Virus record (IMG/VR): IMGVR_UViG_3300033141_002258
Location: 1 to 38,408 of that record
Reading direction: 5' to 3' (one strand)
From: a virus
Length of the DNA stretch: 38,408 nt
The notes beneath the pieces are model-generated. The model was not told the DNA's origin, ran no database searches, and saw only the letters and a list, made by a program, of their open reading frames with translations. The first letter of the stretch is position 1. Each line of letters starts with the position of its first letter. Position numbers and translations under genes: made by a program. Shown in pieces: positions 1 to 38,408 of this stretch.

Positions 1-114
1 ACAATTCGGCTACCAAAGAAAACAATCTTAAAATAGATAAACTAATTAAAGAACTAATGATATGATAAAGGTCGGCAAACTTAATAATCTTATTTCAGAT
101 TATGATTGTAAGTA
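1..114. repeat. Terminal direct repeat, left copy (circular assembly overlap)
   Basis: Bases 1-114 are identical to 38295-38408. An exact overlap of this kind at both ends is typical of a circular or circularly permuted genome assembled from short reads. A true 114-bp terminal redundancy is possible but less likely, because the repeat lies inside genes that read straight across the junction. Bases 3-65 hold the 3' end of the gene that starts at 38026. Confidence 0.95.
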
Positions 115-281
115 TTTTATTTATATTATTTGGAATAGCGTTAACAGGATATGTAATTGCTGGATTTAAAAATTTAGTTAGCACAACAGAATGGGAATTA
201 GGCGGAGCAGGATTTTTAATGTTAGCAATGATGTCAATAATTACAGGAGTAATGTTATTTTTAAAAGAACTAATGATATGA
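102..281 (+). CDS. Small two-helix membrane protein (59 aa)
   Basis: The frame encodes 59 residues with two clear hydrophobic segments, about residues 2-20 and 36-54, joined by a short polar stretch containing TTEWE. It follows the gene that ends at 65 in the rightward early operon, and its stop overlaps the next start at 278 in an ATGA arrangement. The last codons read KELMI, the same ending as the preceding gene, because 18 bases (48-65 and 264-281) are repeated. No function is recognised; a small inner-membrane protein is inferred from hydrophobicity alone. Confidence 0.6.
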   Translation: MIVSILFILFGIALTGYVIAGFKNLVSTTEWELGGAGFLMLAMMSIITGVMLFLKELMI

Positions 282-415
282 AGCTATACCGCCCCTACGC
301 AATAATAAAAGAAAAATACAGAAAGCGGATTAGAATAGAAGCCAGACGGCTGAAAATGAAAGTTAGCCAATTTTTTGAGTATATACTTGAATTATATTTC
401 GGAAGAAAGATGTAA
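278..415 (+). CDS. Small basic protein, possible ribbon-helix-helix fold (45 aa)
   Basis: The start at 278 is chosen because it overlaps the stop of the preceding gene (ATGA). The longer reading from 191 would run through that gene. The 45-residue product is very basic (EKYRKRIRIEARRLKMK) followed by an amphipathic helix (QFFEYILELYF). This resembles the strand-helix-helix pattern of Arc/CopG-type DNA binders, but it is too short to be sure. It is the last gene of the rightward early operon, and a DnaA box begins five bases after its stop. It could be a small transcription regulator; this is inference. Confidence 0.5.
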   Translation: MKLYRPYAIIKEKYRKRIRIEARRLKMKVSQFFEYILELYFGRKM

Positions 416-419
416 AAAG

Positions 420-428
420 TTATCCACA
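420..428 (+). promoter_or_regulatory. DnaA box (TTATCCACA), copy 1
   Basis: A perfect match to the bacterial DnaA box TTATCCACA, 11 nt upstream of the -35 element at 440. It is one of four perfect copies noticed in the window, each next to a strong promoter. Confidence 0.75.
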
Positions 429-439
429 GAAAGGTATGA

Positions 440-468
440 TTGACACGCAGAACGATTTGGTATATATT
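440..468 (+). promoter_or_regulatory. Sigma70-type promoter, rightward
   Basis: TTGACA (440-445), a 17-bp spacer and TATATT (463-468). The predicted start of transcription, about 475, falls on the A of an ATG (AACTAATG), so any translation would be leaderless. It reads into the structured region 475-850. Confidence 0.75.
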
Positions 469-474
469 TAACTA

Positions 475-513
475 ATGGCAAACTTTTATTTCAACAATCT
501 AACTCGTTTCTAA
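475..513 (+). CDS. Possible 12-aa leader peptide
   Basis: The first ATG lies exactly at the predicted transcription start of the promoter at 440-468, and the frame encodes MANFYFNNLTRF then TAA. The start region (AATGGCAAAC, 474-483) is also the 5' half of a stem with GTTTTGCCATT near 526-537, which is followed by a run of T. A ribosome on this peptide would block that stem, as in leader-peptide attenuation. Three of twelve residues are Phe, which may be chance in AT-rich DNA. This is a hypothesis, not a recognised leader. Confidence 0.25.
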   Translation: MANFYFNNLTRF

Positions 514-796
514 TCAGCGGGTTTTTGTTTTGCCATTTTTACAGGTATAAGTTACTTGTGATGCCATTTAATACCAAACACCTGCGAACCTTCTATCTTA
601 TCGGCTTTAAGGTATTAGTTATTACGGGTGTTTTGATAGCTCCGCCAAAGTTATCAAGCGTTCTGGCGTTAAAATACTTGGGGGCGAAAGCTCCATTCGG
701 ATTAAAAGCCGAAACCAAGTGTCCAGAAAAGCCGTCCCTCTGTGGGTATAGGGCAGGGCAGTTCTGCTCGCAGAGGGAAATTGAATAGTTTTTCAC

Positions 797-827
797 AAAA
801 AAAAAGAAGAGTTATTTCTAACTCTTC
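797..827 (-). terminator. Intrinsic terminator of the leftward operon
   Basis: On the minus strand a perfect 9-bp stem (GAAGAGTTA with TAACTCTTC, loop GAAA; 806-827) is followed by nine T residues. It closes the leftward operon that starts near 2352. Confidence 0.85.
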
Positions 828-830
828 GTA

Positions 831-850
831 AAAACCTCATCACAGGTTTT
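831..850 (+). terminator. Possible rightward terminator
   Basis: AAAACCT (831-837) pairs with AGGTTTT (844-850) around a 6-nt loop, and the 3' arm supplies four T residues. It is a weak terminator that could end the RNA starting at 475. A further small hairpin GTTAG/CTAAC follows near 855-870. Confidence 0.35.
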
Positions 851-907
851 ATCGTTAGCACACACTAACTTATCTTTACTATATATTAAGACGGAATATA
901 AGTCAAG

Positions 908-1009
908 TTATTTCAGTAATAAGTTCAAAAACAGAACCCAGCCAATAATAATCGGGATACCAAAAGCAAATAATAAATCAATTTGTTGTTCTTTAATAAA
1001 GTTTTTCAT
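908..1009 (-). CDS. Small single-pass membrane peptide (33 aa)
   Basis: A 33-residue frame starting MKNFIKEQQID with one hydrophobic segment (about residues 13-32, LLFAFGIPIII and on). It is the last recognisable gene of the leftward operon, upstream of the terminator at 797-827. The size and one-helix form fit the small membrane peptides common in phage early operons. Its function is unknown and support rests on position and hydrophobicity only. Confidence 0.45.
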   Translation of the reverse strand: MKNFIKEQQIDLLFAFGIPIIIGWVLFLNLLLK

Positions 1010-1038
1010 AGTTTTATCTATTAGGTTTTAATTGAGGA

Positions 1039-1206
1039 TTAAATAAGTATCGCCCATACAAAAAATATTACAGATAATATAACTCCTGTAAATAAATCAA
1101 GTGTGGGGTATTTTGGAGGGTCAAAAATAAGACCACCTTCATCTTTATAAAAAGCTACTCCTGATAATAAAAAGAAAATTGCGATTATAAATAATAATAC
1201 CTTCAT
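1039..1206 (-). CDS. Small two-helix membrane protein (55 aa)
   Basis: A 55-residue frame with two hydrophobic segments: residues 1-18 (MKVLLFIIAIFFLLSGVA) and about 36-55, separated by a polar loop holding KDEGG and DPPKYPT. It lies in the leftward operon between the 1320-1685 gene and the 908-1009 peptide. No family is recognised. Confidence 0.5.
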   Translation of the reverse strand: MKVLLFIIAIFFLLSGVAFYKDEGGLIFDPPKYPTLDLFTGVILSVIFFVWAILI

Positions 1207-1319
1207 AATTCCAGTTCTTTATTAAGTTTATAATTTATAATTGACCTTTAATAATACCTCTATCAAGCCCTCAATTACCTTATCCCCGTTTTTATAAGAT
1301 AATTAAGAGCTTTAATTGA

Positions 1320-1685
1320 TTATTCTTCTTTTTCTAATTCTATTTCTAATTCTATCGCATACTCTTCTTCGGCAAAAGTCCAGTAATCTTCTGTGTTTTT
1401 CATTGTAAAACTGCTATCTCCTAATACGCTATCGTGTAAGTAATCTTTATATTTTTCAATCAAATCGTCTTCATTTTCGGCTTCCCACTTTTTAAAAGCA
1501 AGTTTAGATTCGTCTTCGTTTATGCTTAATTTCGCATCTTTTTCTATATCTCCATCTATTCTAACAATATATTTTGAACCTTTAAAAACTCCCTCTCGTC
1601 CACTCTTTCCATTATGCTCCCATTTAATATAATTATCCATTAAGTATTCTGCTCCGCCATCTGTTTTATGATAATATAATCTCAT
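1320..1685 (-). CDS. Acidic hypothetical protein (121 aa)
   Basis: The 121-residue product is strongly acidic, with many Glu and Asp residues, ending in a Glu-rich tail (ELEIELEKEE). The N-terminal part alternates charged and aromatic residues (YYHKTDGGAEYLMDNYIKWE), suggesting a beta-rich domain. An acidic early phage protein could be a DNA mimic or an inhibitor of a host protein, but no such family is recognised. It is in the leftward operon with the 1768-2040 gene upstream. Confidence 0.6.
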   Translation of the reverse strand: MRLYYHKTDGGAEYLMDNYIKWEHNGKSGREGVFKGSKYIVRIDGDIEKDAKLSINEDESKLAFKKWEAENEDDLIEKYKDYLHDSVLGDSSFTMKNTEDYWTFAEEEYAIELEIELEKEE

Positions 1686-1767
1686 ATTAAATGAACGGGG
1701 TTAAACTAATAATCCGGCTAAATTGATAACACAACTAATCAAGGTAGTAATGTTATCTATTAACTGA

Positions 1768-2040
1768 TTATCTGAAACTTAATACTTTTTTATATTCTCG
1801 GTTTAAATCAGATAAGTTATAATCCCAATTAAAGCCACCACACATAGAACCAAAATTGTTAGCTACAAGCAACTTGTTAGAGAGAATATCGCCATCTCTA
1901 TCAAGTAAAATTGGTTCTTTCCAAACTTTACTAACTATTTTCCAGTAATTCTTAATATAAACTTTTGATTTTTCGGCTATATTATCATTATAAATCTGTA
2001 TTTTATGAGGTATTAAATCTAATTTTTCAGCTTTTATCAT
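1768..2040 (-). CDS. Hypothetical protein (90 aa), first gene of leftward operon
   Basis: Encodes 90 residues with a mixed alpha/beta look, including SKVWKEPILLDRDGDILSNKLLVANNFGSM and a glycine-rich GGFNWDYNL. It is the first gene after the long leader of the leftward transcript that starts near 2352. A terminator-like structure (2083-2180) sits about 43 nt before its start, so expression may depend on readthrough. No family is recognised. Confidence 0.55.
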   Translation of the reverse strand: MIKAEKLDLIPHKIQIYNDNIAEKSKVYIKNYWKIVSKVWKEPILLDRDGDILSNKLLVANNFGSMCGGFNWDYNLSDLNREYKKVLSFR

Positions 2041-2082
2041 ATTTTAAGAACAATCCTTGATATTGTTGTTAGTTTAATTAAA

Positions 2083-2180
2083 AACTCCCGACCTTGAATT
2101 ACCCCTCTGTCCTGTAAAAGTTAGCTATTCTACGGGATAACTAATTCTACAAGCAAAGAGGTAATTAAGAGTAAGGAGTT
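2083..2180 (-). promoter_or_regulatory. Leader structure with T-run: candidate attenuator
   Basis: On the minus strand AACTCC (2180-2175) pairs with GGAGTT (2088-2083), followed by TTTTTAATT. Inside, AATTACC (2166-2160) pairs with GGTAATT (2103-2097), and an inner hairpin TTAGTTAT/ATAGCTAA is possible. The T-run lies 40-odd nt upstream of the gene starting at 2040, so the structure could stop most transcripts. Confidence 0.45.
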
Positions 2181-2290
2181 ATTATCCGGCATTAAAGCGG
2201 GGATAAAAAAAACACCATTACGGAGTTTAAATTACTTATAAGCCGTAGAACTTATTAAATAGATAGCAAAGGGATATTTCAAGGTTCAAG

Positions 2291-2354
2291 ATAGTATTTT
2301 ATCACTTAATCGCTATGATAATTAAATAGATGCGAATATATCTATAAATACTAT
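2291..2354 (-). ncRNA. Three-way-junction 5' leader of the leftward transcript
   Basis: The predicted transcription start (about 2352) coincides with the start of a 9-bp closing stem (ATAGTATTT 2291-2299 with AAATACTAT 2346-2354). It encloses two hairpins: ATAGAT 2326-2331 with ATCTAT 2340-2345, and TATCA 2300-2304 with TGATA 2316-2320. The arrangement is a compact three-way junction at the RNA 5' end. The stems are AU-rich, so chance cannot be excluded. Confidence 0.4.
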
Positions 2355-2358
2355 TTTC

Positions 2359-2386
2359 ATAATAGCAAACCAGCAGAGCTTGTCAA
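2359..2386 (-). promoter_or_regulatory. Sigma70-type promoter, leftward
   Basis: Read leftward: TTGACA (2386-2381), a 16-bp spacer and TATTAT (2364-2359). It drives the leftward operon 2040 to 908. A DnaA box lies 12 bp upstream. Confidence 0.75.
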
Positions 2387-2398
2387 TACCCCTTAACC

Positions 2399-2407
2399 TG
2401 TGGATAA
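2399..2407 (-). promoter_or_regulatory. DnaA box, copy 2
   Basis: A perfect TTATCCACA on the minus strand (TGTGGATAA as written), 12 bp upstream of the leftward -35 element and in the same orientation and spacing as copies 1 and 3. Confidence 0.75.
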
Positions 2408-2509
2408 CTCTTTAATTTATATTTAACCCTGTTTACCTTAAAAACGGGCTGAATAATAACTCAACTATTTAATAATAAACGCTTAAAATGGAAGTTAGAG
2501 CGTAAAATT

Positions 2510-2851
2510 ATGGCTACTATTCAACAAAAACAAGCAGTTAAGAAGTTATCGGAAGCTATCGGAAACAAGCAACCCATAAAAATGGGCAAGATTATGTTAG
2601 AAAGCGGATATTCAATAAGCACATCTAAAACCCCGCAACGCTTAACTGAAACAAAAGGCTTTAAGCAGTTATTATCAGAGATAGATGATGAACCATTATT
2701 GAAACGGGTTAAAGAGATAGCAATGGATACAGACAAACGGGCATCTCTTGAAGCTATTAAGCTATTATTGATTGAATTGAAAGGACTCGGGGCTGATAAA
2801 AAGGTAAAGATAGGAAGAATGATGGATGATATAAATGACTTGTTTAGATAG
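2510..2851 (+). CDS. terS: Terminase small subunit (113 aa)
   Basis: The product fits the compact phage small-terminase pattern: an N-terminal DNA-binding part (residues about 1-45, KMGKIMLESGYSISTSKTPQR), the typical sequence ETKGFKQLLSEI, then a helical oligomerisation region ending LEAIKLLLIELKGL. TerS binds the packaging site and hands DNA to TerL, which lies about 7 kb downstream at 9787; that distance is unusual. The non-coding, repeat-rich stretch right after the gene may be its binding site. Family assignment is from pattern recognition, not from a search. Confidence 0.7.
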   Translation: MATIQQKQAVKKLSEAIGNKQPIKMGKIMLESGYSISTSKTPQRLTETKGFKQLLSEIDDEPLLKRVKEIAMDTDKRASLEAIKLLLIELKGLGADKKVKIGRMMDDINDLFR

Positions 2852-2866
2852 CTTTGGCGGATAAAG

Positions 2867-3094
2867 AACACTTTAAAGGATAACAACTACACAATAAAGA
2901 ATGTATACTACGTAGAGAATATATAGTTGAAACTTCTGTTTGTAGAGAATGTATACTATCACACCACACACACAACCACACAGACATAAAAGACATAAAG
3001 CGAACAAAACAAGCATATTTACGAACAAACGGGGTATACGGGTGTCAAGTTGAAACTTCTGTATGTATATAGATAGCAATCAAACACTTTAAAG
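2867..3094. repeat. Paired direct repeats downstream of terS, candidate packaging site
   Basis: The 274-nt gene-free stretch 2852-3125 holds three repeated boxes: AACACTTTAAAG at 2867-2878 and 3083-3094, AGTTGAAACTTCTGT at 2925-2939 and 3048-3062, and AGAATGTATACTA at 2898-2910 and 2946-2958 (the last with a palindromic GTATAC). An AC-rich simple stretch (about 2960-2990) lies between. Placement beside terS fits a pac/cos-type site; this is inference. Confidence 0.55.
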
Positions 3095-3125
3095 CTGAAA
3101 TAGACAAAGCAAGTTCACCAATCCT

Positions 3126-3467
3126 ATGAAATGTTTAAATTGCGAACAAAAACTTAATAATCCAAGAGCCAAGTTCTGTTCAGATAAATGTCGTATGACA
3201 TTTAATAGGGCGAACAAGATAATCCAACCCGAACAACAACCCGAACAAGGCGAACAAATTAACCCGAACAAACCCCAACCCGAACAACCCGAACAGAAGT
3301 CGTTTAAGAACTACACCGCCCAAAACCTATATGACGAAATAGCTATGTATCCCAATGATACTTGGAAAGACAGCCCCGCTTATTTAGAACTTATAAAAAG
3401 GCTTAAAAAATGGGATATTAAGAAGTTAAGGGAATTAAAGTATTATATCCCAAATTGGAAGAAATGA
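3126..3467 (+). CDS. Zinc-finger protein with PEQ-rich linker (113 aa)
   Basis: The N-terminus has a CxxC then CxxxC pair (CLNCEQ at residues 3-8, FCSDKC at about 18-23), typical of a small treble-clef or zinc-ribbon found at the start of phage proteins. Residues about 36-60 are a low-complexity linker of repeated PEQ units, followed by a basic helical C-terminal domain ending YYIPNWKK. It may bind DNA or a packaging partner given its position after the terS repeats. Its stop overlaps the next start (ATGA). Exact function is unknown. Confidence 0.65.
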   Translation: MKCLNCEQKLNNPRAKFCSDKCRMTFNRANKIIQPEQQPEQGEQINPNKPQPEQPEQKSFKNYTAQNLYDEIAMYPNDTWKDSPAYLELIKRLKKWDIKKLRELKYYIPNWKK

Positions 3468-3562
3468 TTTTATCTATCTTATTAGTGTTAATAGCGGTAG
3501 TGTGGATTCTTATCCCGCTTTTTGTATATATTATTTGGTTTAGGAAGCAAAAAGATATATGA
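3464..3562 (+). CDS. Single-pass membrane peptide (32 aa)
   Basis: The 32-residue product is almost entirely one hydrophobic helix (residues 2-25) followed by a short basic tail (WFRKQKDI), predicting an N-out, C-in inner-membrane peptide. Its start overlaps the previous stop and its stop overlaps the next start (TGATG), which supports translation. Function is unknown. Confidence 0.5.
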   Translation: MILSILLVLIAVVWILIPLFVYIIWFRKQKDI

Positions 3563-3642
3563 TGTTTTTAGGAAGATTGGTAATATATATGTCAATAGTG
3601 GCGATAATTGTCTTTGTTCTTAAATATATAACTGATGAATAA
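3562..3642 (+). CDS. Single-pass membrane peptide (26 aa)
   Basis: A 26-residue frame beginning MFLGRLVIYMS with a hydrophobic helix (about residues 6-22) and an acidic end (ITDE). It overlaps the preceding gene by one base and the next by eight, so it sits in a translationally coupled string of tiny membrane proteins at 3464-4039. It is very short, so confidence is limited. Confidence 0.4.
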   Translation: MFLGRLVIYMSIVAIIVFVLKYITDE

Positions 3643-4039
3643 AACAAAGTTATTTTTAAAGATAGTTAAGTTTAAGGAAAGGCATAAGAGAGGTAAATAT
3701 TGGATTAGTTTTATTCAGGGATTTTTTAATCCGCAGGGGCTATTTATACTTTGGACTATGATAGCCGCTTGGATAGAGTTGTATCTTTTAAGGGGATTCA
3801 AATGGCGAGATGTTTTAATCTTTATTGGATTAGTAATTGCGGGTTTCTTAATGGAATTTGTAAAATGGTATTTTGGGGATTTTGACTATAAGAAAGGGTT
3901 ATGGAAAAAAGAAAAAGAGTGGCTTCAGGAAGATGAAGTAATAGCCCCATTTAATGTTAAAGTAAAAAAGCAATTAAAAGCTATTGCTAAAAAATTAGAA
4001 ATAAAAGATTACTTTGATGATGACTGGGAAAACAAATAA
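3635..4039 (+). CDS. Membrane protein with C-terminal charged tail (134 aa)
   Basis: Two hydrophobic segments are visible, about residues 33-55 (FILWTMIAAWIELYLL) and 59-80 (VLIFIGLVIAGFLMEFV), after a basic N-terminus. The soluble C-terminal half is rich in Lys and Glu and ends with acidic DYFDDDWENK. The 3' end overlaps the start of the aminotransferase gene at 4017. It could anchor or assist the sugar-modifying enzymes encoded next; that link is only positional. Confidence 0.6.
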   Translation: MNKTKLFLKIVKFKERHKRGKYWISFIQGFFNPQGLFILWTMIAAWIELYLLRGFKWRDVLIFIGLVIAGFLMEFVKWYFGDFDYKKGLWKKEKEWLQEDEVIAPFNVKVKKQLKAIAKKLEIKDYFDDDWENK

Positions 4040-4823
4040 ATATGTGCTGGGAAAAGAGCTGGAAGCCTTTGAGAGGGACTTATCACGCTGGGCAGGGGTT
4101 AAGTATGTTATTGGGGTTAATAGCGGCACAGACGCCCTTTATCTGTCTTTAAGGGCATTAGAGATAGGGGTTTATGATGAAGTAATAACAAGTGTGTTTT
4201 CCTTTATATCCCCCGCAGAGGAGATAGTTAATTGCGGAGCAGACCCCGTATTCGTGGATATTAAAGATGATAAGAATATAGATGAGGATAAAATTAAGAT
4301 TACAGATAAGACAAAAGCGATTATTCCCGTTCATCTGTTTAATAAGAAGTGCGAGATGAGGAAGATAATGAAGATAGCCCGTAAGCATAAGTTAAAAGTA
4401 ATAGAAGATAGCTGTCAGCATTTTAGCAAGGGAATATATGGCGACCTTAAATGTTTTAGTTTTTATCCGACCAAAATGTTAGGCGGAACAAGAGATGGCG
4501 GAGCTGTTCTAACTAACAGCAAACGATTAGCCGATAAGATACGAATGTTAAGAAATCACGGAAGCGACCCCAAGAATAAGTATCTTCATAGATATATAGG
4601 CAAGAATTCAAGATTAGATGAAGCCCAAGCCAAGTTATTAAGAAGAAGATTAAAAAAAGGCGTCTTTATTAACAAACAGACATTTGAAAGCGGAAGGTAT
4701 TATTCAATTCCTTTACATTTACAGCCCTGCTTTCGTTATTTGAATTATAAAAAAGGGGATTTCCCAGAAGCGGAGCGTATTTCTAATGTTATTAAAAAAT
4801 GCCAGACACATTTCACCCAGTAA
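4017..4823 (+). CDS. DegT/DnrJ/EryC1-type PLP aminotransferase, shortened and frameshifted
   Basis: The family makes amino sugars by PLP-dependent transamination of nucleotide-bound keto sugars. The large domain is present: SGTDALYLSL, the DEVITSVFSF region, GADPVFVDI, the cofactor-ring aspartate in VIEDSCQ (about residue 131) and the PLP lysine in FYPTKMLGG (about 153). The protein has 268 residues, against roughly 360-400 for the family. After DEAQAKLLRRRLKK it jumps to SGRYYSIPLHLQPCF, so perhaps 60-80 residues of the small domain are missing. The C-terminus also leaves the family frame at an A6 run (4793-4798): the expected LP-x-x-P ending continues in the -1 frame as the next gene. It may be decayed or recoded. 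Confidence 0.75.
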   Translation: MMTGKTNKYVLGKELEAFERDLSRWAGVKYVIGVNSGTDALYLSLRALEIGVYDEVITSVFSFISPAEEIVNCGADPVFVDIKDDKNIDEDKIKITDKTKAIIPVHLFNKKCEMRKIMKIARKHKLKVIEDSCQHFSKGIYGDLKCFSFYPTKMLGGTRDGGAVLTNSKRLADKIRMLRNHGSDPKNKYLHRYIGKNSRLDEAQAKLLRRRLKKGVFINKQTFESGRYYSIPLHLQPCFRYLNYKKGDFPEAERISNVIKKCQTHFTQ

Positions 4824-4999
4824 AAAATAATGAGATATTAACTATTATCAGCCATAATTGGAATATCGCCAGAAAATTATTAGCGGGGAAATATTATGAA
4901 GCAATGGTTAGCAAAGATTTGAAAAGAATTTATTATCTTGATGAAAATGAAGAATTGATACGAAAAACAAAAAACAAATTAAAGATATGGAAAATCTAA
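4799..4999 (+). CDS. C-terminal piece of the DegT protein or short separate ORF (66 aa)
   Basis: This frame starts inside the last codons of the aminotransferase. Its first residues, MPDTFHPVKNNEILTII, match the usual DegT ending (LP-x-h-P followed by an EI-x-x-I helix) better than the in-frame end KKCQTHFTQ does. A -1 slip on the A6 run just before would join the two parts. The remainder (IARKLLAGKYYEAM and on) is basic and not part of the family. It may be a separately started, coupled peptide, the product of frameshifting, or a relic of a broken gene. Confidence 0.5.
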   Translation: MPDTFHPVKNNEILTIISHNWNIARKLLAGKYYEAMVSKDLKRIYYLDENEELIRKTKNKLKIWKI

Positions 5000-5043
5000 T
5001 GAGGAGAAAACAAATAGCTGAAAAATATGCCAGACACATTTCA
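4799..5043. repeat. 17-bp direct repeat flanking the 4799-4999 ORF
   Basis: ATGCCAGACACATTTCA occurs at 4799-4815 and again at 5027-5043, each time providing the ATG and the first residues MPDTF of a frame. It looks like a scar of duplication or recombination at the broken end of the aminotransferase gene. Confidence 0.7.
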
Positions 5044-5788
5044 AGAAATAACAGAGTTTCTTTATGAAGAAAAAACAAAAGAACTTGAACAATATCCATT
5101 AGGGGAAGAAATGATTGTTGGTTTTGCCAGAGATAATGGCGGAGCTTTAACTTTTTTAAAAGATAGAGCCGAACCCCAAAGAGGTTATCCCGCTGGGGAT
5201 TATGTCCATAATGCTTGTGTTGTTAAAAAGGTTCTTATCTTTCTGATACTTAAAAGAAATCCAATTTTAATACTTTCAATCAAGGCGTGGAGTGAGATAA
5301 TAACAGATTTACTTCATTTTGCTTTTAAAGATTTCTTTCTTCCATATGAAAAACTATCCCAGCCGGTTAAAGAGATTTATCGGAACATTAAGGGGAAGAA
5401 ACGAGATTTAGTTTGTTTAATATTTGAGTTTGATATGAGATACAGATATGTGCTTCAAGACGCAATAAGCAATTCATTTATTAAGACATTTAATACTTTA
5501 ATAAAACGGGAAAAGTATCCGCAGATGAAAAGAAAATGGCGGATAATAAAATGGATAATAATACTTAGCCCAAAAATACGAAAAGAAGTAAGAACATTTT
5601 TTAAAAATATAGATACAAGACAATTTGCTTTTTCAAGAGAAGACCTTTATTGGACTTCCCAATTCTATAAAGATTATCTTTTTAGGGGAAAAACAAGAGA
5701 ACAGAGAACAAAAGAAATGGAAAAGATTTATGGCAAAAGCCAAATAGAAAAAGATGAAGAATATATAAAAGAAAATAAAGTAATATGA
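5027..5788 (+). CDS. Hypothetical protein (253 aa)
   Basis: No family is recognised. The product is basic with many aromatic residues. Residues about 25-60 (EEMIVGFARDNGGALTFLKDR, YPAGDYVHNACVVKK) look like a folded alpha/beta part. A hydrophobic stretch (residues about 66-80) could be a buried strand or a membrane segment. The C-terminal third is charged and helical (REQRTKEMEKIYGKSQIEKDEE). The only ATG in frame is within the 17-bp repeat; a stop lies four codons upstream, and a GAGGAG lies too far away to be a normal ribosome site. Its stop overlaps the zincin gene (ATGA). Confidence 0.55.
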   Translation: MPDTFQEITEFLYEEKTKELEQYPLGEEMIVGFARDNGGALTFLKDRAEPQRGYPAGDYVHNACVVKKVLIFLILKRNPILILSIKAWSEIITDLLHFAFKDFFLPYEKLSQPVKEIYRNIKGKKRDLVCLIFEFDMRYRYVLQDAISNSFIKTFNTLIKREKYPQMKRKWRIIKWIIILSPKIRKEVRTFFKNIDTRQFAFSREDLYWTSQFYKDYLFRGKTREQRTKEMEKIYGKSQIEKDEEYIKENKVI

Positions 5789-6090
5789 AAATACCGAAAG
5801 AATTAAAAATAGGAGCAAGAATAGTTAAAATAGAAATTGATAACAGAACAGGTGATGATGGATATAATGGCACTGCTTATATTGATAAAGGAATAATAAA
5901 TCTGAAAGAAGATGCGCCGCAAGAAAAAAAAGAAATAACGCTATTACACGAAATACTACATAATATTTTTCATCAATGCGGTTGGGAAAATGCTTTGTTT
6001 GAAAAGAAAAGTGATAGTGAGGAATGGCTTTGCACAACATTGTCTTATCATCTTTATCAAGTATTAGAAGATAACGATTTATTAAAGTGA
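5785..6090 (+). CDS. Small HExxH zinc metallopeptidase-like protein (101 aa)
   Basis: The motif TLLHEILHNIFH (about residues 52-63) holds HExxH with His55, Glu56 and His59, the zinc-binding and catalytic residues of zincins. The preceding segment (NGTAYIDKGIINLKED) fits the beta sheet seen in small phage zincin-like proteins. Such single-domain proteins are widespread in phages, and their substrates are mostly unknown; IrrE/ImmA-like repressor cleavage is one option. The gene is coupled at both ends (ATGA with 5788, GTGA with 6087). Confidence 0.65.
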   Translation: MKIPKELKIGARIVKIEIDNRTGDDGYNGTAYIDKGIINLKEDAPQEKKEITLLHEILHNIFHQCGWENALFEKKSDSEEWLCTTLSYHLYQVLEDNDLLK

Positions 6091-7067
6091 AGTATAATAT
6101 TCTAATTACAAGCGGGGGAAGTGTTAATGCTGTCAATGTAATTCAAGCCCTTCGTCAAGAATTAAAATGGCAGAAGAATTATCCAAAAGACACAGACCAG
6201 ATACCAATGCGTTTAATAACGGCAGACGCAGACCCGTTATCATCTGGCTTGTTTCTGGCGGATAAAGGATATGTTATTCCAAAAGCAGACGACCCAAAGT
6301 TTATCCCAGAACTATTAAAGATATGTAAAAAAGAAAAAGTAAAGATACTAATTCCAATTTCTGATTATGAATTATTTATAATAGCCAAGAATAAAAAGAG
6401 GTTTGAGAACATAGGGGTTAAAATGGCTGTATCAAAACCAAGCGTCTATGCTTTTACAGAGAATAAGTTAAAGGTTCATCAATGGTTCAATGAGAACGAT
6501 ATTCCCTGCCCCAAGATAACAGAACAATTACCCGTAATAGTCAAGCCAATGATAGGAAGCGGGTCAAAAGATGTTTATAAAGCGGAAACAAAAAGAGAGC
6601 TGGATTATTATAAAGAAAAAGTAGATTTCTATTTTATTCAAAAGTTTATCAAAGGACAAGAATATACAATAGACGGCTTATGTGATTTAAAAGGCAAGAT
6701 GCTTTACGCCCTGCCCAGAAAGAGATTAGAAGTAAAAGGCGGTATGTGCGTCAAAGCGGAAACAGAGTATAATGAGGAAATGGTAGAATATGCCCGTAAG
6801 ATTTCAGAGGGGTTAGGATTAGTCGGGGCTTTCAATATCCAAGTTATTAAAAATAAGAAACTATATTTTATAGAAGTTAATAACAGATTTGGTTCAGGCG
6901 GACTTCCAGCCACAATAGGGGCTGGGCTGAATATCCCATTTGACATTATACGATTATTATTGAATAAAAAAGTCCCCCGTTTTAGAACAGAAAGACCTTG
7001 GATTTATAATAATATAACAATGATTAGATATAGCAACGCTATTATTAAAAGGTCTATTATTAAATAA
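6087..7067 (+). CDS. ATP-grasp ligase (326 aa)
   Basis: An ATP-grasp enzyme joins a carboxylate to a nucleophile through an acyl-phosphate. An N-terminal Rossmann-like part (ILITSGGSVNAVNVIQAL, about residues 4-21) is followed by the carbamoyl-phosphate-synthase-like ATP-grasp fold: IVKPMIGSGSKDVYKA (about 151-166) as the glycine-rich loop, IQKFIKGQEYTIDG as the lid, and FIEVNNRFGSGGLPATIGAG (metal-binding Glu and Asn) near residues 272-291. The start is GTG at 6087, overlapping the previous stop. It heads the run NTase, APS-kinase-like, sulfotransferase-like. Its substrate is not known. Confidence 0.8.
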   Translation: MKYNILITSGGSVNAVNVIQALRQELKWQKNYPKDTDQIPMRLITADADPLSSGLFLADKGYVIPKADDPKFIPELLKICKKEKVKILIPISDYELFIIAKNKKRFENIGVKMAVSKPSVYAFTENKLKVHQWFNENDIPCPKITEQLPVIVKPMIGSGSKDVYKAETKRELDYYKEKVDFYFIQKFIKGQEYTIDGLCDLKGKMLYALPRKRLEVKGGMCVKAETEYNEEMVEYARKISEGLGLVGAFNIQVIKNKKLYFIEVNNRFGSGGLPATIGAGLNIPFDIIRLLLNKKVPRFRTERPWIYNNITMIRYSNAIIKRSIIK

Positions 7068-7081
7068 AAGAGTGAAGTATT

Positions 7082-7309
7082 ATGGCAGAAAAATACACAA
7101 GTCAAACATCAGGCGGTTCTTCCCCTGTAATGGGAGATAAAGAGTTTGTTGAACACAAGTTCATCAACAAAGGCGGATATCCTGCCCAAGACCCCCAAAA
7201 GTATCCAACCAATGGCGGACTTTGGAAAGGCAAAGGCAAAGATTGGAAAGGAGATAGCTTGCCTATAAGAAAAGTGGGCAAAGTAGTTAAGTCAGTAAAA
7301 GACAGATGA
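7082..7309 (+). CDS. Small glycine- and lysine-rich hypothetical protein (75 aa)
   Basis: The product is low in hydrophobics and rich in Gly, Lys and Ser (SGGSSPVMGDKEF, GGLWKGKGKDWKG), so it is probably a flexible or nucleic-acid-associated protein. A GAGTGA stretch a few bases upstream may act as a weak ribosome site. Its end overlaps the start of the nucleotidyltransferase at 7306 (ATGA). No family is recognised. Confidence 0.5.
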   Translation: MAEKYTSQTSGGSSPVMGDKEFVEHKFINKGGYPAQDPQKYPTNGGLWKGKGKDWKGDSLPIRKVGKVVKSVKDR

Positions 7310-7647
7310 TATATTCGTTATTTATTGGAAGGTGGCAACCTTTTCATAAAGGACATAAGAAATTGATAGAAAGCGTATTAAACGAGGGTAAAAATGTCTT
7401 GGTGGCAATTCGTGATACTGAAATTTCCAAAGATGACCCCTTTACAATTAAACAGCGTAAGAAGATGATTCATAAATCCCTTAAAAATTGGGGGGATAAA
7501 GTTAAAATAATAGTTATACCCGATATATCAGAGGTATGTTATGGCAGAAAGGTTGGCTGGGGAATAAGAGAAATTAAACTTTCAGATGATATAGAAGAAA
7601 TATCTGGAACAAAAATTCGTGATAATATGGATAACAGGACAATCTAA
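7306..7647 (+). CDS. HxGH nucleotidyltransferase, compact (113 aa)
   Basis: The N-terminal IGRWQPFHKGHKKLI (about residues 7-21) contains the HxGH signature of the cytidylyltransferase/NMN-adenylyltransferase superfamily, and EISGTKIRDNM near the C-terminus supplies the second phosphate-binding motif (ISxTxxR type). These enzymes transfer AMP or CMP from the NTP to a phosphate. At 113 residues it is a minimal fold, close to NadM-type and glycerol-phosphate cytidylyltransferases in pattern. Its end overlaps the kinase gene by 29 nt. Together they may activate one substrate in two steps. Confidence 0.75.
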   Translation: MIYSLFIGRWQPFHKGHKKLIESVLNEGKNVLVAIRDTEISKDDPFTIKQRKKMIHKSLKNWGDKVKIIVIPDISEVCYGRKVGWGIREIKLSDDIEEISGTKIRDNMDNRTI

Positions 7648-7954
7648 ATCAGGAAAGACAACATTGGCAAAAAAGATGTTAAAAGATGAGATATTGTTAG
7701 ATGGTGATGTAATGAGAAGAACGATAAACAAGGACTTGGGTTTTTCCAAAAAAGATAGAGAAGAAAATAATCTTCGTATTGCCAGATTAGCCAAAGAGTT
7801 GGACGGACAAGGTTTTAATGTAATAGTGGCTACAATTTGTCCTTATAAGGAATTAAGAGAAGAAGTAAGAAAAATAACAGGTTGTAAGTTTATTTATTTA
7901 GAGGGCGGTATAATTAACAAAGAATATCCATACGATGCCATTAGCAATTCATAA
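7619..7954 (+). CDS. Adenylylsulfate-kinase-like P-loop kinase (111 aa)
   Basis: The Walker A motif GQSKSGKTT (residues 7-15) and the LLDGDVMR sequence (about 27-34) match the APS kinase (CysC) family, which phosphorylates the 3' hydroxyl of a nucleotide to make PAPS. FSKKDREENNLRIARLAKEL also matches the family. At 111 residues it is shorter than CysC (about 180-200), lacking much of the C-terminal half after YLEGG. It begins with GTG inside the nucleotidyltransferase gene. With the sulfotransferase-like gene next to it, PAPS supply is plausible. A kinase of a CDP- or ADP-linked group is the alternative. Confidence 0.75.
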   Translation: MIIWITGQSKSGKTTLAKKMLKDEILLDGDVMRRTINKDLGFSKKDREENNLRIARLAKELDGQGFNVIVATICPYKELREEVRKITGCKFIYLEGGIINKEYPYDAISNS

Positions 7955-8615
7955 TAAATCTCCAAAGACATATATCATAGCAGGGTGTTTTGGTTCGGGA
8001 ACATCATTTATTTCCAAAGCACTTCAAAATCAAGGTGTGAATATGGGATATGGCAGTAATGAGGAGTTTAGAGAAGACCTTGAATTTGTAAGTTTGAACA
8101 CCGATATTATTAGCTTGTATGGCGGGGGTGATGAAACAAAACATTTAGTCAATATAAAAGATGGAGAAATCAGTCCATTGATAATAAAAGAAAGGATACA
8201 TAAAAGAATTAAAGCATTAGTTGAAAAAAAGAAAGGAAACTTCTGGGGGGCAAAAGACCCGAGATTTGCTTTAACACTAAAAGAGTATTTACCATATTTA
8301 GAAGATGATGTTTATTTGGTAGCGATATTCAGAAAGCCAGACCAAATGCTTAATTCCCCTTCAAGTCAATGGGATAATAATAAAACAAGTTTAAAAATAA
8401 TTAACAAAATTAACCAAGAAATGATTGATACAATTCATTTATTTCTTAATAATATGCCAAAGAAAAAAGCAAAGAAAAAAATAGTCAAAAATACAAAAGA
8501 AGTTGAAATTCTTGATAATTGTATTATCTGCGGTAAAGAATTAGTCCGCAGAGATGAAAAACAATGTTGCGCTTGGTGTAGGGAGTTTGACGAAAGAGGT
8601 AAAGATTTAGAATAA
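7935..8615 (+). CDS. Sulfotransferase-like protein fused to a small zinc ribbon (226 aa)
   Basis: The N-terminal part begins TYIIAGCFGSGTSFISKAL, the P-loop-like 5'-phosphosulfate binding loop of sulfotransferases, and continues with KDPRFALTLKEYLPYL and VAIFRKPDQMLNS, which resembles the 3'-phosphate binding segment. After about residue 173 the fold stops early. A basic linker (PKKKAKKKIVK) leads to a CxxC...CCxxC zinc ribbon (CIICGKEL, CCAWC). An internal ATG at the linker could start the zinc ribbon alone. It overlaps the kinase gene. The fusion may be a deletion product. Confidence 0.6.
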   Translation: MPLAIHNKSPKTYIIAGCFGSGTSFISKALQNQGVNMGYGSNEEFREDLEFVSLNTDIISLYGGGDETKHLVNIKDGEISPLIIKERIHKRIKALVEKKKGNFWGAKDPRFALTLKEYLPYLEDDVYLVAIFRKPDQMLNSPSSQWDNNKTSLKIINKINQEMIDTIHLFLNNMPKKKAKKKIVKNTKEVEILDNCIICGKELVRRDEKQCCAWCREFDERGKDLE

Positions 8616-8616
8616 T

Positions 8617-8946
8617 ATGTTTAAGAGTGAAACAATTAAAATGCTTAAAAGTAATGTTGTTGGTCTTTTTGAAGATAACAGATGTTTATGTAGCTATGAT
8701 TTCAGTAAGGCGGGAAAAGAAAGAGACCCCACAATAGCCCTTTTAAAGTTTAACCATCAATGGGGAGAAATAACTATGGCTTTGTATTGTTTGGATATGC
8801 TGGGACAGAAAAAGTGGGTTGATAAGTTTAAGAAAGAAAAGGGAATAACAAAAGCTGAACTTGGAGATAGTATGTTTGAAAGGTATGCTTCGTTAATAAT
8901 AGATAATAAAAAGATTACCAATTTTCAAAAGTTGATAAAGTTATGA
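8617..8946 (+). CDS. Hypothetical protein (109 aa)
   Basis: Unrecognised. The sequence looks helical with conserved-looking aromatic and cysteine residues (RCLCSYDFSKAG, FNHQWGEITMALYCLDML). It has no membrane segment. It sits one base after the sulfotransferase-like gene and its stop overlaps the epimerase start (ATGA), so it is co-translated with the sugar enzymes. It could be a small accessory subunit. Confidence 0.5.
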   Translation: MFKSETIKMLKSNVVGLFEDNRCLCSYDFSKAGKERDPTIALLKFNHQWGEITMALYCLDMLGQKKWVDKFKKEKGITKAELGDSMFERYASLIIDNKKITNFQKLIKL

Positions 8947-9803
8947 GTTTTAATAAGAGTGAAAACAAAATTATAATCACTGGCGGTTCAGGATTTATAG
9001 GAAAACCAACTATCAAAGCCCTTAAAGATAAAGGATATAAAGTTCTTAATTTTGATTTAAAAACAGATAGAGATATTAGAAGTATAAATCAATTAAGAGA
9101 ATATATTGATAAAGGGGACAAGGTTCTTCATTTAGCCGCCATAGCCAGATTTGCCGAAGCAGACGCAGACCCTAAACTGGCATTTGAAACAAACGCCATT
9201 GGAACTAAAAATGTAGCCCAAGTTTGTAAAGAAAAAGAAGCAGAACGATTATGTTATGCTTCAACGGGAAGTGTGTATATGCCTATTTCAGAAGACCCGC
9301 CAATTACAGAAGATTTTAAAAAAAGCGGTAATTCAGTTTATGCCTGTTCTAAATATCTGGGTGAATTATACATTGATGTTCCCCATATTATATTGAGATA
9401 TGCCCATTTATACGGAGTAGGAAAAGTAAAACACGGATTGATAGGCGGATTTTTAGAAAGAATAAATCGTGGATTAGCCCCAATTTTATATAATGGGGTT
9501 CAGAGCAATGATTTCTGCTTTATAGATGATGTGGTTGAGGCAAACATTTTGGCATTAGAAACAGACAATTTAAACGAAACATATAACATTGGAACAGGTG
9601 AAGAATTGAGCGCCAAAAAAGCTGGGGATATTATATGCGAAGTATTCGGTTATAAAGGAGAAGTGGAAAAGAAACTTGGTCGTTCAGTTGATGCCCTTCG
9701 TTTTGTTTACGATACTTCAAAGGCGGAGAAACTTTTAGGATTTAAAGCAAAGTATAATTTTAGAGATGGCTTAATAAAAATGAGAGATGAATTACGAAGC
9801 TAA
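8943..9803 (+). CDS. NAD-dependent nucleotide-sugar epimerase/dehydratase, extended SDR (286 aa)
   Basis: The Rossmann dinucleotide loop GGSGFIG is at about residues 14-20. The family's LHLAA segment (about 60), ASTGSVY (about 105-111) and the catalytic YACSK (about 132-136) follow. The C-terminal substrate domain includes RYAHLYGVGK and the YNIGTGE motif. Such enzymes epimerise or dehydrate UDP-, GDP- or dTDP-sugars in the cytoplasm. The length (286) is near normal for the group. The last 17 bases overlap TerL, so the sugar operon runs directly into the packaging genes. Confidence 0.85.
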   Translation: MSFNKSENKIIITGGSGFIGKPTIKALKDKGYKVLNFDLKTDRDIRSINQLREYIDKGDKVLHLAAIARFAEADADPKLAFETNAIGTKNVAQVCKEKEAERLCYASTGSVYMPISEDPPITEDFKKSGNSVYACSKYLGELYIDVPHIILRYAHLYGVGKVKHGLIGGFLERINRGLAPILYNGVQSNDFCFIDDVVEANILALETDNLNETYNIGTGEELSAKKAGDIICEVFGYKGEVEKKLGRSVDALRFVYDTSKAEKLLGFKAKYNFRDGLIKMRDELRS

Positions 9804-11127
9804 TTTACAAAAGAAAATAAATTGGAGTCCGCATTATCCAAAAGAGCATAAGCCCCAAATAGAGATATTAAAAAGCTGGGAAGAATTAAAGAAATCAGAT
9901 TATAACGAAATGGTTATCTGCGCTGGAACAAGATTTGGTAAAAGCGCTTTATGCGGATATATTATAGTTCAGGAGTTTTGCGATAATATAAATAAGATAC
10001 TTAAAAGAGAGAAAGTAAAGCCAATTCATATTTGGATAGTAGCTCCTTCCTACGAATTAACAAACAAAGTATTTGATTATGTTGAAAGATTTTTCAGTAT
10101 GGCTATGCCTTCATTAACAAAGCATATTTCATATACAGGGAATAGACCCGCTTCAATTAAATTGCCTTTCGGCTGTAAAATTGAATGTAAAACGGGAGAT
10201 GCCCCAGAGGGTATGCTTGGAGAAGAAATTGATTTGGCTATTGTAGATGAGTGTTCAAGATTAAAAAGGCGTATCTGGGAAAGTTATTTATTTCAAAGAT
10301 TAGGAAGCAGAAAAGGGAAAGCTATATTGATTTCTACGCCATTTGGTCGTAATTGGTTTCACGACGAGTGGATTAAAGCCAAAAAAGAGGGATTTGCTTT
10401 TCATTATACAACAAAAGATAACCCTTATTATCCTATTAAAAGCTGGGAAGAAGCAAAAGAAAGATTGCCAGAAGCAGTATTTAAACAGGAACATTTAGCT
10501 TTATTTTTAGATGATGCCGCTTCCGTATTCAGAAACATAGAAGGGATTATTAAAGACGGGACTATCAGAGATGCCGAACCCCACGAAAGATATACAATGG
10601 GAGTGGACTTGGGAAAGCACGAGGACTTTACCGTTATATCTGTTTTAGATAGGCATACCCACGAATTAGTTTATTGGGATAGATTTAATAAAATAGATTA
10701 TACTTTACAGAAAAAGCGAATAATGGCGATAGCGGAAAGATATAACAATGCCAGAGTGTATATTGATAGCACAACTATGGGCGAACCAATTTATGAAGAT
10801 TTGTCAAGAGACGGGGTTTTCATAGACGACTATATTTTTACAAACAAGTCAAAGAAAGATTTAGTGGAAAAATTATCAATATTTATAGAACAGCAAAAAG
10901 TATTTATCAATAATAATATTATTCTTAAAGACGAACTTCAAAGTTTTGGATATAGATTAACAGACGCTGGAAATGTTATTTATTCAGCCCCCGAAGGACT
11001 TCACGACGACGCAGTTTATTCATTAGCCCTTGCTGTTTGGGGACTGGGATATAAAGTCGGGGGAAAGATGACAGCTATTGAAAGAGAATTAAAAAAGCAA
11101 CACAGGAAACCGCAGAGTTTTATATAA
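9787..11127 (+). CDS. terL: Terminase large subunit (446 aa)
   Basis: TerL is the ATPase/nuclease motor that packages DNA into proheads. Visible motifs in order: Walker A AGTRFGKS (46-53), Walker B LAIVDE (150-155), coupling motif ISTPFG (182-187), and the RNase-H-like nuclease with MGVDLGKHEDF (Asp274), VYIDSTTMG (Asp327) and HDDAVYS (406-412). All expected acidic residues are present and the length is normal. It overlaps the epimerase gene, and the conserved small protein at 11130 follows. Confidence 0.95.
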   Translation: MNYEANLQKKINWSPHYPKEHKPQIEILKSWEELKKSDYNEMVICAGTRFGKSALCGYIIVQEFCDNINKILKREKVKPIHIWIVAPSYELTNKVFDYVERFFSMAMPSLTKHISYTGNRPASIKLPFGCKIECKTGDAPEGMLGEEIDLAIVDECSRLKRRIWESYLFQRLGSRKGKAILISTPFGRNWFHDEWIKAKKEGFAFHYTTKDNPYYPIKSWEEAKERLPEAVFKQEHLALFLDDAASVFRNIEGIIKDGTIRDAEPHERYTMGVDLGKHEDFTVISVLDRHTHELVYWDRFNKIDYTLQKKRIMAIAERYNNARVYIDSTTMGEPIYEDLSRDGVFIDDYIFTNKSKKDLVEKLSIFIEQQKVFINNNIILKDELQSFGYRLTDAGNVIYSAPEGLHDDAVYSLALAVWGLGYKVGGKMTAIERELKKQHRKPQSFI

Positions 11128-11129
11128 TT

Positions 11130-11270
11130 ATGCCTTTAATTACAAGAAAAAAAGGAGAAGGAGAAAGGAAATTCATTGCCAGATGTATGGGGAGTGAAGT
11201 AATGAAGCGTGAGTTTCCTGATAATAAACAGCGTCTTGCTGTTTGCTATTCCCAATTTAGAAGAAAATAA
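11130..11270 (+). CDS. Small conserved phage protein of the CMS/QRxAVC type (46 aa)
   Basis: The 46-residue product has the pattern ERKFIARCMGSEVMKREFP...QRLAVCYSQF, which resembles a short cysteine-containing segment common in phages between terminase and portal genes or at the start of prohead proteases and portal-linked proteins. Here it stands alone, two bases after TerL. It may be a small structural or assembly factor. The pattern, with paired Cys residues, is seen directly; the family's role is not established. Confidence 0.65.
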   Translation: MPLITRKKGEGERKFIARCMGSEVMKREFPDNKQRLAVCYSQFRRK

Positions 11271-11285
11271 AAAGAGTGCCAATTT

Positions 11286-12989
11286 ATGACAAAACAAGAT
11301 TTACTCGAAATCGTAGGAGCAGAAATAGAAAACTATGAGAAGAAAGAGTTAGACCTCAACCCTTCTTTTGCCCTTAATCAGCCAGATTTGCTTTGGTTGA
11401 TAGACCTTTATTATATGTCCAAGTTTAGAGATGGCGATTCAGATAATTTGGGTTTCAGAAAGGTCTTTTATAATATAGTAAATCTGCCCGTTGAAGTGTC
11501 TTCAAAGATGCTTAATATAGATACCAAGAATATAATGCTTAAAGGAGAAAGCTGGGACGATTATTTTACTTCTTGGATTAAGTCAATGGAATTAAGAAAT
11601 TGGACGGAAGAAAAATACTTTGGAAGGCAGTTAAATCTTTATCCGATTTATTTAGCCAAGTATGGTTCTTTAATTGTCAAGAAAGTTGGCAATGATGTGA
11701 TGATACCAGATATTAACAATATAATCTGGCGGACAGATATTAACGAATTTAAATATACCCCTATTATAGAAAAGCATAAGGTTGCCAAAGACGCTTTTGA
11801 AGCGGAAGCCAAAGATAGGGGCTGGAAACATTATAAAGAAGTTTTAGATAAAGACACAAGCAGTAAAGAAGTAGAGTTTTATGAGATTTATTTCCCAAAG
11901 GGTTTTGTTAGTTCAAAATATAACTATTTTATTATAAGCACCGAAACCAAAGAAGTGATAGAATATCTGACTATGGATAGCTGTCCATATAAAAAGCTGA
12001 ATTGGGAAGATGTGCCGGGCAGAGGATTAGGCAGGGGACAAGTAGAGAAGTTATTAGAAGACCAGATTTATCTTAATAGAACCGCTAATTATAAAGTGGA
12101 AGGATTACATTGGTCATCTAAACATATGTTCCAAACCAGAGATGATAATGCTGTTAATAACTTGCTTACTAATGCGGAAAATGGGGATATTCTAACAATT
12201 AACTCTGAAATAACTCCTATATCCACCGAAGAAAGAAATCTTGCTTTTTACAATTATGATGAAACAAGGTGGGAAGGTATGGCTTTAAGAAAATCATTTA
12301 CCACTGAACCAGTAACGGGCGAAAGAGCTCCTTCCGGAACTCCGCTTGGTTCTTCTCTTTTACAAGCCCAGATGACCAAAGGATATTACGACCAGAAAAG
12401 ACAGAACTTGGGTTCTTTCATAGAAGAAATTATTTGGGATTGGATACTGCCCTCATTTGATAAAGAAAACTCTGGCGAACACGAAATACTTATTGAAAAC
12501 TTAATAACGGGTTCAGATGATTATGCCCAGAAGTTTATGAACAGAGCTGTTGATAAACGCCTATCAGATAGAAAGAAAGATATGCTTGTCAAGGGAAAAA
12601 TCCCAACCAGAGATGAAGAAGCAATAATGAAAGCTATGATTTATGAGAATATAAAGAGAAAGAAGTTTAAGATAGAACGGGGGGAATATAAAAAATTAAA
12701 ACATAAAATAGATATTGTTATTACAGGGGAAAAGATAGATATTCCAGCCAAACTTACTACTTTACAAGTATTGATGCAGATGCTTGGTCAAAATCCCGCA
12801 GTTCTACAAAACAAAAGCATTAGAAAGATTTTATTCAAAACACTTGATTTATCTGGCTTTAATCCAAACGAGTTTGACTTTGAAGAAGAACCGCAGGGAG
12901 TTGAGGGTATTCAAGCGTTAAGAGGCGGTAGTATGCCAAGACCAGCTTATGCTGGGACTTCGCCTACAACTATGCCTCAAAAAGTATGA
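11286..12989 (+). CDS. Portal protein (567 aa)
   Basis: Position directly between TerL and scaffold/capsid, a length of 567, and a typical portal pattern support this call: an N-terminal alpha-helical part, a beta-rich middle and a long helical region (RQNLGSFIEEIIWDWILPSF at about 380-400), then a flexible Gly/Pro-rich C-terminus (GSMPRPAYAGTSPTTMPQ). Portals form the dodecameric DNA gate at one capsid vertex and dock TerL. No signature residues define the family, so the call rests on context and shape. Its stop overlaps the next gene (ATGA). Confidence 0.8.
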   Translation: MTKQDLLEIVGAEIENYEKKELDLNPSFALNQPDLLWLIDLYYMSKFRDGDSDNLGFRKVFYNIVNLPVEVSSKMLNIDTKNIMLKGESWDDYFTSWIKSMELRNWTEEKYFGRQLNLYPIYLAKYGSLIVKKVGNDVMIPDINNIIWRTDINEFKYTPIIEKHKVAKDAFEAEAKDRGWKHYKEVLDKDTSSKEVEFYEIYFPKGFVSSKYNYFIISTETKEVIEYLTMDSCPYKKLNWEDVPGRGLGRGQVEKLLEDQIYLNRTANYKVEGLHWSSKHMFQTRDDNAVNNLLTNAENGDILTINSEITPISTEERNLAFYNYDETRWEGMALRKSFTTEPVTGERAPSGTPLGSSLLQAQMTKGYYDQKRQNLGSFIEEIIWDWILPSFDKENSGEHEILIENLITGSDDYAQKFMNRAVDKRLSDRKKDMLVKGKIPTRDEEAIMKAMIYENIKRKKFKIERGEYKKLKHKIDIVITGEKIDIPAKLTTLQVLMQMLGQNPAVLQNKSIRKILFKTLDLSGFNPNEFDFEEEPQGVEGIQALRGGSMPRPAYAGTSPTTMPQKV

Positions 12990-13201
12990 ACAAAAACACA
13001 ATAAACTTTATAAAAAACAACGCAAATACTATTGAGATGATTATTAAAGAAGAACGGGAACATCTTAAAGAAAGAATAACCAATGAACCTAACCAAGATA
13101 AAAGAAATGAAATATGGTATGTTCTTTCTTATCTATCCGCCAAAGTTGGAATTTTGAATAAATTAAATAAACCGCCAGAGAATAAAGACACTGGCATATA
13201 A
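12986..13201 (+). CDS. Small helical hypothetical protein (71 aa)
   Basis: A charged, helical 71-residue protein (NTIEMIIKEEREHLKERI, NEIWYVLSYLSAKVGIL) with a start that overlaps the portal stop. Small coiled proteins between portal and scaffold are common and may be head-completion or scaffold helpers; no family is recognised. Two short hairpins (AGGGT/ACCCT near 13210-13230 and GGAG/CTCC near 13245-13260) follow in the 73-nt gap and could act as weak attenuators. Confidence 0.5.
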   Translation: MNKNTINFIKNNANTIEMIIKEEREHLKERITNEPNQDKRNEIWYVLSYLSAKVGILNKLNKPPENKDTGI

Positions 13202-13274
13202 AGGTCGTTTAGGGTAGAAAACACCCTTTAAAAGCTAATCAATTCGGAGACAAAACTCCTTAAAATGAATTACA

Positions 13275-13901
13275 ATGGTAGAAGTATATAAAGGTTCTCG
13301 TGAGGATATTCCTGAAGAGTTGAAGCCTGCCCCCGATTTAGAGCCATTAGAGGTTGTAAAAGACCCTCCTTTGGAAAGCACAAAGAAAATCGGAGACCAG
13401 GAAATACAGGAAGCTCCTGATGAAACGCCAATAGGCGAAGAGGACGACATTGAAGATGACAAAACATCTCAAAAAAATGAATCATCTCCTGATAAGGATA
13501 AAGCCACACAGGAAAGAGATGCCCAAAAGGCATATTGGCGAGATAAATATCTCAAACTTAAAGGAGAAAAAAATCCTCCAAAAGAGGTAGACGAGGACAT
13601 CTGGAAGGCAAAGGTTAATTTTCTGCTTACTCATAAAGATGTAAGTGAAGAAGAGTTTGACCATATTGCTACAGTAGCCGCCTCAAAAGAAATTTCTCTT
13701 TCTGAAGCTGCGGAACAAGAAAAAGATTACTTTGATTTTCGCAGAAAAAAGGTCGCAGAGGATAACAAAACCCCTGCACCTTCTTCATCTTCCTTTGAAA
13801 CCAAATCAAGTGAAGACATTGCTAAAATGTCAAAGGAAGACCATAAAAAACTTGATGAAGAGTTTGCAAGGAAGCAGAAAACAGGAAGGGCAGGTATATA
13901 G
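13275..13901 (+). CDS. Capsid scaffolding protein (208 aa)
   Basis: Position directly before the major capsid gene, with a very acidic and Pro-rich N-terminal half (EELKPAPDLEPLEV, GEEDDIEDD) and a charged coiled-coil C-terminal half (EEEFDHIATVAASKEISLSEAAEQEKDYF, ending in basic residues), is the usual make-up of a phage scaffold. Scaffolds guide prohead assembly and are then lost. No protease motif is visible within it. The function is inferred from context and composition. The gene ends two bases before the capsid start. Confidence 0.75.
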   Translation: MVEVYKGSREDIPEELKPAPDLEPLEVVKDPPLESTKKIGDQEIQEAPDETPIGEEDDIEDDKTSQKNESSPDKDKATQERDAQKAYWRDKYLKLKGEKNPPKEVDEDIWKAKVNFLLTHKDVSEEEFDHIATVAASKEISLSEAAEQEKDYFDFRRKKVAEDNKTPAPSSSSFETKSSEDIAKMSKEDHKKLDEEFARKQKTGRAGI

Positions 13902-13903
13902 AA

Positions 13904-15612
13904 ATGAGCACAAGTATCAACCAGAGTTATCTCGTTCTACATCCGACCATATGGAGTCCAAGAGCTACAATGTATTTCTTGGAAAACTTAAAAGCAGGTT
14001 CTGTATTTGATGACTTCAGTGATTTAGCGGAAGAAGGTGGTAATACAATTCATATCCCAACATTAGCATTGTTCACAAACTCTGCTGTTGGATATAATGA
14101 TGGTGAAGTTGGAGCAACCGCCATCACTGACACGAGAGTTATCTTGAATATTGACCGCTGGATGGCTTCCCCAAGAAGGGTAACCACAGCCAACCAAGCC
14201 CAAATGGCAAGGTCATACCGATTGAAAGATATGTTTGTTAAGGGTCAAGCCGACTCTTTAGCAAGAACATTTGACAGAGAGCTTTTAAGAGCAGGAGAGA
14301 ACTTTACACTCGCAGTCGGAAACTCTACAACCGCTTTGGGACAAACCGTAATTGAGAAAGCTATTATGCTTCTTGCTTCGGCTTCAGTTCCATTGGAAGA
14401 ATGTGTATTTGAAGAAAGAGTACACAATAAATTAGGCTATATGCTGGAAACTCTCGTTAAGTTCTTAGTAGGAGGATTTAATCCCCTAAAAATCTAAGAA
14501 ATAGAGACAATCAGCAGGAAAGATTATTGACAATTAAATATGGGTTGGTAGAATAAGGTAATGCCATATAAAGATAAAGAAAAACAATTACAATATTTTA
14601 AAGATAGATATGTTAGATTAAAAGACAAACTTTCTGATAAAGCAAGGCTTTATTATCTTAAAAATAAAGAAAAGATTAAAGAAAGAAATAAAAATAATTA
14701 CTGGGATAACAGAGAAGAAAAGATATTAAAAGTTAGAAAATACTACTCCAAAAATAAAAAGAAGATAGCAAAGAAGGTATTCCTTTATTATCATCGCATT
14801 ACCAAAAAAAGACTTGAAAATGACCCAGCCTTTAGAATTAAGTTCAGATTGAGAAAAAGAATGTGGTATGCTATTAAACTTTGTAAAACTTCTAAATGTG
14901 AAAAAACACTTGAATTACTTGGATGTAAAGATATAAATGAAGTTAAGAAATATTTAGAGAAAAAGTTTAAAAAAGGTATGAGCTGGGATAACTATGGAAA
15001 ATGGCACATAGACCACATAAAGCCATTATCAAGTTTTAATTTATCAGACCCAAAAGAGCAAAAAATTGCTTTTCATTATAAAAACCTACAACCGCTTTGG
15101 GCGAAAGAAAATCTCCAAAAAGGTGGCAAGGTTTGTCAATAAAATCCTCAGAGACTATACGCCTAAACATTGAAAAATGTATGATATAGTCCGACCTTAT
15201 GGGAGACCATAAGAAGTAGGCAGTAAAAGTCTACGATAACAATAGTGTCTTTATTCATCCAAACGCTTATTGGAAAGAATTAGCCAAAGTAAGCAAGTAT
15301 TACGATGCTTCTATTTATGGCACAAGAGTAGTTTCTAAAGGTGCTAACACCCAAATTTGGGGTATTCCAGTTATTTTGACCGCTATGATTGAAACAGTTG
15401 GAACAACACCTTCATACAGAAACTATCTTGCCCATTATTCAGCATTGGCTTACGCTTTCACAAGTTTGGAAGGAGTTAAAGGAATAAGCATTGTAGAAAA
15501 GGACAGCGAAATGTTGAGAAAGACAATTTATGCCCAAATAATGTATGGCGTAAAGTGTGTCAGACCAGGAGCTGGTGTAAAGATTTATTCCCGTGTGAAC
15601 GAAAGCGGATAG
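13904..15612 (+). CDS. Major capsid protein, split by a group I intron (join 13904..14408, 15248..15612; 289 aa)
   Basis: Exon 1 encodes the N-terminal part (STSINQSYLVLHPTIWSPRA through ASVPLEECV) and exon 2 the remainder (FIHPNAYWKELAKVSKYYD to NESG). Joining at 14408/15248 gives the continuous sequence PLEECVFFIHPNAYWKEL, which fits the capsid-fold pattern of a short turn before the hP-x-x-Y helix. Without splicing, exon 1 reads into the intron and stops at 14497. The splice sites are fixed by P1 and P10 pairing described for the intron. The 290 codons give an HK97-type capsid size. Scaffold lies upstream and the intron-borne HNH gene inside. Confidence 0.85.
14409..15247 (+). mobile_element. 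Group I intron in the capsid gene (839 nt)
   Basis: P1: exon UGUGUAU (14402-14408) pairs with GUACACA (14420-14426), with the required U-G wobble at the 5' splice site after U14408. P10: AAAGA (14415-14419) pairs with UCUUU (15248-15252) at the start of exon 2; the intron ends in G (15247). Core: AATCAGCAGGAAAG near 14510-14523, then P7 GACTATA (15153-15159) with TATAGTC (15185-15191), P8 ACATT-GAAA-AATGT (15167-15180), P9 CTTATGG-GAGA-CCATAAG (15196-15213) and a further GTAGGC/GTCTAC hairpin. The conserved CAGAGACTA and ATAGTCC strings match bacteriophage group I introns. Confidence 0.9.
14561..15142 (+). CDS. HNH homing endonuclease within the intron (193 aa)
   Basis: The C-terminal part contains GKWHIDHIKPLSSF (HIDHI at about 149-153) and HYKNLQPLWAKENLQKG (Asn at 175 and 184), the HNH nuclease of phage intron and free-standing homing enzymes. 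The N-terminal half is a long basic, Tyr- and Lys-rich helical region (residues 1-105) that probably binds DNA. AAGG lies two bases before the ATG. The gene occupies the intron between the early core strands and P7. It would cut intronless capsid genes of related phages and so spread the intron. Confidence 0.9.
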   Translation: MPYKDKEKQLQYFKDRYVRLKDKLSDKARLYYLKNKEKIKERNKNNYWDNREEKILKVRKYYSKNKKKIAKKVFLYYHRITKKRLENDPAFRIKFRLRKRMWYAIKLCKTSKCEKTLELLGCKDINEVKKYLEKKFKKGMSWDNYGKWHIDHIKPLSSFNLSDPKEQKIAFHYKNLQPLWAKENLQKGGKVCQ

Positions 15613-15642
15613 AACGAGTATTAACATTTAATCACATAAATG

Positions 15643-15687
15643 TCTGGATTTCGTCTTCGGTTATCACTCTGCCGAAGACGAACCAGA
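15643..15687 (+). terminator. Long hairpin after the capsid gene (no T-run)
   Basis: TTCGTCTTCGG (15650-15660) pairs perfectly with CCGAAGACGAA (15672-15682); TCTGG (15643-15647) and CCAGA (15683-15687) extend it to 16 bp with a two-base bulge. There is no T tract after it, so it may limit transcription, protect capsid mRNA 3' ends, or lower expression of the glycosyltransferases that follow. Confidence 0.6.
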
Positions 15688-15703
15688 GTGGTATTCAGAA
15701 ATT

Positions 15704-16642
15704 ATGAAAAAAATGAAAAAACTTAAAATACTATATTTAGCAAGTGTCAAGCACAAGTTCGTTGAGTTCCCAGATGAGCATATTAAGAAATCATTAGAAG
15801 AAATGGGACACGAAGTTATAGAAATGGACGAAAATGAGTTTGATATGAATAAAATACTTTCCTATAAAGAGAAGGTGGATTTGCTTTTTTTCCATAGGGG
15901 CGGGGTTATTAAGACAGAAGAGTCGTTTTTTCAGATGTCTTTAACCCGATTAGAATTAGTATTACAAAACTTTACTTGCCCGAAAGTATGCTGGTATCTT
16001 GACAAAGTTATATCTTATTCAGGTGAGTATTTAAGAAGGATATTTCCATTAGTGGATTATATTTATGTCAATGATGATACTTGGTTAAGAGCGTTTGAAA
16101 CTGATAAAATATCACCGCTTCATTGCGGAATACATAGTTCAAGAAAAGGCGAGTTTAAGAAAGAGTTGGCTTCTGATTTAGCTTATGTGGGAGTGGTCTA
16201 TGGAACAAGAAAAGTGTTTATTGAGGAACTTCAAAAAAGATACGGAAAAAGATTTAAGGCGTTTGATAACATTTGGGGAAAGGACTTTGATAATTTAATG
16301 GCTTCGGCAAAGATAATAGTTTCAGCCCATTATCCATTTGATGAGTTTTATTGGTCTGATAGTATTTACAGGATTTTGGGTTCAGGCGGATTTCATATTT
16401 ATCCACGCTTGGAAGGAATAATAGAAGAAGGATTTGAAAGCGGTAAGCACCTTATAACTTATACAAACCCCCAAGAATTAGTTGACGCTATTGCTTATTG
16501 GCTTGACCCAAAGAACGACAAAGTAAGAAAGAAGATAGCCAAACAAGGACAAGATTTTGTTTCAGACCGCTTTAATTATAAGGATAAATTAAGAATAATA
16601 ATTAACAAGATTAAAAAATATGAAAATAAGGGTATCAAATAG
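15704..16642 (+). CDS. Glycosyltransferase, CgeB/GT1-like (312 aa)
   Basis: The N-terminal Rossmann-like part (KILYLASVKHKFVEFPDEHIKKSL) and the C-terminal motif IYRILGSGGFHIYPRLEGIIEEGFESGKHLITYTNPQEL followed by IAKQGQDFVSDRFNY are the pattern of CgeB-type GT-B glycosyltransferases (Glyco_trans_1_2 family). The Glu in EGI and EEGF probably binds the donor nucleotide sugar. It follows the capsid gene and starts a run of five enzymes reading the same way. The likely role is to transfer sugars to a virion or host-surface acceptor. Confidence 0.8.
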   Translation: MKKMKKLKILYLASVKHKFVEFPDEHIKKSLEEMGHEVIEMDENEFDMNKILSYKEKVDLLFFHRGGVIKTEESFFQMSLTRLELVLQNFTCPKVCWYLDKVISYSGEYLRRIFPLVDYIYVNDDTWLRAFETDKISPLHCGIHSSRKGEFKKELASDLAYVGVVYGTRKVFIEELQKRYGKRFKAFDNIWGKDFDNLMASAKIIVSAHYPFDEFYWSDSIYRILGSGGFHIYPRLEGIIEEGFESGKHLITYTNPQELVDAIAYWLDPKNDKVRKKIAKQGQDFVSDRFNYKDKLRIIINKIKKYENKGIK

Positions 16643-17456
16643 TGTTATCGGTTTCAAAGAAAAGATACATAACATTTGGAAGATAGAAGAGTGGGCTGGG
16701 GTTGATGATGAGAAAGACGAGGTTTTATTCTTTGGTATGTATCACGATTACGATTATGACGCTTACAGAAACTTTGAAGGTAAGCGTTCTGTTTTCTGGT
16801 GCGGTTCTGATATTCTGCGGTTAATGGATAATCATAATTATCAAAGAGTTCTTAAATTATTTCCAGCAACCCACTATACTGAAAATCAAGTTGAAGCGGA
16901 TAATCTTAAAAGCGTGGGAATAGAAGCAGTAATAGTGCCTTCCTTCTTAGAAAGAACAGAAGATTTTCCCGTATCATATCAGCATTCAGAAAGACCGCAT
17001 ATTTTTATGTCCGCCCACCCTAAAAGAGAAGATGAATATGGATATGATTTAGCTATAAGAATAGCCCCCAAAGTTCCCGAAGCAACCTTTCATCTATACG
17101 GAGTTGATAAAGAGTTTTATGATAAGACATATTTCCACGAATTACCTGAAAATGTAGTTATTGAAGGCAATGTCCCGCCAGAGCAATTTAATAGAGAGAT
17201 TAAACAATATCAATGCGGATTAAGACCTAATATCCACGACGGGTTTAGTGAGATAACAGCCAAATCCCTACTTTGCGGACAATACCCTATTACCAAGATA
17301 AAATATGACAAGATAGATAATTACAGCACAGAAGATGAATTAGTAATGTTGATTAAGGGTCTGCGGGATAAAAAAGAACCTAATTTAGAAACAAGGTCGC
17401 ATTATCTTAAATTATTGAATAACTATCCTTTTTGTAAAAGGGAATACGCAAAATGA
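16620..17456 (+). CDS. Glycosyltransferase, GT-B fold (278 aa)
   Basis: It begins inside the end of the preceding gene (overlap of 23 nt). The middle SAHPKREDEYGYDLAIRIAPKVPEATFHLYGVDKE and the C-terminal NVPPEQFNREIKQYQCGLRPNIHDGFSEITAKSLLCGQYPITK match the donor-binding half of GT4/GT1 enzymes: the E-x7-E type donor site is replaced by FSEITAKSL. The N-terminal domain is short. The likely acceptor and sugar cannot be told from sequence. Confidence 0.75.
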   Translation: MKIRVSNSVIGFKEKIHNIWKIEEWAGVDDEKDEVLFFGMYHDYDYDAYRNFEGKRSVFWCGSDILRLMDNHNYQRVLKLFPATHYTENQVEADNLKSVGIEAVIVPSFLERTEDFPVSYQHSERPHIFMSAHPKREDEYGYDLAIRIAPKVPEATFHLYGVDKEFYDKTYFHELPENVVIEGNVPPEQFNREIKQYQCGLRPNIHDGFSEITAKSLLCGQYPITKIKYDKIDNYSTEDELVMLIKGLRDKKEPNLETRSHYLKLLNNYPFCKREYAK

Positions 17457-17764
17457 GTCCAAGAATCGTTAGAAGAAAGGGAATAGAAGGAAAAACTGGC
17501 ACTTATTTAGAATATCAGTATGATTTAGGAGGTATAGAACAATACAAGATTTTTGTTAATCCTGATGACCGAAGAAAAGGAATAGCGACATCTATGTTTA
17601 AGGAATTAGTCAAAATAGCCAAATCAAAGAAAATAGAAAAAATAGTAGTGAGGTCAACCACAGACCCGTCAAGAGAAGTATTTGGAAAGTGGCTCATAAA
17701 AAGGGGATTTAAACGAGTTAATAATCCAATATATCAATGGGAATATATTATTAAAAATAAATAA
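17453..17764 (+). CDS. GNAT-family acetyltransferase (103 aa)
   Basis: Motif A of the GNAT fold is visible: IFVNPDDRRKGIATSMFKELVKIAKSK (about residues 33-60) with the R-x-x-G-x-A acetyl-CoA loop, and motif B with FGKWLIKRGFKRV near the end. The protein is short but complete for a minimal GNAT. Such enzymes acetylate amino sugars or protein amines; beside an aminotransferase and glycosyltransferases, N-acetylation of an amino sugar is a reasonable guess. Its start overlaps the previous gene (ATGA). Confidence 0.75.
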   Translation: MSPRIVRRKGIEGKTGTYLEYQYDLGGIEQYKIFVNPDDRRKGIATSMFKELVKIAKSKKIEKIVVRSTTDPSREVFGKWLIKRGFKRVNNPIYQWEYIIKNK

Positions 17765-17766
17765 AT

Positions 17767-18576
17767 ATGGAAATAAATATGGAAACAAAAAAAGATAAAG
17801 AATTTTCACATTATATAATGATTCCGTTCACAGGTTTAGGACTTATGAACGGATTTAGAGGACAGGATTGGTTTGATTATAGAGCCCAGATTTTTAAGGA
17901 TTACACGCTTAAAAGTTTTGCTAACCAAACCTGTAAGGACTTTACTTTATGGATTAGTTTCCGCCCAGAGGAAAAGGATAATCCAACTACAAAGAAGATA
18001 GAGCAGTATATTAAAGACGCAGGAGTTAAATATGTCTTCACTTTTGACGGGTTAATGTTTTATGATGATAGAGCCCCCGAAAAGAACGCTACTTGGGAAC
18101 AAAGATTAGAAAAGTCATTAAAGGTTATCGGGGGTCAAGATAGTTCAGACAAGTATGTTTATCTAACCATATTCGGTTCAGATGATATGTTTAGAGAAGA
18201 CGCTGTTGAATTGATACAGAAACAAGAACCAGAAGTAAGGAAAGCCCTTTATAACAGAAAAGGATATGTCTATGATGTGGTAAATAAGAGATTGGCTGAT
18301 TGGTATAACCCGTATTGTATCGGAAACTATACATTGATTTATCCGCATTATGCTTTCTATAACGCAAAACAGCACATACTTTATCAGGATAAACTGACTA
18401 CCCACGAAGAAGTGCCTAAACTATTTGACGCAGTTGAATTAGGCGAAGACCTATATTGCTGTTGTGTTCACGGAAAGAATATCAGCACTTTATGGCAACA
18501 CGATTTCAAAGGTCGTGAATATTATTATGATGATGAAAAAAAGGAATTATTAGCTAAATTTGGAATAAAATTATGA
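17767..18576 (+). CDS. Putative rhamnosyltransferase-type glycosyltransferase (269 aa)
   Basis: The pattern FRGQDWFDYRAQIFKDYTLKSFANQTCKDFTLWISF, followed by FGSDDMFREDAVELIQ with an SDD metal motif (about residue 139-141), matches the putative rhamnosyl transferase family of GT-A-like enzymes. The C-terminal half carries GNYTLIYPHYAFYN and a Cys-rich LYCCCVHGKNISTLWQHDF. It overlaps the next gene by four bases (ATGA). Two candidate starts (17767 and 17779) are close; the first is used here. The transferred sugar is not known. Confidence 0.7.
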   Translation: MEINMETKKDKEFSHYIMIPFTGLGLMNGFRGQDWFDYRAQIFKDYTLKSFANQTCKDFTLWISFRPEEKDNPTTKKIEQYIKDAGVKYVFTFDGLMFYDDRAPEKNATWEQRLEKSLKVIGGQDSSDKYVYLTIFGSDDMFREDAVELIQKQEPEVRKALYNRKGYVYDVVNKRLADWYNPYCIGNYTLIYPHYAFYNAKQHILYQDKLTTHEEVPKLFDAVELGEDLYCCCVHGKNISTLWQHDFKGREYYYDDEKKELLAKFGIKL

Positions 18577-19958
18577 GCACATTTAGACAAAAAGGAGTAT
18601 ATATCAGCGTCTTAAATCAAGGAGAATTAAGACGGGAATTATCTAAACTATTAAATGATTTTCAACATAGTGATAGATATAGGATATTGATAGATTATCC
18701 GATAGAGAAGCCGATTACCCAGAATAGAAACACAATAGTTCAGAACTTTTTAGCAAGAAAGGATTTTGATTATCTAATGATGATAGATGATGATATTGTT
18801 CCACCGCCAGAAATACTTGATTTAGTTGATTTTCAAAAAGATATAATTGTTCCTTTAATGTTCACATTTCAGGGCAAGAAAATAATCCACCTTGCTATGA
18901 ATAGAAACAAAGACGGGAAGCAAGTAATGGTTGATATTGAAAAAAAGAAAGGACTAATAGAAATAGACAGCACGGGGACAGGTTGTATAATTATATCAAG
19001 AAAAGTTTTAGAAGCGGTAAAGTTCCCGTTTAAAAACGAATATGACGCTGACGGAATTAAAAAGACAGGACTTGATTTTAACTTCTGCACAAAAGCCAAA
19101 AAACTTGGTTTCAAGGTTTGGGTTCATCTTAACTATATTGCCAGCCATTACGCCACTATTGATTTAAAAGATATATATATTTCGGCATTAGAAAAACAAG
19201 AACTATTAGAAGAATTAGAAGAATTAAAAATAAAAGACAAATTAGTCGGTTCGGGAGAAGATAAATTCTTCGTAATGGATAAACATAAATTTTTAATGCC
19301 CGATAAAGATGAAAAAGATATTGGAATAAAAGCGGTAATGAAAGATTTTAGTTTATATAAAAAACTATGGGAAGAAAAAACAACTGAACTTGTTAAAAAA
19401 GAATTAAAAGAGGGACAAATAGCAGTAGATATTGGGGCAAGTATTGGATATTTTACTATGTTGTTTGCCAGACAAGTAGGAGAAACTGGAAAGGTTTATT
19501 CTTTTGAACCAACCCCGAACCAATTTCCTTACTTGTGTAGAAATATAGAGGTTAATGGATATAAAGATATTGTTGTTCCTGTTAATAAAGCCGCTTGGAA
19601 TAAAAAAGAAGAAACTAAAATGCCTCCTATTGATAAGAAGTTTGATTGTCAAGCTATAACAGTAGATGAAGTTTTAGAAAAAGCTGGAATAATTGATAAA
19701 ATTGATTTTATTAAAATTGATGTTGATGGTTCAGAACCGCAAGTATTAAAAGGGCTTACAAAAACATTTGAAAGCAATCCTAATTTGAAAATGGTCTTTG
19801 AATATTATCCTAAATATATTAAAGACGGAGGAGGTTCGCCCGAAGAAGTTAAAGCTATAATAGACAAGTATTTTGATTATTATGTTATTGAGGGAGATTA
19901 TGGAAGCCGCCAAACTGCTGGAGATTTTCATTGTAATTGGTTTTGTAAAAAAAATTAG
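18573..19958 (+). CDS. Glycosyltransferase fused to FkbM-type methyltransferase (461 aa)
   Basis: Residues about 1-200 are GT-A-like with RNTIVQNFLARKDFDYLMMIDDDIVPPPEIL, where IDDDI is the DxD metal site. After a linker, residues about 265-461 are an SAM-dependent FkbM methyltransferase: AVDIGASIGYFTMLFAR (motif I), VYSFEPTPNQFPYLCRNIEVNG, and IDFIKIDVDGSEPQVLKGL. The protein may add a sugar and O-methylate the chain in one polypeptide. Fusions of this type are uncommon in a phage of this size. It ends the sugar-transfer block; 87 nt with a weak GAGTG/CACTC hairpin separate it from the tail genes. Confidence 0.85.
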   Translation: MSTFRQKGVYISVLNQGELRRELSKLLNDFQHSDRYRILIDYPIEKPITQNRNTIVQNFLARKDFDYLMMIDDDIVPPPEILDLVDFQKDIIVPLMFTFQGKKIIHLAMNRNKDGKQVMVDIEKKKGLIEIDSTGTGCIIISRKVLEAVKFPFKNEYDADGIKKTGLDFNFCTKAKKLGFKVWVHLNYIASHYATIDLKDIYISALEKQELLEELEELKIKDKLVGSGEDKFFVMDKHKFLMPDKDEKDIGIKAVMKDFSLYKKLWEEKTTELVKKELKEGQIAVDIGASIGYFTMLFARQVGETGKVYSFEPTPNQFPYLCRNIEVNGYKDIVVPVNKAAWNKKEETKMPPIDKKFDCQAITVDEVLEKAGIIDKIDFIKIDVDGSEPQVLKGLTKTFESNPNLKMVFEYYPKYIKDGGGSPEEVKAIIDKYFDYYVIEGDYGSRQTAGDFHCNWFCKKN

Positions 19959-20045
19959 AAACTAAAAAAGGACAAAGAGTGAGTTCTTAAAAATATTTTT
20001 CTAAACACTCCTTCCCACAAGGAAGATAGCTTATACCACGATGCT

Positions 20046-20714
20046 ATGGATTTAGCTGGTATTTCTGATACCAGTGTTTTTACTTTATCCGCCTTTGTCC
20101 GTTCAGCTAATAACTATTTAAGAAAAGCGGATACTTGGATATGGGAAAGCGTTGGCGACTGGCAGTTTGATGACAGCAACTTTTCAGATACGCCAATTCT
20201 TACGAAAGACGCGGTAGCCAGTGATGCCACTTACCGCATACCAGCCACCACAAGATACATAGAAAGGGTAGAAGCAAAATATACAGACGGGTCATATTAT
20301 TTTATCCACCCGATAGATAAATCCCAGATAAAAGATGTGGGGCTGTCAGAGTTCTATAAAACTGCTGGTAATCCGCTTTATTATGATTTAGCTGGTAGAA
20401 ATATTACTTTTTATCCGCCATTTTCCACCAACAGAACTAATGGAATAAAGCTGTATGTTGGCAGAGATATACACCCTTTTACAACTGCTGATACTAATGC
20501 TGAACCAGGATTTGACAACCACTTCCATAGAATTGTATCTTTGGGGGGTGCTTTTGATGAAAGTTTAAGAAATGTTGACAGAGAAAGAGCTGGGGGATTA
20601 GAAAAAGAAATAGAAAAACTAAAAGAAGAGTTAATGAATTTTTATAGTAAAAGGCACAGAGGACGGAAGGCAAGAATCAGACCTTCTGTTTATGAAGCCG
20701 CCGCCAGATTATGA
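20046..20714 (+). CDS. Head-tail adaptor / tail completion protein (222 aa)
   Basis: Position after the sugar block and before the tail-hub gene, with a beta-rich sequence: ATYRIPATTRYIERVEAKYTDGSYYFIHPIDKSQ, then GRNITFYPPFSTN, IKLYVGRDIHPF, and a helical C-terminus (LEKEIEKLKEELMNFYSKRHRGRKARIRP). This is the pattern of podovirus adaptors that connect portal to tail tube (similar in outline to T7 gp11-type proteins). The start is the first ATG in frame. Overlap with the next gene is ATGA. Assignment is by context and fold pattern. Confidence 0.6.
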   Translation: MDLAGISDTSVFTLSAFVRSANNYLRKADTWIWESVGDWQFDDSNFSDTPILTKDAVASDATYRIPATTRYIERVEAKYTDGSYYFIHPIDKSQIKDVGLSEFYKTAGNPLYYDLAGRNITFYPPFSTNRTNGIKLYVGRDIHPFTTADTNAEPGFDNHFHRIVSLGGAFDESLRNVDRERAGGLEKEIEKLKEELMNFYSKRHRGRKARIRPSVYEAAARL

Positions 20715-22207
20715 AAGCTATTTGGAACAACTTTTTAGGAGGATTAGCCCCTTATTCTGACTTAATTGGAAGAGAGGGTTCTTATGCTGAAGCCAGAGAT
20801 GTTGACCCGCACAGAAAACCAGGATATATAATGCCGGGTTGGAAAGAAACAGCAGTCAGTTCGGTAGATACTGCTTTGGCTGGTTTAATTTTAGATGCCG
20901 CAGTTGACCCCGATAATGCCACATTAACTATCTATGCTATTGATGACGGGAAACTTTATGAGATAGGAACGCTTGGAACTGCTTTTACAGATGATGCCAA
21001 TTTTCCCCACGCTGTTTCAACGGGTTCGGGAGTTGTCTTTTATGAGTGTAAAATAGGAGGAACAAGTGCCACAAGATTATTCTATATCCAAGACACAGAT
21101 GTAGGTATGAGCAATGTGGGAACGCCCGATTTTGATGATGACTGGCTTTCAACTATTCCAGCAGGTGGGGCGGCATTAACAAGCGGGAAACACCCTTATC
21201 TTAAATGGAAATCGTATCTATGGATAGCTCACGGAAACGATTTAGGAAAGTTAGATGGACAGACGGGTGATAATGGAACTTGGACTTCAAGTGCTTTGGA
21301 TTTGCCAGAGGGTTGGGAAATAACATCTTTGTTTTCCACCCAAAACTATATTGGAATATGTGCTTGGTATAAATTGGCAAGTGGTTCGGGGAACAGAACA
21401 ATAGCAAGAATATTTATGTGGGACGGAGTATCAGCCGACTGGAATTATTGGATACCGATAGAAGACAATAAAGTAATATCATCTCTTAATGACGGAAGCG
21501 ATATTTATTTATTAACAGAGGGCAGGGGATACGCAACTAATCTAAAAAGATTAACAGATAGGGGAGATGAACTTATTTATAATTTTAGAATTGATAAAGG
21601 TGGTTCTGATAAAGATTTTGAAGCCAATTATCATAATGTAATGGATATTAGTTTAGGCAGATTATTGATGGGGCTAACCAAAACAAATTATCAGAATAGT
21701 GTGTTTGCTTATGGTTCAGTCAATCCCATTTTTCCAAAGATTATGACCCAGCCGTATTCGGGTGGAAGCGACCCTGATGCCAGTAATGCTGGTGATGTGG
21801 GGTATGTCGGTTCGCTATATTTGAATACCGTTTTCTTTTCTTCTAAAATAGGAACTAATTATTATTGGGGTAGGTTTCCAGGCAATGAATCAACTAACGC
21901 TTTATACAAAGGGCTGTATAAAAACCCAGAACAGAAAGTAAGAATAAATTATGTTAAGTTCTATTTTAAGCCATTAGTGGCAAGTGATGATATGACCCCC
22001 ACATTGGATATAGATTATGGAACTTCTATTACCCTTAAAGACAGACGAGGCAATGCCACTATTTCTTACGCAGAAGACGGGGCTATTACTTCAAAACTTT
22101 TTAATGTTAAAAGAACCTGCCACGCTTTCAGACCTGTATTGGACTGGACTGCTGGGGGCATAGCATTTAGTAAAATAATCGTAGATTTTGACTACATAAA
22201 TGACTAA
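20711..22207 (+). CDS. Tail tube / hub protein with beta-propeller-like repeats (498 aa)
   Basis: The N-terminus (NNFLGGLAPYSDLIGREGSYAEARDVDPHRKPGYIMPGWKE) is typical of podovirus tail-tubular proteins that start with a list of contacts to the adaptor. The body shows recurring strands of the propeller sort (TLTIYAIDDGKLYEIG, YLWIAHGNDLGKLDG, ARIFMWDGVSADWNYWIP, DIYLLTEGRGYA), each ending near a Gly-rich turn. The C-terminal domain is beta-rich (VRINYVKFYFKPLV). It overlaps its neighbours by a few bases and probably forms the tail nozzle. Confidence 0.65.
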   Translation: MKAIWNNFLGGLAPYSDLIGREGSYAEARDVDPHRKPGYIMPGWKETAVSSVDTALAGLILDAAVDPDNATLTIYAIDDGKLYEIGTLGTAFTDDANFPHAVSTGSGVVFYECKIGGTSATRLFYIQDTDVGMSNVGTPDFDDDWLSTIPAGGAALTSGKHPYLKWKSYLWIAHGNDLGKLDGQTGDNGTWTSSALDLPEGWEITSLFSTQNYIGICAWYKLASGSGNRTIARIFMWDGVSADWNYWIPIEDNKVISSLNDGSDIYLLTEGRGYATNLKRLTDRGDELIYNFRIDKGGSDKDFEANYHNVMDISLGRLLMGLTKTNYQNSVFAYGSVNPIFPKIMTQPYSGGSDPDASNAGDVGYVGSLYLNTVFFSSKIGTNYYWGRFPGNESTNALYKGLYKNPEQKVRINYVKFYFKPLVASDDMTPTLDIDYGTSITLKDRRGNATISYAEDGAITSKLFNVKRTCHAFRPVLDWTAGGIAFSKIIVDFDYIND

Positions 22208-22805
22208 TGATTTTAAAAAACAATTAGAAGAACAAAGGGCTTTCAGCGAAAGTTTGGAAAGACAAATTGAAACCATTAAAAGAAAAATGGCTGAAAAACC
22301 TATTGAAGATATTAAAAACTTTGTTGATGTTCCTTTTGACCCGATAAGAAAAATTGATAACCTTACTTTAAAAAATATAGACGGAATAACAAAGATTAGG
22401 GTAAGAGCTACTGATGCTCAAACAATATCTAATTTAACGGATACCAAAATTACATTTGCGGCTGAAACAAAAGACGCATTGGGCGAGTTTGCTTCAAACA
22501 GATTTACAGCTAAAACGCCAGGTGATTATCTTGTAATAGCAAACCTTTCAACCGCTTCGGCAGTTGACCAGAAGCTATTTAAACTGATGATTTATAAAAA
22601 CGGAGCTAAAAACTCTGTCGCTTATGTTGAAACTTCCGGGACATCTGTTCATACGGTTAATATCTCTGACATCTTGTATGATATTAAAGCCAATGACTAT
22701 ATAGAACTTTATTTTTTCCAAAACACTGGCGGGGATATAAACATAGAAAGTAATTCAGGCGTTAATGGAGAAAATTCATTTTTAGTTATTCATAAATTAA
22801 GTTAA
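22200..22805 (+). CDS. Fibre-like protein with C-terminal jelly-roll domain (201 aa)
   Basis: Residues 1-40 are a charged coiled coil (EEQRAFSESLERQIETIKRKMAEK). From about residue 90 the sequence is all-beta with alternating pattern (TPGDYLVIANLSTASAVDQKLFKLMIYKNG, TSGTSVHTVNISDILYDIKANDYIELYFFQN, ENSFLVIHKLS), resembling the C1q/TNF-like domain found at the tips of phage tail fibres and spikes. The trimer-forming coil and the jelly roll suggest a small receptor-binding fibre. It overlaps the tail-hub gene by eight bases. Confidence 0.6.
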   Translation: MTNDFKKQLEEQRAFSESLERQIETIKRKMAEKPIEDIKNFVDVPFDPIRKIDNLTLKNIDGITKIRVRATDAQTISNLTDTKITFAAETKDALGEFASNRFTAKTPGDYLVIANLSTASAVDQKLFKLMIYKNGAKNSVAYVETSGTSVHTVNISDILYDIKANDYIELYFFQNTGGDINIESNSGVNGENSFLVIHKLS

Positions 22806-22811
22806 AAAAAT

Positions 22812-24275
22812 ATGTCAAATGATACACTCGCAAAATATTTAAAAGAAACAGGAAGTCCATATAAGTCGCAATTTGAAACTCTTACTTCTAAAGATTTAAG
22901 CGGGACTTCTTTTAATCCCGATTTTAGTCAAGCCCCAGTCAATAATGTGGATACTTCCCAAGTCCCAGTCAACTTGTCTTCAGTAGAACAGACCCTTAAA
23001 TCAATTACGGAACAGACCCAGCTTCTTATGGGCAGGGTAGCGGAAGAGGGAATTACTACGCCAGAGGGTCAACCTGTAGTAGCCCCTGTAAGCGATTATA
23101 AGCCAGTTATTAGCCCCACAGAGCCGATTACAGCCCCAACAGGTATTAAACCACCCAAACCAAGCATATTAGACAAAATACTGGGTAGGAAAAAGAAAGT
23201 TGAAACAAAGATAGCGGAAGCACCCCAACCCCCTACTTTTCAGGAAGCATTGAAAGAAGCGGCAGCAGCTTTTGGTATGACCCCAGAGGATTTCCAACAA
23301 CTTGGTGATTTATCCGCCCAAATTGGAACTATAAATACACAGATAGCCGAGCTTGACACAAGAGAACAACAGGCATTATTTAACATTGAAGCCAGACCTG
23401 GAATTGGTGTAGAGTTTATGGGCAAAGAACAGAAGAGGATTTCCAGAGAATATGCTATCAAAAGAGCCGACTTATCAGCTAAAGCTAATGCTTTACAAAG
23501 TCAAGCAGAAATGATTAGAGGAAACTACGCTATGGCTAAAAATCTGGCTAATGAATATATTAAAAATATTACTTATCAAAGACAACAAAAAATAGATGAT
23601 TTGAAATGGAGTTTTGATATTTACCAAGATATTTTAATGGAAATGAAGAAAGACGAAAGAGATGATTGGAACGCCTTATTAAAGCAATATGAAACAGAAC
23701 AAAAAGCTGAAGAAAAAGAACTGGGAAAAATAAGGGATATGATGACAAACCCAGACACCGCAGGAGCTTTCGCTGGGATACCCAACCCTATGGAATTATC
23801 TATTGATGAAGCCACAAGATTGGTTAGTGAATATATTAGAACACGACCTCCAAAAGAAAAAGAATATGCTCCGCTTGAAATTGAGAGAGAATGGGAATTA
23901 GCTGGTGGCGAATCATTTATGCCATTTAAAGATTATTTAGCAGTAAGGAGAGATATTGATATACCAAGAGCTTGGAGTGATTCAGAAATAGAATCTGCTG
24001 TTAAAAAAATGGAAGCAGATGATTTGCCTTACGAAGAAGCGTTAAGAGAATTTGCGATAGACCCAACGGTTCAAAACCAAGAAAGAGCAAGAGAAATTGT
24101 TAATAGAATATACGGAGTAAGCGAAGAAGTTACTCCAACGCTACCGTCGTTACCAGGAATTACAAGACCTCCAGGAAGATTACCAGTAGGAGGAACAGGA
24201 GAAAAAAGAGGAGTTCTTGAAGAAAGAGGAATTATCCCTTTCAGTGAATTAGAAACATTACCTTTGTTTGAATAA
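22812..24275 (+). CDS. Large virion-associated protein, Pro-rich and coiled-coil (487 aa)
   Basis: Residues 1-45 are polar and low complexity. Residues about 95-145 are Pro-rich linkers (PTEPITAPTGIKPPKPS). Residues 155-300 form long helices (REQQALFNIEARPGIGVEFMGKEQKRISREYAIKRADLSAKANALQSQAEM). The C-terminus is again Pro- and Gly-rich. Next to the 918-aa protein it is probably an internal or ejected virion protein in place of a tape measure. No catalytic motif is seen. Confidence 0.55.
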   Translation: MSNDTLAKYLKETGSPYKSQFETLTSKDLSGTSFNPDFSQAPVNNVDTSQVPVNLSSVEQTLKSITEQTQLLMGRVAEEGITTPEGQPVVAPVSDYKPVISPTEPITAPTGIKPPKPSILDKILGRKKKVETKIAEAPQPPTFQEALKEAAAAFGMTPEDFQQLGDLSAQIGTINTQIAELDTREQQALFNIEARPGIGVEFMGKEQKRISREYAIKRADLSAKANALQSQAEMIRGNYAMAKNLANEYIKNITYQRQQKIDDLKWSFDIYQDILMEMKKDERDDWNALLKQYETEQKAEEKELGKIRDMMTNPDTAGAFAGIPNPMELSIDEATRLVSEYIRTRPPKEKEYAPLEIEREWELAGGESFMPFKDYLAVRRDIDIPRAWSDSEIESAVKKMEADDLPYEEALREFAIDPTVQNQERAREIVNRIYGVSEEVTPTLPSLPGITRPPGRLPVGGTGEKRGVLEERGIIPFSELETLPLFE

Positions 24276-24277
24276 TT

Positions 24278-27034
24278 ATGCCAGCTTCAGATTACTTAAA
24301 ACCATCATTAGGAACGAGAGGAGCCAGTGCTTATCTTGGAAAAAGAGAACCAGAAGAACCAGAGAAGTTGTTAGAACAATATGGATACCAAGTTCCAAAG
24401 GAAAAGGGTTGGTCTTTGCTTGGCAAGAAGTTTGTCAATGTTTTAGGTGGAGTGCTGAATGTATTACGAAGTGGAGAATATGCTATTGGTGGTATGTTAG
24501 CTGGTAAATCGCCTATTACAGGGATTAGAGAGAAGATAAGCCCGTCTGAAGTGTTGTTTCAAGATAGAGAAGAAGACCGAAAACTATGGTCGCAGAAGGG
24601 ATTAGCCGCTTTGTCTGTTGATATATTGTTAGACCCAATTACTTATCTTACTTTTGGAGCAGGTGGAGCTATGAAATTATCAACCAAAGGAGGACAAGTT
24701 CTTATAAATAAATCGGGGAGAAAGCTGATGAGAACTATGATAAATAAGGGAGTTTCAGAAGCGGCAGCAAGGAGAACTATGGCGAGGGTTATTCAAGAGG
24801 GCGGAGAAAGTGCGGCTAAAAAATACATAGGAAAAGAAGGATTAAAGTTTATGGGTCAGGTTTTTATCCCATTAGAGGGATTTCAAAAAGCAGGCAAGGT
24901 GGCGAATATGATACCAGGTGCTGGAGCTGTTAATAAAGTAGGCAGAGGATTTGCCAGAGCATTTAAGCCATTTTCTGAAATAGATATGATGACAGCTAAA
25001 ATTGGCGGCAAAGGGACTTATGTAGATAATTTGTATAAGCCATACGACAGAGAAACCCAAGCAGAGATATTCAAGAGCATAGACGAAATTAAAAAGATTT
25101 CTAAAAATAGCTGGGATACTTATAAAAAAGATATAGGTTCTGATTTGGCTTATGCTGTGGAAAAAGGTGAATTAACTGGGGATAACTTTATAGATACAAT
25201 AACAAAAGCATATCAAAGAGATGCCAAATCAATGCTTGATATAGAATGGGGTTTGGGTAAAAAGATAGGAAAAATAGATAATTATTTAAGGCATTATTTG
25301 AGCAAAGAAGGAAGACAATGGATGGACAAAGGGAATAATTTTAGTTCTGCTTTGCCTAAACCATTAAAGGCTAAATTAGAGGCGGCTAAACCAAGAAAAA
25401 TAGAAGGAACTATTAAAGAAATAAACGAGCATTTTCAATCTAAATATGGAGTTAAAAACTTCTTTGAACCCGACTTCTTTAAAGCGTGGGCTATTAGAAA
25501 AGCAGAGCATATTAAGTTTGTAAATACGCATAAGTTTGTAGAACAAACAAAAGCCAGATTAGGAGTTAGATTAGATAAAGCCAAAATTACAATAGTAGAC
25601 GGGATTAAGCTGGTTGAACCCACTAATCCGCAATTAAAAGGCTGGTTATTGCCGCAACCTATTGTTAAACATTTAGACGATACTTTGAAAATGCTAACGC
25701 AAGAAGATACAATGAAAGGATTTGTGGGTTTTTATGATAAGGCATTAAGTATTTGGAAGGGACACGTAACTGGTTGGCATCCTGCTTTTCATACCAGAAA
25801 CTTTATCGGGGGTTCTTTTAATAATTGGTTAGCTGGGGTTAAGGCAGTTGACAATACTGATACTTGGAAGATATTGTTGGGTTCTGATGATGTTATCAAA
25901 ACCCAAATAGGAACAGAATATACTGGAAAACAGATATTGGATTTAGCAGATAGATTTGGAGTAAGAGGACAGCCAGGTATGATAGATGTTTATAGGCAGG
26001 TAAATCAAGCAATAGAAGAAATAACAGCCCGTAATATTAAGAAGGCGGCTATTAAGACAAGCAACGCCCCAAGATTTGTTATGGAGTTTGTTGAAGATAA
26101 ACTACGGCTTCCACTTTTTATTAATAGGCTTAAAAAAGGATATAGCCCAGCCGAAGCGGCTAAAGATGTATTTAAGTTTCATTTTGATTATGTTCCAACC
26201 ACAGGACTAACTGATTTTGAACGGCTTTATATGAGAAGGCTTATTCCTTTTTATGTTTGGACACGAAACAATATCCCACTTCAAATGGAACAGATGATGA
26301 AACAGCCAGGCAAATACGCCAACCTTGAAAAGTTAAGGCAATCTATGTTTGGTAAAAAAGAGATGGAGGAGTTTCAATATCTGCCCGATTGGATGAAAGA
26401 AATGTTTATTGCCCCGCTACCCTGGAAAGATGAAGCTGGTAAGACATTGTGGGCTCAACTTGATTTACCACTTGAAGATATTAACAAACTACCTATAAGT
26501 TCATCTGGTATCAGAGAGATAGCATCTATGTTGACCCCGTTTTTGAAGTTTCCCATTGAAAGATATATGAACCGCAACTTTTATTTTGGCGGAGATATGT
26601 GGAATCCAGAATTACCAAGAGAGATGCAAACCCGTAAAACAACAGAAGCCCTTAAAGTGCTTCCTAATCCTATAAAAAAATACCTCAACTTTCGTGAGGT
26701 AAAATACAGGGATTGGCGGTATCCAGATGAGAAGCGGTTTATTAAAAGATATGAAATAGATGCCAGAAAACTACACATAATACAAACGCTTATTGGCAGA
26801 TACTATTCTACTTTGAAAGGAGTGTTTGATGAAGATATACCAAATGAATGGAAAGTATCAAGATTTGTTGGCGGTGTTCCAGTAAGAAGTTTTGATATTA
26901 AAGAAGAAGCTGACAGAAGAGAAGCGGAACAAGAAAGGCAAACCCAAGAAATGATGAAATGGCTTAAACAACACAACATTATTCCCTATAAAAAAACAAA
27001 AAAAACAGGAGCAAGCAAGTATCTTCAGAAGTGA
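24278..27034 (+). CDS. Large internal/ejection protein (918 aa)
   Basis: The largest gene in the window. The central sequence TGWHPAFHTRNFIGGSFNNWLAG (about residues 490-512) and LPLFINRLKKGYSPAEAAKDVFKFHFDYVPTTGLTDFERLYMRRLIPFYVWTRNNIPLQMEQMM are patterns shared by big internal virion proteins of short-tailed phages, often called polyvalent or internal core proteins. Ala- and Gly-rich amphipathic stretches near the N-terminus (GAGGAMKLS and on) could insert in membranes. The job is probably to line the ejection channel. The C-terminus is charged and ends in a basic tail (KKTKKTGASKYLQK). Confidence 0.65.
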   Translation: MPASDYLKPSLGTRGASAYLGKREPEEPEKLLEQYGYQVPKEKGWSLLGKKFVNVLGGVLNVLRSGEYAIGGMLAGKSPITGIREKISPSEVLFQDREEDRKLWSQKGLAALSVDILLDPITYLTFGAGGAMKLSTKGGQVLINKSGRKLMRTMINKGVSEAAARRTMARVIQEGGESAAKKYIGKEGLKFMGQVFIPLEGFQKAGKVANMIPGAGAVNKVGRGFARAFKPFSEIDMMTAKIGGKGTYVDNLYKPYDRETQAEIFKSIDEIKKISKNSWDTYKKDIGSDLAYAVEKGELTGDNFIDTITKAYQRDAKSMLDIEWGLGKKIGKIDNYLRHYLSKEGRQWMDKGNNFSSALPKPLKAKLEAAKPRKIEGTIKEINEHFQSKYGVKNFFEPDFFKAWAIRKAEHIKFVNTHKFVEQTKARLGVRLDKAKITIVDGIKLVEPTNPQLKGWLLPQPIVKHLDDTLKMLTQEDTMKGFVGFYDKALSIWKGHVTGWHPAFHTRNFIGGSFNNWLAGVKAVDNTDTWKILLGSDDVIKTQIGTEYTGKQILDLADRFGVRGQPGMIDVYRQVNQAIEEITARNIKKAAIKTSNAPRFVMEFVEDKLRLPLFINRLKKGYSPAEAAKDVFKFHFDYVPTTGLTDFERLYMRRLIPFYVWTRNNIPLQMEQMMKQPGKYANLEKLRQSMFGKKEMEEFQYLPDWMKEMFIAPLPWKDEAGKTLWAQLDLPLEDINKLPISSSGIREIASMLTPFLKFPIERYMNRNFYFGGDMWNPELPREMQTRKTTEALKVLPNPIKKYLNFREVKYRDWRYPDEKRFIKRYEIDARKLHIIQTLIGRYYSTLKGVFDEDIPNEWKVSRFVGGVPVRSFDIKEEADRREAEQERQTQEMMKWLKQHNIIPYKKTKKTGASKYLQK

Positions 27035-27174
27035 GGGTAATCAGAACTTGCTGGATAATCTGTTCTTGGACTTGAATGAAGCCAATCAGAATATCCGAAT
27101 ATAGCGCTGGATAAAACCCAAATAATAAATCCGATTATTAAGAAGAATACTATTTTGTTAATTATTTCTTTCAT
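27025..27174 (-). CDS. Single-pass membrane protein (49 aa)
   Basis: On the minus strand, a 49-residue frame MKEIINKIVFFLIIGFIIW... has one hydrophobic helix (residues about 7-25) and a polar C-terminal tail rich in Ser, Pro and Tyr. It overlaps the end of the 918-aa gene by ten bases in the opposite direction and its start overlaps the gene upstream on the same strand. It is the last gene of the leftward replication operon. Function is unknown. Confidence 0.5.
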   Translation of the reverse strand: MKEIINKIVFFLIIGFIIWVLSSAIFGYSDWLHSSPRTDYPASSDYPHF

Positions 27175-27359
27175 AATTCATAAACGATTATACAATTATC
27201 AACCTTTACTAAATCAAAGACAGCCAGTTTTTGTTCTTTATAACAGGGTTCAAAGTTTATTTCAGCCGTTTTTTCGTGATAAACCTTTGGCGGACTGAAA
27301 AACACTATAATATATATCATTGCTATTGCTATTGTTCCTGTAATGTATGCTAATTTCAT
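27171..27359 (-). CDS. Single-pass membrane protein (62 aa)
   Basis: A 62-residue product with a hydrophobic N-terminal segment (residues 3-22, LAYITGTIAIAMIYIIVFF) that could be a signal anchor, followed by a soluble, mildly acidic part with one Cys. It is co-translated with its neighbours (four-base overlaps on both sides). It lies downstream of the HTH initiator in the leftward operon. No family is recognised. Confidence 0.5.
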   Translation of the reverse strand: MKLAYITGTIAIAMIYIIVFFSPPKVYHEKTAEINFEPCYKEQKLAVFDLVKVDNCIIVYEL

Positions 27360-27646
27360 TTTTTATTAAGTTTAAGATATAATTTAGCTACTGCTTCAGT
27401 TGGGTTTTTAGCTTCAGTTATCCATTTTTCCCAATCCATACATCCTTTTTCATAATAAAGATTACATACCCATTTGTCTTTTATTTTATAAAGATTTATA
27501 AACTCATCCCCCAATTCCTCTATCAATTCTTCAAGATTTGGACAATAAGCTGTATCTTTTCCCTCACCTCTGTAATTTATACAATCACTTCTTAGTTCTT
27601 GAGGATAACCTGCTTCTTTTAATTGTTTTGCTAATTTATATTTCAT
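27356..27646 (-). CDS. Conserved phage hypothetical protein (96 aa)
   Basis: The pattern LAKQLKEAGYPQE..., PNLEELIEELGDEFINLYK, and the C-terminal NPTEAVAKLYLKLNK is widely seen in small phage proteins of unknown function encoded among replication and early genes. It has four Cys residues but no clear zinc motif. The gene follows the candidate origin in the leftward operon, and the 268-nt gap before it holds the iterons described separately. Confidence 0.6.
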   Translation of the reverse strand: MKYKLAKQLKEAGYPQELRSDCINYRGEGKDTAYCPNLEELIEELGDEFINLYKIKDKWVCNLYYEKGCMDWEKWITEAKNPTEAVAKLYLKLNKK

Positions 27647-27720
27647 AATCTTGCCCGATTTTTAAAACTTTGTTAATAGTTAAGCGTGTTCCTTTAAAGA
27701 TAGTTTTATTTTCTTATAAA

Positions 27721-27915
27721 CCACCGAATAGTTAGTTGAAAATAGTTAGTTAATAGTTTTTAATGGAAAATCTTTAGATTTTCTATATATATACTCTTAG
27801 TATATATATATTACTTAGTATTGTTATATACCTTAGTATTGTTAGTTGGACTATTAGACCACTACCCCCCCGACTAATAGACCACTACCCGTAGTGGACT
27901 ATTAGACCACTACCC
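27721..27915. other. Candidate replication origin: iterons and AT-rich region
   Basis: Right after the HTH initiator gene come three iteron-like 18-mers (ACTATTAGACCACTACCC at 27850-27867 and 27898-27915, with one change, ACTAATAG, at 27873-27890) and a palindrome CCACTAC-cc-GTAGTGG (27882-27897). Next to them lie CTTAGTATTGTTA twice (27814-27826, 27832-27844), a 12-bp AT palindrome (27784-27795 with 27799-27810), a GAAAATCT/AGATTTTC hairpin (27766-27783) and AATAGTTAGTT twice (27727-27737, 27741-27751). Iterons, an AT-rich stretch and an initiator gene side by side match plasmid-like theta origins. Confidence 0.65.
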
Positions 27916-28310
27916 TATGGTTTGACGGGAAAAGATTTAATAGATTTATAGTTCTTGCCCTGATTAGACCAATTTTTTACTGGCAACCATTTTTCTTTAG
28001 GTAAGAGGGTATAAACATTACTTCCCCGACCCTTACTCGTTCTGGTTCTTATTTCAACTTTAACAATATTATACTTTTTTAGCTTCTCTACCCCTCTACT
28101 TACTGATTTTTCACTAATTCCTAATTCAGTTGCCAAATGTTTAAGAGAAGGAAAGCACTTGCCCTCTTTTTCGTGGCGACACAAAGCGTGATAAACTACT
28201 TGACCTTGCCAACCAACATATTTAGCATATCCGTTTAAAAACTCTTTATCAGACCAATAAAAATTAGTAGTTCGTTTATCTATTATTCTAATCAACTGCT
28301 CTTGTTTCAT
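27915..28310 (-). CDS. Replication-initiator-like HTH protein (131 aa)
   Basis: The central region HALCRHEKEGKCFPSLKHLATELGISEKSVSRGVEKLKKYNIVKVE is the HTH_36 winged-helix pattern found in phage and plasmid replication initiators and in DnaD-like helicase loaders. Residues before it (NFYWSDKEFLNGYAKYVGWQGQVVYH) are typical of such proteins' N-terminal segment. The chosen start is ATG at 28310; an upstream TTG lies within a stem-loop. The gene follows a DnaA-box promoter and its last bases touch the iterons, so binding of the iterons is the obvious role. A transcription regulator is the alternative. Confidence 0.7.
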   Translation of the reverse strand: MKQEQLIRIIDKRTTNFYWSDKEFLNGYAKYVGWQGQVVYHALCRHEKEGKCFPSLKHLATELGISEKSVSRGVEKLKKYNIVKVEIRTRTSKGRGSNVYTLLPKEKWLPVKNWSNQGKNYKSIKSFPVKP

Positions 28311-28318
28311 ATAATTAA

Positions 28319-28371
28319 AACCCGCCCTCTTCTCCAAAGGCGGGTTAAAAAACTAACACTATAGAGAAGAG
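28319..28371 (-). promoter_or_regulatory. Leader with crossing stems before the initiator gene
   Basis: On the minus strand CTCTTCTC (28371-28364) pairs with GAGAAGAG (28334-28327), and AACCCGCC (28346-28339) with GGCGGGTT (28326-28319), followed by TTTT and then the ATG. The segments are ordered 1-2-1'-2', with 1' touching 2', so both stems cannot easily form together. This is the layout of a terminator/antiterminator or translational switch. Confidence 0.55.
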
Positions 28372-28388
28372 AATTGCTTTATTAAATA

Positions 28389-28416
28389 ATCATACCAAAC
28401 CCACAAAGTATGTCAA
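28389..28416 (-). promoter_or_regulatory. Sigma70-type promoter, leftward (initiator operon)
   Basis: Read leftward: TTGACA (28416-28411), a 16-bp spacer and TATGAT (28394-28389). It starts the initiator-like operon, with the transcript beginning near 28382. Confidence 0.75.
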
Positions 28417-28428
28417 TAGGCAACAAGC

Positions 28429-28437
28429 TGTGGATAA
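28429..28437 (-). promoter_or_regulatory. DnaA box, copy 3
   Basis: A perfect DnaA box, TTATCCACA on the minus strand, 12 bp upstream of the leftward -35. It also covers the -35 region of the rightward promoter at 28453, so bound DnaA could affect both directions. Confidence 0.75.
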
Positions 28438-28452
28438 CTAATTATCAAATAA

Positions 28453-28461
28453 TGTTATAAT
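28453..28461 (+). promoter_or_regulatory. Extended -10 promoter, rightward, leaderless
   Basis: TGTTATAAT is a perfect extended -10 (TGnTATAAT). No good -35 is seen; the DnaA box lies there instead. The predicted start of transcription falls on or next to the ATG at 28468, so the fibre mRNA would be leaderless. Confidence 0.6.
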
Positions 28462-28467
28462 AAACTA

Positions 28468-29331
28468 ATGATAATAAAAGAATACCGCAAAATAAAACTA
28501 ATAATAAATAAGGCATTAAAAGAACTTGAAAAAAAAGCTATTGAAAATGGAACAATAGTTTCTGATGATTATGAGGAAGGGGTTTTAGAATTAAAAAGAA
28601 TTATTGTAGAAAAAGCGGGATTTAGTTTTGATGATTATCTTGAATTAGAAGAAATGGATAAGGGACTTGACAAAATAGAAGTAAATAAATCTTTAAAAGA
28701 ACTTAAAAAGAATTATAAAGAAATACCAACCAAAAATGATATTTATAATATAGCCAAAAAAGCGGTTAAAGATAACAAACAACCCCCAAAAATAATTAAC
28801 AAAGTAGTAAAAGAAATAATAATAAAACAACCCCAGATAATTGAAAAGACCAAGATAGATAAAAAAGCATTGATAAGTTTAGAAAAAGACCTTACTTATT
28901 TACAAGAAAACTTTTTAGAATATATTGAAAAATCGGGGGCTGAAATTAACAAAGTAAAAAAACAAGTATCAAATAATGTATTGAACAAAGATGTATCAAT
29001 GGAAAAGAAAGAAAATCTTTTAAGATGGAAACAAACAAATGATAAAATAGCTCTTATTAGACAAACAATATCACGAATGACTTGGGGGCTTGATGAAAAT
29101 ATTAAAAAAGTAAATGCTAATCTATCTAATTTAATTTTAGAAATAGATTTAAGTTCCCAATTAGACGGGTCAGAAACGGAGTTTTCTCTCGGCAGGGTGG
29201 TCAAAGGAATAATCCTTGCTAATCTTAACGGGACAATAGTTTCGCATACTCTTAATTCATCAAAAGATAAAATAACACTTTCTTTTTCTCCCGATAACGG
29301 GGAGGAATTAAAAGTAATAACAATAATATGA
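28468..29331 (+). CDS. Coiled-coil virion protein, possible fibre base (287 aa)
   Basis: Residues 1-220 are highly charged helical sequence with heptad-like repeats (INKALKELEKKAIENG, KNYKEIPTKNDIYNIAKKAVKDNKQPPKI). The C-terminal 60 residues are a small beta domain (EFSLGRVVKGIILANLNGTIVSHTLNSSKDKITLSFSPDNG). This head-to-tip layout is common for phage fibre or spike subunits. It is the first gene of the operon that continues with the tail fibre, holin candidates and endolysin, and its stop overlaps the next start. Confidence 0.5.
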   Translation: MIIKEYRKIKLIINKALKELEKKAIENGTIVSDDYEEGVLELKRIIVEKAGFSFDDYLELEEMDKGLDKIEVNKSLKELKKNYKEIPTKNDIYNIAKKAVKDNKQPPKIINKVVKEIIIKQPQIIEKTKIDKKALISLEKDLTYLQENFLEYIEKSGAEINKVKKQVSNNVLNKDVSMEKKENLLRWKQTNDKIALIRQTISRMTWGLDENIKKVNANLSNLILEIDLSSQLDGSETEFSLGRVVKGIILANLNGTIVSHTLNSSKDKITLSFSPDNGEELKVITII

Positions 29332-30971
29332 TAAAATCAATTCAAAAAATATTAGGAATAACAATAGTAGCTATTTTAATAGCGGGTTCTGTTAATGCTT
29401 ACATAAGCCAATATTGGAAAACAGTTGATGATTTAATTCCCAGAACAGACAAAGCGGTTAATATAGGAAATGCTACTAAAAGAGTAAATGAAATATGGAC
29501 TGATGACGCAATTATAACTGATAGTGCTTCAATAGGGCATACCCTTAAAATCGCCTCTGGCTCAATAACAGACAGCACAGGAGATATTAGCTTTGGAGAT
29601 GAGAATATAGATACCACAGGCAGTATCCATATAGACAGCGATAGCTCAACTTTAATACTCGGTGATGACGCAACCGACTACACAATTGGTTGGGACGGCT
29701 CTGACGCGGTTCATACTATAACCGCAGGGGACTTTGTATTTACGGGAGGGAGTGTTGGCATTGGTATGACTGACCCCGACGCATTAGTGGAAATCAAAGG
29801 CACAGGCAGAGTTTTCAGCATTAAAGACGGTAGTGATGATAGTGAATTAATGTATATAGACCAATCCGAAACCTATTCCATTATATTCAACGATAAAGTA
29901 ATAATGAAAGATAGTTTTAAATCAGAGGCGGGCGGAACTTCTTATTATCAAGGAAATAGAATTGATAGTTATGCGGGTTTCTTTAATATAGAGTCCCATA
30001 GTGGCCCTATGAGTTTTATAACTCATTTGGCTGATGACCCTCTTAAGTTTAAAACAAAGTTAGCTTCTGATATAATCTTTTTCACTAATGATAATGAAAG
30101 AATGAAGATAACCTCAGCGGGATATGTCGGCATTGGAGACACCTCACCTGATTCAATGTTAGAAGTAGTATCTGCGGGAGACGATTACTTTATGATATCT
30201 TCCCACCACACAGAGGATGGAAACATCTTAATAGTAGATAGTTCAGGAGATATGATTCTTGGAAATGGAGATTTGTTTGTAAGAAGTGATAACAATATAT
30301 ACCTTGGAACAGACAATGATGCCTCAATAACTTATGATGACACAGATTTATGGATTGACACAGACGAGGTGGGAACAGGAAGTTTGAAGATAGGAGATGC
30401 CACCAATTATATGGAAGTAAAAACAGACGGGGAATTAAGATTACACGGAACAGCCAGAGTAAAAAGACATTTGTATATTTGGTCGCCCGCTCTTCAGAAA
30501 AAAGGAAACGCAGACCCTGACGCAGGCTGGGAAGGATTATTCGCCACATATGATTTTGATAAAACAATAGAACAAGAACTATATTACACAATGAATGTTC
30601 CTTATAGATGGGACAACACCACCGATATTAACTTTAATATTTTATGGGAACACGAAACCAATCAGGCAGACGCAGACAAAAAGGTTGTCTGGGGAATTGA
30701 ATATATGGCAATAGCGGAAGGCGAAGTATTAGACGGAGCAACTTCAACCACAACAGAAGCGTCTGCTGGAAGCCACAATGTTGACGCTGGAAAAAGAGTT
30801 GACACGATATTCACAACGGGCATTCCTTCAAGCGGATTAGCTCCCCACGGCCAAGCGGGTTTAAGGATTTATAGGGATGCTGATAGCGGAGATGACGATT
30901 TAGATGAAGATGTAAAAATGATAGGAGTTCACATAGAGTTTACACAAAATAAATTAGGCAAAGAATTATGA
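29328..30971 (+). CDS. Tail fibre protein with N-terminal hydrophobic segment (547 aa)
   Basis: From about residue 40 the sequence consists of repeated beta strands typical of phage fibres: VNIGNATKRVNEIWTDD, SIGHTLKIASGSITDSTG, DISFGDENIDTTGSIHID, VGIGMTDPDALVEIKG, YVGIGDTSPDSMLEVVS. The C-terminal 150 residues (KRHLYIWSPALQKKG and on) form a separate, likely globular, tip. The first 25 residues (IQKILGITIVAILIAGSVNA) look like a signal peptide or membrane anchor, which is unusual for a tail fibre. It could be secreted, anchored, or an alternative start could remove the segment. Confidence 0.7.
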   Translation: MIKSIQKILGITIVAILIAGSVNAYISQYWKTVDDLIPRTDKAVNIGNATKRVNEIWTDDAIITDSASIGHTLKIASGSITDSTGDISFGDENIDTTGSIHIDSDSSTLILGDDATDYTIGWDGSDAVHTITAGDFVFTGGSVGIGMTDPDALVEIKGTGRVFSIKDGSDDSELMYIDQSETYSIIFNDKVIMKDSFKSEAGGTSYYQGNRIDSYAGFFNIESHSGPMSFITHLADDPLKFKTKLASDIIFFTNDNERMKITSAGYVGIGDTSPDSMLEVVSAGDDYFMISSHHTEDGNILIVDSSGDMILGNGDLFVRSDNNIYLGTDNDASITYDDTDLWIDTDEVGTGSLKIGDATNYMEVKTDGELRLHGTARVKRHLYIWSPALQKKGNADPDAGWEGLFATYDFDKTIEQELYYTMNVPYRWDNTTDINFNILWEHETNQADADKKVVWGIEYMAIAEGEVLDGATSTTTEASAGSHNVDAGKRVDTIFTTGIPSSGLAPHGQAGLRIYRDADSGDDDLDEDVKMIGVHIEFTQNKLGKEL

Positions 30972-31174
30972 GATACTTGACAATACTAATAACATCAGTC
31001 CTTGTTATATCAGCTATCGCTTTTTATGTCGGTTTTAAAAAAGGCGAAGCAGAAGGACTGAACAGGTTAATCAATAATATAATAACTAATAATATCCTCT
31101 ATCAGCTTGAAACCACAGGAGAAGTTAGATTAAAAGCTAATAACGGGGTCTTATACTTAGTTCCCAAACAATGA
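30968..31174 (+). CDS. Membrane-anchored small protein (68 aa)
   Basis: One hydrophobic segment at residues 4-22 (LTILITSVLVISAIAFYVG) followed by a basic and polar domain (EAEGLNRLINNIITNN, LKANNGVLYLVPKQ). The layout fits a type II membrane protein or a spanin/holin-like lysis component. It overlaps the fibre gene by four bases. Its place before the holin candidate and endolysin supports a lysis role, weakly. Confidence 0.5.
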   Translation: MRYLTILITSVLVISAIAFYVGFKKGEAEGLNRLINNIITNNILYQLETTGEVRLKANNGVLYLVPKQ

Positions 31175-31245
31175 ATTATTTAGAAAAAGCGGATAAAAAA
31201 ATAGTAAAAGTAGCAGAAAATAATGTGGAAGTTAGAAGGGTTTAA
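31171..31245 (+). CDS. Very short ORF (24 aa)
   Basis: A 24-residue basic frame (MNYLEKADKKIVKVAENN and on) whose start overlaps the stop of the 68-aa gene in an ATGA arrangement. Downstream it overlaps the 55-aa frame at 31223. The coupling is suggestive, but the size makes this uncertain. Confidence 0.3.
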   Translation: MNYLEKADKKIVKVAENNVEVRRV

Positions 31246-31390
31246 TTCCTTTTTATCAACTGATGCAGCATCCGCTGCTACCACACTTACTGTTCAAAGT
31301 ATTATTGATTTTGATACAGATCAAATACTTTGTATAGGAGAAATCGGAAATGAAGATTTGCCTGATTGGTTAAAAGAAAAGATAAAATAA
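31223..31390 (+). CDS. Small soluble hypothetical protein (55 aa)
   Basis: Encodes 55 residues with an Ala/Thr-rich middle (STDAASAATTLTVQSIIDF) and an acidic end. Sequences like TLTVQSI-DF are common in small phage tail-tip or fibre-associated proteins. The stop is one base before the holin candidate at 31392. Support is from codon structure and packing. Confidence 0.45.
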   Translation: MWKLEGFNSFLSTDAASAATTLTVQSIIDFDTDQILCIGEIGNEDLPDWLKEKIK

Positions 31391-31391
31391 T

Positions 31392-31631
31392 ATGGAACAA
31401 ATATCACAATCACAAATAGATTTCATTATGGAGAGGTTAGCTGTTCTTAATGAAGATTATACCGCCCTATCAAGCGTAGTAGCTTCAATGGGCGTAAAAA
31501 TAGATTTCTTACTATGGATAGTAGGAACTATTGGATTAGTAGTTTTAGGATTTTTAGCAAAGAAAACAATGAAACTTTTAATGAACGGGAACAAAGGAGA
31601 CAGAAATGTCAACCGCAGTCCACAAAGTTGA
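31392..31631 (+). CDS. Holin candidate, one membrane helix (79 aa)
   Basis: An N-terminal helical, polar part (EQISQSQIDFIMERLAVLNEDYTALSSVVASMG) precedes one hydrophobic helix at about residues 37-57 (IDFLLWIVGTIGLVVLGFLA), then a basic tail. The layout matches single-helix class III-like holins or pinholin-type proteins, and the gene lies 0.4 kb upstream of the endolysin. Other membrane roles are possible. Confidence 0.5.
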   Translation: MEQISQSQIDFIMERLAVLNEDYTALSSVVASMGVKIDFLLWIVGTIGLVVLGFLAKKTMKLLMNGNKGDRNVNRSPQS

Positions 31632-31857
31632 ATTTCAGCAGTTGGTGCGTGAAATAGATGATGTCTTTATTTTAAGGGATTTCGTGGGGAAAGCCCGAAA
31701 GCAAGGCAAAGAGGTTGAGGTTCAATTGGATAATTCAATTCCAATGCCTATTAAATCGCTTGAAGATTTAAACAAGTTTTACCACAAGACCTTTTTCACC
31801 TTAAAATACAGAATATCTAACAGCCCACTTTTGATGACAATTTACTTTGTGGAATAG
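31606..31857 (+). CDS. Hypothetical protein with canonical ribosome site (83 aa)
   Basis: AAAGGAG (31593-31599) lies six bases before the ATG, one of the few textbook Shine-Dalgarno sites in the window, and decides this start within the end of the holin candidate. The product has a helical N-half (QQLVREIDDVFILRDFVGKARKQG) and a beta C-half (KYRISNSPLLMTIYFVE). No family is recognised. Confidence 0.55.
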   Translation: MSTAVHKVEFQQLVREIDDVFILRDFVGKARKQGKEVEVQLDNSIPMPIKSLEDLNKFYHKTFFTLKYRISNSPLLMTIYFVE

Positions 31858-31948
31858 TTATAGGAATATGAAAATCCTTGTGGTATCTTAATAGATAGTA
31901 TTAAAACATTAAGGTATTAACGCTTCCAAAGGCAGAAATGCCAACAAA

Positions 31949-32016
31949 GGAAGGGGACGAATGAAAAAAAACAGCACATAGTGCATTTAATATAACGCAT
32001 TCGTCTCCTTCCCCCT
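31949..32016 (+). terminator. Strong terminator before the endolysin gene
   Basis: GGAAGGGGACGAATG (31949-31963) pairs with CATTCGTCTCCTTCC (31998-32012), 15 bp with one G-U, followed by CCCTTTTAATT. The 34-nt loop holds a small GCAC/GTGC hairpin. It ends the fibre/holin transcript or attenuates entry into the endolysin gene, which starts about eight bases later. The rest of the gap 31858-31948 shows nothing further. Confidence 0.75.
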
Positions 32017-32023
32017 TTTAATT

Positions 32024-32560
32024 ATGAAATTAGTGAGACCCCTTCGGACAAATTGGACTACCCAAAAGTTTGGAGAAAATAGAATGCCTATTTATAAGCA
32101 GTTAGGAATGAAAGGACATAACGGCATAGATTGGAAATGCTATTACAAAGAACCAATACATTGGGATTGTTTAGATTGCGAAGGCAAAGTAGTCAGAATA
32201 AGCACAGAAGAAAACGAGGGTTTGGGAGTGGTAGTTAGAACAGAGGATAAAGACGGGATATTTGAACACCGCTTCTGGCATTTTAAAAAAATAAAGTGTA
32301 AAGTGGGACAAGTATTATCAAGCGGAGATTTAATAGGTTTAGGAGATAGCACGGGATATTCAACGGGCGACCATCTACACAGGGACTTAAAACCGATACC
32401 CAAAGATTATAGTAATGGTTATCGGGGGGCTATTGACCCGCAACCCTTTATAGAAAATATATTTATCAGGGACTATATGAACAATTTAACAGGTCAGATT
32501 TCGGTTATTAAAAAAATAATAAAATTGATAACTGATTTTTTAAAGGTCAACAAAAGGTAA
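32024..32560 (+). CDS. M23-family peptidoglycan endopeptidase, endolysin (178 aa)
   Basis: The LytM/M23 fold is seen with zinc ligands in GHNGIDW (His32, Asp36) and in GDHLHRDLK (His117 and His119), plus FWHFKKI (His86) and the turn CKVGQVLSSGDLIGLGDSTGYSTG. M23 enzymes cut peptide cross-links in peptidoglycan. The C-terminal 30 residues are a basic helix (INNLTGQISVIKKIIKLITDFLK) that may target the wall or membrane. No secretion signal is seen, so export would need a holin; candidates lie on both sides. Confidence 0.85.
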   Translation: MKLVRPLRTNWTTQKFGENRMPIYKQLGMKGHNGIDWKCYYKEPIHWDCLDCEGKVVRISTEENEGLGVVVRTEDKDGIFEHRFWHFKKIKCKVGQVLSSGDLIGLGDSTGYSTGDHLHRDLKPIPKDYSNGYRGAIDPQPFIENIFIRDYMNNLTGQISVIKKIIKLITDFLKVNKR

Positions 32561-32581
32561 CATAAGGGAATACACAAATCT

Positions 32582-32761
32582 ATGAAAATCAACGCCAACC
32601 CTTTGACTTTTTACAAAGGGAAGCTCACATATACAGTTGCCCTGCTTGGAATAGCTTGGACAATCTGGGCTGTCTGGACGGGGGCTATTGATAACAACAC
32701 TGGCTTCAAACTAATCACAGAACTCTTACTTGTATTAGGAATTAGAAGAGCAATAGGATAA
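32582..32761 (+). CDS. Two-helix membrane protein, possible holin (59 aa)
   Basis: The 59-residue product has two hydrophobic stretches, about residues 16-34 (YTVALLGIAWTIWAVWTG) and 42-56 (KLITELLLVLGIRRAIG), after a polar N-terminus (MKINANPLTFYKGK). This short hairpin layout, directly after the endolysin gene, fits a holin better than most options. A second lysis-membrane gene (31392) lies before the endolysin, so roles may be split between holin and antiholin. Confidence 0.5.
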   Translation: MKINANPLTFYKGKLTYTVALLGIAWTIWAVWTGAIDNNTGFKLITELLLVLGIRRAIG

Positions 32762-32792
32762 AGGTCGCAGAAACTAAACATATTTTATTATT

Positions 32793-32903
32793 ATGATTGA
32801 CGAAGAAAAAAACGAAACGCAACCAGAGGAGTCCCCAAAAGAGGAGTCCCAAGAAACCGAAGAATCTACCGAGCCCACTGAAACCGAAGAAACCGAAGAG
32901 TAA
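32793..32903 (+). CDS. Short acidic Glu/Pro/Thr-rich ORF (36 aa)
   Basis: From ATG 32793 the frame reads MIDEEKNETQPEESPKEE and on, a very acidic repeat of T/P/E ending TETEETEE. From a TTG four bases later another frame gives a very basic, Lys- and Pro-rich protein of 69 residues ending near 33006. Both are low complexity because the DNA here is repetitive. The ATG frame is preferred. Neither has a known family. Confidence 0.4.
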   Translation: MIDEEKNETQPEESPKEESQETEESTEPTETEETEE

Positions 32904-33033
32904 GCTACGAGACCACCCTTGTTTATGCGAGTCGGATATTAAACTTGTTTCTTATTTTGATTTTGTAATCAAAAAGGAAATTAACCAAAAATACGAAATC
33001 CTATGACAAACGTAAGCAAGGTGGTTTGGTATT

Positions 33034-33054
33034 CCCCCCAAGCGGGGCTTTTTT
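33034..33054 (+). terminator. Short intrinsic terminator
   Basis: CCCC (33036-33039) pairs with GGGG (33044-33047) around AAGC, followed by C and TTTTTT. It ends the lysis-region transcript just upstream of DnaA box copy 4. Confidence 0.6.
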
Positions 33055-33058
33055 AATC

Positions 33059-33067
33059 TGTGGATAA
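33059..33067 (-). promoter_or_regulatory. DnaA box, copy 4
   Basis: TGTGGATAA, a perfect DnaA box on the minus strand. It lies 21 bp upstream of the -35 at 33089. Unlike copies 1-3 its orientation is opposite to the promoter. Confidence 0.7.
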
Positions 33068-33088
33068 ATACCCTATTTTAAGCAAGAT

Positions 33089-33116
33089 TTGACAAGCCCT
33101 GTGAGTTTTATATAAT
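33089..33116 (+). promoter_or_regulatory. Consensus sigma70 promoter, rightward early operon
   Basis: TTGACA (33089-33094), a 16-bp spacer and TATAAT (33111-33116): both hexamers are perfect. Transcription would start near 33123 and read through the structured leader into the early genes. Confidence 0.85.
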
Positions 33117-33122
33117 AGAGAT

Positions 33123-33228
33123 AGTAAAACAGACTTCGGGGTCGGAAAACTAACGGGGAAATACAAAGAGCGTTCCGACACCACCTTGCTTCGGCAGGGT
33201 GTCCCCGTTAGGACGCTCTTTGTGTTTT
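33123..33228 (+). promoter_or_regulatory. Structured leader with crossing stems and T-run
   Basis: CTAACGGGGA (33150-33159) pairs perfectly with TCCCCGTTAG (33202-33211), and ACAAAGAGCGT (33163-33173) with ACGCTCTTTGT (33213-33223), followed by GTTTT; the two stems cross (order 1-2-1'-2') and 1' touches 2'. GTCGGAA (33141-33147) can also pair with TTCCGAC (33173-33179). A GC-UUCG-GC hairpin inside GACACC/GGTGTC (33177-33203) sits between. One fold ends in a terminator-like hairpin and the other prevents it. Confidence 0.6.
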
Positions 33229-33234
33229 AAAAAT

Positions 33235-33501
33235 ATGGAAATAACAATTTCAAAGAACAAAAGAATAAAAACAGACAAATATAACTATATCTATTGTGAA
33301 AAAATTAAACCCTGTAAGGTATTTCCTGACGGCTGGAAGCCAAAATGGTATTACCCAACGCTTGAAATATGCTACAACGATTTGCTGGAAACTTTCACCA
33401 GAACGGGGGATAAAGAAACCTTAAAGGAAAACATAGAAGAAGCAGTAAAACTACTAAAGGTCTTAAAGATGCCCCGAAGTAAGACACAGAACCCCTTTTA
33501 A
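33235..33501 (+). CDS. Conserved small phage protein (88 aa)
   Basis: The start at 33235 is chosen because it follows the structured leader; the upstream extension from 33199 is inside the leader stem. The product is basic with KRIKTDKYNYIYCEKIK, WKPKWYYPTLEICYNDLLETF and a helical end (LKENIEEAVKLLKVLK), a pattern often seen in small early phage proteins without known function. It is the first gene of the early operon. No ribosome site is visible. Confidence 0.6.
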   Translation: MEITISKNKRIKTDKYNYIYCEKIKPCKVFPDGWKPKWYYPTLEICYNDLLETFTRTGDKETLKENIEEAVKLLKVLKMPRSKTQNPF

Positions 33502-33503
33502 GG

Positions 33504-33695
33504 GCTATATCCCCTTGACTACGGGGTTTATACCCCAAAGTAGGGGTAAAGTACCTCTTTGACCTGTGCGGTCTATAATCCCCTTAAAAATAATAAAACT
33601 GACAATATGGGGCGGAACAGATACAAGGAATAAATTGGGTTCTCCAAGGACACCGAGATATTCAAGCAAGTTCGCTGCTTGCCCGCCCCTAAAAA
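33504..33695 (+). ncRNA. Structured gene-free stretch between early genes
   Basis: No gene is seen in this 197-nt gap. It holds short G/C hairpins in sequence: AAGGG with CCCTT near 33500-33515, GGGG-TTTATA-CCCC near 33524-33537, and GGTA/TACC near 33544-33554. Then comes an 81-nt unit closed by GGGGCGG (33609-33615) with CCGCCCC (33683-33689), containing TTGG/CCAA and CAAGCA (33663-33668) with TGCTTG (33676-33681). No T-run follows. It ends nine bases before the next ATG, so it may be a leader that controls the 59-aa gene. Confidence 0.4.
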
Positions 33696-33698
33696 ACT

Positions 33699-33878
33699 AT
33701 GAACAAAGATAACAGAAAATGCCAATGTAAAAAGATTTTGGGCAGAGATAAAATATATCTTCACCTTTCTGGCTGTCCAGAAGATTATTGGACAAAAGAA
33801 TATAATGAAATGCCGTGGTATAAAAAACTATGTTATAGGTCGCCAAGAAAAATCTATAATTATCATTTAAAACTATGA
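33699..33878 (+). CDS. Small Cys-containing basic protein (59 aa)
   Basis: The 59-residue product starts with a CxC pair (KCQCKKIL) and has single Cys residues in SGCPEDY and KKLCYRS, which may bind one zinc ion. It is rich in Lys and Tyr (YNEMPWYKKL, KIYNYHLKL). It begins nine bases after the structured leader, and its stop overlaps the next gene by four bases (ATGA). No family is recognised. Confidence 0.5.
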   Translation: MNKDNRKCQCKKILGRDKIYLHLSGCPEDYWTKEYNEMPWYKKLCYRSPRKIYNYHLKL

Positions 33879-34036
33879 CTATATTACAAAAAGAACTAAA
33901 CTATTTAAAAAACACAGAAGCCCAATTTAGGATTTTGGAAATGGCTTTATTAAAAGCCAAAAGTAAAGGTCTAAAAACAATTAACATCAAAGAATTATGG
34001 AAAAACAAAAAACTCAACAAGAGTGGGACCAAATAA
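33875..34036 (+). CDS. Small helical protein (53 aa)
   Basis: A 53-residue basic helical frame (QKELNYLKNTEAQFRILEMALLKAKSKG) with an overlap to the gene before (ATGA) and a 40-nt overlap with the gene after. It resembles small HTH or coiled helper proteins but has no clear motif. Packing in the operon is the main support. Confidence 0.45.
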   Translation: MTILQKELNYLKNTEAQFRILEMALLKAKSKGLKTINIKELWKNKKLNKSGTK

Positions 34037-34326
34037 AGTTCCAAAATAATCTTGGACCCCAAATTGGAGGTTTGCTCCACGATAGTATTGCTTTGGTATC
34101 TGCTGGGATTAAACCAACAGAAGCTAATTTAAGAGATATAAAAAACTGGCTTAACCTATTATATGACTTGGCGGAAGAAAAAAAAGAACAACTAACCAAA
34201 ATACAACCAATGACTACCGAAGACAGCCAAAGAGCTAATGACCAATTTGAAAGAAAAATGAAAGATGATAAAATAGACGCAATAAATAGCGATATAAATT
34301 GGGAAGTAGATAAAACTAATCAATAA
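33997..34326 (+). CDS. Hypothetical protein (109 aa)
   Basis: Helical, acidic to neutral protein with an N-terminal charged helix (EKQKTQQEWDQIKFQNN) and a possible amphipathic core (GGLLHDSIALVSAGIKPTEANLRDIKNWLNLLYDLAEEKKEQL). Such proteins are frequent among early phage genes of unknown function. The ATG lies within the end of the previous gene. Confidence 0.55.
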   Translation: MEKQKTQQEWDQIKFQNNLGPQIGGLLHDSIALVSAGIKPTEANLRDIKNWLNLLYDLAEEKKEQLTKIQPMTTEDSQRANDQFERKMKDDKIDAINSDINWEVDKTNQ

Positions 34327-34348
34327 AATAACTAATTAACTAATAATT

Positions 34349-34573
34349 ATGAACTACTATATTCACATAGACGGGGACAAATATGACCATAACGATATTT
34401 GTGAGGCGGATAATATAGAACACGCTTCAGAAATATTTTATGCTCAAATGCCCTCAAAAGATAAAATTATGTTCAGCATACCTGAACTTATTAAATACAT
34501 AGAACCAGCCCCCGAACCAGAATATAACGGGGAAGAAAGACAAGAACGGCTTTATCAATCTAATCAACAATAA
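34349..34573 (+). CDS. Hypothetical acidic protein (74 aa)
   Basis: The 74-residue product has a small alpha/beta look (YYIHIDGDKYDHNDICEADNIEHASEIFYAQM) and a Pro/Glu-rich linker (EPAPEPEYNGEERQER). It follows a 22-nt gap with an ACTAATTA type start region and precedes the zinc-ribbon gene by one base. No family is recognised. Confidence 0.5.
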   Translation: MNYYIHIDGDKYDHNDICEADNIEHASEIFYAQMPSKDKIMFSIPELIKYIEPAPEPEYNGEERQERLYQSNQQ

Positions 34574-34574
34574 T

Positions 34575-34871
34575 ATGAACCAACAAACAACATACATCTC
34601 CGTTTGCCCTCTTTGTGGCAAGAACCTTAAATTAGTTCCTGCGGGGGTTTCAAAAACAACAGGAAGACCATACAAAGCATTTTATTCTTGTATGGATATG
34701 AATTGTGATTATACAGCACCCGCCAATGGAAAGGCGACCAAAACGGGGGTTAAAACAATAACTGAACCAACACCCCAAAATGGAAACTTAATGCTTTTAG
34801 ATGAAATAAGGGATTTTAGAAAGGAAATGAATATAAAACTGGCGGCTATTTGGAATAAACTAAACAACTAA
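34575..34871 (+). CDS. Zinc-ribbon protein (98 aa)
   Basis: The N-terminus shows CPLCGKNLKL (CxxC, about residues 10-13) and, some 28 residues later, CMDMNC, forming a four-Cys zinc ribbon. The middle is a flexible Gly/Thr-rich linker, and the C-terminus a short helix (LLDEIRDFRKEMNIKLAAIWNKL) with a leucine-repeat look that may dimerise. It is probably a small DNA- or RNA-binding protein acting in replication or recombination. Confidence 0.6.
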   Translation: MNQQTTYISVCPLCGKNLKLVPAGVSKTTGRPYKAFYSCMDMNCDYTAPANGKATKTGVKTITEPTPQNGNLMLLDEIRDFRKEMNIKLAAIWNKLNN

Positions 34872-34890
34872 ACTAAATAACTAAACTATT

Positions 34891-35124
34891 ATGAACACAG
34901 AAAAAATAAATCAAATAGTAGAAACAATAAAAACACTTAATCTTAATTTAGATAGCCAAAGTGCTGTTGAAATAGTAGGAATGATTAAACCGATTTTATG
35001 GTTTATTCTTTTCAAAGATATGGCGGTTAGTATTTTAGGTTTAATTGCTTTTGTAGTAGCAATCGGGCTTATTTCAAAGGGGGTTATGAACTATTACAAG
35101 AACTATTACAAGAACAGAGAATAA
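34891..35124 (+). CDS. Membrane protein with charged N-terminus (77 aa)
   Basis: Residues 1-30 are polar and helical (NQIVETIKTLNLNLDSQSAVEIVGM), followed by a hydrophobic region about residues 33-62 (WFILFKDMAVSILGLIAFVVAIGLISKG) that may hold one or two helices, and a basic tail (YYKNYYKNRE). Its stop overlaps the next start (TAATG). Possibly a superinfection-exclusion or small membrane-stress protein; function is not known. Confidence 0.55.
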   Translation: MNTEKINQIVETIKTLNLNLDSQSAVEIVGMIKPILWFILFKDMAVSILGLIAFVVAIGLISKGVMNYYKNYYKNRE

Positions 35125-35321
35125 TGTGGTGGGTATATTTTGTATTAACATTATGGGTTGGTTGGATTTTAATTCAGTTTAGAAATGTAGAAGAAGCTTG
35201 TTTTTCAGATGGAGAACTTTTAGATTTTGTAATGTATGTATTAGTATTTGGAATATTGATGGGGGGAACAATTGCTTTTATATTGATTAGTCCATATCTG
35301 ACGGCTCAAGGATTATTATAA
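35124..35321 (+). CDS. Two-helix membrane protein (65 aa)
   Basis: Hydrophobic segments at residues 2-18 (WWVYFVLTLWVGWILIQ) and about 34-58 (FVMYVLVFGILMGGTIAFILISPY), joined by a polar acidic loop (NVEEACFSDGE). Its start overlaps the stop of the preceding membrane gene. The pair may act together at the inner membrane. Confidence 0.55.
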   Translation: MWWVYFVLTLWVGWILIQFRNVEEACFSDGELLDFVMYVLVFGILMGGTIAFILISPYLTAQGLL

Positions 35322-35338
35322 ACTTAAACTAAATTATT

Positions 35339-35833
35339 ATGAAAATACAAAAAATAATAGAAAGAAAATATTACAATATATCTCGTAAAGAATTTCCTAA
35401 AATAATAGAAGAACTTTTAATTGAAAATCGGGAGAAAACCAACGAACTAATAGACAAAATAAACGAACAAGAGGATATAATTGCTATTCTTAATGGGAAT
35501 GATTTGGATAAAAAAGAGAATAAACCAGAAATTTTGGATGTGTTAAGAAAAATAGATGCCAAAACTCCATTGGGAAATGGTTGGACTCATGTTGCCGATT
35601 TTCTTAAAGAAATAATAAAAGAAGAACCCAAAAAAGAAACCCCCCTAATCCCCAAAGACAAAATATGTGGTCAGAGGTTTGGACAGCTTTTATGGAATGC
35701 CATTTACAAAAGTAAATTGCCAGTGATAAGAAGTGGGGATATAGCAGATTTTCTTTTTCACGCAGACAACACCACCCTCCAAAAAGCTATTGATGATTAT
35801 ATTGAGAGCCAAAATATCAAAGCAGATTATTAG
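35339..35833 (+). CDS. Hypothetical protein, helical (164 aa)
   Basis: The N-terminal half is a charged coiled-coil (IEELLIENREKTNELIDKINEQEDI), and the C-terminal half contains RFGQLLWNAIYKSKLPVIRSGDIADFLFHADNTTLQKAIDDYI, which may be a small helical DNA-binding or protein-binding domain. It is the largest gene in this part of the early operon, and a strongly structured gene-free stretch follows. No family is recognised. Confidence 0.55.
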   Translation: MKIQKIIERKYYNISRKEFPKIIEELLIENREKTNELIDKINEQEDIIAILNGNDLDKKENKPEILDVLRKIDAKTPLGNGWTHVADFLKEIIKEEPKKETPLIPKDKICGQRFGQLLWNAIYKSKLPVIRSGDIADFLFHADNTTLQKAIDDYIESQNIKADY

Positions 35834-35907
35834 ATAAAATTAAAAACTTATTAAAATAATAAATACTATAATCATTAAATAAACAAAAAGATATATAGGG
35901 ATTAGAG

Positions 35908-36056
35908 AATTGTTCTTTTTTGGGGGGATTAAATAAGCTGTCAGCAATTTCTCCACTATTACATAGGAGTATGGTTCTACACTTAACCCCTGATTGATAG
36001 CAGGGATACTATCAAGCCAAATGAATTGTCCTTATTGTCCCCCAAAAGAGAATAAT
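35908..36056 (+). ncRNA. Structured RNA element with an H-type pseudoknot
   Basis: The gap 35834-36076 has no gene. It is closed by a long stem: CTTTTTTGGGGG (35915-35926) with CCCCCAAAAGAG (36039-36050), extended by several A-U pairs. Inside lies a classic H-type pseudoknot: CCCTG (35988-35992) with CAGGG (36001-36005) and TTGATAG (35994-36000) with CTATCAA (36009-36015); loops are A, none and ATA. CTCC/GGAG makes a further hairpin (35951-35968). It sits 21 nt upstream of the next gene and could be a riboswitch-like or trans-acting RNA. Confidence 0.6.
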
Positions 36057-36076
36057 AATTAAACTAATTTAAAACT

Positions 36077-36286
36077 ATGGAATTTAAAGATATGAAATGT
36101 CCTCTTTGTAATGGAAGTGGGACAATCAAAAGGAAAAAAGGAAGTCCTTATTCTTATACCTATAAAGAAATTGAACAAGCAAGAAGATTACATAGAAAAG
36201 GGCTGAATTTAAGACAAATAGCCAAAGAAATGGGAATAAATCACCCTCAAACAATAAATAATTTAATAAGACGAAAGATTATTTAA
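36077..36286 (+). CDS. Small zinc-knuckle and HTH protein (69 aa)
   Basis: The N-terminus MKCPLCNGSGTIKRKKG carries the CxxCxGxG-type pattern of DnaJ-like zinc motifs (a single half). The C-terminal part EIEQARRLHRKGLNLRQIAKEMGINHPQTINNLIRR is a helix-turn-helix of the resolvase/transposase type. It probably binds DNA and may regulate the early operon. The gene follows the pseudoknot RNA, so its own expression may depend on that element. Confidence 0.65.
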   Translation: MEFKDMKCPLCNGSGTIKRKKGSPYSYTYKEIEQARRLHRKGLNLRQIAKEMGINHPQTINNLIRRKII

Positions 36287-36298
36287 TTTAAAACTATT

Positions 36299-36508
36299 AT
36301 GAGCAAAGAAAACCTCTTTGAACAAAACGCAATAACCACAATAGCTCCCTATACCGCAGGGACAAAGATTTTTAATAAAAAAGATTATGATGTTAAAATG
36401 ATGACAGAAGCGGGGGAAAGAATAGTATTATTAAGACCCAAAACCGCCCCTGAAAAACCAATCTTAAATGGAAATAACGGCATAGATAAAGAAGAACTAA
36501 AACTATGA
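36299..36508 (+). CDS. Hypothetical protein (69 aa)
   Basis: Basic and polar small protein with an AxxTI stretch (NAITTIAPYTAGTKIFNKKDYDVKMMTEAGERIVLLRP) of beta character and a flexible acidic tail. It overlaps the NinG-like gene by four bases (ATGA). No family is recognised. Confidence 0.45.
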   Translation: MSKENLFEQNAITTIAPYTAGTKIFNKKDYDVKMMTEAGERIVLLRPKTAPEKPILNGNNGIDKEELKL

Positions 36509-36879
36509 AAAAGAAATATAACCAAAGCAAGGTAAGAAAAAAATTAAGAGCCGAAGCAGACCGACTTTATTTTAACTATCTAATTAAAAAGAACCCAAAT
36601 TGTGAGATATGCGGAAAACTAGCCCAGCAAGTCCATCATTTCTTTCCAAAGGGCTTATATGCCCATCTTCGCTATAACTTGGAGAACGGGATTTCACTTT
36701 GCTTTGGTCATCATTTTGCTCATCACCATCAGGGAAATCCAGAAATCCACCAAACTATTATTGAAAAACGGGGGCAGGATTGGTATAAAAACCTCTTAAA
36801 AGAAAAAAGAAAAACCCCTGCCTCATTTCAAAAGATTAGCTATTTTGAGGATAAAATTAAAGAGCTTAAAGATTTATGA
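36505..36879 (+). CDS. NinG-like HNH-type recombination protein (124 aa)
   Basis: The sequence CEICGKLAQQVHHFFPKGLYAHLRYNLENGISLCFGHHFAHHHQGNPEIHQTII contains a zinc-binding CxxC, the paired HH of an HNH-like core and the GNPE stretch, matching the NinG/Rap-type family that processes branched DNA in lambda-like phages. The length (124) is somewhat short for NinG. The basic N-terminus (KKKYNQSKVRKKLRAEADRLY) probably contacts DNA. Being among early genes fits a role in recombination-dependent replication or packaging. Confidence 0.7.
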   Translation: MKKKYNQSKVRKKLRAEADRLYFNYLIKKNPNCEICGKLAQQVHHFFPKGLYAHLRYNLENGISLCFGHHFAHHHQGNPEIHQTIIEKRGQDWYKNLLKEKRKTPASFQKISYFEDKIKELKDL

Positions 36880-37109
36880 AATGTATATGTAAATATATTA
36901 AGTCAGATGATATGCGACCGATTTCAGACGCAATGGATACTTTATTTAATCAACTGCTTGAAAATAGATATAAGATTAACTTTAATCAAAGAGGATATAA
37001 TCCTGAACAAAATTGTCCTGAACACAAATGGAAATCTGGCGGGATAAATAAAAAAGTCGCAGTAATCTTCTGTGAAAATTGCGGGAAAATAAAGACAATA
37101 AAACTATGA
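36876..37109 (+). CDS. Small zinc-ribbon protein (77 aa)
   Basis: The product carries CICKY near the N-terminus and CPEHKW...FCENCGKI at the C-terminus, so a ribbon of CxH and CxxC pairs is likely. The middle has a helix (SDAMDTLFNQLLENRYK). It overlaps the NinG-like gene and the RyR-like gene (ATGA at both ends). Function is unknown. Confidence 0.55.
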   Translation: MKCICKYIKSDDMRPISDAMDTLFNQLLENRYKINFNQRGYNPEQNCPEHKWKSGGINKKVAVIFCENCGKIKTIKL

Positions 37110-37528
37110 AAAACAATAATACAATTATAGAGTTTAGAGAAAAGTTAGCCGACATAGAACATCAGCGTTGGTCTGATTGGCAAAAATGGTGTCATAAGAT
37201 TTTAAGAGAAAATTGTCCCTCGCCTGAATTAGAAAAAGTGCTTGAAAGGTGGGACAAACAAATAGCAACTTCTTATAAAGATTTAAGCGAGGCAGAAAAA
37301 GATAGCGACAGAGAACAAGTTGATAGGTATTTGCCTTTGATAGAAAAAACCCTTGCCCAAAACTGCAAAAAATGTATGAAGCCAATAATTGACAAAAAGA
37401 ATAAAGATTGTCGTCGTTATCTTGCTAAACAAAAATCGGATATTATTAAGATTATAGAAAATATGGAAACAGAAGATGAAGCAATTTACACTCCGGAAGA
37501 CATTATCAAACAAATAAACAACCTATAA
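37106..37528 (+). CDS. RyR-domain-like phage protein (140 aa)
   Basis: Residues about 8-75 match the RyR-type repeat pattern seen in phage proteins: FREKLADIEHQRWSDWQKWC, then RWDKQIATSYKDLSEAEKDSDREQVDRYLPLI. The rest is helical with a possible CxxC (NCKKCMKP) and an acidic end. In eukaryotic receptors the repeat binds small ligands or proteins; in phage its role is not established. The start at 37106 is preferred over 37079 because it overlaps the previous stop. Confidence 0.65.
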   Translation: MKNNNTIIEFREKLADIEHQRWSDWQKWCHKILRENCPSPELEKVLERWDKQIATSYKDLSEAEKDSDREQVDRYLPLIEKTLAQNCKKCMKPIIDKKNKDCRRYLAKQKSDIIKIIENMETEDEAIYTPEDIIKQINNL

Positions 37529-37530
37529 AT

Positions 37531-37590
37531 ATGGAACTAACAATCTTGAAATACCTGAACGATATAAAAATTGGGATAAATACGAAATAG
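37531..37590 (+). CDS. Very short ORF (19 aa)
   Basis: A 19-codon frame (MELTILKYLNDIKIG and on) two bases after the RyR-like gene, filling the otherwise gene-free 74 nt before the next ORF. Support is weak; it may just be spacer. Confidence 0.2.
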   Translation: MELTILKYLNDIKIGINTK

Positions 37591-37602
37591 CTTAAAACAA
37601 TT

Positions 37603-37791
37603 ATGAATATCACTAAAAAAACAGAAAAAGAAATACACGATTACTATCAAGGACAAGAAGCCCATTTTGGCGACAGAATGGCGGATATTTACTCAAAACT
37701 ATTACTTATAAGACAACAATTAGAAAACAAAGATATTAAAGAAGCCAAAAGATTATTAAAAGAACTAATTTATGAAGCGAAAAAAGATTAA
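37603..37791 (+). CDS. Small helical protein (62 aa)
   Basis: The protein is helical and charged (KEIHDYYQGQEAHFGDRMADIYSKLLLIRQQLENKDIKEAKRLLKELIYE), with leucine spacing suggestive of a coiled coil. It begins after a short AT-rich gap with the AACAATTATG type start region. Function is unknown. Confidence 0.5.
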   Translation: MNITKKTEKEIHDYYQGQEAHFGDRMADIYSKLLLIRQQLENKDIKEAKRLLKELIYEAKKD

Positions 37792-37795
37792 AACT

Positions 37796-38029
37796 ATGAT
37801 AGCACCTAATTTACCCAAAAGTTTAGACCCAGCATATCAAGATGGATTTGAAGATGGATTTAAACGAGCCGAAAAATACTTTAAAGAAGAAGTAAAAAGG
37901 TTCTACAAAGATACCAAAAAGAACTTTCTTTCGGGTGTAGCAACAGCTACTTGGACTTCTTCAGAATGGCGAAAAGAAATACTTTTAAAAGAAAAAGCGG
38001 ATATTGAAAATAAATTAAAACAATTATGA
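37796..38029 (+). CDS. Small basic protein (77 aa)
   Basis: The start at 37796 is preferred: an ATG after TAAAACT four bases past the previous stop, the usual spacing here. The product begins with YQDGFEDGFKRAEKYFKEE and ends with a basic helix (KEILLKEKADIENKLKQL). The repeated DGF/DGF unit resembles the DGYANGYNSA stretch in the next gene, so the two may be related duplicates. Its stop overlaps the next start (ATGA). Confidence 0.5.
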   Translation: MIAPNLPKSLDPAYQDGFEDGFKRAEKYFKEEVKRFYKDTKKNFLSGVATATWTSSEWRKEILLKEKADIENKLKQL

Positions 38030-38359
38030 AAAACAAAACTATTAAAACAGATAAAGAGGTAATGGCGGCTTTCAGAAAAATATATTATGATAAAAATACC
38101 CCCAGTGGATTAAATCAAAAATATCCATATTTTATAAAAATGGTAGAGGATATACAAAACTTTATTTTAGAAGTCCGAGCCAATGATAAAAAAGCTATAA
38201 AAAGCTATAGGAGAATTATTAGATAGATTAAAAAACACAACCAGCTATGAGGGAGATAAAAATGTTCCATACACAGATGGTTATGCTAATGGATACAATT
38301 CGGCTACCAAAGAAAACAATCTTAAAATAGATAAACTAATTAAAGAACTAATGATATGA
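38026..38359 (+). pseudogene. Early gene shifted by a 10-bp tandem duplication
   Basis: As written the frame stops at 38226. A 10-bp unit, AAAAAGCTAT, is repeated in tandem at 38189-38198 and 38199-38208. Removing one copy restores a single frame of 107 residues from 38026 to TGA 38357-38359: the sequence then runs DKKAIGELLDRLKN, then YTDGYANGYNSATKENNLKI, ending KELMI. The shifted 3' part (38208-38359 and its copy at 1-65) has no start codon of its own. The duplication is either an error in this assembly or a real inactivating or phase-variable mutation. Function is unknown. Confidence 0.65.
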
Positions 38360-38408
38360 TAAAGGTCGGCAAACTTAATAATCTTATTTCAGATTATGAT
38401 TGTAAGTA
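38295..38408. repeat. Terminal direct repeat, right copy
   Basis: Identical to bases 1-114; it marks the overlap of the circular assembly. The frame of the 38026 gene runs through it and ends at 38359. Confidence 0.95.

Follow-up and report, generated by a model that had tools for sequence, protein, structure and literature searches.

The window, the 38,408-nt stretch of DNA analysed here over its full length, represents a complete phage genome. Its first 114 bases (1-114) are identical to bases 38295-38408, and because these ends recur, the genome closes as a circle of about 38,294 bp (38.3 kb). The source is a tailed phage whose products include a large terminase (TerL), a head-tail adaptor-like protein, glycan-modifying enzymes, tail-fibre-like proteins, an M23 peptidase and an HTH protein resembling replication initiators, the gene for which is referred to below as the initiator-like gene. 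Relatives of its TerL reach at most 55% identity, and a terL search of genome contigs returned neither a close relative nor a host. ARAGORN predicted no tRNA and no tmRNA in the genome. The region of interest holds a candidate structured RNA, designated RNA0, and a leftward, convergent early operon that fills the ~1.7 kb between RNA0 and terS:

419-429, plus strand: GTTATCCACAG, the extended form of a perfect DnaA box (box 420-428), 10 bp upstream of the -35 element
440-468, plus strand: sigma-70-type promoter, TTGACA-N17-TATATT, matching the consensus at 11 of 12 positions
475-793, plus strand: RNA0, with a predicted start at 475 and an end at about 787-793, delimited by the fold and the promoter position
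797-827, minus strand: intrinsic terminator of the convergent leftward transcripts (stem 827-806, then T9)
2510, plus strand: start of terS, the first likely plus-strand gene downstream of RNA0
9787-11127: gene for TerL
27915-28337, leftward: initiator-like gene

Two further observations concern other genes. The first 55 residues encoded by a leftward gene at 1320-1685 (minus strand) are 55-78% identical to proteins of otherwise unrelated phages (L261-L264), which is not true of the remainder; the N-terminal part of this product is perhaps a mobile module. Directly past the end of the initiator-like gene, a 21-bp repeat, TGGACTATTAGACCACTACCC, occurs in three copies about 24 bp apart (27847-27915), and these are possible iterons or a possible origin.

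Predicted fold of RNA0

An initial annotation, made from the sequence, had described positions 475-850 as a multi-helix non-coding RNA. The plus strand of this region folds at -118.5 kcal/mol (z -6.5), with 0 of 100 shuffles equally stable, while the minus strand reaches a z of only -1.7. For 475-787 on the plus strand, the minimum free energy is -102.3 kcal/mol (z -5.3) and none of 200 shuffles was as stable; none was as well-defined either, the mean base-pair distance being 16.3 against 75±18 in the shuffles. RNA0 is matched in stability or definition by none of 248 other genome windows of the same length, and in a fold scan of the whole genome using 120-nt windows, the piece at 721 (plus strand) ranks first among all 958. 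Stem pairs mostly have probabilities above 0.9. G-U pairs make up 15 of the 103 pairs, in keeping with the strand asymmetry, and the GC content of the region is 0.42, compared to 0.34 for the genome. The predicted architecture is as follows (all on the plus strand):

475-536: 5' domain of 62 nt, with stem 475-481/530-536 around stem 494-497/525-528 and hairpin 501-523
539-561: hairpin, pair probabilities 0.84-1.0
566-786: 3' domain of four helical arms, closed by 566-572/780-786 (closing pairs 0.79-0.94)
577-632: arm 1, stem 577-584/625-632 with inner hairpin 594-614
634-656: arm 2, a hairpin with loop CCGCCAA
658-732: arm 3, a stem leading to a three-way junction (674-722) with a GAAA-loop hairpin (681-694) and a second hairpin (696-713)
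735-778: arm 4, a GC-rich long hairpin forming a stem within a stem, pairs mostly 1.0

The nested plus-strand helices of the initial annotation are therefore borne out, as is its statement that G-U pairs favour this strand. The three-way junction with a GAAA loop that it placed at 676-720 and the stem within a stem that it placed at 736-777 are both present, at the slightly wider limits given above. As far as folding models go, we regard this striking predicted RNA structure as real, bearing in mind that folding energy alone is no proof of a functional RNA. Hairpin 501-523, together with TTTGTTTTGC, can also be read as a terminator-like site just inside RNA0, at which part or all of the transcription might stop.

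The start of RNA0 is predicted at about 475 because the promoter ends at 468, which places this base seven positions past the -10 element. The first paired base of the fold coincides with the predicted start, a single-base fit. At the other end, a U5 stretch (789-793) directly follows the helix that closes the 3' domain at 786, and no canonical strong terminator was found at the 3' end of RNA0. The extent to 850 that was originally proposed is wrong, since the terminator at 797-827 acts on the opposite strand; RNA0 is predicted to end at about 787-793. A second small RNA is possible opposite the region just beyond this end:

797-872, minus strand: possible 76-nt RNA with three hairpins and a good terminator (z -4.7), behind a promoter-like site at 906-878 (10 of 12 matches)

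Promoter-like sites in the region are no more numerous than expected by chance, which bears on the site at 906-878.

DnaA boxes and promoters

The strong promoter with an upstream DnaA box, claimed from the start for this RNA, was confirmed and is among the genome's six best; this consensus match is what suggests that RNA0 is transcribed. The sequence TTATCCACA occurs at four sites in the genome, each beside a promoter with at least 11 of 12 matches, and these promoters are the genome's strongest:

420, plus strand: upstream of RNA0 (box-promoter region 419-468)
2407, minus strand: second DnaA-box promoter, upstream of the leftward early operon (box 2407-2399, TTGACA at 2386, TATTAT ending at 2359; promoter and leader together 2041-2407)
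28437, minus strand: upstream of the initiator-like gene (28437-28389)
33089, reversed orientation: at a leader (33058-33116)

At three of the four boxes, namely those of RNA0, the leftward operon and the initiator-like gene, GTTATCCACAG ends 10-11 bp before TTGACA. The RNA0 promoter is one of these, with its perfect DnaA box at the constant spacing from the -35 element, and is a predicted site of DnaA binding.

The leader of the leftward operon (2041-2359, minus strand) contains a very long imperfect hairpin at about 2183-2080. Long hairpins, several of them with a T run, stand shortly before gene starts here and at 31921-32010, 33115-33225, 33601-33690 and 35920-36048 (all plus strand), and similar hairpin leaders occur in relatives (L275, L303, L314, L319 and L375). 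These leaders could represent a lineage-wide scheme of attenuation or leader processing.

A pattern combining box, spacing and promoter was searched against IMG/VR and returned 18 loci, among which were the best syntenic relatives seen to that point (L220 and L209); a looser form of the pattern added L302 and L314. The box-promoter geometry recurs in other phages, and the pattern alone recovered the relatives with the greatest synteny. In the records of L302 and L314 (designated L371 and L374, respectively), the box lies between divergent promoters leading to terS and to the leftward operon, so that a consensus terS promoter shares the DnaA box:

L371, 15142-15227: divergent box-promoter region, terS promoter at 15199-15227
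L374, 7384-7486: divergent box-promoter region, terS promoter at 7412-7384

No consensus promoter was found before terS in the window, where only a leftward one is recognisable; the sole strong rightward promoter upstream of terS is that at 440-468.

Searches for homologues and known families

Rfam 15, which includes GOLLD, ROOL, OLE, 6S, tmRNA, RNase P, SRP and group I intron families, gave no match to RNA0 at the gathering threshold, in agreement with the initial view that it matches no common RNA class. At a permissive threshold, the best match on the plus strand of 400-900 had an E-value of 4, and nothing credible was seen. A blastn search of GenBank phage and plasmid records with RNA0 returned no match, and DNA-pattern searches of IMG/VR returned no homologue. 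Exact matches to the GAAA-hairpin pattern were only generic terminator-like hairpins and coding sequence, and none of 11 matches to a core pattern (CTGG...TAAAA/CCAGAAAAGC) had the RNA0 fold.

A covariance model (R1) was built from the single RNA0 sequence. It found no homologue in 73 other virus records, each searched over its full length, or in the promoter loci. The terL relatives among these records are at most 55% identical to the phage's TerL, a distance at which a model built from one sequence has little power. With filters off, its best E-value in the two best syntenic relatives was about 0.9. One weak match in L261 (11.8 bits, E 0.014) was set aside, as it covered the 5' domain only and was not syntenic. 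With no homologue found for a covariation analysis, the fold is a single-sequence prediction, and homologues may exist in distant relatives. Within the phage genome, the longest complementarity that could mark an antisense target was 13 bases, the same as in shuffles.

In L374, a structured stretch at 9150-9345, where the early operon ends, has a promoter (9155-9184), a palindrome over this promoter and a terminator. It is a possible positional analogue of RNA0, unrelated in sequence.

Coding potential

One open frame lies inside RNA0 and spans most of the 3' domain:

561-788, plus strand: ATG open frame of 75 codons, with codon use that is not gene-like

The initial annotation saw no plausible gene here. 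An ATG frame does exist, and one this long on the plus strand arose in 25 of 3000 shuffles, making it moderately unlikely by chance; what stands is that its codon use is unlike that of the phage's genes and that searches of Pfam, PHROGs and phage genomes gave no match to its product. Its codon score is -0.12, against 0.18±0.06 for phage genes (lowest 0.03) and -0.28±0.11 for spurious frames. This places it 4.9 standard deviations under the gene mean, below the lowest gene and nearer the spurious frames. Third-position GC is ~0.49 (for the longer frame 525-788) versus 0.29 in genes. The N-terminal half of the product is hydrophobic. We judge the frame to be probably non-coding, with a small measure of doubt.

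Discussion

The best-supported reading of this locus is a free-standing RNA behind a DnaA-box promoter, a reading partly supported by folding, promoter position, gene layout and the lack of a coding signal. The predicted fold, its strand preference, the single-base fit to the promoter, the arrangement of the genes and the absence of coding-like codon use are all observed. Its own promoter, the convergent terminator at the end of the neighbouring operon and the 1.7 kb downstream without a likely gene on its strand give RNA0 the appearance of a separate RNA gene. For the same layout, an mRNA leader or riboswitch is not indicated: no likely same-strand gene lies directly downstream, the next being at 2510 with the leftward operon between.

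We infer transcription, the transcript ends, action in trans and protein binding as follows. Host RNA polymerase would initiate at about base 475 from the consensus promoter that carries the DnaA box. Since this promoter shares its box with the initiator-like gene and the leftward early operon, expression would probably be early and tied to the replication state, and the shared signature suggests co-expression of RNA0 with the initiator-like gene. The transcript would fold into the 62-nt 5' domain, the hairpin and the closed four-arm 3' domain, and would stop just before the convergent terminator at 797-827. Action in trans is most likely because no likely same-strand gene follows for 1.7 kb, and RNA0 may serve as a stable scaffold or decoy for a host or phage protein. 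Such a role fits better than that of an antisense regulator, given the compact multi-arm fold, the exposed loops and the lack of long complementarity to phage transcripts. Taken as a whole, the reading in which host RNA polymerase makes a free-standing, non-coding structured RNA of about 310-320 nt that works in trans as a protein-binding scaffold or decoy has in our estimation an even chance of being correct. That RNA0 represents a new class of ornate phage RNA, with a DnaA-responsive promoter in common with the initiator-like gene and directed in trans at a host machine or defence in the course of infection, is a tentative idea that we consider doubtful.

Known large, ornate phage and prophage RNAs include GOLLD and ROOL, which like RNA0 as predicted here are phage-encoded, free-standing and many-armed with an obscure function (PMC12286853). 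GOLLD and ROOL form a homo-oligomeric RNA-only cage and often lie near a tRNA island; the genome of RNA0 has no tRNA, and RNA0 itself is a predicted fold of nested helices. Moreover, RNA0 is about 310 nt long, whereas many members of the GOLLD family exceed 800 nt; it has no covariance-model match and, unlike GOLLD and ROOL, is without known homologues. It thus resembles them in kind, not in size or setting, and is not a member of an Rfam family. OLE RNA, of about 600 nt and found mostly in Bacillota (PMC12054373), is likewise highly structured and proposed to bind or sequester protein (PMC12286853, PMC12054373), but RNA0 is shorter and has no Rfam match. Bacterial 6S RNA, tmRNA, RNase P RNA and SRP RNA share only the size range with RNA0, which Rfam and ARAGORN matched to none of them.

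The lambda 6S and late-leader RNAs and the HK022 put RNA are short structured transcripts whose strong phage promoter lies ahead of the late genes. RNA0 could work like lambda pR' 6S or put RNA, as a terminated leader at the head of a long rightward late transcript. Polymerase would pause or end within 475-793 unless modified; once antiterminated, it would continue antisense across the leftward operon to reach terS (2510) and the late genes. We retain this alternative because the window has no recognisable terS promoter and its strong rightward promoter is that of RNA0. It gains from the consensus terS promoters with a DnaA box in L371 and L374, from the terminator-like hairpin at 501-523 and from the frequency of terminator-like hairpins before genes in this phage and its kin. 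However, 1.7 kb of convergent genes separate RNA0 from terS, known leaders have far simpler folds, and no antiterminator gene was recognised among the proteins scanned, which were part of the proteome. A weak promoter before terS is also possible, and relative L274 similarly has no recognised terS promoter. We consider a late leader unlikely, if worth keeping in view. Slightly less probable is that the stretch is a thermodynamic oddity without RNA function, such as a leftover of inserted DNA, and may not be a single transcription unit. The lack of any homologue found and the raised GC content would suit this, but 0 of 200 shuffles, the strand specificity and the single-base fit to a strong promoter with a genome-wide DnaA-box signature argue against it.

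On another reading, 561-788 truly encodes a small 75-residue protein whose N-terminal stretch is hydrophobic, and the RNA structure is secondary. This reading draws on the rarity of such a frame length in shuffles and on that hydrophobic half. The codon score, third-position GC and database searches oppose it, as does a fold that exceeds all else in the genome, genes included, and we hold it to be improbable. Least probable of all is a role at a replication origin, where RNA0 would serve as a primer, as ColE1 RNA II does, or would activate the origin by its transcription, as happens at lambda ori. There is a DnaA box at the promoter, a like promoter precedes the initiator-like gene, and the cumulative GC skew reaches its minimum around 1-3 kb, but the skew follows gene direction, the boxes are single and dispersed with no cluster, no repeat array was reported near RNA0, and the initiator-like gene is ~10.5 kb away around the circle.

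The DnaA-box promoter signature is a usable search key, which by itself retrieved the best relatives of this phage. Phages have yielded few large structured RNAs, most of them of obscure function. If RNA0 is such an RNA, its compact, sharply folded form in a complete, small genome would offer a small, testable system, and the promoter type shared with the initiator-like gene would hint at when such RNAs are needed.
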